Below, piece by piece: positions 1 through 43,533 of a stretch of 43,533 nt of DNA (the stretch's first letter is position 1; each line of letters starts with the position of its first letter). The notes below the pieces were generated by a model that saw only the letters and a list, made by a program, of their open reading frames with translations, was not told where the DNA came from and did no database searches. This DNA comes from Ignavibacterium sp. GTDB lineage: Bacteria; Zixibacteria; MSB-5A5; GN15; PGXB01. Position numbers and translations under genes: made by a program. Location: contig DYGG01000002.1 in the NCBI GenBank assembly GCA_020724775.1, forward strand, positions 62,992 through 106,524, in the 5' to 3' direction.

Positions 1-108
1 CAATCAGCAGGAGAGGCAATTTGCGGGATATTCAGGCTGTCCGCGGTCTTAAGGATTAAGGCTTATCTGCCGATATCATAAGGAGATAAATAAGATGAAG
101 GTGATACT
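1..108. other. 5' edge: possible gene tail and upstream region of the histidine kinase gene
   Basis: All three plus frames are open at the left edge. The frame starting at base 3 gives a protein-like tail ending LRDIQAVRGLKD at a TAA at 57-59, so a preceding plus-strand gene may end here, but I cannot identify it. An AGGAG at 81-85 precedes an ATG at 95 that opens a 20-codon frame (95-157) overlapping the histidine kinase start in another frame. A second, weaker AAGGTGA at 99-105 lies just before the kinase ATG at 109. Confidence 0.3.
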
Positions 109-1926
109 ATGCCCGACTACAAGGATGCGACAGAATCTGGCACTGGAGTTTTTGTAAGTAAGCCGAAATCATCAGGTGACAAGACAGAAAGGCTGCGGTT
201 AGGAGACACCGGCAGCGTTCTGGCACAGATGGAAGCGGCGCTTGACGAAATTGCCGGTGAAAATCCCCGTATTGAAGCGGCCGAGAATTCTGCCACCACC
301 CGGCTCGAGGACCTGAGGGCAGTCCTGGAGGTTTCCCTGGCGGTGAATTCTTCACTGGTTCTTGAAGATGTGCTGCAGATGGTGATGCAGAAAGCGATTG
401 AACTTCTCTCAGCCGAGCGCGGTTTTATAATGCTTCTGGATGACAAAGGAGAACTTCAGTTCAAGACGGCGTATAACCTTTGCAAAGAATCCCTGATGGA
501 GGAGGATTTCCGGATTTCCAACTCGATAGCCAATCAGGTGGCGGCGAGCGGCAAATCGATTTATACCTCGGATGCCCAGGCTGACCAGAGATACGCCAAT
601 CAGAAATCGGTTCTGGAACTGCATCTTCGCTCCATCATGTGCGTGCCGCTCAAGATTAACAATCGGGTCATCGGGATAATCTATCTCGATAATTCCTCTC
701 AGGCAAAACTGTTCCTCAAATCCGACCTTTTTTTATTTGAACTTCTGGCGCAGCAGGCGGCGCATGCCATTCATAACGCCAGCCTGTATGACCGTCTTCT
801 CGACCTCAAACAGTACAATGAAAAAGTTGTCAATAATTCGCCGGTTGGAATAGTTGTCATTGACACCGACTATCATCTGGTGTCGATAAATGACGCCGCC
901 CTGGCGACGTTTGATAAAGATAAAGACAAAATCCGGCTCTTCACACCTAATGAGCCTTCGACCACGTTTTTCGAATTAATTCCTGAAGGGGAGCGGGGGA
1001 AGTGGCGTCAGATGATCGATATGGCGCTTGGCACCCGTCAGCCGCTGGAGGATTCGCGCTATTTTCATAATACCGGATATGACGAGAAAGTCTTTTCCGT
1101 CAAACTTTCTCCTATCAAAAAACTGCCATACGGGCACGATGGGCTGATTCTTATCATTGAAGATATCACCGAGAAAGTGATCATGGAAAAGTATGTGATT
1201 CTCTCCGAGAAACTGGTGGCGCGGGGCGAAATGGCGGCATCGATAGGCCATGAACTGAACAACTACCTGGCGATAATCGCCAACAATGCGGAACTGCTGT
1301 CGCTGAATCTTCAGCGGGGGCAAGCAGAGAAAGCCTCATACAACTCCAAGCAGATAATCGAGAGCATTTCCAAGATGAAACGGTTCACCGACGGTCTGAT
1401 GGATTTCTCCAAGATGGACACGGAGGTGGTGTCGTACGACATCAAGCATCTCATCGAAGACCTGCTCTTTTCGCTCAAGGCGCAGAACCGTTTCAAAAAG
1501 ATTGTCTTTTCAGTCGATCTGGGGGCGGTCTTACCATCGGTTCAGATTGATGTCGGACAGATTCAGCAGGTTCTGATGAATCTCCTCAATAATGCGGCAG
1601 ATGCCCTGGAGCAGAGGGGGAAAGATGAAGAAGCGGCCGGGAATCATGATTTTACCCGCAAGATAGAAATACAGGCGGCATTTGACGAACCGCGGGCGCA
1701 GATAAAGATATCTGTTGCCGACAATGGTTGCGGCATACCGGAGGAGGCGCTCTCCCGCATTTTTGTGCCGCACTACACCACCAAAGAAACCGGGCATGGT
1801 CTGGGACTGGCAAACTGCAAAAAGATAATCAAGAATCATGGCGGTGAAATTGCGGTGGTTTCCAAGCAGAATGAAGGCACCACATTCATTATCAGTTTGC
1901 CCCTGGAGCACGTTTCGAAAAAATAA
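109..1926 (+). CDS. Soluble GAF-PAS sensor histidine kinase
   Basis: A cytoplasmic two-component sensor kinase of 605 residues with no transmembrane segment or signal peptide. Domain order: a charged N-terminus, a GAF domain at about 67-228, a PAS domain at about 235-360, a HisKA dimerisation domain with H-box GEMAASIGHELNN (phospho-acceptor His381), and a HATPase domain with N-box MNLLNNAADAL, G1 box DNGCGIP and G2 box GHGLGLAN near the C-terminus. All ATP-binding boxes look intact, so it should autophosphorylate. No response regulator is present in the window, so the partner is elsewhere or upstream. The ATG at 109 follows AAGGTGA. The next gene, a Ser/Thr kinase, begins three bases after the stop, suggesting co-transcription and a shared pathway. 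The GAF ligand cannot be predicted. Confidence 0.93.
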   Translation: MPDYKDATESGTGVFVSKPKSSGDKTERLRLGDTGSVLAQMEAALDEIAGENPRIEAAENSATTRLEDLRAVLEVSLAVNSSLVLEDVLQMVMQKAIELLSAERGFIMLLDDKGELQFKTAYNLCKESLMEEDFRISNSIANQVAASGKSIYTSDAQADQRYANQKSVLELHLRSIMCVPLKINNRVIGIIYLDNSSQAKLFLKSDLFLFELLAQQAAHAIHNASLYDRLLDLKQYNEKVVNNSPVGIVVIDTDYHLVSINDAALATFDKDKDKIRLFTPNEPSTTFFELIPEGERGKWRQMIDMALGTRQPLEDSRYFHNTGYDEKVFSVKLSPIKKLPYGHDGLILIIEDITEKVIMEKYVILSEKLVARGEMAASIGHELNNYLAIIANNAELLSLNLQRGQAEKASYNSKQIIESISKMKRFTDGLMDFSKMDTEVVSYDIKHLIEDLLFSLKAQNRFKKIVFSVDLGAVLPSVQIDVGQIQQVLMNLLNNAADALEQRGKDEEAAGNHDFTRKIEIQAAFDEPRAQIKISVADNGCGIPEEALSRIFVPHYTTKETGHGLGLANCKKIIKNHGGEIAVVSKQNEGTTFIISLPLEHVSKK

Positions 1927-1929
1927 AAA

Positions 1930-4900
1930 ATGAATGCCTCGGCTATCGGAGAGGAATATGAAATAATCCGCTCTCTCGGTCAGGGAGGAACGGCGGAAGT
2001 ATTCCTGGTGAAAAACAGGAATAGGAAGGTTCATTCTGCTCTAAAAATGCCTTTGAGCCATAGCGCCGGGGACCTTGCAACATTTCGGGCGTTAATAAAT
2101 CGTGAATATGAAATAATAGGGGGGCAGCGTTTTCCGGGGTTGGTGCGTCTACGAAAATTAAACGATTCTCCCACTCTCCCCTATCTGGAAATGGAGTTCT
2201 GCCCCGGAAAGTCGCTGGATACGATAGGACGAATTGACGACCGGCAGGAACTATTGCGGCTTCTTTCCTCCTTAAGCATAACCCTTTATTATCTTCACCT
2301 GGCGGGCGTCGCCCACGGAGACCTCAAGCCGCATAATGTCTTTGTAATAAGCGATTCTCTTTCGGCCGGTCCGGGAGTGACCTTTATCAGCAAGATATCG
2401 GATTTTTCCCTGGCAATCAAAAATGGGGAAGATGTCGGCAAGAGGTTGGGAATAGGGACAGTCGGCTATATGGCTCCGGAAACAATTCGCAGCGGAGCGC
2501 TGGATTATCGCTCAGATATTTTTTCCCTGGGAGTTATCGTCTATCTGTTAGCGACCGGACGGCACCCTTTTATGGCTGATGACAGCGACCCGGTCTGTAC
2601 CAATGCCGCGATTCAGGAGATAGAGCCGCCGCCGCCATCGGCAATTCGTGCGGAGATACCGGCATCTCTTTCGGAAATCATAACGCAAATGCTGGATAAA
2701 CTCCCCGAGAAAAGGCCTCAGGACGGATTTGAACTCTGCCATCGGTTAAAAGCGGCCGGCTCAGACTACCCTTTTGAGAGAATTATCAGGCCGAAATATC
2801 TAATGCAGGCATGTAACAACCTTGACAATCAGCCGTTCCTGGAAAAAGAGTTTGTTCGATTCACGGCAGGTATCAAGAATCGCCTGTTTGACTTTGCCGG
2901 AACCAGGCGCAACAGTTTGAGAAGTCTGCTGGAGGTTAACTACTCACGCGGGAAATTTCTGTGGAAAGAGGGGGCTCTCGTGTCGGCATCTGATGCGCCA
3001 GAGGAGATAATTTTGCCTGCAAAACTGCGCCGTGCCCTGGAGAACGAGGTGAGAAGACTTACCTTTCAACAGAAGAGAATGGCTATAAAGATTGCCATTG
3101 CCGGTGATACTGAACGGGCAAAGAATCTGGGAGTAGAGCCGGAATCGGCGGAGCGCGAAACATATACTCGGCCTATTCTGTATTGCTTGCGAGAAAATAT
3201 ATCGGCAGCCACTTTACAAAGACAGTCAACGGTTCTGGCACAGAGGGCGATAGAGCAGTATAAGAGCATAGAACTGGGGGCGGAGCTATACCTTCAAGCA
3301 GGAGACTTCAAAAACGCCTATGCCGCAGTGATGGAGGCATCGGACCTCAGGATTAGCCGCAACGAGAATGCGGAAGCAGTAGCGCTACTGAGTGAACTGG
3401 AAGGACTGGCAGCGGGAGAGGAAGCGCGAAGCGAACTTCCGTTGATTTTAATGAAAAAAGCGGATGCCCAAAAAGGAATGGGAGAACTGTCGGCGGCTGA
3501 GGATTGCTATAAAAAGATTATCGCCTTGTATCAAAATGAGCCCCCGGATAAACTTCTCGCTGAGACCTATAAAGACCTGGGCGACCTTTACAGGATGAGG
3601 CAGGATTTTGAATCGGGGATATCGGCCCTTCAGAGAGCGGAAGAGATTTATTCGGCGCTGGGAGACCTTCTGGAATTGTCCCATACGATAAACAATCGGG
3701 GGAATATTCATTGTGTCAGCAACCGATTTGATGAAGCGTTGAAAACTTTCCGGATGGCGCTGCACATTCAAAAAAAGTTGGGAGCCAGGAAGGATATTGC
3801 TTCAACTCTGAATAACATTGCCGTCACTTATTTTTCAAGGGGGCGTCTGCGGCGGATGGTGACAATCCTCAACGCGGCACTTCGGATGAACGAAGAATGC
3901 GGCAACATGATAGAAATTGCCCGGGTGCATAATAATCTCGGTTTTGTGCATAATGAAATGGGTGAAACGGCAAAAGCGATTGCCAGCCTCTCGGAGTCGC
4001 TAAAGATAAACCAGAGAATAGGCAACAGAAGAGAACTTCTTTACAACTATGAGAATCTGATACAGGTAATGATAAGAGGCGGGCGACTTCGCGATGCTCT
4101 GCGATATCTTGCCGAGGGCGCGACGCTCTCCGAAGAACTGAATGATCGACATCACTCCAGCATGTTTGCCGGATTCGTTGGGATAATACAATGGAGAATG
4201 GGGCAATATGGAAAAGGGCAGGAAAATCTTCTTAAGGCGATAGCGGGGACAGCGGAACTGGATAATAGACTTGACCAGACATTGTATCAGTTGGCGCTGG
4301 CGGAACTTCATGGGTGCATCAATGACCATGAGGGAGCGTTGAAGATTTTGTCTGAGGCCGAAAAGGTCGCCGAGTCCATTAATGATAAACGGGCGGCAGC
4401 ATCCATTTCAACTTTACGGGCGGTTTTGAACCGAGATGTGGCATTGATGGAAAAGGCGGAGAAACTTGCCATTTCAAACAATGTGGCGCGAGACCTCCAG
4501 TTGGTTCAGTTGAGAAAGGGGCATCTTCTGCTGGAATACGGCAAACCGGATGAAGCGGTAAGCGTTCTTTCCGGTTTGAGATTCCTGTCAGATGAGGAGC
4601 ATATTGACATTGAAGCCGCCGGATATTTTCGAGACCTGGGCAAGGGGTATCTGGAAATCGGGAAAATCGATGAAGCAAAGGGCTGCTTTACTCAAGGAGC
4701 CAGCCTGGCGAAAAGAGTAGGCTTAATTCCGGAAATGGCTGAGTGCCTTATCGGAATGGGACGAATCAGCGCTATGTCCGGCTCTTTTGAAAGCGCGTAC
4801 GAATATTATCGCAAGGCAATCAGACTTATAAAGACGATGGCCGAAAGCATCGATGACGAGAACTTGCGGCAGCAATATCTTGAGGGTGGGAAGATAAATT

Positions 4901-4965
4901 ATCTTGCGGTTGAGATTAAGAACCTGAATCGGTTCCTGGGCAAAAAGATGGGGGCAGGCCGTTAG
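1930..4965 (+). CDS. Ser/Thr protein kinase fused to a long TPR array
   Basis: 1011 residues. The N-terminal protein kinase domain (about 8-275) has a glycine-rich loop GQGGTAEVF, ATP-binding Lys39 in SALKMP, catalytic loop HGDLKPHN (Asp131, Asn136), GTVGYMAPE and a DYRSDIFSLGV helix-F segment. Two positions differ from the consensus: HRD is HGD, and the magnesium-binding DFG is DFS (Asp158-Phe159-Ser160). The invariant Lys and both Asp residues are kept, so activity is plausible. A linker leads into roughly 570 residues of tetratricopeptide repeats (about 430-1000), a superhelix normally used for protein or peptide binding. There is no transmembrane segment. It follows the histidine kinase by three bases, so the two are probably one operon. 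Its stop codon lies inside the hairpin that terminates the opposing peptide gene. The architecture resembles bacterial kinase-TPR regulators; the substrate is unknown. Confidence 0.92.
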   Translation: MNASAIGEEYEIIRSLGQGGTAEVFLVKNRNRKVHSALKMPLSHSAGDLATFRALINREYEIIGGQRFPGLVRLRKLNDSPTLPYLEMEFCPGKSLDTIGRIDDRQELLRLLSSLSITLYYLHLAGVAHGDLKPHNVFVISDSLSAGPGVTFISKISDFSLAIKNGEDVGKRLGIGTVGYMAPETIRSGALDYRSDIFSLGVIVYLLATGRHPFMADDSDPVCTNAAIQEIEPPPPSAIRAEIPASLSEIITQMLDKLPEKRPQDGFELCHRLKAAGSDYPFERIIRPKYLMQACNNLDNQPFLEKEFVRFTAGIKNRLFDFAGTRRNSLRSLLEVNYSRGKFLWKEGALVSASDAPEEIILPAKLRRALENEVRRLTFQQKRMAIKIAIAGDTERAKNLGVEPESAERETYTRPILYCLRENISAATLQRQSTVLAQRAIEQYKSIELGAELYLQAGDFKNAYAAVMEASDLRISRNENAEAVALLSELEGLAAGEEARSELPLILMKKADAQKGMGELSAAEDCYKKIIALYQNEPPDKLLAETYKDLGDLYRMRQDFESGISALQRAEEIYSALGDLLELSHTINNRGNIHCVSNRFDEALKTFRMALHIQKKLGARKDIASTLNNIAVTYFSRGRLRRMVTILNAALRMNEECGNMIEIARVHNNLGFVHNEMGETAKAIASLSESLKINQRIGNRRELLYNYENLIQVMIRGGRLRDALRYLAEGATLSEELNDRHHSSMFAGFVGIIQWRMGQYGKGQENLLKAIAGTAELDNRLDQTLYQLALAELHGCINDHEGALKILSEAEKVAESINDKRAAASISTLRAVLNRDVALMEKAEKLAISNNVARDLQLVQLRKGHLLLEYGKPDEAVSVLSGLRFLSDEEHIDIEAAGYFRDLGKGYLEIGKIDEAKGCFTQGASLAKRVGLIPEMAECLIGMGRISAMSGSFESAYEYYRKAIRLIKTMAESIDDENLRQQYLEGGKINYLAVEIKNLNRFLGKKMGAGR

Positions 4966-4975
4966 CCCTGCCCCC
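4942..4975 (-). terminator. Intrinsic terminator of the peptide gene, overlapping the kinase-TPR stop
   Basis: An inverted repeat with a perfect 9-bp GC-rich stem (GGGGGCAGG at 4950-4958 against CCTGCCCCC at 4967-4975) and an 8-nt loop. On the minus strand it is followed within three bases by five T residues (plus-strand A run 4942-4946). There is no T-run on the plus side, so it points to minus-strand transcription, that is, the 23-residue peptide gene. Confidence 0.75.
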
Positions 4976-4996
4976 GCCATCAACTTTCAAAGGAGC

Positions 4997-5068
4997 TTAT
5001 TGCCCGCCAAGGCTTAATCCTACGGGGGCGATTTTCTCCTCAAGTCTCTCGATGGTGAGTGTGTACAT
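4997..5068 (-). CDS. 23-residue peptide, candidate RiPP precursor or signal peptide
   Basis: A 23-codon frame whose product starts MYTLTIERLEEK and ends APVGLSLGGQ. It is too short for routine gene callers but has a complete set of signals. On the minus strand, AAGGAGG (plus 5076-5082) sits seven bases before the ATG. A promoter-like TTGACT-16-TATTTA lies at 5185-5212, a hairpin in the leader at 5102-5116, and an intrinsic terminator at 4942-4975. The first half is charged and likely helical; the last ten residues are small and hydrophobic with a GG near the end, which could fit a leader plus core layout. There is no signal peptide or Cys. No radical SAM enzyme, peptidase or exporter is adjacent. 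It converges on the TPR-kinase gene. I do not recognise a named family. The gene call rests on signals rather than homology. Confidence 0.65.
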   Translation of the reverse strand: MYTLTIERLEEKIAPVGLSLGGQ

Positions 5069-5101
5069 CAATCCACCTCCTTCGAAGTTGAAGTTAACGT
5101 T

Positions 5102-5116
5102 CCCGGCTAAACCGGG
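5102..5116 (-). other. Hairpin in the leader of the peptide mRNA
   Basis: CCCGG-CTAAA-CCGGG, a 5-bp GC stem with a 5-nt loop, about 34 bases upstream of the peptide start codon on the minus strand. It would lie in the roughly 110-nt 5' leader predicted from the promoter. It could stabilise the message or regulate translation. No T-run follows, so it is not a terminator. Confidence 0.4.
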
Positions 5117-5184
5117 CTTCTACTTGTTTAATAATTGCGAATTTTCCTCTTAAGGGACTATCTTAGAACGCCTCATTTTCTAAT

Positions 5185-5212
5185 TAAATATTATTCTTTA
5201 GCCAAAAGTCAA
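5185..5212 (-). promoter_or_regulatory. Predicted sigma70-type promoter of the peptide gene
   Basis: On the minus strand, TTGACT (plus 5207-5212), a 16-bp spacer and TATTTA (plus 5185-5190). This would start transcription near 5178 and give a leader of about 110 nt before the peptide ATG at 5068. It lies in an AT-rich region typical of promoters. Confidence 0.5.
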
Positions 5213-5456
5213 GCAAAATTATCATTAGAATTCTCAAAAGACAGCAAATAACTTAGACTTTTCGGTCATAAATATTCCGTAAATCGTTATATCATAATAT
5301 ATTACAATCTATTCGCAATAATCTTAAAAGAGCCATAATGGATTGCTTTAATCCAGATTGCGATTCCGGCCGGAATCATTTGCGAGGTATTTTGAAAATC
5401 GGCGCGATAGATTAGAATCAAGATTAAATTGGCGCTGATTTTCGCGTCGTTTTCCC
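5213..5456. other. AT-rich intergenic stretch
   Basis: This is part of the 580-base gap between the kinase-TPR gene and the FAD oxidoreductase. I see no supported gene. The only clear structure is a perfect 16-nt palindrome, GATTCCGGCCGGAATC, at 5362-5377. A 62-codon minus-strand frame at 5302-5490 has no convincing ribosome site and unremarkable sequence. Confidence 0.5.
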
Positions 5457-5506
5457 TTGACTTATCCCCTCTCTCCCCTAAATTAGCCAAGTGAAAAGTT
5501 TCACTT
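5457..5506 (+). promoter_or_regulatory. Predicted promoter and palindromic operator upstream of the FAD oxidoreductase
   Basis: TTGACT at 5457-5462, then a weak -10, TAAATT, at 5479-5484 (16-bp spacer). Immediately downstream, where transcription would start, is a palindrome with 8-bp arms: AAGTGAAA (5489-5496), AG, TTTCACTT (5499-5506). Its position suggests a repressor site controlling the gene starting at 5546. It is not followed by a long T-run, so I prefer an operator to a terminator. Confidence 0.4.
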
Positions 5507-5545
5507 TTAACTGATTAGTTTTCTTTATATTGACGGGATTTAGAT

Positions 5546-6694
5546 ATGACCAAGAGCGCGGATGTTGTCATAGTTGGTGGCGGGATTTTAGGTCTGGCGA
5601 CGGCATATGAACTAGCAAGGCGGAAATTCGGGAAAATTGTTATCCTGGAAAAAGAACTTTTTTTAGGCGCGGGAGCAACCAGCAAATGTGCCGGCGGTAT
5701 TCGCGCGCAGTTTACAACCAGAGTAAATATTGAAATGTCAATGCTTTCCGAGAAGATACTGGCCAATTTCGAGGACGAAGTCGGGTATCACGCCTTATTC
5801 GACCAGGTCGGCTATATGTTCCTTCTCTCAGATGAGAATGAACTGGCAGAATTCAGTAAGGCCGTGGAGTTGCAACGCTCACTGGGGCTTCCGGTACAGT
5901 TGATAGAGCCATCGGAAATCAACAAAATCGCGCCGGAAGTTAGGACTGATGATATAATCAAAGCGACTTTTTGCAAAAATGACGGATTGGCGGACCCCAG
6001 CGACTTGATTCAAGGATATGCTACCGGCGCACGACGATTAGCAGTTGAGATAAGCGTTGAGACCGAAGTGACCGGAATCAAGACTTCCGGAGGGAAGATT
6101 GCCGGAGTGATGACAAACAACGGGGAAATTGCGACCCCGCTGGTGGTGAATGCCGCCGGTCCCCAGGCAAAACTGATAGGCGATATGGTCGGAATCAAGA
6201 TACCGGTTGAACCGATACGAAGACAGATTGTTACAACCGGGGCGCTGGACTTTATCCCAGCAACATTTCCGATGGTGGTTGATGTCAAAGCGGGACTATA
6301 TTTCCATAAAGAGTCACCCGGTTTGCTGCTGGGCTGGGCCGATAAGTCAGTACAACCGTCCTTTGATATCTCCGTTGACCCGGAATATACTGATACTATT
6401 CTGATGAAAGCGTTGGAGCGGGTGCCACGTCTGGAGACAGCCGAAGTCTCAAAGGCCTGGGCGGGATTGTACGAAACGACTCCGGACCATCATGCTATAA
6501 TCGGCTATGCCGAGGAGATAGATGGATTATTTCTGGTCACCGGATTTTCGGGACATGGTTTGATGCATGCGCCGGCAGCCGGCATTGTTACGGCGGAAAT
6601 CTTGACCGGTAAGAATCCCTCAATAGATATCTCACCCCTGTTGCCGCGTCGATTCGCCAAAGGATCGGTTCACGAAGAAACCAACGTGATATAG
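5546..6694 (+). CDS. FAD-dependent oxidoreductase, DAO family (sarcosine oxidase beta-like)
   Basis: 382 residues with an N-terminal dinucleotide-binding motif VVIVGGGILGLATAYELAR and the usual conserved Gly-rich C-terminal segment VTGFSGHGLMHAPAAG, which contacts FAD in D-amino-acid oxidase-type flavoproteins. Length and layout fit monomeric DAO-fold enzymes that oxidise secondary or N-methylated amines (glycine, sarcosine, proline or hydroxyproline type). The substrate cannot be told from sequence. It has its own upstream promoter and palindrome. A 211-base gap separates it from the GlmL-like gene, so the two may not be co-transcribed, although both families occur in amino-acid catabolism. 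The ribosome site before the ATG is weak. Confidence 0.85.
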   Translation: MTKSADVVIVGGGILGLATAYELARRKFGKIVILEKELFLGAGATSKCAGGIRAQFTTRVNIEMSMLSEKILANFEDEVGYHALFDQVGYMFLLSDENELAEFSKAVELQRSLGLPVQLIEPSEINKIAPEVRTDDIIKATFCKNDGLADPSDLIQGYATGARRLAVEISVETEVTGIKTSGGKIAGVMTNNGEIATPLVVNAAGPQAKLIGDMVGIKIPVEPIRRQIVTTGALDFIPATFPMVVDVKAGLYFHKESPGLLLGWADKSVQPSFDISVDPEYTDTILMKALERVPRLETAEVSKAWAGLYETTPDHHAIIGYAEEIDGLFLVTGFSGHGLMHAPAAGIVTAEILTGKNPSIDISPLLPRRFAKGSVHEETNVI

Positions 6695-6905
6695 GATAAT
6701 TTGAACCGGTTACCTGTTTGAGCATTCATAACGGGCAAGAGTTCAATAACTACGGGTGAAGGTCTCCATCCAAAAAGGAGTTTACAAAGGGGGAAACAAA
6801 TGTTATATTTTTTGTCTTTGAAGACGGGACCTGCGGTATCGGGGAAGTTCCGGGACCGGCGGGTAAGTAATTGAAAACGAATATCTTGTCATAAGCGAGT
6901 AAAAG

Positions 6906-8762
6906 ATGGCAAAAATGAATCCGGAAGATATCAAGGTTATATTGGCAACTGACTGCGGCTCTACCACAACGAAGGCAATATTGATTGAAAAGCGCGACGG
7001 CGAATTTCGACTGATCGTTAGAGGTGAAGCGCCGACCACGGTGGAGGCCCCTTTTGAGGACGTTACCAAGGGTGTTTTGAATGCGGTAGGTGAAGTGGAG
7101 GAATTATCAGGGCGAAAACTTCTGGATGATGAAGGGAAAATAATTACGCCGACCGACGGAAATATCGGGACGGATATATATATATCGACCTCTTCCGCGG
7201 GCGGGGGACTTCAGATGATGGTTGCCGGGGTAGTGCGCTCGATGACCGCCGAGTCGGCGGAGCGAGCGGCGCTTGGGGCGGGGGCCATTGTAATGGATGT
7301 AATTGCCTCCAATGACAAACGTCTCCCCCACCAGCAGATTGAGCGAATCAGACATCTGCGACCCGACATGATTCTTTTGTCGGGAGGAATCGACGGTGGC
7401 ACGACCACTCACGTCGTAGAAATAGCGGAATTGATATCGGCGGCTGACCCGAAGCCTCGTTTAGGGAGCGGCTATCAACTGCCGGTAATCTATGCCGGCA
7501 ACAAAAATGCCACCGAGCCGGTCAAAGAGACCCTTGGTAAGAAAGTCGATTTGAAAACGGTCCCCAATATCAGGCCGGTGCTGGAGCGGGAGAATCTCGG
7601 TCCCGCGCGCGAAGAGATTCATGAACTGTTTATGGAGCATGTTATGGCCCAGGCGCCGGGGTATCGGAAACTGATGACCTGGACCGATGCGCCAATTATG
7701 CCGACCCCGGGGGCGGTCGGACTGATTATAAAGACTATCGCTGACATGGAAGGGATTGAAGCGGTCGGGGTGGATATCGGCGGCGCCACGACCGACGTAT
7801 TCTCGGTATTTCGTCCTGATGGAAAAGAAGGGATATTCAATCGGACGGTTTCGGCGAATCTGGGGATGAGTTATTCGATATCCAATGTTTTTGCCGAAGC
7901 GACTTTGCCCAAAGTGATGCGATGGGTTCCGTTCCATCTGGACGAGAGGGACCTTCGCAACCGCGTCAAGAACAAAATGATTCGCCCGACCACTATACCG
8001 CAATCGATGGAAGAACTGATTTTCGAGCAGGCGATTGCCAAAGAGGCGTTGCGACTGGCATTCATTCAGCACAAGAGTTTTGCCACGGTTCTAAAGGGAG
8101 TTCAGCAGCAGAGAACGATTGCCGACGCCTTTGAGCAGACGGCATCGGGGCAGACACTGGTCAATATGATGACACTTAATATCCTGGTCGGGTCGGGGGG
8201 AGTTCTTTCGCATGCCCCGAGGAGACATCAAGCTGCCATGATGCTAATAGATGCTTTCCTACCGGAAGGAGTCACAAGGCTGGCGGTCGATTCGATATTT
8301 ATGATGCCGCAGTTGGGGGTACTCTCCACGGTTCAGAAGCAGGCGGCGACGGAAGTATTCAACAAAGACTGCTTGATCCACCTGGGCTGCTGTGTAGCGC
8401 CGTCCGGTGAAGTCAAAAAACCGGGACCGCTTATGAACTATAATATTGCCCTGCCGGATGGAAAGGTTGAAGTGGGGACACTCGAATTTGGCATGATGAA
8501 ACTGATTCCTCTTGGCTTAGATGAAAAAGGGATTCCTCTGAGAGCAAAAGCGGAGTTGGAGCCATTGAGAGGCCTTGACCTGGGACATGGTAAAGGGAAT
8601 AAGATTGAGACTGAACTTACCGGCGGAGTTGTCGGTATCATTCTGGATGGCCGCGGCAGGCCCTATGTTCTTCCGGAAGATGACAAAATCAGAGTGGAAA
8701 AACTTCGCGAATGGATGCTGGAATTGAAGGTGTATCCTGAGGGAGCGCTGGCGCGTCAGTAG
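6906..8762 (+). CDS. glmL: GlmL/MutL-family protein (B12 mutase accessory type)
   Basis: 618 residues of the GlmL/MutL family, named for the gene linked to adenosylcobalamin-dependent glutamate mutase and relatives. ASKHA-type nucleotide-binding motifs are visible: DCGSTTTKAIL near residue 14 and DIGGATTDVFSVF around residue 290, plus LLSGGIDGGTTTH. Family members are thought to act as reactivating chaperones for B12 aminomutases; direct evidence is limited. No mutase subunit (GlmE, GlmS, OraE or similar) or B12-binding protein is in the window. The two genes after it follow in the same direction with gaps of 1 and 11 bases and appear to form an operon. Two ATGs (6906, 6915) are possible starts; neither has a strong Shine-Dalgarno. 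The symbol is by family only. Confidence 0.85.
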   Translation: MAKMNPEDIKVILATDCGSTTTKAILIEKRDGEFRLIVRGEAPTTVEAPFEDVTKGVLNAVGEVEELSGRKLLDDEGKIITPTDGNIGTDIYISTSSAGGGLQMMVAGVVRSMTAESAERAALGAGAIVMDVIASNDKRLPHQQIERIRHLRPDMILLSGGIDGGTTTHVVEIAELISAADPKPRLGSGYQLPVIYAGNKNATEPVKETLGKKVDLKTVPNIRPVLERENLGPAREEIHELFMEHVMAQAPGYRKLMTWTDAPIMPTPGAVGLIIKTIADMEGIEAVGVDIGGATTDVFSVFRPDGKEGIFNRTVSANLGMSYSISNVFAEATLPKVMRWVPFHLDERDLRNRVKNKMIRPTTIPQSMEELIFEQAIAKEALRLAFIQHKSFATVLKGVQQQRTIADAFEQTASGQTLVNMMTLNILVGSGGVLSHAPRRHQAAMMLIDAFLPEGVTRLAVDSIFMMPQLGVLSTVQKQAATEVFNKDCLIHLGCCVAPSGEVKKPGPLMNYNIALPDGKVEVGTLEFGMMKLIPLGLDEKGIPLRAKAELEPLRGLDLGHGKGNKIETELTGGVVGIILDGRGRPYVLPEDDKIRVEKLREWMLELKVYPEGALARQ

Positions 8763-8763
8763 A

Positions 8764-9576
8764 ATGAAAAATATTCTAATACTAAGAGCCTTCCTGGTGG
8801 TTGTAATGGCGTTGTTTGCCGTTTCGGTCATGGCGGGTGTTTTTGTGGATTGGCGGGGCGGTTTTCATGTCACATATCCTGATGATTGGCGAGTGGTGCC
8901 ATATTCCGAGGTAAGCAGTTTTCTGGAAGAGCAAGGGTTGGATGTCATCTCCATAGATTATGACGTTGTCCTTGCCGAAAAGGAAGCGCAGCCGTTCCAG
9001 AGCGGGGCCTATGTATTTGTGGCGCTGCACGAGACAGGCGCTTTGAGCGCCCGCCAGATTGACTCGGTGCTGAAGTCGGTGGCGGAAGTGCAGTTTCTGA
9101 GTATCAGTGAGGAGACTCTCGACGGCTCCACCAGTTTGACCAAGGACAAACTGATTTTCGACCGCAAGCGGCAGGCGGCGGCCTCGTACAGCAATATCAA
9201 AACGGCGACAACCGATAAGGCATATCTGGAAATTCGCAAATTTTATGAAAAAGGGGTGGCGCTATTTCTCTGTTATGCGCCGCAGGAGAGATTTAGTGAG
9301 GTGAAAGCGGTCTTTCTGAATCTCCTGGAGACATTTTCCACCAGAAATCTGAAAGAGATGGCTCCCAAGGAAGATCTGAAAATAGTTGACCCGGCGACCC
9401 GGGTGAGGTTGGCGTCACCGACGACAGAAACAGAACCGCCCGCGGCAGGCCAGGGAGAGGGTAAAGATAGCGGCAGCAAAAGCATTTACATAGTTATTCT
9501 GGCGATAATCATCGCCGGAACCGTTCTGGTAATCAGACTGAAGAAGAGAATTACTCAATCAGGTAGAGATAGATAA
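8764..9576 (+). CDS. Anchored envelope protein of unknown function
   Basis: 270 residues. A hydrophobic N-terminal segment (about 4-25) looks like a signal peptide or anchor. The body of about 160 residues begins with a YPDDWRVVPY motif reminiscent of PsbP-like or other 'YPxxW' extracytoplasmic domains. A Pro/Ser/Gly-rich linker (about 215-238) leads to a second transmembrane helix (IVILAIIIAGTVLVIRL) and a short basic tail, placing the C-terminus in the cytoplasm. The start is one base after the glmL stop, so translation is probably coupled. I do not recognise a named family. Confidence 0.75.
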   Translation: MKNILILRAFLVVVMALFAVSVMAGVFVDWRGGFHVTYPDDWRVVPYSEVSSFLEEQGLDVISIDYDVVLAEKEAQPFQSGAYVFVALHETGALSARQIDSVLKSVAEVQFLSISEETLDGSTSLTKDKLIFDRKRQAAASYSNIKTATTDKAYLEIRKFYEKGVALFLCYAPQERFSEVKAVFLNLLETFSTRNLKEMAPKEDLKIVDPATRVRLASPTTETEPPAAGQGEGKDSGSKSIYIVILAIIIAGTVLVIRLKKRITQSGRDR

Positions 9577-9587
9577 GAGGCAAATAA

Positions 9588-10715
9588 ATGGGACATGCAT
9601 ATACCCCCGGTCTAAAAGTAACCGATAAAATTTTGATCACCAAGAATCGGATTCTTCCCTTGAAGGGGGAAGTAATAGTTAAGAAGGGCGATAAGGTGAA
9701 GCCGGATGATATAGTTGCCCGGACACACCTTCCCGGTACGGTGGAGCCGCTCAATGTCGCCAATATTCTGGGTCTTCCTCCGGAAGATATTAATGATGCC
9801 ATGCTGAAGAAGCAGGGGGAAGCGGTTAAAGAAGGGGAAGTTATTGCGCGGACGAAATCGTTTTTCGGCCTGTTCAAATCGGAATGCACCGCCAAGATTA
9901 CCGGTACCATTGAGTCAATTTCTCATATAACGGGGCAGGTGCTTTTGAGAGGAGAGCCGATACCGGTCACGGTAAAGGCGTATATTGACGGCGAAGTGGT
10001 GGAGATTTTTGAAAGAGAGGGGGTGGCGGTTGCCACCTGGTGCTCATTTATCCAGGGGATATTCGGAATCGGCGGCGAAACCCACGGTGATATCAAAGTA
10101 GTCGTTCCGGACAACAGTACGATATTGACCGGTAAAGAAATAGGACCCGAATGCAAAGGGAAAGTTGTCGTGGGCGGTTCGATGGTCACCGCTGATGCCA
10201 TCAAGAAGGCGGCAAAGGTCGGAGCGGCCGGGATTGTGGTGGGAGGATTTGACGACAAAGACTTGAGAGACTTTCTGGGGTACGACCTGGGAGTTGCCAT
10301 CACCGGCTCGGAAGATGTAGGAATTACTCTAATTGTGACCGAAGGTTTTGGACAGATAAATATGGCGCAAAAAACTTTTGACCTGCTGAAATCCAAGGAA
10401 GGGCAGCGGGCATGCATCAACGGCGCTACTCAGATTAGAGCCGGCGTTATCAGACCGGAGGTAATCATTCCCTTCCCGGCCGATATTCATGCCAGGCAGG
10501 ATGCCGGCGACTATCGTGAGCAGGGGTTGAGAGTAGGGTCACCGGTCCGGGTCATCAGACATCCCCATTTCGGCAAACTGGGAGTGGTGACTGACCTTCC
10601 GCCGCAACTTCTGGAACTGGAATCCGGTTCCAGCGCCCGTATTCTGGAAGTGCAGTTTAAGGACGGAACCAAGTCGATAGTGCCGCGCGCAAACGTAGAG
10701 ATGCTCGAATCGTAA
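9588..10715 (+). CDS. Conserved protein with N-terminal barrel-sandwich (RnfC-like) and C-terminal KOW-like segments
   Basis: 375 residues, soluble. The N-terminal third has two biotinyl/lipoyl-like stretches (LKGEVIVKKGDKVKPDDIVAR and ITGTIESIS...GQVLLRG) similar to the RnfC barrel-sandwich hybrid. The middle has Gly/Val-rich repeats, including GAAGIVVGGFDD and GVAITGSEDVGITLIVTEGFG. The C-terminus has a KOW-like segment (RVIRHPHFGKLGVVTDL). It starts 11 bases after the membrane protein and ends the operon before a strong terminator. Its linkage to GlmL suggests a shared process, but I cannot assign a reaction. Confidence 0.8.
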   Translation: MGHAYTPGLKVTDKILITKNRILPLKGEVIVKKGDKVKPDDIVARTHLPGTVEPLNVANILGLPPEDINDAMLKKQGEAVKEGEVIARTKSFFGLFKSECTAKITGTIESISHITGQVLLRGEPIPVTVKAYIDGEVVEIFEREGVAVATWCSFIQGIFGIGGETHGDIKVVVPDNSTILTGKEIGPECKGKVVVGGSMVTADAIKKAAKVGAAGIVVGGFDDKDLRDFLGYDLGVAITGSEDVGITLIVTEGFGQINMAQKTFDLLKSKEGQRACINGATQIRAGVIRPEVIIPFPADIHARQDAGDYREQGLRVGSPVRVIRHPHFGKLGVVTDLPPQLLELESGSSARILEVQFKDGTKSIVPRANVEMLES

Positions 10716-10732
10716 GCGCAGCAACTCTTATT

Positions 10733-10769
10733 AAAAAAACAGAGGTCCCGGGGTCGCGGGACCTTTTTA
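10733..10769. terminator. Bidirectional intrinsic terminator
   Basis: A perfect 8-bp stem, AGGTCCCG (10743-10750) and CGGGACCT (10757-10764), with a 6-nt loop. T residues follow on the plus side (10764-10768), and an A run at 10733-10739 gives T residues on the minus side. It sits between two convergent genes and can serve both. Confidence 0.88.
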
Positions 10770-10810
10770 TTTATATCGCAGCCAGACCAGATTTCACTTT
10801 TGCAACGATA

Positions 10811-11038
10811 TCAATGTCCGGAATGACCGGCGGTGTCGGCACCTGTCCCGCCGGTGGTATCGACGGTAACGGTTGAGTCGGTGACGATAGCAGTGTCAGC
10901 GGTAACGGGAGCGGTCTCGGTCGCTTTTTCCGTCACAGCGGAAGGGGTGTCGGCTTCAGGTTTTTCCGACTTACCGCACCCGGCCAAAACCAAGATCAAA
11001 AGCAGGCCGGCCAGCAGAATGATTGACATTCTTTTCAT
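10811..11038 (-). CDS. Small lipoprotein with a Thr/Ala-rich tail
   Basis: 75 residues from the ATG at 11038, chosen because AAAGGAG lies five to six bases upstream; an in-frame ATG 12 codons earlier lacks such a site. MKRMSIILLAGLLLILVLAGC is a classic type II signal peptide with lipobox LAGC. The mature part is Glu/Thr/Ala/Asp-rich, with repeated TADT/TDST-type units and a His-containing end (GHSGH). It is probably a surface or periplasmic lipoprotein of low complexity; function unknown. It is transcribed alone from its own promoter, divergent from the tol operon. Confidence 0.75.
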   Translation of the reverse strand: MKRMSIILLAGLLLILVLAGCGKSEKPEADTPSAVTEKATETAPVTADTAIVTDSTVTVDTTGGTGADTAGHSGH

Positions 11039-11084
11039 TGAGAACTCCTTTCCTTTGTATCCCTCCGATTTCATCTCAAACTCA

Positions 11085-11111
11085 TCTATAATATTTGAGA
11101 CTCATTGTCAA
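11085..11111 (-). promoter_or_regulatory. Predicted promoter of the small lipoprotein gene
   Basis: On the minus strand, a perfect TTGACA (plus 11106-11111) is followed after 15-16 bp by TATAGA/ATAGAT (about 11085-11090), roughly 45 bases upstream of the start codon. Confidence 0.45.
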
Positions 11112-11149
11112 GCAAAAGATGCCTTTAGGGGACGGGGAATTTGTTTTTA

Positions 11150-11178
11150 TTGACTCAAACTGTTTGTGGGCATATTAT
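11150..11178 (+). promoter_or_regulatory. Predicted sigma70-type promoter of the tol operon
   Basis: TTGACT (11150-11155), a 17-bp spacer and TATTAT (11173-11178): ideal spacing and one mismatch in each box. It predicts a leader of about 70 nt before tolQ and is divergent from the small lipoprotein promoter. Confidence 0.7.
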
Positions 11179-11256
11179 TGCTGGGGAATTCCGGAGAGTC
11201 CGGTTAAGGCGAGCATTATAAACCTTTTACACGCTTGGAGCGTAAAAAAGTAAAGT

Positions 11257-11976
11257 ATGACAACGGAATTGGTACTTCCATTCAGCATATTTTCCGGCGG
11301 TGTCTGGCAGATTATCGGTCAATCGAGTCTGTTTGGGCTGATAATATTATTCATATTGATAGTTTTTTCGCTGGTTTCCTGGGCGATAATGTTTAACAAG
11401 TGGCGGCTGTATAAGAAAGTTGATGCGCAGAATGAGATATTCTTGAGTTCATTTCGGCGCACCAGGAAATTTACGGAAGCCCTGGGACAGGCGAACACAT
11501 TGCGCCTCTCCCCGCTCTCGGCGCTGTTTCTTGCCGGTTATAACGAGATAAAGGATATCTTTGAACGGCGCAGCGGGGGAAATCCATCGAGCGTGCCGGC
11601 CAACCTTAGCAACGACGACCTGGAAATAGTACGTATGACCCTGGAGCGGGCGACGGCTGAGGAAGTGGGGAATCTGGAGAAACATGTGGTTTTCCTGGCA
11701 ACGACCGCCAATGCATCACCCTTTCTGGGACTTCTGGGAACGGTGGTCGGAGTTATGGATGCCTTCTGGTCAATAGGTGAACGCGGTTCGGCGTCACTTG
11801 CGGTAGTCGCCCCAGGCATAGCGGAAGCGCTTCTGGCGACAATTGTAGGACTGGGAGCGGCAATTCCTGCGGTTATAGGGTATAATTGGGCGAATAACAA
11901 ATTGAAATTCTATTTTGACAAAGCCGCCAACTTTTCGCTGGAATTTCAGGCACGAATCAAAAAGGACCTGTCATGA
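11257..11976 (+). CDS. tolQ: TolQ, proton-channel subunit of the Tol-Pal motor
   Basis: 239 residues with the MotA/TolQ/ExbB layout: one N-terminal transmembrane helix (about 24-45), a long cytoplasmic loop, and two C-terminal helices including SPFLGLLGTVVGVMDAF and GIAEALLATIVGLGAAIPAVIGYNW. The conserved Gly/Thr pattern of the channel helices is present. With TolR it forms the inner-membrane stator that uses the proton gradient to drive TolA and outer-membrane constriction at division. It is first in the operon, and its stop overlaps the tolR start by four bases. The ExbB assignment is less likely because tolB, pal and cpoB follow. Confidence 0.93.
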   Translation: MTTELVLPFSIFSGGVWQIIGQSSLFGLIILFILIVFSLVSWAIMFNKWRLYKKVDAQNEIFLSSFRRTRKFTEALGQANTLRLSPLSALFLAGYNEIKDIFERRSGGNPSSVPANLSNDDLEIVRMTLERATAEEVGNLEKHVVFLATTANASPFLGLLGTVVGVMDAFWSIGERGSASLAVVAPGIAEALLATIVGLGAAIPAVIGYNWANNKLKFYFDKAANFSLEFQARIKKDLS

Positions 11977-12395
11977 ACAAGAAGCGGGAATATCGCGCCC
12001 TGGCGGAGATAAATGTCACCAATTTAGTCGATGTGGTGCTGGTGCTTCTGATAATTTTCATGATATCGGCGCCGTTGCTTCAGTCCGGCATAGAGGTTGA
12101 CCTGCCTAAGACCAAAACCGCGGCACTGGATGAGCAAGCCGAAGGAGTAGTGCTAACGATAGACCGCAAGGGGGGAATTTTTGTCAATGACGTCTGGACC
12201 AGGCTGGAAAATTTCGAGAGTGGCGTAGATAAGGAATTGAAAAAGGCGAATCGCTCATCGGTCTTCCTTCGAGCCGATTCCCTGGTGCCGTATGGCGTAG
12301 TCGTAGAGGTAATAGGTCGCCTGAAAACTATGGGGATAGAAGAACTGGGACTAATTACCGGTAAAGAAGAAAACAACCAGCCGAAAAAGAAATGA
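11973..12395 (+). CDS. tolR: TolR, Tol-Pal motor subunit
   Basis: 140 residues of the ExbD/TolR family: a short cytoplasmic N-terminus, one transmembrane helix (about 17-37) with the essential proton-carrying Asp (Asp20 in NLVDVVLVLLIIFM), and a periplasmic domain. The length is normal. It overlaps tolQ and the next gene by four bases each (ATGA), implying coupled translation and fixed stoichiometry. Confidence 0.94.
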   Translation: MNKKREYRALAEINVTNLVDVVLVLLIIFMISAPLLQSGIEVDLPKTKTAALDEQAEGVVLTIDRKGGIFVNDVWTRLENFESGVDKELKKANRSSVFLRADSLVPYGVVVEVIGRLKTMGIEELGLITGKEENNQPKKK

Positions 12396-13081
12396 GACAG
12401 GATTTTCTCTTATCCATATTGATTCACCTGGTGGTAGTTCTGGCGATGGTGGTGGCGGCGCCGTTCAAGCCGCAGATCAGGACCGATTTAGGTGATGTAA
12501 TCAAAGTCAATTTGGCATCGTTTCCTGCGTCACTGCAGTCGTCACCGACGCTCCCCTCTCTCGGCGCCGGCATAATGGAAGATGAGCCGATAGCGGCGAT
12601 CCTGGAGCCGGCGACGGTGAAAAAAGCGAAACCGATCGACAAACCGAAGCCGAAACCTAAGAAGAAAGAAACGAAGCCAAAGCCGCAGGCTAAAAACAAT
12701 GATTCGACCAAAGCCGGCAGCCCGGCCGGTCAGAAAGATGTCAGCGACAATCTGGGCGCCGGTTCCCGCTTTGGCGGGGCGTCGATAGACAATGCCTCTT
12801 TTGATTACCCATACTGGTTTGTTCAAGCCTTTTCCAAAATTGAGCGGAATTGGAGCAATCCGGTATATGCCAACCAGCCGTTAGCCTGCATAATCTATTT
12901 CCAGGTAATTCGTTCGGGAAGAATTATAAAGTTAGAGATAGAGCAGTCGTCAGGATTTGACGCCTATGACCGGGCTTGCGAGAGGGCCGTCAAAATGGCG
13001 GAACCTCTCCCCCCGCTTCCGAAAGAGTTCACTGACGAGATAATCGGCATTCACCTTGAATTTCCCTATTCGCCGCAATGA
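12392..13081 (+). CDS. TolA/TonB-like periplasmic linker protein
   Basis: 229 residues: an N-terminal transmembrane anchor (LLSILIHLVVVLAMVVAAPF), a Lys/Pro-rich linker (KPKPKPKKKETKPKPQ, about 86-105) and a C-terminal TonB_C-type domain (about 140-229). By position it plays the TolA role, spanning the periplasm from TolQR to TolB/Pal. It lacks the long helical domain II of E. coli TolA, so the linker is short and TonB-like. This is common outside Proteobacteria. Confidence 0.88.
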   Translation: MRQDFLLSILIHLVVVLAMVVAAPFKPQIRTDLGDVIKVNLASFPASLQSSPTLPSLGAGIMEDEPIAAILEPATVKKAKPIDKPKPKPKKKETKPKPQAKNNDSTKAGSPAGQKDVSDNLGAGSRFGGASIDNASFDYPYWFVQAFSKIERNWSNPVYANQPLACIIYFQVIRSGRIIKLEIEQSSGFDAYDRACERAVKMAEPLPPLPKEFTDEIIGIHLEFPYSPQ

Positions 13082-14388
13082 GCATCAGAACATCAGTACA
13101 ATTAATCTTCATTCTGGGGCTGATTAATTTCCTTTCCTTTGGCCAGACAGTGCGCGATGTGCGCGGACGGCTGGGCGAAAAATCGACTTTCGAACCGACC
13201 AAGATTTCGGTGGAAGAAGTGCGCTACGTGGGGATTAATTATATCACCTCCAATGATTCGATAATAATGAATAACTGCGCCGAGATTCTGCGCAACGACC
13301 TCGATTTCTCGCCCTTTTTTGAAGTTGTATTTCTTGATTCGTTTTTTATGCGGCATATGGAACTTCAGGAGATGACTCTTCTGGGGTGGTCCTGGATGGG
13401 CTCGGCGTATGTGGTCAAACTGGATGCCGAGTTTCCGCACAATAACATTCGATTGCGCTATTATCTATATGCGACCGATTCTCAAAGGGAAATCCGCAAA
13501 GAGCGGTTCGAAAGCGATAAGAATGACTACCGGGCTCTGGTGCACGAGATGGCCAACGATATATATAAAGCGTTGACCGGCGACGAGGGAGTTTATCGGA
13601 CAAAGATTGGTTACGTTAAACAGGTGGGAAAAGTCAAGGAGATATTCATGGCTGACTTCGACGGCTATAACGAGCGACAACTGACCAACAACGGCTCGAT
13701 TAATTTATCTCCGGCGTTTTCACCTGACGGGGAGTTTATCTATTTCACCAGTTATATGGACGACAATCCCAAGATGTATATGCTGACGGTGAAAACGAAC
13801 GCGGTGAACCTGGTTTCGAGTTATCCCGGTATAAATGCGGCGCCGGCAATATCGCCTGACGGCAAATATATCGCCTGCGTCCTGGCCGATGAAGGGAATT
13901 CGGAGATATACCTGATGGACCGTAAAGGGAAAATCGTGAAACGTCTGACATATTCCTGGGCCATTGAGTCATCGCCGACCTGGTCGCCGGACGGCAAAGA
14001 GATAGCCTTTACGTCGGATCGAACCGGCTCGCCGCAGATTTATCTGATGGATGCCGAGGGACTAAATGTGAGGCGATTGACATATGAAGGTAAGTACAAC
14101 GATTCGCCCTGCTGGTCGCCCCGCGGCGACCGAATAGTCTATGTTATGAGAGACAGAGTTTTTAAGATTTGCTCGATAGATATTACTGGAAAAGATTATA
14201 GGATTCTGGCAGATTTAGGGGATAATGAGAACCCCCGCTTTTCGCCGGATGGGAATCATATTATTTTTTCATCAGACCGGTTGGGACCGCGCGAAATATT
14301 CACCATGGATGTTTTTGGGCACAACCAGAAACGGATTACCTTTAAAGGGGGCTGCTCCAACCCGGCCTGGTCGCCGATGCGGCGCTAA
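13078..14388 (+). CDS. tolB: TolB, periplasmic beta-propeller
   Basis: 436 residues with a cleavable signal peptide (to about residue 23), an N-terminal TolB_N domain (about 30-175) and a six-bladed PD40/WD40-like propeller marked by repeats of the type FSPDGxxIxFxS and IYLMDAEG. TolB binds Pal and shuttles between Pal and TolA. The start overlaps the upstream gene by four bases. The operon appears to end here; pal has its own promoter in the 130-base gap that follows. Confidence 0.94.
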   Translation: MSIRTSVQLIFILGLINFLSFGQTVRDVRGRLGEKSTFEPTKISVEEVRYVGINYITSNDSIIMNNCAEILRNDLDFSPFFEVVFLDSFFMRHMELQEMTLLGWSWMGSAYVVKLDAEFPHNNIRLRYYLYATDSQREIRKERFESDKNDYRALVHEMANDIYKALTGDEGVYRTKIGYVKQVGKVKEIFMADFDGYNERQLTNNGSINLSPAFSPDGEFIYFTSYMDDNPKMYMLTVKTNAVNLVSSYPGINAAPAISPDGKYIACVLADEGNSEIYLMDRKGKIVKRLTYSWAIESSPTWSPDGKEIAFTSDRTGSPQIYLMDAEGLNVRRLTYEGKYNDSPCWSPRGDRIVYVMRDRVFKICSIDITGKDYRILADLGDNENPRFSPDGNHIIFSSDRLGPREIFTMDVFGHNQKRITFKGGCSNPAWSPMRR

Positions 14389-14444
14389 GGATTGCGCTTT
14401 CAAGAAGTTATGACATTTTTTTTAAATGATTCAGCCGTTTTTTG

Positions 14445-14473
14445 TTGACCCGCAGTTTGTATTTGCTTAAAAT
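14445..14473 (+). promoter_or_regulatory. Predicted promoter of pal-cpoB
   Basis: TTGACC (14445-14450), a 17-bp spacer and TAAAAT (14468-14473), about 50 bases before the pal start codon. This would allow pal and cpoB to be expressed apart from tolQRAB. Confidence 0.65.
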
Positions 14474-14521
14474 TGGTGATATACCAGAGAAGTTCTGTAA
14501 AATTAATTTAAGGAGGATGTG

Positions 14522-15031
14522 ATGAAGAGGTTTTTGATTTTGTCGCTTGCACTGCTCACCATTATGTGGGTAGCCGGTTGTGGAAAAAAGAAACAGCCTG
14601 TGGTTGAAACACCGCCGCCGGTAGAGCAACCGAAACAGCCGGAACCGACCAAGCCGGAGCCGACCCCGGAACCGGAAGTAAAGAAGGTAACGGAATCTGA
14701 TTTCAGAATAGTCTATTTTGATTTTGATAAGTACAATCTTGTAGATTCGGCGAAGCGGGCGCTGGATTATAATGCCCAGATATTGAAAGACAATCCCAGC
14801 CTGATGATTCGCATTGAAGGTCATTGTGACGAGAGAGGTACAATTGAGTACAACCTGTCCCTGGGCGAAAAGAGAGCGGCTTCGGCTAAGAAATATCTGG
14901 CCGACTTAGGCATCGACCCGGGGCGGCTTCAGACGATAAGTTACGGTAAGGAAAGACCAGCGGTCGCAGGGAGCAATGAAGCGGCCTGGGCAAAGAATCG
15001 CCGTGACGAATTTAAGATAATTTCGCAGTAG
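14522..15031 (+). CDS. pal: Pal, peptidoglycan-associated lipoprotein
   Basis: 169 residues from ATG 14522. A GTG one codon earlier is too close to the AGGAGG at 14511-14516, whereas the ATG is five bases away. There is a type II signal peptide with lipobox VAGC, a Pro/Glu/Lys-rich linker (about 25-55) and an OmpA-type peptidoglycan-binding domain (about 62-168) with the diagnostic IEGHCDERGTIEYNLSLGEKRA segment. It anchors the outer membrane to the cell wall and is the endpoint of the Tol system. Confidence 0.95.
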   Translation: MKRFLILSLALLTIMWVAGCGKKKQPVVETPPPVEQPKQPEPTKPEPTPEPEVKKVTESDFRIVYFDFDKYNLVDSAKRALDYNAQILKDNPSLMIRIEGHCDERGTIEYNLSLGEKRAASAKKYLADLGIDPGRLQTISYGKERPAVAGSNEAAWAKNRRDEFKIISQ

Positions 15032-15045
15032 CGATATTTTCCGGG

Positions 15046-15792
15046 ATGAAGCAGTTAAGATTCATAATTGCCGCCGCCGTAATGACGGCGGCATTGGTAA
15101 TGGTTTCCGGCTGCGCCATGAAATGGGATGTAGCGCGTTTGGAATCAAAGCTCGATTCCCTTCAGGTGGAGCAGCGTCAGATGATGATGACGACTATGCG
15201 CCTGGATTCGCTTCTGAATTCGGAATCGGAGGCGTCACTGAAATTGCGGGCAGAGATTCGCAGTTCGCTGACGGACTTAACCGAGCAGGTGCGAATTATG
15301 CAGGCGACCATGAATGACCTTCAGGATCGAGTTCGACTTATTGGCGGGAGGGGGACCGTTCCGGTGACACCGCCGGTCGGGGCCGATACCGGCGCCGCGG
15401 CGGCCGCCACCCCGAGTGTGGACTGCCAGACCCTGTACGACGATTCCTTTGTAAACATACGGCGCGAGAAGTATGAAGACGCGATACGGGGATTCAACGA
15501 TTTTCTGAAGTACTGCGGGATACATGAGGCGGCGGCTGATGCCCGTTTCTGGATTGGGGAAGCGTACTATTCAATGGAGAATTACAAGGAAGCAATCGCC
15601 CAGTTTGAGATGCTGATAAAGGATTATCCTAAATCGGTGAAGCGGGCGGGGGCGATGTATAAGATGGCGCGCTCTCATGAAGAACTGGGACAAAAGAACG
15701 AAGCGAAGAAGAATTTCGAGAAACTCATAGACGAATTTCCCAATACTCTGGAAGCGTCCCAAGCGAAGCAGAAATTGAAGGATTTAAAATGA
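15046..15792 (+). CDS. cpoB: CpoB/YbgF-type coiled-coil TPR protein, predicted lipoprotein
   Basis: 248 residues: a signal sequence with lipobox VSGC (Cys at about 23), a coiled coil (about 28-90) rich in heptad-like Leu/Met, a Pro/Ala linker, and three TPR-like repeats (about 128-248) as in YbgF/CpoB. CpoB coordinates outer-membrane constriction with peptidoglycan synthesis, and last position in the tol-pal locus is typical. The lipobox is a difference from the soluble periplasmic E. coli protein. The stop overlaps the next start by four bases. Confidence 0.9.
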   Translation: MKQLRFIIAAAVMTAALVMVSGCAMKWDVARLESKLDSLQVEQRQMMMTTMRLDSLLNSESEASLKLRAEIRSSLTDLTEQVRIMQATMNDLQDRVRLIGGRGTVPVTPPVGADTGAAAAATPSVDCQTLYDDSFVNIRREKYEDAIRGFNDFLKYCGIHEAAADARFWIGEAYYSMENYKEAIAQFEMLIKDYPKSVKRAGAMYKMARSHEELGQKNEAKKNFEKLIDEFPNTLEASQAKQKLKDLK

Positions 15793-16352
15793 AACCCGCT
15801 GAGGGCGGGCTGACGGCGCTAACGGTTAAAATCTCAACCCCGACCGGGCCAACTCCTGCAGGTCGGGGTTTTTATCAACTGGAAGAAGAATCCCTGTATC
15901 TTCCCGTGGTTCATGCCGACACTGAGAGCCATTTCTTTTCTTACTTAGATTCCGAAACAGTCTCACTGCAGTTGGATCGCGAAGGGCGGCTGATTTTCAT
16001 AGAGGTGGCGGTACCGCGCCGCCGGTGGCATCTGCGCTCGAATCTGGTCCGTCCCGAAAGAGCCGAAGCGGCCGATATTCGTTTCATCGATTTCAGGGTG
16101 TCGTTTCCGGCGCCGACGCTCTATTGCAGCCCCTACCGGAATGAACTCCTGATACGTTTCCAGCGCAGCGCCGCCGAACAGAATTACTACCTGGCAGAGA
16201 ACCTGGTCGCACAGGTTTCGTCGGAAAACAGGCTCGTGGCAATATGGGTGTTTGATATCGTCGATGACCTGGCGGGGCGTGAAATCGCCTGCTGGCGCCG
16301 CAAATCTCGCCTGCGGCAGCGGATTTCTCTTTTATCCGCCTCCCAAACATAA
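15789..16352 (+). CDS. Uncharacterised protein with a DUF2283-like segment
   Basis: 187 residues, no signal peptide. Residues about 33-80 follow a pattern seen in DUF2283-type proteins: LYLP..., then SETVSLQLDREGRLIFIEVA. The rest is basic and Arg-rich and not recognised. The ATG overlaps the cpoB stop (ATGA), but a strong intrinsic terminator (15836-15873) lies inside codons 16-28 of this frame. Full-length expression from the cpoB message may therefore be limited, or the true start may be later (a GTG at 15906 is in frame). I keep the ATG because it follows AAGGA and is overlap-coupled. Confidence 0.6.
   Translation: MKPAEGGLTALTVKISTPTGPTPAGRGFYQLEEESLYLPVVHADTESHFFSYLDSETVSLQLDREGRLIFIEVAVPRRRWHLRSNLVRPERAEAADIRFIDFRVSFPAPTLYCSPYRNELLIRFQRSAAEQNYYLAENLVAQVSSENRLVAIWVFDIVDDLAGREIACWRRKSRLRQRISLLSASQT
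15836..15873 (+). terminator. Intrinsic terminator after cpoB, inside the following reading frame
   Basis: A perfect 10-bp stem, AACCCCGACC (15836-15845) and GGTCGGGGTT (15861-15870), with a 15-nt loop and T residues to 15873. It lies 44 bases past the cpoB stop and is the natural end of the pal-cpoB transcript, yet it is within the 5' coding part of the 187-residue frame. Confidence 0.8.
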
Positions 16353-16398
16353 TGTGATTCCGATGTGATTATTCTCCCGTCCTTCCTGCCGTTATAAT
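16352..16398 (+). promoter_or_regulatory. Predicted dinB promoter region with tandem ATGTGATT repeats
   Basis: A perfect -10 TATAAT at 16393-16398 lies 15 bases before the dinB ATG. No good -35 is at the right distance. Two direct repeats, ATGTGATT (16352-16359 and 16363-16370), are spaced 11 bases apart, one helical turn, where an activator or repressor could bind. I find no LexA box of the E. coli or Bacillus type. Confidence 0.4.
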
Positions 16399-16412
16399 AA
16401 GACCGAGGAAGA

Positions 16413-17627
16413 ATGGGATTATTTTTATATATTGATATCGATGCTTTCTTTGCGTCGGTAGAGCAGTCTCTGAATCGGCGACTGCAGGGCAGACCGGTAA
16501 TGGTGGGGGGACTGAAGCATGAGCGAGGGGTGGTGGCTTGCCCCAGTTACGAAGCCCGCGCTCGGGGGGTGCGGACCGGCACAACCCTGCACGAAGCGGC
16601 GCAATTGATACCGGACGGGGTTTTCCTGAAGGGGGATTATCATCAATATCAGCACTATTCCGACCGCTTTTATGATATCCTGTCCTCCGTCACTCCCGAT
16701 ATAGACAGAGTGTCGCAGGATGAGGCCTGCCTTGATATCGCCGGGGCGGTGCGTCGATTCGGGAGCCCCCGCACTCTGGCTTTAGAGTTGCAGAGCAGTA
16801 TCTATGAAAGGTTGGCGCTTTCGACATCTATCGGAGTCGGTCCCAGCCGGGTGGTGGCAAAGATAGCCTCAGAGTGCCGGAAGCCGATGGGGCTGACGAT
16901 TGTGGATAATGACTCCCTGCGAGATTTCATGGCTGCCATACCGATAAAGCGACTCCCGGGGGTCGGTTCTGTCACCGGCAGGATACTCCGCGAGATGGGG
17001 ATAGAGACGGCCGGACAGTTAGCGCAGGTGCCGGAGACGTACCTGAAAAGGATTTTCGGCATCAATGGACTGAAAATTGCGGCATATTCTCGGGGAGAGG
17101 ATGGAATACCGTTTCGTGACTACAGGGCGATCAGGACGGTCAGCCGCGAGACCGGTTTCGCGGAGGATATCACGGACAAGAAGATTCTCCTGTCGCATTT
17201 CTATTATCTGCTGGAGCGGGCGAGCGCGAAACTGCGTCGGCTGAACCGGAAGGCGGCGACGGTACGAATAAAATTCCGGTATGCCGATTTTGAGACAATC
17301 GAAGGGACCTCTCCCCTCTCCCCGCCCTCGCATGATGAGACCGCTATTTTCCCCCGGGTGGAGATGATGTTCGAGCGGCTTTTCTGCCGACGGCTGGGGA
17401 TTCGATTGGTCGGGGTGACTCTGGCAAATCTGAAAGGGTATGCCGACAATGAAACACTCATCAAAGACCGGTCGGAGCGCGGCCGCAATCTTCTCCGGGG
17501 GCTCGATGCCGCCCGCCGGAAAAGCGGCTTCTTCTCTCTTATGACGGGGCGGACTCTGGCGCTGGCAGAGCGATACCAGCGAGGAGATACTGGATATGTC
17601 CTTCGTACTCCCGGCCTGTCGCAGTAG
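16413..17627 (+). CDS. dinB: DNA polymerase IV (Y-family translesion polymerase)
   Basis: 404 residues. The N-terminal catalytic motif IDIDAFFASVEQ carries metal ligand Asp8. The second motif reads SQDEACLDI (Asp103, Glu104), close to the usual S-x-DEA-x-LD. The helix-hairpin-helix region (LPGVGSVTGRILREMGI), the thumb and the little-finger domain follow; length is normal for DinB. It inserts nucleotides opposite damaged bases. I prefer DinB to ImuB because the catalytic acidic residues are intact. The last 32 bases overlap the next gene, a DnaE2-like polymerase, so the two are co-expressed. A GAGGAA precedes the ATG. Confidence 0.93.
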   Translation: MGLFLYIDIDAFFASVEQSLNRRLQGRPVMVGGLKHERGVVACPSYEARARGVRTGTTLHEAAQLIPDGVFLKGDYHQYQHYSDRFYDILSSVTPDIDRVSQDEACLDIAGAVRRFGSPRTLALELQSSIYERLALSTSIGVGPSRVVAKIASECRKPMGLTIVDNDSLRDFMAAIPIKRLPGVGSVTGRILREMGIETAGQLAQVPETYLKRIFGINGLKIAAYSRGEDGIPFRDYRAIRTVSRETGFAEDITDKKILLSHFYYLLERASAKLRRLNRKAATVRIKFRYADFETIEGTSPLSPPSHDETAIFPRVEMMFERLFCRRLGIRLVGVTLANLKGYADNETLIKDRSERGRNLLRGLDAARRKSGFFSLMTGRTLALAERYQRGDTGYVLRTPGLSQ

Positions 17628-20577
17628 TTTTTCGCTACGTTACGGGACCGCCGCAGTCGAATCGCTGTTGAGGGCGCTCAAGGAACGACAACACGACGCC
17701 GCTTTGCTTCTTGACCGCAACAATCTCTATGGCGCCTATGATTTCTACTATGCGGCGCAGGAAACGGCGCTCAAACCGCTAATAGGGGCAGAGGTAAGCA
17801 CCGGGCTGGGAAATCTTTACCTGATTTGCGAGAATTACGAGGGGTTTAAGAATCTTTCGCGGCTGATTACGCATTATCACTTGCAGGGGGAACCGTCGGC
17901 GGAAGTAGTAGCCCAGCACTCAGGCAATATGGTTTGTCTCAGCCGCTATAACGACTGTCCGTCAACGCTCAGAGAAATTTTCGCCGACCGCTTCTACGTC
18001 GCGCTGGGCTCGGAGCGGGAGGCCAAGGCAGCGCGGGAGGCGGGGCGACAGAAATTCCCGCTGGCGGCGCTGCCGCTGGTCAGTTTCCTGACAAAAAGCG
18101 ATTATCCCGCCCATCGCCTTCTCCGGGCCATTGATGGCGGGTATCTGCTTGACAATCTCCTTTCTTCCGGGGTCGCAGACGAGCGTGAATATTTGAGGAC
18201 TCCCGATGAGTATCGACGCGGCTTTCAGGATTTTCCGGAAGCAGTCAAAAACAGTGCTGAAATTGTGAGGCGGTGCGCCCTGCAGTTTCCGCAGCGGCGG
18301 AATATACTTCCCGACTTCGCTCTATCAGAAGACCATTATGAGCGACTGCACCGGGATGCCCTTGACGGGCTGCGCCGACGACTGCCGACGCTGCCGGGGC
18401 AGTATATCGCGCGGCTGGAGTATGAACTTTCCGTAATCAGACGAACCGGCTTTGTCGATTATTTTCTGATTGTCGGCGACATAGTTCGGTTCTGCCGAGA
18501 AAACCGAATAGCATCGGTCGGGCGGGGTTCGGCGGCCGGTTCTCTGGTGTCGTTCGGCCTGGGGATAACGGAAGTGGATCCGATTCGGGAAGGGCTCTAT
18601 TTCGAGCGATTTTTGAATGAAGCCCGCAGTGACTGCCCGGATGTTGATATCGATATAGACTGGCGGTGTCGGGATGACGTGCTCGATTATATCTATAAGA
18701 AATATGGCGAGGAGCATGTTGCGATGATGGCAACTTATACTCGTCTTCAGCCGCGGCTGGCAATACGGGAATGCTCCAAGGCGCTGGGGATACCGGCCGA
18801 AGAGGTTGACCGTTTTCTTAAACGTTTACCTCGTGAGTCGCTGGAAGAGTTGTCGCATCAGTCGGAAGCGCCGACGGCGAGAATCAATCGTTTCAAGGTC
18901 GATTGGGAGAGATTTGCGCCGGTCTTGAGGGCGGCGCGGAGAATCGCGGGACTGCCGCGACATCTGGGAATTCATTCCGGCGGTATTGTGATTACGCCGC
19001 AGCCTCTGACTGACTACGTCCCGCTGGAAAGGGCGACCAAAGGAATAGTGGTGACACAGTGCGATATGTATCAGGCGGAGAAAATAGGGCTGGTTAAGAT
19101 TGATATTCTGGGGCAGCGTGGGCTGGCGGTCATCGCCGACTGCTTTGCCGCGGTCAGGAAAGAGGATCCTTCCTTCCATATCCGGGATAATGACCGGAAA
19201 ACCTATGAAATGCTCCAGTCCGGAAAAACGATAGGGGTTTTTCAGATAGAATCGCCGGGACTGCGGGCGCTCTTGAGAGACCTCCATCCTGTCAAACTGA
19301 ATGATATCACGTTGGCGCTGGCGTTGATAAGACCCGGGGCATCGGAATCAGGAATGAAGAAGATTTTTCTGAATCGATTTCACGGGAAGGAACAGACCGA
19401 ATATCCCGAACCGTCGCTGGAGCCGATCTTAAGGGAGACTTTCGGCGTTTTTATTTACCAGGAACAGGTGATACTGGCAGCGCAGGCGGTTGCCGGATTC
19501 AATCTGCCGGCCTCGGACCTGCTGCGGCGCTCTATCACGAAGAAACGGAAACAGGGGGAGCAGCGTCAACTGAAGGAGCGATTCCTTTCGGGAGCGATGA
19601 AAAACGGCGCAGCAAGAGCAACAGCAGAGAATATCTTCACGCAACTGGCGCAGTTTGCCTCCTTCGGATTCTGCAAGGCGCACGCGGCTACTTACGGCTA
19701 TCTGGCATACCAGTCGGCATATTTCAAGAGACATTATCCTGATATCTTCATGACGGCCGTACTCCGCAACGGAGGAGGATATTACCCGGCGGCGGTCTAT
19801 GTGGCGGAAGCGCGACGACTGGGGATTCCGATAGCGCCGCCGACGCTCAATATCTCAGTCGAGACCGATTCGCTTCATGGGGGGACGCTGTATCTGGGAG
19901 TCAGTCGTGTCAAGGAAGTAGGGGAAACGATTCTGAAGAAAATTGACCGTTCCGACCATATCGAGTCGTTTGAGGATTTTCTTGCCGGCACTGAGATATC
20001 TGAAGATGAAATGGAGAATTTGATAAAGGTTGGGTTCTTTGACGCCGTGGAATCTTCGCGAGAGAGACTGCTCTGGAGATTTCGTCTTCGGGGGAAGAAA
20101 GAGGTTAAAAGGACCGGTGGATTTTTTACCGAGAGCCAGGTGGCGATGCGGCTTCGGGATTTCCCGGTCGTCCCGCTCAGCCCATACCGGCGGCTCCGTT
20201 ATGAAATGGAGATTCTGGACCTTCCGGCATCATCTCATCCCCTCCAGTTATTCCCGGCATATCAGAATCCCGACTTGTCGGCACTGGGCAGGCAGGAGAA
20301 TGGCGCCATAGTGTCACTTTCCGGCTGGCTGGCGGATAGAAAGAGAATCAGGACGCGGGATGGAAAAGATATGGTCTTTTTGACTTTCGATGCGCTCGAC
20401 GATACCTTTGAAATCATCCTTTTCCCGGCCGTCTATGATAGATTTCGCGAATTGGTTCGAAATTATCGCTATCTCAGAATTGAGGGAGAGTTGCAGACAG
20501 ACGCTGGCATACCGGCCATTGTGGGGCGCACCCTTTCCCCTGCTCCGACCGGCCTTCCGGAAGCAGAATTTATTTGA
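17596..20577 (+). CDS. DnaE2-like (ImuC-type) DNA polymerase III alpha subunit
   Basis: 993 residues, shorter than a typical replicative DnaE. The polymerase core is intact: RGSAAGSLVSFGLGITEVDP, the metal-binding CPDVDIDIDW (Asp351 and Asp353), VKIDILG with the third Asp at 503, tandem helix-hairpin-helix and a C-terminal OB domain (about 900-970). The N-terminal PHP motif, normally containing HxH, reads LPACRSSFSLRYG, so the PHP site is degenerate, as expected for a non-proofreading error-prone polymerase. The start is inside dinB with GAGGAG nine bases upstream. The pairing resembles ImuB-DnaE2 mutagenesis cassettes, with DinB in place of ImuB and no ImuA. Confidence 0.88.
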   Translation: MSFVLPACRSSFSLRYGTAAVESLLRALKERQHDAALLLDRNNLYGAYDFYYAAQETALKPLIGAEVSTGLGNLYLICENYEGFKNLSRLITHYHLQGEPSAEVVAQHSGNMVCLSRYNDCPSTLREIFADRFYVALGSEREAKAAREAGRQKFPLAALPLVSFLTKSDYPAHRLLRAIDGGYLLDNLLSSGVADEREYLRTPDEYRRGFQDFPEAVKNSAEIVRRCALQFPQRRNILPDFALSEDHYERLHRDALDGLRRRLPTLPGQYIARLEYELSVIRRTGFVDYFLIVGDIVRFCRENRIASVGRGSAAGSLVSFGLGITEVDPIREGLYFERFLNEARSDCPDVDIDIDWRCRDDVLDYIYKKYGEEHVAMMATYTRLQPRLAIRECSKALGIPAEEVDRFLKRLPRESLEELSHQSEAPTARINRFKVDWERFAPVLRAARRIAGLPRHLGIHSGGIVITPQPLTDYVPLERATKGIVVTQCDMYQAEKIGLVKIDILGQRGLAVIADCFAAVRKEDPSFHIRDNDRKTYEMLQSGKTIGVFQIESPGLRALLRDLHPVKLNDITLALALIRPGASESGMKKIFLNRFHGKEQTEYPEPSLEPILRETFGVFIYQEQVILAAQAVAGFNLPASDLLRRSITKKRKQGEQRQLKERFLSGAMKNGAARATAENIFTQLAQFASFGFCKAHAATYGYLAYQSAYFKRHYPDIFMTAVLRNGGGYYPAAVYVAEARRLGIPIAPPTLNISVETDSLHGGTLYLGVSRVKEVGETILKKIDRSDHIESFEDFLAGTEISEDEMENLIKVGFFDAVESSRERLLWRFRLRGKKEVKRTGGFFTESQVAMRLRDFPVVPLSPYRRLRYEMEILDLPASSHPLQLFPAYQNPDLSALGRQENGAIVSLSGWLADRKRIRTRDGKDMVFLTFDALDDTFEIILFPAVYDRFRELVRNYRYLRIEGELQTDAGIPAIVGRTLSPAPTGLPEAEFI

Positions 20578-20606
20578 GATTGACATTGATTCGAACCGCC
20601 CGTTAA

Positions 20607-22628
<2,022 letters not shown>

Positions 22629-23198
22629 TCATTCAGACGGGCCAGGGGGATAATCCATCGTCAACCAGGGGTAATGGTCCCGCTTCAAACAGAAAGAGCC
22701 GCTCGTAACACCGACAGCGGACATAGATGTTTTAAGCCCGGTTTCATCGTCTAATAGATACAACCCGTTAAATTCAACCTGATAATTTCCTTCGGGAAGA
22801 TTGGTGAATTCATATTCGAGGTCATAAAGACAGAGACAGCGGCAAACTTGCTCGGTGCTCTCCGACTCTTTGATTATAATAGCGCTGTCATTGACGACAA
22901 TTTCCGCGGAAAGAGGCTGACCGCAGCAGTTGAAACCGGCATTAACATGTTTGAGTATGAGACGTCCCTTGCCGTCATAGTTAAAGTTCAAGCCCTCCTC
23001 GGACAGAGCGCAGGACAGCGAATCGAGGGGCGGCGTTAACGGTTTGCAATTGGAAAAGTCAGTCAGTTTTGCTACGACTTTGAAATCGTCCTTTTTGACC
23101 ACAGTCACGGTATCATTGCAGGCGATGAGAGGGACAATTATTGAAAGAGCGGCAAAGAGCAGTGGGGTAAGAATTCTCAAATTGATGTTCAGAAACAT
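22629..23198 (-). CDS. Cys-rich lipoprotein of unknown function
   Basis: 189 residues. The signal sequence ends in a lipobox-like LIAC at about residue 27. The mature part has a CC pair (FNCCGQ) and a CRCLC cluster followed by a beta-rich segment, YDLEYEFTNLPEGNYQVEF, typical of small extracytoplasmic beta-sandwich proteins. The Cys pattern could bind metal or form disulfides after export. The ATG follows GGAAAGGA. A TATAAT lies 20 bases upstream (23218-23223) without a well-spaced -35. The gene appears monocistronic, with a terminator upstream separating it from the dehydrogenase operon. Confidence 0.75.
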   Translation of the reverse strand: MFLNINLRILTPLLFAALSIIVPLIACNDTVTVVKKDDFKVVAKLTDFSNCKPLTPPLDSLSCALSEEGLNFNYDGKGRLILKHVNAGFNCCGQPLSAEIVVNDSAIIIKESESTEQVCRCLCLYDLEYEFTNLPEGNYQVEFNGLYLLDDETGLKTSMSAVGVTSGSFCLKRDHYPWLTMDYPPGPSE

Positions 23199-23299
23199 AA
23201 CGTATCCTTTCCTGTCTATTATAAAGATATGGCGGACAGCCTTTGTGTCAAGAGTATACTTCTTAAGGAAAAGACGGCCATATCGTCAAAATGTAAGAC

Positions 23300-23333
23300 A
23301 AAAAAAGGGACTGCCGCAGAATTTGGCAGTCCC
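23300..23333 (-). terminator. Intrinsic terminator after the dehydrogenase gene
   Basis: A perfect 9-bp stem, GGGACTGCC (23307-23315) and GGCAGTCCC (23325-23333), with a 9-nt loop, followed on the minus strand by seven T residues (plus A run 23300-23306). Confidence 0.9.
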
Positions 23334-23356
23334 GAATGAGTACCAAGGGGAAATAA

Positions 23357-24475
23357 CTATAATTTAACCGCTACGGCATTGGCGACGTCCAGAGAGGTCG
23401 CTTTCCCTCCCATGTCGTAGGTGCGAACTTTGCCTTCCTTAATGACGGCCGCAATTGCCGCTTCCAGCGAGACCGCCTTATCCTTCTCCCCTAACCATTC
23501 CATCATAAGAACAACAGTCAGGAGCATTGCCATTGGATTGACTTTGTACATACCGGCATATTTGGGGGCAGAGCCATGAGTCGGCTCAAAAACGGCGTAC
23601 TTGTCGCCAATATTGCCGGAAGAGGCAAATCCCAGGCCGCCGACCAGCTGAGCACAGAGGTCGGAGATTATGTCGCCAAACATGTTGGAGGTAACAAGCA
23701 CCGAGTAATCGAGCGGATTCTTAAGCAGCCACATGCACATGGCGTCAATATTGGCTTCGTCAAGCCTTATCCCGGGGTAATTCTTGGCAACCTCGCGCGC
23801 CGTGCGAATCATCAGACCCGAAGTCTCCCTGATGACATTCGGTTTTTCGACCACCGTAACTGTTTTGCGACCGGTTCTTTTGGCATATTCAAAGGCATCG
23901 GTTATGATATTACGGCAGCCGGTTTTGGTATTGATTCGAAGTGAGACGGCAATCTCATTGCCGGGATGGGCATCGAATTTTTTCATATTTTTATTGTTTT
24001 TCTTGATGACCTCGCGAACTTCATCCGGAAGCGGGAAAAACTCCACCCCGACGTAAAGGTCTTCGGTGTTCTCGCGGAAAACAACGATATCGATGCCCTC
24101 TTTATAATTGAGGGGGTTGCCGGGATACGCCTTGCAAGGGCGACGGTTGGTGCGAAGATTGAATTCCTGCCGCAACCGGACAATGGGCGAGGAATACACG
24201 TGACCTTTCCCCTTCAGGGCAGGAACCAGTTCGGCTTCGGCTTCTTCTTTCGGTTTCGAAGTAATAGCGCCGAAGAGAGCGCAATCGGTGTTTTTCAGAA
24301 TGTTGATGGTGCGCTCCGGCAGCGGATTGGCTTCTTTACACCAGAATTCCCATCCAATATCAGCCGGAACATATTCGGCGTCAAAGCGGAATTTGTCCAG
24401 GACGATACGAGCCGCTTCCATCACATCTTTTCCGACGCCGTCGCCCGGCATCCAGGCAATCTTATACTTAGCCAT
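23357..24475 (-). CDS. Isocitrate/isopropylmalate dehydrogenase family protein
   Basis: 372 residues of the beta-hydroxyacid decarboxylating dehydrogenase family. Visible motifs: the N-terminal MPGDGVGKDV, the substrate-binding Arg-rich segment LRQEFNLRTNRRP, YVGVEF, and the signature NMFGDIISDLCAQLVGGLGFASSGNIG with metal-binding Asp residues, then EPTHGSAPKYAG. The size fits NAD-type isocitrate, homoisocitrate or 3-isopropylmalate dehydrogenases. The absence of leu genes nearby slightly favours isocitrate. It is last in a minus-strand run after two PorV-like genes, has a clear AAAGGAG, and is followed by a strong terminator. Confidence 0.87.
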   Translation of the reverse strand: MAKYKIAWMPGDGVGKDVMEAARIVLDKFRFDAEYVPADIGWEFWCKEANPLPERTINILKNTDCALFGAITSKPKEEAEAELVPALKGKGHVYSSPIVRLRQEFNLRTNRRPCKAYPGNPLNYKEGIDIVVFRENTEDLYVGVEFFPLPDEVREVIKKNNKNMKKFDAHPGNEIAVSLRINTKTGCRNIITDAFEYAKRTGRKTVTVVEKPNVIRETSGLMIRTAREVAKNYPGIRLDEANIDAMCMWLLKNPLDYSVLVTSNMFGDIISDLCAQLVGGLGFASSGNIGDKYAVFEPTHGSAPKYAGMYKVNPMAMLLTVVLMMEWLGEKDKAVSLEAAIAAVIKEGKVRTYDMGGKATSLDVANAVAVKL

Positions 24476-24494
24476 ACTCCAAAGACTCTCCTTT

Positions 24495-25367
24495 TTACAG
24501 TGTAAATGTTAGATTAAATAAGTGTGAATCGCTAAAATCATTTTTGTATGGTACAAAGGCATAGTCGATACGAATGTTGCGGCGGCTGAATCCGGCTCCG
24601 GCTGAAAAAGAATGCAGGTCGTAGCCGACGCGATAGCCGCCGCGCAGAGTGAAGCCGCGACCGAAATCATATTCTCCGCCGAGATGCAAATGAAACTCAT
24701 CATCAAGGACCACAATGTCAGCGGCAGGGAGTAGCTGACGATATCGGTAAGAGAGTCCGGCGCGGAAAGTGGTCGGGAGGTTAGATTCTTCTTCGCGCAA
24801 TTTGATTTTCGAGCCGAGGTTTTGCACGGCAAGCCCGGCGTTAAGGTTCGGATATGGCTGGGTCAGAAGCCCCAGGTCGAGGCAGAAGGCATTACCACGA
24901 TAGACGTCAATTTTCTCAAATAGCCAGCCGAGCATGAATCCGAAGATGACATCTTTATCGACGCGGAACGCTGCCCCGGTCTTGATAGATACATCGTGGG
25001 CATCAAAGGGATAAAATTCAGAGGTAGCGGATTGACGTCCCTGCAGATTGCTGACGGCGGCGAACTGGACGCCGGTGGAGAAAACAATTGACCTTTTCTC
25101 AAAAGAGATATATCCGGTCTCAATTCTGACATTCTCCCAGTAAGTATTGTAACCCAAAGCGCCGGTTAGCGGACCAACCCCGAAACTGGCGGCGGGATTA
25201 TAGGCGGTTGAATAAGGGTCGGCGGTGATAGAGGCAAAGGCTCCTCCCATTCCGCTGGGGCGGGCGCCGGCATCAACCGTAAGAAGTTTCAGTCCACTTG
25301 CCGCATCCGCATCGGATATGTGCATTAGGGTCAGAAGAAGCATTAGTATGATTGATAATTTTTGCAT
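24495..25367 (-). CDS. PorV/PorQ-family outer-membrane beta-barrel protein
   Basis: 290 residues with a signal peptide (to about 22) and the family hallmark ARPSGMGGAFASITADPYSTAYNPA. The remainder alternates beta strands with Gly/aromatic turns (GFTLRGGYRVGYDLHSFSAGAGF) and ends in an aromatic/hydrophobic strand typical of a FadL-like barrel. PorV-type proteins act as outer-membrane shuttles in type IX secretion in Bacteroidota and relatives; a porter role here is inference. It is paralogous to the gene just upstream, nine bases away. Confidence 0.82.
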   Translation of the reverse strand: MQKLSIILMLLLTLMHISDADAASGLKLLTVDAGARPSGMGGAFASITADPYSTAYNPAASFGVGPLTGALGYNTYWENVRIETGYISFEKRSIVFSTGVQFAAVSNLQGRQSATSEFYPFDAHDVSIKTGAAFRVDKDVIFGFMLGWLFEKIDVYRGNAFCLDLGLLTQPYPNLNAGLAVQNLGSKIKLREEESNLPTTFRAGLSYRYRQLLPAADIVVLDDEFHLHLGGEYDFGRGFTLRGGYRVGYDLHSFSAGAGFSRRNIRIDYAFVPYKNDFSDSHLFNLTFTL

Positions 25368-25376
25368 AATTCACCG

Positions 25377-26333
25377 TCAGAATTTCAGGTCGAAACCGAT
25401 GATATGGTCGGCGCCTTCATCGACACGGTCGTCCGAGAAAGCATAATTGATGGTAAGGCGGAGATTGCTGAAGAGCACCTCATATCCCATCCCGGCGGTA
25501 ATGACACCGTTATTAAGTCCGGTGCGGAGGAGGAGTTTTTCAATCAGGTTATATTCGCCGCCAACGCGCACAAACGGATTCTGCTCGCTGTTTTTCTCGA
25601 TGTCGGCAGCAAACAAAAGTTTTTGATTGATTGCTCTGGCGGAGAAACCGGCGGCGATGGTCAGAGGGAATTTATCGTCCTGAGTGGCGGAGAGGCCGCC
25701 GCTTTCATTTGACCAGGGGTATTTGGCTGCGAAATGACTAACCACCAGACCGACGCGGATATCGGTAATCGGCTTGGTTTCCATCGTGCCATATTCAAAG
25801 AGCGAATCGACCAGCAACATGGCGCCGAGATTGATTCCGACCGAGTTGGCGCTGAGGTCGCCTATTTTCTTATAGTAGTAGTTGATTTTGGTGCCCGCCA
25901 TGAAATAGGGGACAAACTGCTTGGCGAAAGAGACGCCGAAATTGTGTTCACTCGAAGAGATGGTAGTTCCCAGATCCTGACCGCTGGAATTCCGCTCGGC
26001 GATTTCACCGTAACCGACGAAAAGCCAGGAGAATCCCAGGGAAGATTCAAGTTTGGTGGGAAAGAGCACCGAAATGAAGCCGAGGCTGCGGTCAAGTTTC
26101 ATCGCTCGATAAGAACTGGTCAGGGAGCGGGAGACAACACCGGCGGCTCCGGCGGGATTATACAATTGCCCTGAGGCATCATCAGAAACTCCGATATACG
26201 CCCCACCCATGCCGGCCGGTCGAGCCTGTACCGGCAACTGAAGAAAGGCTCCCGCATAGCCGCCATCTTCATCAGCCGCGGCAATACTAACAACGAACAG
26301 TATCGAAACAATTGTAAGTATAGTCTTCTTCAT
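25377..26333 (-). CDS. PorV/PorQ-family outer-membrane protein, paralogue of the next gene
   Basis: 318 residues: a signal peptide ending near SIAAA, the motif ARPAGMGGAYIGVSDDASGQLYNPA, and repeated amphipathic beta strands consistent with an outer-membrane barrel. It shares the N-terminal plug-like motif with the neighbouring 290-residue protein, so the pair probably arose by tandem duplication. The start lies eight bases after the stop of the large Asp-box protein, which is the likely secreted partner. Confidence 0.82.
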   Translation of the reverse strand: MKKTILTIVSILFVVSIAAADEDGGYAGAFLQLPVQARPAGMGGAYIGVSDDASGQLYNPAGAAGVVSRSLTSSYRAMKLDRSLGFISVLFPTKLESSLGFSWLFVGYGEIAERNSSGQDLGTTISSSEHNFGVSFAKQFVPYFMAGTKINYYYKKIGDLSANSVGINLGAMLLVDSLFEYGTMETKPITDIRVGLVVSHFAAKYPWSNESGGLSATQDDKFPLTIAAGFSARAINQKLLFAADIEKNSEQNPFVRVGGEYNLIEKLLLRTGLNNGVITAGMGYEVLFSNLRLTINYAFSDDRVDEGADHIIGFDLKF

Positions 26334-26341
26334 TTTCTCAC

Positions 26342-28864
26342 CTACGGTATAATTGCCAGTTTGCCCCAGTAAACTTGACCGGTGGACAGTTCAACTTTGA
26401 AATAGTAGAAGCCTGCCGCTACAACTTCCCCCTTACCATTGTATCCGTCCCATTGGTCGGTGGAAGCAACGACATTGGGACCACCCGGCTTCATTTCGCT
26501 ATCGATGACAGTCTTCACCAGATTCATCGCAAAGTCATATATTTTCAGTGTGGCGCGGGCATCGGACGGCACCGGATAGTGGAATTTGAGAGTGCCTCCG
26601 CTGTAAGGAGAATACGGCACAGGATAGGCATAGACATTGCTGGATGGGTCGTAAACCCGGAAGATATTCCAATCGGGCAGTCCGATGTTATCGAGGGCAA
26701 TCTTGGCGGCGCCGTCGCCGGTTCCGACCCAGAGTGTATCGCCATCAACATAAGCGGCGTATGCCGGGGAATATTGGTTTATAGTATAAGGGACGGGCCT
26801 TTCAGAATTGGCAAGTATTCCGGTTATAGTAATGTTCTGCCAGTTGACTCCGGAATTGGCGGAGAAGAAGAGACCGGAATCGGTTGCAGCGATTACATTG
26901 CTCCCCGAAAAAGCATAGTTCCAGGCGATTGTGCCGGTATGACGGGCAGTCCAGACCTGACCATCCAGTGGACCGGAGACAATGCCGTACTCCTCAAGGG
27001 TATTGGGGCGCTTCTGACAGGTAATCCAGAGAGAATTATTACCGGGAGAAACGCTCTGAATGCCGAGGGCAGTAATAAAATTGCCGGTCAGTCCGTGCGC
27101 CGAGGTATATTTGTTAACTTTGTCAAATTTCAAGGGATTGGTGTTGGCAGTAATGATATGCCAGTTGTTCGAGCCGGCGGGAGAAATGGCGACCCCACGA
27201 TCACAGCCAACATAAATAGTATCATTTACTACTTCAATGGTTCGTAGGTCCTGCAGACCGAAGTTTATGGTGACATTCAGGCTGTCGCGAATCTGGAGCG
27301 CCTCTTTCGGGAACCAAGTGACACCATTCGGAGAAGAATTGAACCATTGTTTTCCGGCAAGGTAAACGACAGAATCAGAGAAAGCGATATCATTGTATTT
27401 TAACCCCACGAGATTGATGCGGCTGGTAATTACCCAGGTCTGACCGTAGTCATTGGAGCGATAGACCGAGTATTCCCCGACGGCGGTGTCGCGGGGATGA
27501 TTGATTACCCAGATGGCAGTGGAATCAAAACCGCCGCTGCCATCGGAAAACTTCTGCACACGCACTCGGTATGAGCGGGCGCCGCTGGAATCATTTTCAG
27601 GAAAAACAAAGTAACGGGAAGAATCAACCGACGCCGAGGAGTTGAGAAAAAGCAGGACTAGCCCGGAATCGGTTCCTACCCAGAGATTCATAGAGTCGGC
27701 GGCAAGAGAATATATGATATTTCGTCCGCTTGCCAGAGTGGTATCGAGAGTATCGGTATAAGCCCGCTGCCAGGAGTCGCCGGTATCTGAGGAGAAATAA
27801 AGTCCTCCTTCCCAGCCAGCCATGAACAGATGAGCGCCGACGGCGGCAAATTCCCTGGGAAATTTCTTTAGTCCCATGAGATTCTGAAGTCCGGTGTAAT
27901 TTGTATGAAACGATATGCCGTTGTTATCGGAAATAGCCAGCCCGGTTCCAGAGCCGTTCAAGGTGTCGGCGGTGCCGGCGAAGAGACGTCCTCCAAAACT
28001 GTAAGCAGTGGTAACCGCTAATCCGGGGAGGCCATCGGACATGAAGGCGGAACTGACAATTTCGCTATAGGTTCGACTTGTGTCAAACTGAACAAGAGTG
28101 AGCCCGGAATCACCAGAGATATAAGTGAAACCGCCGAAGTGAGTAATGTCGGATATCTTATTAGAAGAGGGCTTGGCATAAGCCGGCGCCCAAACGTAGC
28201 GCATTAAACCATCAGCCGTGCCGGCCCAGAGTATGATGGAGTCGGTATGAAAAGTATCGAGAACGGCAGAGAAATAGAGATTGCTGAGGCTGTTGAATCC
28301 GAGCACTGAATCCTGACGGGAATAATAGATATTCCGCCAGGTCTGACCGCCGTCGAAACTTCCGAACAATCCTCCGGCCCAAGAAGCACAAAAAATAAGA
28401 GAATCATAGCCGGTGATATCGTAAATGGTGTAATTCGGTCCGGTCAGCGGGATAGTATCGATTTCCCGTACGATTGACTCCATCAGATTCCAGGTCAATC
28501 CTTCGTCATCAGTATAAACTAACCCATCGGAATACGGTACCGGGTCAGTTTCGGGGCCTATCCAATGATTGATGGCGACCCAGAGACGGCCATTGGCATC
28601 ATCGGACCAGAAAGCGGAAGGGTCATTGGAGAGAAGTCCGTTGCTGTTATCATAGTACTGCCAGTTGACGCCGCCGTCAAGAGTGAAACTCATACCTCTT
28701 CCGGTCCGCAGCCAGATAGCCCCTTTATGCGACACGATATCGCCGACCCAGTTGTCAGAGAAGCCCTGAGCCGGTTCATCGAGGCTCTTCATAAGTCCCA
28801 TGATGGCGGGAAAAACGGAAACTGGAATCAGAGAGATTACAAGCAGGATGATAGTTTTCTTCAC
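26342..28864 (-). CDS. Large secreted Asp-box (BNR) protein with FlgD-like C-terminal domain
   Basis: 840 residues. The start is a GTG at 28864 with AGGAG seven bases upstream. A signal peptide (about 1-19) is followed by many Asp-box motifs of the type SxDxGxTW (TLDGGVNWQYY, GSFDGGQTWRNIY, SSDTGDSWQ, RSNDYGQTW, SANSGVNWQ), which form sialidase/sortilin-like beta-propellers. The last about 95 residues resemble a FlgD-like/type IX sorting domain: YAYPVPYSPYSGG, LKIYDFAMNLVKT, WDGYNGKGEVVAAGFYYFKVEL. The combination with two PorV-like genes suggests a surface protein exported by a Por-like route. The ligand is unknown. Confidence 0.83.
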   Translation of the reverse strand: MKKTIILLVISLIPVSVFPAIMGLMKSLDEPAQGFSDNWVGDIVSHKGAIWLRTGRGMSFTLDGGVNWQYYDNSNGLLSNDPSAFWSDDANGRLWVAINHWIGPETDPVPYSDGLVYTDDEGLTWNLMESIVREIDTIPLTGPNYTIYDITGYDSLIFCASWAGGLFGSFDGGQTWRNIYYSRQDSVLGFNSLSNLYFSAVLDTFHTDSIILWAGTADGLMRYVWAPAYAKPSSNKISDITHFGGFTYISGDSGLTLVQFDTSRTYSEIVSSAFMSDGLPGLAVTTAYSFGGRLFAGTADTLNGSGTGLAISDNNGISFHTNYTGLQNLMGLKKFPREFAAVGAHLFMAGWEGGLYFSSDTGDSWQRAYTDTLDTTLASGRNIIYSLAADSMNLWVGTDSGLVLLFLNSSASVDSSRYFVFPENDSSGARSYRVRVQKFSDGSGGFDSTAIWVINHPRDTAVGEYSVYRSNDYGQTWVITSRINLVGLKYNDIAFSDSVVYLAGKQWFNSSPNGVTWFPKEALQIRDSLNVTINFGLQDLRTIEVVNDTIYVGCDRGVAISPAGSNNWHIITANTNPLKFDKVNKYTSAHGLTGNFITALGIQSVSPGNNSLWITCQKRPNTLEEYGIVSGPLDGQVWTARHTGTIAWNYAFSGSNVIAATDSGLFFSANSGVNWQNITITGILANSERPVPYTINQYSPAYAAYVDGDTLWVGTGDGAAKIALDNIGLPDWNIFRVYDPSSNVYAYPVPYSPYSGGTLKFHYPVPSDARATLKIYDFAMNLVKTVIDSEMKPGGPNVVASTDQWDGYNGKGEVVAAGFYYFKVELSTGQVYWGKLAIIP

Positions 28865-29013
28865 GCTTTGCTCCTAAGGAATGCTTTCAAGCAAAAAAAA
28901 TAGCCGCAAGCCTGGTAAAGGGTACGGCTCAAAGTCATTATGATTCACTAAAGTCCGAGCTCAGGTTCACTTAATCGTTATCGAAGCGCTATACTAAACC
29001 TCCGTAAGGCATT

Positions 29014-29041
29014 AAGATATATATAAATATACACAAGTCAA
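29014..29041 (-). promoter_or_regulatory. Predicted promoter of the Asp-box/PorV/dehydrogenase operon
   Basis: On the minus strand, TTGACT (plus 29036-29041), a 16-bp very AT-rich spacer and TATCTT (29014-29019). The exact -10 is uncertain because the area is a run of TA steps. Confidence 0.45.
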
Positions 29042-29149
29042 GGATATTTGGACGAAAAAAAGGCTGCTTCTTCCAGTTCCGGCAATAAATGCGCAGAAGA
29101 AACGGACTCACCATTGTTCACTGATTGAGTCTCTTAGTGCGAAGAGAAA

Positions 29150-29177
29150 CGGCGTCAGGATTACGACCCTGACGCCG
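29150..29177 (-). terminator. Hairpin terminator after etfA
   Basis: A perfect 10-bp stem, CGGCGTCAGG (29150-29159) and CCTGACGCCG (29168-29177), with an 8-nt loop. The minus strand continues TTTCTCTT, a weak T-rich tail. It lies 34 bases beyond the etfA stop. Confidence 0.65.
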
Positions 29178-29210
29178 CTCAGGACTGGCTGAGAGAGCAA
29201 TCAGACGAGA

Positions 29211-30173
29211 TTATTTCACCGCTTGAAATTTTTTGGTCAAAGCCGGGACTATTTCAAAAAGGTCGCCGACAATACCATAACTGGCAATATTGAAAATAGG
29301 GGCATCTTTATCACGATTGATAGCCACAATAGTTTTAGAGGACTGCATGCCGACCAGGTGCTGGATCGCGCCGGAAATCCCCACCGCAATATATAGTTTC
29401 GGATTGACAGTTTTCCCCGTCTGGCCGATTTGATGAGAATAGGCAATCCATCCGGCATCAACGATGGCGCGCGATGCCCCGAATCCGGCGCCGAGGGCAT
29501 CGGCCAGTTCTTTTATCATCGGGAGATTCTCGTGGCCGCGAACTCCGCGCCCGGCGGTAACGATAATATCAGCCTCAGTAAGGCTGACCGATTGGCCTGT
29601 TTCGGAGACCATCTCTTTTACCGAGGAGCGGGAAGCAAGCAAAGAGGAATCGACCGTCTCTGCAATTACCTCTCCTGCGCCAGACGACGATTCGGAGAAT
29701 ATTTTCGGTCGGACCGTAACAAAGAAGATTCGGCCGTCGGCGGCGGTCAGGTCGAAAAGGACATTGCCGCCGTATGCGGGTCGGGTGACAAATATCTTAT
29801 CTCCTTCGGCTTTAAGGGCGGTGATATCCGAAGCCATAGCGCCGCTGTTAAGGGCGGCAAGCCGGGCGAATAACGCTTTGCCATAAAATGTTGCCGGTCC
29901 GAGAATCAGTTGCGGTTTGTACTTGGCGATAAGGGCACTGATAACTTTCCCGTAAGTTTCATCATTAAAATAATTGAGGGAGGCATGCGCCACCGCCAAA
30001 ACTTTCCCTCCGCCCCGGGAAGCCAATTCCGATGCCAGAGCGGTCGCATCTTCGGCGAGGACGGCGGTATATATCTCCCCTCCCAGTTTTCCGGCGGCAG
30101 TAATCAATTCGTAACTGACATTTGCCAATTTGCCGTTTTTCTGCTCGGCGACTACAAGAATTCTGAAACTCAT
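29211..30173 (-). CDS. etfA: Electron transfer flavoprotein, alpha subunit
   Basis: 320 residues: an N-terminal ETF alpha/beta domain (about 1-185) and the C-terminal FAD-binding domain with [56 protein letters not shown] and [19 protein letters not shown], all typical of EtfA. It passes electrons from flavin dehydrogenases to the quinone pool or other acceptors and normally needs EtfB, which is not in the window. The ATG shares a base with the larC stop (TAATG), so it is translationally coupled to larC. Linkage to lar genes hints at lactate metabolism, where some LDH complexes contain Etf subunits. Confidence 0.93.
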
Positions 30174-31366
30174 TATTCTATCCCTTCCAAATTCTCAGCG
30201 GCACGGCGCGCGGCATCCATCACATCCAGAAGCGAAACGTTCTTTTTCTGTGCGGCGGCAACGCAATCATCGTACTCTGGCTGAACCTTAATTCTATCAT
30301 CAATCTTCAAAATTTTCACTCTAATCGCTCCATATTCGGTTTCCACCGCGCGGATTTCCCGGGGAAGAATGCGTCGTCTTTCCGAGCGAATCCGCAGACC
30401 GGCGGTGGTGGTCTCGCGGAATATAATATCGCCGAGAGAGTCCACCAAATCATTTTTGCAGAGGACGGTCAGTAGTGTCCCGGGGCGATTTTTTTTCATT
30501 ATAATCGGGGTCACGAAGACTTCGAGCGCTCCGGCTTCATACAGACGGCTCATCAGATAGCCATGAACTTGTGGATTCATATCATCAATATTAGTTTCCA
30601 CGACCTGAACTACTTCTTTCTCCTGAGGATAAGAAGCACTCAGTTCTCCAAACATGAGGCGCAAGAGATTGGGGCGGTCGGGGAAATCGCCGGTTCCGGC
30701 TCCGTAACCAATCTTCTCAATTTTGCAACTGGCTGAAGATGGTTCGATTTGGGGATATAACTCCGCCGCGGTAGCAAGAATGGCGGCGCCGGTCGGGGTT
30801 ACTTTTTCCCCGGCGGTATTTTCCAGAAGGAAACGGAATCCTTTTAATATTTCGACCGTTGCCGGCGCCGGAATGGGAATCATGCCATGCGCCGATTTGA
30901 CTGTCCCGCTGCCAAGCGGCAAGGGTGATACGGAAATATAATCAGGGTTGAAGTAATTCAGTCCAATGGCGGCGCCGGTGATATCGACGATGGCGTCGAT
31001 TCCGCCAACTTCATGAAAGTGAACTTTCTCCGCAGAGATATTATGGATTCTGCCTTCCGCCTCCGCCAGTTTCCGGAAGGCGCGACCGGCAAAAATACGG
31101 ATATTATCTGTCAATGACGCACCATCCAAGATTTCCAGAATGTCCTGAAGCCGGCGATGGGTCTTATTATCGGTGACTTTAACCTCTATTGCCGCCGCCG
31201 ATATTTTATGTCTCTCCGTTCGATAGTGATTAAGTTCAAAACCGGTCAGGTTGAGTTTGTGAAGTTCATTCTTGAGATGCTCCAATGGCATCCCCAGGTC
31301 GAGAAAAGCGGCGAGGGTCATATCGCCGGAGATACCGGACTGGCAATCGAAGTGCAGGAGTTTCAT
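30173..31366 (-). CDS. larC: LarC, nickel insertion enzyme for the nickel-pincer cofactor
   Basis: 397 residues of the LarC (DUF111) family: an N-terminal HFDCQSGISGDMTLAAFLDLG motif, HFHEVGGIDAIVDITGAAIGL, and the C-terminal domain with VVETNIDDMNPQVHGYLMSRL and RPGTLLTVLCKNDL. LarC inserts nickel into pyridinium-3,5-bisthiocarboxylic acid mononucleotide to make the cofactor of lactate racemase LarA. Here it is one continuous frame, unlike the split, frameshifted larC of Lactiplantibacillus plantarum. It overlaps larB by four bases. Confidence 0.94.
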   Translation of the reverse strand: MKLLHFDCQSGISGDMTLAAFLDLGMPLEHLKNELHKLNLTGFELNHYRTERHKISAAAIEVKVTDNKTHRRLQDILEILDGASLTDNIRIFAGRAFRKLAEAEGRIHNISAEKVHFHEVGGIDAIVDITGAAIGLNYFNPDYISVSPLPLGSGTVKSAHGMIPIPAPATVEILKGFRFLLENTAGEKVTPTGAAILATAAELYPQIEPSSASCKIEKIGYGAGTGDFPDRPNLLRLMFGELSASYPQEKEVVQVVETNIDDMNPQVHGYLMSRLYEAGALEVFVTPIIMKKNRPGTLLTVLCKNDLVDSLGDIIFRETTTAGLRIRSERRRILPREIRAVETEYGAIRVKILKIDDRIKVQPEYDDCVAAAQKKNVSLLDVMDAARRAAENLEGIE

Positions 31367-32139
31367 GACTTCTGCTCTTTCATAGCGAGGGCGATAGTCG
31401 CGGCGGCGACACCGGCGCCGAAGCCGTTATCGATATTGACCACGGTAATGCCGGCGGCGCAGGAATTGAGCATTGCCAGAAGCGCCGCCAATCCTCCAAA
31501 TGATGCCCCATAACCGACAGAGGTCGGAACGGCAATGAGCGGTTTGCTAACCAGACCACCAATGACGGAGGGGAGCGCCCCCTCCATCCCCGCAACCACT
31601 ATTATTACGGAGGCTTCATCGAGGGAATGCCGGCTCTCAAATAGACGGTGGATTCCGGCGACGCCGACATCATAAAGCCTCTCTACCGGGCAACCGATCA
31701 CCCAGGCGGTGAGCGCGGCCTCTTCCGCGACCGGAATATCGGAGGTTCCGGCGCAACAGACCAGAACTGATTTCTGCGTGCGAATCGTCGGATATTTCTT
31801 ACGGCCGCTTAACGCCAGAGCCAGGCGGGCATCGGGATAATATCGAAGGGACGGGATCTGTTTCTTGATAGTTTTATATACCGGCTCGTTGAGGCGCGTA
31901 ATCAAAGTATCACAGCCGGCTTTTAGAATTTTCTGGGCGATGGAGATTATCTGTTTGTCGGTTTTGCCGGGGGCATAAATCACTTCCGGAATTCCCTGCC
32001 GCAAGGCGCGGTGATGGTCAATCCGCGCGAACTGGATATTCTCCAGAGGAAATTTTCGAAGGCTCTCCAATCCCTGCTCAATCGTGAGAGTACGGTCGGC
32101 GATTCTCTGAAGAATTGTCTGCAGTTTTTTTCTATCCAT
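31363..32139 (-). CDS. larB: LarB, carboxylase of nickel-pincer cofactor synthesis
   Basis: 258 residues from the ATG at 32139. A longer frame upstream would lie entirely inside dusB and lacks family similarity. The C-terminal two thirds is the PurE/AIR-carboxylase-like domain with CCAGTSDIPVAEEAALTA, DVGVAGIHRL, VVAGMEGALPSVIGGL and VPTSVGYGASFGG. LarB carboxylates and hydrolyses nicotinic acid adenine dinucleotide as the first cofactor step. LarE, the sulfur donor, and LarA are absent from the window. It overlaps dusB by eight bases and larC by four. Confidence 0.93.
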   Translation of the reverse strand: MDRKKLQTILQRIADRTLTIEQGLESLRKFPLENIQFARIDHHRALRQGIPEVIYAPGKTDKQIISIAQKILKAGCDTLITRLNEPVYKTIKKQIPSLRYYPDARLALALSGRKKYPTIRTQKSVLVCCAGTSDIPVAEEAALTAWVIGCPVERLYDVGVAGIHRLFESRHSLDEASVIIVVAGMEGALPSVIGGLVSKPLIAVPTSVGYGASFGGLAALLAMLNSCAAGITVVNIDNGFGAGVAAATIALAMKEQKS

Positions 32140-33112
32140 TGAGAACCGGCTGAGCGTTTTTAAGGAATTCCTGAAAAGCGCGCTGAATATCGTCCAGAGA
32201 TGCAACGGTCATCAGCCGGGCGCGCAGAGCGGCTCCGGCAGGAAAACCTTTAGTGTACCATGCCAGATGTTTTCGCATCATGAGCGAGCCGCTCCGCTCT
32301 CCGAACCGGGAAATCAAGAGGGCGGCATGTTCCAGAGAGAGGGCAATTTTATCGTTGATGGTTGGTTCGGCAGAGATGGTGCGGTCGCGGAGAAAATCTC
32401 TTATGGCGCCAAAGATGTATGGATTGCGCATGGCGGCACGGCCTACCATTACGGCATCACAGCCGGTTTCGGCGAGCATCCGGGCGGCATCCTCAGCAGA
32501 ATTAATGTCGCCATTTCCGATGACTGGAATTTTAAGCGCCTTTTTCAGTGAGGCGATTTTCGACCAGTCGGACTTTCCTGAAAATCCGGCAGAGCGGCTT
32601 CGAGCGTGCAGCGCAACCGCCGCAATCCCTGACGCTTGCGCCAGTTCACCGGTCTCCAGAAACAGGTCATTGTCATTGTCCCAGCCAGTACGCATCTTGA
32701 CGGTCACCGGCAGCGAAGAAGCCTCGACCGCCGCGGTCAGGATTTCACCGGTCAATTGCCGGTCTTTCAGAAGGGCAGCGCCACCATTCTTGCCGACCAC
32801 TTTTTTGACCGGGCAACCCAGGTTAATGTCGATGAGGTCGGCCCCCGATTTAGAGATGAAGGCCGCCGCTTTTCGGATATTCTCCGGATTGGCTCCGAAA
32901 ATCTGCACCCCAATCGGATGCTCATCGGTGTCAAAATCGAGGTAGGATAGCGATTTTTCCTGCCCCATGGCGATACCATCGGCAGAAACCATCTCGGTAT
33001 AAGCCATATCTGCCCCGCATCTCCTTGCGATTAAACGAAATGGACGATTGGAGATGCCGGCCAGGGGAGCCAGAAAAAGGGGACCGGGAATGTTTAAGTT
33101 TCCTATCTGCAT
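32132..33112 (-). CDS. dusB: tRNA-dihydrouridine synthase, DusB type
   Basis: 326 residues of the Dus family: an FMN-binding TIM barrel with APLAGISNRPFR at the N-terminus, ELVSADG-like TEMVSADGIAMG, the catalytic-Cys segment DINLGCPVKKVVGKNGGAALL, KMRTGWDNDN and GNGDINSAEDA, and a C-terminal helical tRNA-binding domain. It reduces uridine to dihydrouridine in tRNA. It is first of dusB-larB-larC-etfA. A promoter with its -10 only seven bases from the ATG, and no Shine-Dalgarno, suggest a leaderless message. Confidence 0.93.
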   Translation of the reverse strand: MQIGNLNIPGPLFLAPLAGISNRPFRLIARRCGADMAYTEMVSADGIAMGQEKSLSYLDFDTDEHPIGVQIFGANPENIRKAAAFISKSGADLIDINLGCPVKKVVGKNGGAALLKDRQLTGEILTAAVEASSLPVTVKMRTGWDNDNDLFLETGELAQASGIAAVALHARSRSAGFSGKSDWSKIASLKKALKIPVIGNGDINSAEDAARMLAETGCDAVMVGRAAMRNPYIFGAIRDFLRDRTISAEPTINDKIALSLEHAALLISRFGERSGSLMMRKHLAWYTKGFPAGAALRARLMTVASLDDIQRAFQEFLKNAQPVLNG

Positions 33113-33118
33113 GCCGAC

Positions 33119-33147
33119 AATATAATTAAGCCAAGGACTTATGGCAA
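33119..33147 (-). promoter_or_regulatory. Predicted promoter of dusB-larB-larC-etfA
   Basis: On the minus strand, TTGCCA (plus 33142-33147), a 17-bp spacer and TATATT (33119-33124). Transcription would start at about 33112-33113, that is, at or one base before the dusB start codon. Confidence 0.55.
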
Positions 33148-33227
33148 CAGACTAACCGATAATTTGGCTTTGCAAATTCAAAAGGAATGAAATTTTGTTA
33201 TTTCGGCGGTCTTGAAAGGAGCCCAGT

Positions 33228-33920
33228 ATGCCTGAAATAATTGTCAAATATGAAGACAAGATAATCGAGCGAGTGGTATCGGAAAAAAAGCGGCTGTCTA
33301 TCGGCCGGACGCCGGACAATGATATTATATTGGAAAACCGGGGGGTTTCTCGGAAACACGCTCAGATCGAGTTTAACGACAACGCCGCGGTAATTATTGA
33401 CAATGAGTCTCTCAACGGAACCTTTGTGAACAATCGTAAAGTTACCGAAGAGATTCTTCACGATAATGATACTATCACTATCGGAAAGTATTCGTTAATT
33501 TATCGAACGGAAGTCTCCAAGTCGGATTCACCGGCGGCTCTGGACGGCACCATGGTGTTGAAGACGAAGAAGCAGAAAGACCTGGTCGAAAAAGATAAGT
33601 TGGAGCGGGAGATTGTCAGCCGTATGGGAGGTTCGGTATTGCTGGGCGAAGAGAACGCTGATTTTTCCGAGTATCGCATTGACCACAATGTTACAACTAT
33701 TGGCAAAGCCAAGTTTGTGCATGTTCATGCCCGCGGGATGCTTCTTTCAGGGATACAGGCGAAGATAGTGAAAGAGCCGGACCAGTTTGTGATTATCAAT
33801 CTGGGCCGCAAAGGGAAGACAAAGGTGAATGGCGAGGATGTTGCTCGCCAGACGCTAAAGAACGGCGACATAATTCAAGTAGGAAAGTCGATATACCGCT
33901 TCATTGAAGGACAACATTAA
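33228..33920 (+). CDS. FHA-domain protein with a second, degenerate FHA-like domain
   Basis: 230 residues. The first FHA domain (about 20-95) has the phosphothreonine-binding set: GRTPDNDI, SRKHAQIE and NESLNGTFVNN. A linker carries DGTMVLKTKK, whose Thr could be a kinase target like the Thr motif next to the FHA domain of mycobacterial GarA. The second domain (about 145-228) keeps the FHA fold pattern (TIGKA, VNGEDV, NGDIIQVGKSIYRF) but lacks the S-x-x-H core. AAAGGAG precedes the ATG. It abuts the phosphoesterase gene with no gap and is encoded with a Ser/Thr kinase two genes on, the likely partner. Confidence 0.88.
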   Translation: MPEIIVKYEDKIIERVVSEKKRLSIGRTPDNDIILENRGVSRKHAQIEFNDNAAVIIDNESLNGTFVNNRKVTEEILHDNDTITIGKYSLIYRTEVSKSDSPAALDGTMVLKTKKQKDLVEKDKLEREIVSRMGGSVLLGEENADFSEYRIDHNVTTIGKAKFVHVHARGMLLSGIQAKIVKEPDQFVIINLGRKGKTKVNGEDVARQTLKNGDIIQVGKSIYRFIEGQH

Positions 33921-34649
33921 ATGAAATTTGCCATTATATCGGATATTCATGGCAATCTGGAAGCGTTGGAGAATGTCCTCCGGGATATAGAAAAAGAGGG
34001 CGCCGAGAAGATTCATTTTCTCGGAGACGCAGTGGGATATGGGTGCAGCCCCAATGAATGTGTGAAGTTGATAAAGGACCACTGCGAAATCAAACTTCTG
34101 GGGAATCATGATTATGCCGCCCTGGGCCTGGAGGCGGTGGAAAACTTCAATCAGATGGCCCAAATTTCGATTGAATGGACTCAGGAGAAACTGAGCAAGC
34201 AGAGCAGCGCCATTCTTGCCGATTTTGAGATGGAATCAGACTTTCTGGATTTTCATCTTGTTCATGCCTCGCCGGGCGAGCCGGAGCAATGGCATTATAT
34301 TCTGACGACCGCTCAGGCAAAGAGACATTTTGAGAATTTCAGTCAGGCGGTCTGTTTTGTGGGACACTCGCATATGCCGGTGATTTTCAATATTGACTCC
34401 GAGGGTCAGATTGTGAAATCAAGCAAGATGGAGTTAGAGAGAGTGCCGGAGCGGAGATATATCATAAATGTCGGTTCGGTGGGGCAGCCCCGCGACGGCG
34501 ACCCGCGCGCCTGTTATATTATGGTCGATACGGAGTCCGGTAAAATCTATTACCGACGTGTCGATTATGATATAATGAAAGCCCAGGAAAAGATGAAGAA
34601 GGCGAATATGCCGAATTTTCTGGTAGATAGAATTGCAGTTGGTCATTAG
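33921..34649 (+). CDS. Calcineurin-like metallophosphoesterase
   Basis: 242 residues with the dinuclear-metal motifs in order: SDIHGN (about 7-12), LGDAVGYG (about 35-42), LLGNHDYAALG (about 56-66), HASP and GHSH, plus VGSVGQPRDGDPRA near the C-terminus. This fits the class of bacterial DevT/YfcE-like phosphoesterases that act on phosphoproteins, nucleotides or phosphodiesters. Its place between an FHA protein and a Ser/Thr kinase suggests it reverses or modulates that pathway; the substrate is not established. Its stop codon ends eight bases before the kinase ATG. Confidence 0.88.
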   Translation: MKFAIISDIHGNLEALENVLRDIEKEGAEKIHFLGDAVGYGCSPNECVKLIKDHCEIKLLGNHDYAALGLEAVENFNQMAQISIEWTQEKLSKQSSAILADFEMESDFLDFHLVHASPGEPEQWHYILTTAQAKRHFENFSQAVCFVGHSHMPVIFNIDSEGQIVKSSKMELERVPERRYIINVGSVGQPRDGDPRACYIMVDTESGKIYYRRVDYDIMKAQEKMKKANMPNFLVDRIAVGH

Positions 34650-34656
34650 GTCAGAT

Positions 34657-37149
34657 ATGCTTAAGAAATACTCCCCATATACCCTCTGCCTTCTGATTTC
34701 CATATTGGTGGTGGCGTTATATGTGAATGACTTTGGGCCGCTTCTCCGTCTGGAATGGAAGATTCAGGATCTGATGTATACCTTTCGCGGGGATCCCAAT
34801 TTCTCGTCTGATATTGTAATTGTGAATATTGATGATACCTCCCTGGCGCAGTTTGGCTCCTGGCCCTGGCCACGAGACCTGGTGGGAGACCTGGTGGCGG
34901 CGGTGGGCGCGGGCCAGCCTAAGACAATCCTGTTAGACATGCTGTTCGAACCGAGCGTAACCGAGGACACCTCGGGCCGGACGACAGTCTTAGCCAATCA
35001 GCTTGCCTGGTTTCAAAATGTCATTGTGCCGTACGAAATAAGCCGGGGAGATTTTACCTCGAGCCGTATCTCTAATCCCAAATATCTTTACAACTCGTCC
35101 GTTATGGTGGACAATCCGCTGGGAGTGCTGGAGGAGAGCGAAGCGCTCATTGCACAGAAAGTTTTCCTTCCTCCGGAGCCGATTACTCAATTTGCTACCG
35201 GCCTTGGCTTCAAATTTATAGCTTATGACCGCGATAGAAAAGTCCGTTGGACGCCGCTGGTCATGACCTACGACGGCTATTATTACCCCTCGGCGCAACT
35301 TCTTGCCGCTACGCATTACCTGGGGCTCTCCCCCAGTAACGTTAGTGTTAAAGGAGGCGAAGAGATAAAAGCCGGCGGCCGGGTAATTCCCACCAACAAG
35401 CATGCCGAGATGTTTATCAATTACAATAAGCCTCGGCAGTCTTTCGGAGAGGTTTCCGCCGTCGATATTTTTAGTGAAAAATTTGACCTGAACAATCTAA
35501 AAGGAAAACTGGTGGTGATTGCGGTGAACGCCCGCACCGCGACCGATTATTATCAGACCCCGGTATCGCGAAATTTGGCGTCAGCGGAGTTGACAGCCAA
35601 TATATTGGAGAATATTGCGCACTCCAATCATATCAAGCGCCTTGACTCTTCACCGGGAACCGACATGATAGTGCTGTTTGCCCTGGGAGGAATATTCGCG
35701 TTCATCCTACCGCGCGTCTCCCTGTTGTATCGCGCCGTGATTCTTATTATTACTCTCTTCCTCCTTGCCAATCTGAATTTCATACTATTCAATTCGCTTA
35801 ATGTTCTGACGCGTTCGTTATATATCGGTTTGCAACTGATACTGCTGGCGATTGCCAGTCCTATTCTGGACCAGGATTTTCTCGCCAGAATCGGTTCCGG
35901 CAAGAAGGAGCCTGCCAAGGGCAAACCTGCCAGATTGCCTAAAATCGAGCCGATAGAGAGAACGCCGAGTGGGTCTAAAAATCGGGCAGCGGCAGTCAGT
36001 CATGAAGCAGAAAAGAGCGCAATCAAAGCGGCTGAAAAGAAAACTGCGGATGTCCGCCCTGAAACCAAAACGGCCATGACAGATTTCAGCGGGAGTAAGA
36101 CTTTCCCGGCGGAGACAGTCAAAGCGGAAATGCCGGTGGCACCGCCACCGCGGGAGAAACCGAAGCCGGCGCCGGTGGTTGCCGAAGCGGCGGCTCCCAT
36201 CGAATATAATAATCGACTGATAGACGATGAGCCATCTTCTGAGCCGGAGTACAAACCGGCGCCGACGCCCAGCACACCTTCATTTGGTTTCGACAGCGGC
36301 CAATTAAAGAATTTGGGTCGTTATAAGGTGATAGGTGAATTAGGCAAAGGGGCGATGGGAACGGTATATAAAGGGATTGACCCGGCGATTAACAGGAATG
36401 TAGCCCTCAAGACGATACGGCTTGACTTTGTGCATGACCCCGAGGAACTTGCAGAATTGAAGGAAAGGCTTTTCCGCGAAGCGCGCGCCGCCGGAATGCT
36501 TTCACATCCCAATATTGTGACCATCTATGATGTCGGGACGGAATCAAATCTGCACTATATTGCGATGGAATTCCTGGAAGGGCAGACACTGGAGTTAATG
36601 ATTCGGAAAAAAGTAAAGTTCAATTATCGGATTATTGCGCAGATAATCGCCCAGATTTGCGGCGCTCTCGATTATGCCCATGGCTCCGGAATCGTCCACC
36701 GCGATATCAAACCGGCGAATATCATGGTGCACAGCGACTACAAGGTCAAGGTCATGGATTTCGGTATTGCCCGGGTTGACTCGTCATCGATGACCCGCAC
36801 CGGTATCGCGATGGGAACGCCCAACTATATTTCACCCGAGCAACTGCAGGGAAAACCGGTGGACCATAGGACCGACATTTTCAGCATGGGGGTCATGATG
36901 TACGAAATGCTGCTTCATCGCCGTCCCTTCAGAGGCGAAAACCTGACTTCCCTGATTTACAATATCGTAAACACCGAGCCGGAATTGCCGTCAGCGGTCG
37001 ATAAATCGATTCCATTGCTGTTTGACAGGGTGATTGAAAAAGCGCTCCGTAAGAATCCTGATGAAAGATATCAGCGGGCGGGAGAAATTGCCCTGGCGCT
37101 AGCCGATTTCATTGAGTCTTTTGGTCCGAAACGGACAATACCTGTTTAA
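34657..37149 (+). CDS. CHASE2-domain transmembrane Ser/Thr protein kinase
   Basis: 830 residues from ATG 34657; a TTG eight codons upstream is also in frame but overlaps the previous gene. One N-terminal membrane helix (about 7-24), an extracytoplasmic CHASE2 sensor domain (about 28-315) and three further helices (about 325-395) precede a cytoplasmic Pro/Ala/Lys-rich linker (about 400-545) and an active-looking kinase domain (about 557-815): GELGKGAMGTVY, Lys585, HRDIKPANIM (Asp683), DFG (Asp701), GTPNYISPEQ. It should sense an outside signal and phosphorylate partners such as the FHA protein. Its stop is one base from that of the convergent gene. Confidence 0.93.
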   Translation: MLKKYSPYTLCLLISILVVALYVNDFGPLLRLEWKIQDLMYTFRGDPNFSSDIVIVNIDDTSLAQFGSWPWPRDLVGDLVAAVGAGQPKTILLDMLFEPSVTEDTSGRTTVLANQLAWFQNVIVPYEISRGDFTSSRISNPKYLYNSSVMVDNPLGVLEESEALIAQKVFLPPEPITQFATGLGFKFIAYDRDRKVRWTPLVMTYDGYYYPSAQLLAATHYLGLSPSNVSVKGGEEIKAGGRVIPTNKHAEMFINYNKPRQSFGEVSAVDIFSEKFDLNNLKGKLVVIAVNARTATDYYQTPVSRNLASAELTANILENIAHSNHIKRLDSSPGTDMIVLFALGGIFAFILPRVSLLYRAVILIITLFLLANLNFILFNSLNVLTRSLYIGLQLILLAIASPILDQDFLARIGSGKKEPAKGKPARLPKIEPIERTPSGSKNRAAAVSHEAEKSAIKAAEKKTADVRPETKTAMTDFSGSKTFPAETVKAEMPVAPPPREKPKPAPVVAEAAAPIEYNNRLIDDEPSSEPEYKPAPTPSTPSFGFDSGQLKNLGRYKVIGELGKGAMGTVYKGIDPAINRNVALKTIRLDFVHDPEELAELKERLFREARAAGMLSHPNIVTIYDVGTESNLHYIAMEFLEGQTLELMIRKKVKFNYRIIAQIIAQICGALDYAHGSGIVHRDIKPANIMVHSDYKVKVMDFGIARVDSSSMTRTGIAMGTPNYISPEQLQGKPVDHRTDIFSMGVMMYEMLLHRRPFRGENLTSLIYNIVNTEPELPSAVDKSIPLLFDRVIEKALRKNPDERYQRAGEIALALADFIESFGPKRTIPV

Positions 37150-37150
37150 G

Positions 37151-37594
37151 TTACTTTTTCTCCGGGTCGATTATTTCTTCCGCCAGAGACATAGCCACCC
37201 CCGAAAGCATCACTTCCACACCCAGTTTGGTAAAATCGCTGGAGATTAGATTGCGGTCCATTCCGGCATAAAGAGAGCAACCGGCCCCTTTTTCAATTAC
37301 AAGTCCCGACAGGCGGCTTTCCTGTTCGGAGACAAAGGTAACTTCCCCCAGTTCGTCGGAGACAACAAATCCGGAGCAGTTGTGGAGTTGCAGATGGGTG
37401 TTTCCGGTATAGACAACCACCAACATTCCCCTAGTTCGTCCCAGCAGAGTCTCCGGATAAATTTCCAGAATAAGAACGCGCTTCTCAGCCCGGTTGGAGA
37501 TTTTGAGCCGGAAATGATCTTTTTCGGTAGAGAATTTTTCGGCGCCCAGAACCGTGCCGATTTTTCGGGCATCATCTTCGGTGAATTTTGCCAT
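37151..37594 (-). CDS. Conserved protein of unknown function downstream of tatA
   Basis: 147 residues, no signal peptide or membrane helix. It begins MAKFTEDDARKIG and contains beta-rich stretches (RVLILEIYPETLLGRT, MLVVVYTGNTHLQLHNC) and two Cys. I do not recognise the family. The ATG is two bases past the tatA stop, so it is likely co-translated, and it ends the minus-strand operon. It has no clear Shine-Dalgarno of its own. Confidence 0.65.
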   Translation of the reverse strand: MAKFTEDDARKIGTVLGAEKFSTEKDHFRLKISNRAEKRVLILEIYPETLLGRTRGMLVVVYTGNTHLQLHNCSGFVVSDELGEVTFVSEQESRLSGLVIEKGAGCSLYAGMDRNLISSDFTKLGVEVMLSGVAMSLAEEIIDPEKK

Positions 37595-37596
37595 AA

Positions 37597-37824
37597 TCAG
37601 TGAGTCTTGTCCTGTTTGTCGGGTCCGGTATCTTTTGAATTCGACTTGATTTCATCTTCGGTATCCCGGAGCGCTTTCTTGAACTCGCGAATCCCTTTCC
37701 CTATCCCCTGCGCAATATCGGGGATGCGTCGGGCACCGAAGATAAGCAGGACGACCAGGAAAATCAGTATCAATTCCTGCCATCCTATGCCTACCAGTAT
37801 TAAGGGACGGTCAATACCTATCAT
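37597..37824 (-). CDS. tatA: TatA, twin-arginine translocase subunit
   Basis: 75 residues with the TatA/TatE plan: a short N-terminus, one membrane helix (WQELILIFLVVLLIFG), hinge FGARRIPDIAQGIGKGIREFKKAL forming the amphipathic helix, and a charged tail. It builds the pore that exports folded proteins with twin-Arg signals. TatB and TatC are not in the window. The AAAGGAG is nine bases before the ATG. Confidence 0.92.
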   Translation of the reverse strand: MIGIDRPLILVGIGWQELILIFLVVLLIFGARRIPDIAQGIGKGIREFKKALRDTEDEIKSNSKDTGPDKQDKTH

Positions 37825-37848
37825 ACAATCATACTCCTTTTATGCAGG

Positions 37849-38115
37849 TCAGATATACCACCAGCGGAAATAGATAATAACGAGCAGGACGGTCAAGACC
37901 GACATAAAATTGATTTTGAACATAATGCCAACCGTAAACGATATAGAATACAGTTCGACGCGGGTGGTTTCGAATCCGATTTGAACCGATTTTGAGAAAA
38001 GGGTTTTGGCGGCGCCGGGCGGCAGCACCGAACCGATCAGATCGCCCAGAAAACCTCCGACAATGGCGCCCAGAAGCAGGGCGACGATTATAAATGTTAA
38101 TTCACGCCCTTTCAA
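37849..38115 (-). CDS. DUF4321 family membrane protein
   Basis: 88 residues with two hydrophobic helices (about 8-30 and 70-86) and a central [23 protein letters not shown] segment typical of DUF4321. The start is a TTG at 38115 overlapping the purQ 3' end by 14 bases; the only in-frame ATGs come late in the protein, so TTG is the best choice. Function unknown; it sits between purQ and tatA. Confidence 0.8.
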
Positions 38116-38812
38116 GTTTCTTCCCCCTCGCTAAACTCAGTTTTATGGAATTAAAGATTTGCAAGCCATCGGAAGAGCCAAGGATATCCTCAACGGCCCT
38201 TTCCGGGTGGGGCATTAAACCAACCACATTACCCTCGCGATTACAGATGCCGGCAATATTTGCCATAGAACCGTTGGGATTGCTTTCCGGCGTGATATTG
38301 CCCCGTGAATCGCAATAGCGGAACAGAATCTGACCGTTTTTTTCGAGGGCGTCGATATCGGCTGTGAAATTGTAATAATTTCCATCCTTATGAGCAATGG
38401 GGATTTTGAGGATATCGCCTGTGGAAGCGGCGGCGGTAAAAATATTGTCGTTACGTTCGACCCGAATATGAATGAACCGGCAGGAGAACCGCAAATGGTC
38501 GTTGCGCATAAGGGCACCCGGCAGAAGCCCCGACTCGACCAGCACCTGAAAACCGTTGCAAATGCCAAGCACCGGAAATCCGGCATGGGCGAATTCCACT
38601 ACTTCTTTCATGATGGGGGAAAAACGGGCTATGGCGCCGGAGCGGAGATAATCGCCATAGGAGAAACCACCGGGGAGAATAATTACATCAGCGCCCTGCA
38701 GGTCGGAGGATTGGTGCCAAAGAAAGGTCACCTCTTCGCCGAGCAATTTTGCCGCCGCATAGGCGTCATAATCGCAGTTGGAGCCGGGAAAGGTAACCAC
38801 TCCGAATTTCAT
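38102..38812 (-). CDS. purQ: PurQ, glutaminase subunit of FGAM synthase
   Basis: 236 residues, class I glutamine amidotransferase: [13 protein letters not shown] at the N-terminus, [14 protein letters not shown], the nucleophile elbow GICNGFQVL and C-terminal PHPERAVED. It supplies ammonia to PurL for converting FGAR to FGAM in purine synthesis. The start overlaps the purS stop (ATGA). PurL is outside the window. Confidence 0.96.
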
Positions 38813-39054
38813 TGGGAGTACTCCACTCTGAAGTCCTCAATGACCGGATTTGCCAGCAGTTTGCGGCAAATATCATCAACCTGAGAAGCCGCCTGGGCGT
38901 TATCGGAACTAAGTTCCAGTTCAAAGAATTTGCCGGAGCGGACGGAAGAAACCGCATCATACCCCATATTCAAAATGGCTCTTTGAATAGTCACCCCCTG
39001 CGGGTCAAGAACCCCTTCCTTGAGACGGATATAGATAATGGCTCTTTTACTCAT
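38809..39054 (-). CDS. purS: PurS, structural subunit of FGAM synthase
   Basis: 81 residues from the ATG at 39054; a TTG two codons upstream is also possible. It has the PurS signature: [39 protein letters not shown]. PurS bridges PurQ and small PurL and channels ammonia. It overlaps pssA by eight bases and purQ by four. Confidence 0.94.
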
Positions 39055-39811
39055 CGTCAACCTTTTCGCTCTCGTCCCGGCTCTGGCCGTGACGTTTTTT
39101 CACATACCCTACACCGAGGTATAAGAATCGATATGCCTCGCGGGCAATGCCTATTATAATATAAAGGGCAATAATTGGAAATAATAAATGTCGGGGTTTC
39201 CAGAGAAGGGCTATCCCTGCAAGGAGTAAGAAGATAAGTTTCAGTCGATTGCGACGGGTATTGAAACGGTCGGGAAGGGCATCATATTCGACCTGCGAAA
39301 CCATCAGGGCGGAGAACAGAATTACCATGGAGACCAGATATTCACTGTATTCGAGTTGCCCCCAGATTTTGTAACTGAAAATGACATATGAAACCAATGC
39401 AATAGCGGCGCCGGGAACGGGCAGGCCGAGGAAGTTTTTCTTTTCTTCGGTTTGAGCCAGCAGATTAAACCGCGCCAGACGGTAGGCGGATGCCATGATG
39501 TAGACGATACTTATGACCCATCCCCATTTGCCGAGGGAGTGAAGTTTCAATATGTACATGATGACAGCCGGCGCCAGCCCGAAAGATATCATGTCAGCCA
39601 GAGAATCAAGTTCGACCCCGAAACGGGAGGTACTGCTGGCGATACGGGCGACCTTGCCATCCAACCCGTCAAGGAAAGCAGCCAGAATTATCATCCAGCA
39701 AGCGGTAGTAATCTCCCCCTCAAATGCAGATATAATGGCAATAAACCCGCAAATGATATTCCCCATGGTAAAGGAGCCGGGGAAAAAACCGCGAAACTGA
39801 GCAACTTCCAT
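39047..39811 (-). CDS. pssA: CDP-diacylglycerol-serine O-phosphatidyltransferase
   Basis: 254 residues, a polytopic CDP-alcohol phosphatidyltransferase. The catalytic motif is visible as DGLDGKVARIASSTSRFGVELDSLAD, matching DGx2ARx8Gx3Dx3D. About seven hydrophobic helices follow. It makes phosphatidylserine, which Psd (encoded two genes upstream) decarboxylates to phosphatidylethanolamine. Upstream is a 73-base AT-rich gap that may hold a promoter. Confidence 0.93.
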   Translation of the reverse strand: MEVAQFRGFFPGSFTMGNIICGFIAIISAFEGEITTACWMIILAAFLDGLDGKVARIASSTSRFGVELDSLADMISFGLAPAVIMYILKLHSLGKWGWVISIVYIMASAYRLARFNLLAQTEEKKNFLGLPVPGAAIALVSYVIFSYKIWGQLEYSEYLVSMVILFSALMVSQVEYDALPDRFNTRRNRLKLIFLLLAGIALLWKPRHLLFPIIALYIIIGIAREAYRFLYLGVGYVKKRHGQSRDESEKVDDE

Positions 39812-39884
39812 AATATTTTATAAGATATTAATTTATATAATCTTATCCGCTATATGTAATCTATTGCTTCAAGTTAAAACTTTT

Positions 39885-40844
39885 TTAACTTTCCGCCAGC
39901 CGTCGTCTGGCAGTGGTAACATACTCAAGATTGCTGTCAATTCCAACATAATTCAACCCTAATCTTTTCGCCGCAACGGCGGTGGTGCCGCTTCCCACGA
40001 AGGGGTCTAACACAATAGTATCTTCGGCATAAGCGGTCAGTTTAAGAAGGTGCTCGCAGAGTGTGAGTGGCTTGACGGTCTTGTGGCGATTGAAACTCCC
40101 TTTCTCTCGCCGGGACGGCTTGGCAAGCAGAAAATACTTGTCAATGATTTCCTCAACAGACTCCACCGTCAGGACATTTGCAGGAAACATGTTCCTTCCG
40201 ATTTTGACTCCGGAATTGACCAGACCGATGCGGTGATTGAGCATATTGTTGAGAAATGTATTGTCATACGGCTTCTGGGCAAAGATAATCGGTTCAAAGC
40301 ATGATTTCAATTGAGGAGTTTTCCAGCCCTGGAACTGGCTTTTCAACTTCTTGCGGGTAGGTTCATCCAGGTTCATCTTATCGATGAAGTGATGCAGGGA
40401 CATTGCCTTCGCCTGGTTTTGAGTATAGAGCCAGATAAAGCAGTCGCGCACGTGAAAACCGGCGTCATCGATTGCCGATGCCATCCGGTGATACAACCGG
40501 GGAGCCGAGAAGGAAAAGAAGAATCCGCCCGGCTTCAGAACGCGCCGGAAAGAATGTGACGCTTTTAAGTACCAGCGGTAGAACTGAAGCCCCTTCTCCG
40601 GCTCGAATTTCATTCCGGCGGGAAGCGATTTGACGGTATGGTGATATTTCTGGCTGGAGACACGGGCGTCACTCCACGCGGCATCCATCTTGTCGAGAAA
40701 ATAAGGAGGGTCGGTCAGAATGATATCGATGGAGTCAGCCGGGATAGATTTGAGCAGCGCCAGGCAATCACCATGAACGATTTTGTTCAAGAACTCTCGG
40801 CGCCATTTAGGGATGTCCCCCGGATTCAGTGACTTATGCGCCAT
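39885..40844 (-). CDS. Site-specific DNA methyltransferase (beta-class, N6-adenine or N4-cytosine)
   Basis: 319 residues. Motif IV, TDPPYFLDKMDAAW, is N-terminal (about 40) and the AdoMet-binding motif I, DPFVGSGTTAVAAKRLGLNYVGID, is C-terminal (about 280-305), the order of beta-class MTases. DPPY favours N6-adenine. The target recognition region lies between. No restriction endonuclease is adjacent, so it looks like an orphan methyltransferase. It interrupts the psd-pssA pair, which often lies side by side in other genomes. Recognition sequence unknown. Confidence 0.92.
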   Translation of the reverse strand: MAHKSLNPGDIPKWRREFLNKIVHGDCLALLKSIPADSIDIILTDPPYFLDKMDAAWSDARVSSQKYHHTVKSLPAGMKFEPEKGLQFYRWYLKASHSFRRVLKPGGFFFSFSAPRLYHRMASAIDDAGFHVRDCFIWLYTQNQAKAMSLHHFIDKMNLDEPTRKKLKSQFQGWKTPQLKSCFEPIIFAQKPYDNTFLNNMLNHRIGLVNSGVKIGRNMFPANVLTVESVEEIIDKYFLLAKPSRREKGSFNRHKTVKPLTLCEHLLKLTAYAEDTIVLDPFVGSGTTAVAAKRLGLNYVGIDSNLEYVTTARRRLAES

Positions 40845-40915
40845 TGCGGAGTATCTCTCCGGATATATGAATTTCCGAAAGTTTACAGCCGAGAGACGGC
40901 ATAAATCAAGATGCT

Positions 40916-41560
40916 CTAATTTCTAACGCGGGCGATAGCGGTCTCCCCGGCTTTGACCCGGTCGCCCGGCTCCACCAGGATTTCTACTTGGTCCGGCAAA
41001 AACAACTCCGCTCGGGAGCCGAAATGTATCAACCCAAAGATTTCTCCGGCGCGGACCGATTGCTGCGGTTTAAGACGACAGACTATCCGCCGCGCCAGGA
41101 CTCCGGCGATCTGCTTGAAAATCATTTTGCCGGATGGAAAACTCAAACCTATTTCGGTTTGTTCGTTCTCCTCGGAGGCTTTATCTTTGAAGGCGGCGAA
41201 AAATTTGCCGGGATTGTAATTGACATATTCGATTGTACCGTCAAGCGGGGCGCGGTTAATATGCACATCGAAAACTGAGAGGAAGATTGATACTTTGTGC
41301 CCCTTACCGCCTATGAAGGGATGCGAAGTTTCATTGACGGCGAGCACTTTTCCATCGGCGATAGAGAGAACCAGGGTCCGGTCGGAAGGGATTGTGCGAT
41401 GCGGACTGCGGTAGAAAAAAGTCAGGAAAATGGTTAAGAGAGCCGTTAGGGCCGAAAAAATAAGCAATAGGAAAGAATCCTTGCCAGCGGCGAGCAATAT
41501 TAAAACTACCGTAAGGGCGGCGCCGGTGACAATGAATTTCAATCCGTTGGCGGCGATCAT
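40916..41560 (-). CDS. psd: Phosphatidylserine decarboxylase, short form
   Basis: 214 residues: two N-terminal membrane helices (about 8-48), the conserved core (ADGKVLAVNE, KVSIFLSVFDVHINRAPLDG) and the self-cleavage site HFGSRAELFLP, where Gly181-Ser182 would split to form the pyruvoyl cofactor. It is the short (PSD-A-like) form found in many non-enterobacterial lineages. It follows purB by two bases. Confidence 0.93.
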   Translation of the reverse strand: MIAANGLKFIVTGAALTVVLILLAAGKDSFLLLIFSALTALLTIFLTFFYRSPHRTIPSDRTLVLSIADGKVLAVNETSHPFIGGKGHKVSIFLSVFDVHINRAPLDGTIEYVNYNPGKFFAAFKDKASEENEQTEIGLSFPSGKMIFKQIAGVLARRIVCRLKPQQSVRAGEIFGLIHFGSRAELFLPDQVEILVEPGDRVKAGETAIARVRN

Positions 41561-41562
41561 TT

Positions 41563-42852
41563 TCAGAAAACCCTCTTGAAGATTTTGCCGACATTACGGA
41601 GATAATAATCGAGGTCAAAACAGGAATCGATTTCACTTTCACTGAGATAATGGCGAATATCGCGGTCTTCCTTGAGAAGGTCCTGGAATCCTTTGGGACC
41701 TTCGTAGGCTTTCATAGCGTTGCGTTGCACCAGAAGATAGGCGCGGTCGCGACTGCCGAGTTTATCGGTCAAGAGAAGCAGCACCCGCTGGGAGAATACA
41801 ATACCGCCATAGCGGTAGATATTCTCAAGCATTCTCTTTTCATCAATTACCAGCCGTTCAAGGATGTCATTGAACAGTTTGAGGCCGTAATCGACGATGA
41901 TGGTGCTGTCGGGGATTATGATTCGTTCGACGGAACTGTGGGCGATGTCGCGTTCGTGCCATAGAGGGATATTTTCCATAGCGGCAAGCGAATAGCCACG
42001 GACCACGCGGGCAATACCGGTCAGCCTTTCAGCCGTAATCGGATTTCTTTTGTGGGGCATTGCGGAGGAGCCTTTTTGACCGCGGGCAAACCCTTCAGCC
42101 ATTTCCCCTACTTCGGTTCTCTGGAGATTTCTGATTTCAGTGGCGAATTTTTCCAGGGACGATGCCAGCAGAGCCAGGGCGGAGATATAAGAGCCGTGGC
42201 GGTCACGTTGAATTACCTGGGTGGAGACCTTATCGACTTTCAGTCCGAGGAAACGACAGGCGGCGGCTTCAATTTTGGGGTCGATATTGGCAAAATTGCC
42301 GACCGCGCCTGATATGGCGCCGACGGCGCAGTCCTCGGCCGCCTGACGGAAGCGCTCCCGTCCCCGCTCCAGTTCCGTGTACCAAACGGCGAATTTCAGT
42401 CCGAGAGTGGTCGGCTCCGCTATCACACCGTGTGTCCGACCTATGATAGGAGTCATCTTATGCCTTAGGGCCAGATTCTTTATTTTATCGAGCGCGGCAA
42501 CAATCTTCTTGTCGATAAGAGCGGCCGCTTTTTTCATCTGGAGCGAAAGAGCGGTGTCGAGCATATCGGAGGAAGTCATGCCGAAGTGGATATATTTGGC
42601 ATCGGGTCCCACGAATTCACTCACGGAAGTAAGAAAAGAGATGACATCATGATTCGTGGTCGCTTCGATCTCATTGATACGGCTGACGTCGAAGTCGGCT
42701 TTTTTGAGGATGTTTCTCAATGCCCTATGGGGAATTATCCCGGCTTGAGCCATGGCGCGGCAGACCGCCAGTTCAACATCAAGCCAGTGGCGGAATTTCG
42801 ATTTTTCCGACCAGAGTTCGCCCATTTGGGGCAGAGTGTAACGGCTTATCAT
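41563..42852 (-). CDS. purB: Adenylosuccinate lyase
   Basis: 429 residues from the ATG at 42852, which overlaps the upstream gene's stop as ATGA; a TTG seven codons earlier is also in frame. Fumarase/aspartase-superfamily motifs: the first His region [18 protein letters not shown], the signature [12 protein letters not shown], and [11 protein letters not shown]. It cleaves adenylosuccinate and SAICAR in purine synthesis. Length is normal. Confidence 0.96.
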
Positions 42853-43533
42853 CCTTTGTTCACTTTCTTCCAATCGTCAAGGAACTTCTGTAAGCCGATG
42901 TCGGTCAGGGGATGCTTGATAAGTTGCTCAATTACTTTGAAGGGACAGGTAGCGACATCAGCGCCCATCATCGCGGCATCCACCAGATGCAGGGGGTGGC
43001 GAACCGAGGCGACCAGGACTTCTGTGCCAAAGGCATAGTTATTGTAGATTTGCACGATCTGGCTTATCAGTTCCATGCCGTTGTGAGAGATATCATCCAG
43101 CCGCCCGACAAAGGGTGAAACAAAGGTAGCGCCGGCTTTTGCCACCAGTAGCGCCTGTGACGGCGAGAAACAGAGAGTGGCGTTGGTCATGATGCCTTTG
43201 CCGGAGAGCGCTCGAATCGCTTTGAGTCCCTCTTTAGTGGTGGGAATCTTGACGGTGATGTTCTCGGCTATGGAGGAAAGGTCGAGCCCTTCCTTTATCA
43301 TCCCTTCGGCATCAAGCGCAACTACTTCGGCCGATACCGGCCCGGAGACAATCTTGCAAATCTCTTTGAGAATTTCTCGGAACGGCATCTTCTCTTTAGC
43401 GGCAAGCGACGGATTGGTCGTTACGCCATCGATGACCCCCATGGCAGTCGCTTCCTTTATTTCGTCAAGATTAGCAGTTCGGAACGGCATCTTCTCTTTA
43501 GCGGCAAGCGACGGATTGGTCGTTACGCCATCG
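42849..43533 (-). CDS. Transaldolase/fructose-6-phosphate aldolase-like protein, 5' end partial or misassembled
   Basis: At least 213 residues of the small transaldolase (TalC/FSA, MipB-like) family: [25 protein letters not shown], the Schiff-base Lys in [31 protein letters not shown], and [24 protein letters not shown]. Family members normally start with about four or five residues then DTANLDEI; here TANLDEI is preceded by KEKMPFR, copied from further inside the same gene. The frame stays open to the window edge because the last 55 bases repeat 43377-43431 exactly, 102 bases (34 codons) away. An internal ATG at 43490 is therefore not a reliable start. Function is well supported; the N-terminus is not. 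Confidence 0.85.
43377..43533. repeat. 55-nt exact direct repeat, period 102 nt, at the window end
   Basis: 43377-43431 is identical to 43479-43533, starting TCGGAACGGCATC and ending TTACGCCATCG. The second copy runs to the last base. A repeat of exactly 55 bases ending at the contig edge is what a de Bruijn graph assembler with a k-mer of 55 leaves at an unresolved loop; a true in-frame tandem duplication is the alternative. Confidence 0.95.

Follow-up and report, generated by a model that had tools for sequence, protein, structure and literature searches.

A conserved 23-codon gene of Zixibacteria as the probable precursor of a peptide matured by an RRE-site-2 protease

In the epipeptide system the short precursor YydF is processed by YydH, a membrane protease of the M50 type. 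Daptide precursors are reported to have the leader motif ELExMEAP in common and to occur next to an intramembrane site-2 protease that has an RRE fused to its N-terminus (PMC10036551), and their leaders to be cut after ELExxxxx (PMC12338566). Here we analyze a 43,533-nucleotide stretch of DNA from a member of the Zixibacteria (the window), in which a 23-codon gene lies on the minus strand between a promoter-like pair and a terminator (Table 1). We think it likely that this gene encodes the precursor of an RRE-dependent peptide system matured by a site-2 protease, with an exported core that is probably a signal linked to kinases. The maturation appears well supported by comparison of sequences, while the function is inferred.

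Table 1. Features of the peptide locus and its kinase neighbours in the window.
Feature	Position	Strand	Basis
GAF/PAS histidine kinase, 605 aa, adjoining the kinase-TPR gene	109..1926	+	Pfam HATPase_c, GAF, HisKA
Ser/Thr protein kinase-TPR protein, 1011 aa, convergent neighbour	1930..4965	+	Pfam Pkinase (E 2e-36), TPR_12 (E 1.8e-35)
Intrinsic terminator, stem GGGGGCAGG...CCTGCCCCC and T-rich tail	4941..4975	-	
3′ arm CTCCTTTGAAAGTTG, directly after the stop	4981..4995	-	kept in most same-family loci
Stop codon TAA	4999-4997	-	
Peptide gene, MYTLTIERLEEKIAPVGLSLGGQ*, 23 codons	4997..5068	-	translation; frame conservation; leader pN/pS
Predicted released core VGLSLGGQ	5000..5023	-	inferred from daptide cleavage after ELExxxxx
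Predicted leader MYTLTIERLEEKIAP, ELExxxAP type, L at -7, P at -1	5024..5068	-	alignment; daptide motif match
Ribosome-binding site AAGGAGG, 7 nt ahead of ATG 5068	5076..5082	-	sequence
5′ arm over the ribosome site, CAACTTCGAAGGAG	5077..5090	-	duplex with post-stop arm, z = -3.1 here
Leader RNA hairpin CCCGG-TTTAG-CCGGG	5102..5116	-	inverted repeat
-35-like TTGACT (5212-5207), 16-nt spacer, TATTTA (5190-5185)	5185..5212	-	promoter-like pair

The peptide gene and its conservation

The original prediction listed a promoter-like pair, a GC hairpin, AAGGAGG, an ATG, 23 codons and a GC-rich stem, and each of these is present on the minus strand. The terminator stem (4975-4950) comprises nine pairs, eight of them G-C, and the terminator overlaps the 3′ end of the convergent kinase gene; four terminators were found including this one, against 1.0 expected in shuffled sequences. 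The TTGACT pair is absent from the list returned by a generic promoter scan, and was therefore judged by alignment of the same-family upstream regions. TTGAC aligns across all 11 loci, the -10 region is TA-rich, and a repeat resembling the 5116-5102 hairpin is visible in the same regions. Rfam and tRNA scans of the window gave no match, and neither did searches of Pfam and NCBIfam with the 23-residue peptide. The gene is present as a single copy in its own genome, where no second copy was found.

How widely is the gene conserved? Of 15 same-family genomes, 12 carry the motif LEE[KR]IAP together with a short frame, and the named matches from a scan of the GTDB collection place its relatives in Candidatus Zixiibacteriota. 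Across that phylum the pattern GGAGG plus start codon plus LExx[IV]AP is matched in 81 of 129 genomes, the ribosome site being part of the pattern; reversing the pattern gave one match, in one of the same 129 genomes. Counts of this kind miss diverged members, and gene adjacency was assessed on draft genomes. In the leader codons of 12 same-family sequences the fraction of sites that differ is 0.418 for synonymous and 0.045 for non-synonymous sites (pN/pS 0.108), indicating purifying selection. The proposal had been of a short gene missed by gene callers, recognizable by a frame conserved in relatives and by the balance of synonymous and non-synonymous change, and both lines of evidence uphold it. 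Judged by these alignments, 4997-5068 is a real conserved gene and not a chance frame. At some loci there are two or three peptide genes in tandem (L212, L213 and L203, with three in genome G044), so the precursors can multiply.

The precursor and the RRE-M50-HlyD protein

An alignment of 21 diverse members (A2) has L9, E10, A14 and P15 invariant. Leaders of the Zixibacteria take the form [IV]E-x-LE(E/A)(K/R)(I/V)AP, with Leu at -7 and Pro at -1, in the register of the daptide motif. The leader half is nearly invariant and the tail is variable, with a length across phyla of 6 to more than 40 residues. Within the Zixibacteria the cores are 6-20 residues long, mostly uncharged and similar throughout the phylum, where the consensus is xGxSLGGQ. 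GG is present in 70 of 85 cores, S-x-GG in 59 and GGQ in 54, and none of the 85 contains Cys or ends in Thr. A Pup-like tag, which the GGQ end brought to mind, was dropped since 14 of the 54 GGQ cores extend beyond GGQ. By the alignment and the core tally the family meets the RRE-dependent RiPP-type criterion of a short precursor with a conserved leader and a variable core.

A leader/core layout had been suggested for the window's peptide, and is sustained by the near-invariant leader, the variable tail and the linked gene for an RRE-site-2 protease. The boundary then drawn, which separates a charged half from a Gly-rich tail, falls after IAP, which is the cleavage site predicted from the daptides. 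The statement that no matching family is known has to be revised, as the leader fits the daptide motif (PMC10036551), though the product is no daptide. We found no relevant paper in which LEEKIAP or LEERIAP is printed. VGLSLGGQ, the last ~8 residues, is probably set free and secreted as a tiny peptide; cleavage and export are both inferred, and there are no mass-spectrometry data.

The linked protein has ~775 residues, with an M50 site-2 protease part (HEFAHG ... NPLLKYDGYYLLSD) and a HlyD part. Its best NCBIfam match is the daptide leader protease daptide_HExxH (NF041824; 216 bits, E 7e-64), below the curated cut-off of 300, and there is a weak match to YydH/LiaK (NF058609; E 1e-14). Over the first hundred residues, 8 of 11 members match Pfam PqqD, and the PDB entries nearest in sequence to the N-terminus are PqqD, TfuB1 and TbiB1, all of them RREs. 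The N-terminus was modelled by AlphaFold with modest confidence (mean pLDDT 71.6), and the top Foldseek matches to the model are TbiB1 and TfuB1, both solved with leader peptides (probability 0.98-1.00, E 0.002-0.08). Given the PqqD match, the PDB sequence and fold matches, and the M50 and HlyD parts, we take the protein to be most likely a fusion of an RRE with a site-2 protease and a HlyD part, the fold of the RRE being that of a model. The RiPP-type criterion of a linked protein with an RRE (PqqD-like) domain is thus met by Pfam, PDB sequence and fold. Neither M50 nor HlyD is mentioned in the main text of RRE-Finder or of a 2025 RRE survey.

Outside the window's family the RRE-M50-HlyD gene lies directly upstream of the peptide on the same strand in 40 of 59 loci. 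Within that family it adjoins the peptide in 0 of 11 loci; a homologue lies 21-25 kb off on the same contig in seven genomes, among them the window's own, where the gene is outside the window at G000:C75:43710-46040, ~22 kb from the peptide. One genome that is 83% complete (G005) has the peptide and gave no match for the protease. In 60 relatives both genes were found in 39, the protease only in 11, the peptide only in 3 and neither in 7 (Fisher p 0.005; one genome, G009, was covered solely by the stricter pattern). If protease and peptide form a pair, then a diverged peptide is expected beside the protease where the pattern finds none. This was so in 8 of the 9 protease-only genomes with a readable downstream flank, with peptides such as MKYTLKVEVLETRVAPVGISLGGQ and MANYKLTVEVLEVRIAPLGLSQGGQ; no diverged peptide was seen in that flank in the ninth (G059), and G009 and G043 are outside the nine because the contig ends at the protease flank. 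Since 8 of the 11 protease-only genomes hold a diverged peptide, the pattern-based co-occurrence understates the link.

The gene is not restricted to the Zixibacteria, and by the same sequence comparisons recurs in at least six further phyla. Short genes that share the leader, and whose tails are long and of low complexity, were found by the named scan in Acidobacteria, Verrucomicrobia, Rokubacteria, Eisenbacteria, Gemmatimonadetes, Nitrospirae, Planctomycetes and MAGs labelled Deltaproteobacteria. An RRE-M50 homologue is present in 24 of 25 non-Zixibacteria genomes having the leader, and for at least 17 of the 24 with both its distance from a peptide is ~3 kb or less; in a separate neighbourhood comparison 14 of 23 loci had the RRE-M50-HlyD family (cluster D0).

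Some loci of these phyla have features of their own. Acidobacterial peptides with SHGSK/GGSHKS repeats (L095, L098, L135 and L140) lie near RRE-M50-HlyD and up to three recurrent genes, encoding an unrecognized 337-aa protein, an unrecognized 232-aa protein that may be an oxygenase, and a FemAB-like protein. At a locus from Terriglobia (L122) a TPR-GAF-sigma54-activator-like protein is encoded upstream of the peptide and RRE-M50-HlyD downstream, which hints at regulatory linkage outside the Zixibacteria. At four further loci the leader, e.g. MRQRLRVEELEERIAPT, forms the start of large proteins, whose length as read is from 569 to at least 1000 residues (L113 and L138, assigned to Brocadiia, and L091 and L112, from MAGs). 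Because the genomes concerned also hold a distant RRE-M50 homologue, the leader may sort big secreted proteins as well.

The long repetitive His/Ser/Gly tails in Acidobacteria can be taken as a sign that the same RRE-M50-HlyD maturation yields a toxin or bacteriocin-like peptide, or a structural or metal-binding one in long-tailed members, and the daptides, which share leader and protease type, are reported to be haemolytic (PMC10036551). We consider this unlikely. The short, mostly uncharged and cysteine-free cores of the Zixibacteria are alike across the phylum, unlike diversifying toxins, and no immunity gene or ABC exporter was recognized among the recurrent neighbours.

Kinase neighbours and a possible function

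We read 81 Zixibacteria loci, and limited the kinase count to the 77 with at least 600 bases after the peptide. A convergent Ser/Thr-kinase-TPR gene is found in 71 of these, about 80-560 bases away, and in most Zixibacteria loci the GAF/PAS histidine kinase comes next after it. A consistent kinase link was seen in the Zixibacteria alone. Six peptide loci are without the convergent kinase-TPR gene (L210, L211, L212, L236, L063 and L078), and in the first three a histidine-kinase-like gene takes its place after the peptide. The other recurrent neighbours, which we named from their sequences, include a ClC-type channel (at 21 loci), a putative surface protein (at 19) and a Nudix-like protein (at 13). 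Genes for a radical SAM enzyme, a YcaO protein, an aminotransferase or a methyltransferase were not recognized among the recurrent neighbours at the Zixibacteria loci. To the left of the window, before the histidine kinase, there are small genes resembling an anti-sigma antagonist, an RsbW-type kinase and a SpoIIE-type phosphatase (G000:C75:57428-62935), identified by reading alone.

In the mechanism that we propose, the RRE domain of the RRE-M50-HlyD protein would bind the leader, that is the first 15 residues, the M50 domain would cut after Pro15, and the HlyD part would help to carry VGLSLGGQ across the envelope, cleavage site and export being inferred. As no tailoring enzyme that might modify the core beyond proteolysis, a further RiPP-type criterion, was recognized among the recurrent neighbours at the Zixibacteria loci, the mature product would probably be a short linear peptide, although genes at a distance are not excluded. 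The octapeptide might then serve as a conserved signal, made or sensed under the control of the adjacent kinases, a role inferred because the core is near-fixed across the phylum and the kinases are tightly linked. This signalling role is the weakest step. Species-specific pheromones do not usually have a core as constant as this one, which counts against our best explanation, as do the distance between protease and peptide in the window's family, the genome with the peptide but no protease match, the protease score below the daptide cut-off and the modest RRE model with its Foldseek E-values of 0.002 or worse. The reality of the gene, the division into leader and core, and the linkage to RRE-M50-HlyD and kinases are read from sequence, and the RRE fold from a model.

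TPR domains commonly bind short peptides, and the linkage to the kinase-TPR gene is tighter than the adjacency to the protease. The peptide might thus remain in the cell and act directly on the kinase-TPR protein as its inhibitor, activator or substrate, with the link to the protease reflecting turnover. This too we find improbable. The link between peptide and protease reaches other phyla, whereas that to the kinase does not, and the invariant part is the AP-ended leader, as expected for a tag that is cleaved.

Translation in the window's family may also be restrained, if the ribosome site pairs with the bases that follow the stop. The same-family arm CAACTTC(G/A)(A/G)AGGAG is complementary to the 3′ arm (5090-5077 with 4995-4981), and at one locus (L060) an inserted spacer shifts the 3′ arm downstream while the arm is retained. 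No double-sided covariation of this stem was seen in the same-family loci. Phylum-wide the pairing is no better than in shuffles (p <= 0.05 in 14 of 81 loci, median z -0.17), so general sequestration was rejected; we infer that the site could be sequestered in the window's family only. With a hairpin leader, the pairing arm and a terminator the locus could be thought to act as an RNA, an attenuator or small RNA in which the frame is incidental. There is very little room for this. The codons are conserved, as the leader pN/pS attests, which excludes an RNA-only feature; the peptide is conserved across the phylum where the pairing is not; and the gene has its own terminator, with the next gene on the opposite strand.

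A gene that callers can miss is now tied to a recognizable maturation machine. The pairing of a daptide-type leader with an RRE-site-2 protease, without the chemistry of the daptides, is extended to the Zixibacteria and six or more further phyla, and the leader motif provides a simple handle for finding many more precursors. VGLSLGGQ is a defined octapeptide, open to synthesis and to testing as a signal in an uncultured phylum, and to our knowledge no peptide signal has been described in the Zixibacteria. A broader view can be put forward only tentatively, as a possibility that falls short of being probable: a phylum-wide module in which RRE-M50-HlyD would export the near-fixed xGxSLGGQ, to be sensed via the adjacent kinase pair, and which would be one branch of an unrecognized superfamily with ELExxxAP leaders in many phyla, possibly including large secreted proteins.

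Comparison with known systems

In the RRNPP systems (Rap, PlcR, Rgg), where a cytoplasmic TPR receptor binds the peptide after its re-import, a short peptide gene lies next to that of a TPR regulator, a comparison of how the systems work. Here the TPR neighbour is a Ser/Thr kinase, convergent and in an uncultured phylum, and the likeness is one of gene adjacency only. The epipeptide system YydF/YydH (LiaK; NF058609) likewise combines a short precursor with an M50-type protease, but has a radical SAM epimerase, not found among the recurrent neighbours here, and another leader. RRE-guided lasso peptides (TbiB1/TfuB1) provide the top structural match, the RRE fold that clamps the leader; they have a cyclase, of which there is none among our recurrent neighbours, and here the RRE is fused to M50-HlyD.

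The daptides (MpaA/MpaP, TfDap, SaDap), reported from Actinomycetota, Bacillota and one Pseudomonadota cluster, have a C-terminal Thr that is converted to a diamine and the enzymes DapB, DapC, DapD and DapM. For all the agreement in leader motif and protease type, we rule out that the gene encodes a true daptide precursor, as not one core ends in Thr, no DapB, DapC, DapD or DapM-like gene was recognized among the recurrent neighbours within 4-8 kb, where the neighbours are kinases, and the mature part, at only ~8 residues, is much shorter. The protease of the peptide system also differs in carrying a fused HlyD part. Yet the leaders meet the daptide motif criterion, with LEEKIAP or LEARIAP in the same register: the window's ELEEKIAP differs from ELExMEAP at the Met-Glu positions and keeps Pro at -1. 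Both systems have short genes beside the protease; in the daptides an RRE fused to a site-2 protease removes the leader, and the protein linked here, which scores below the curated daptide cut-off, would do likewise.
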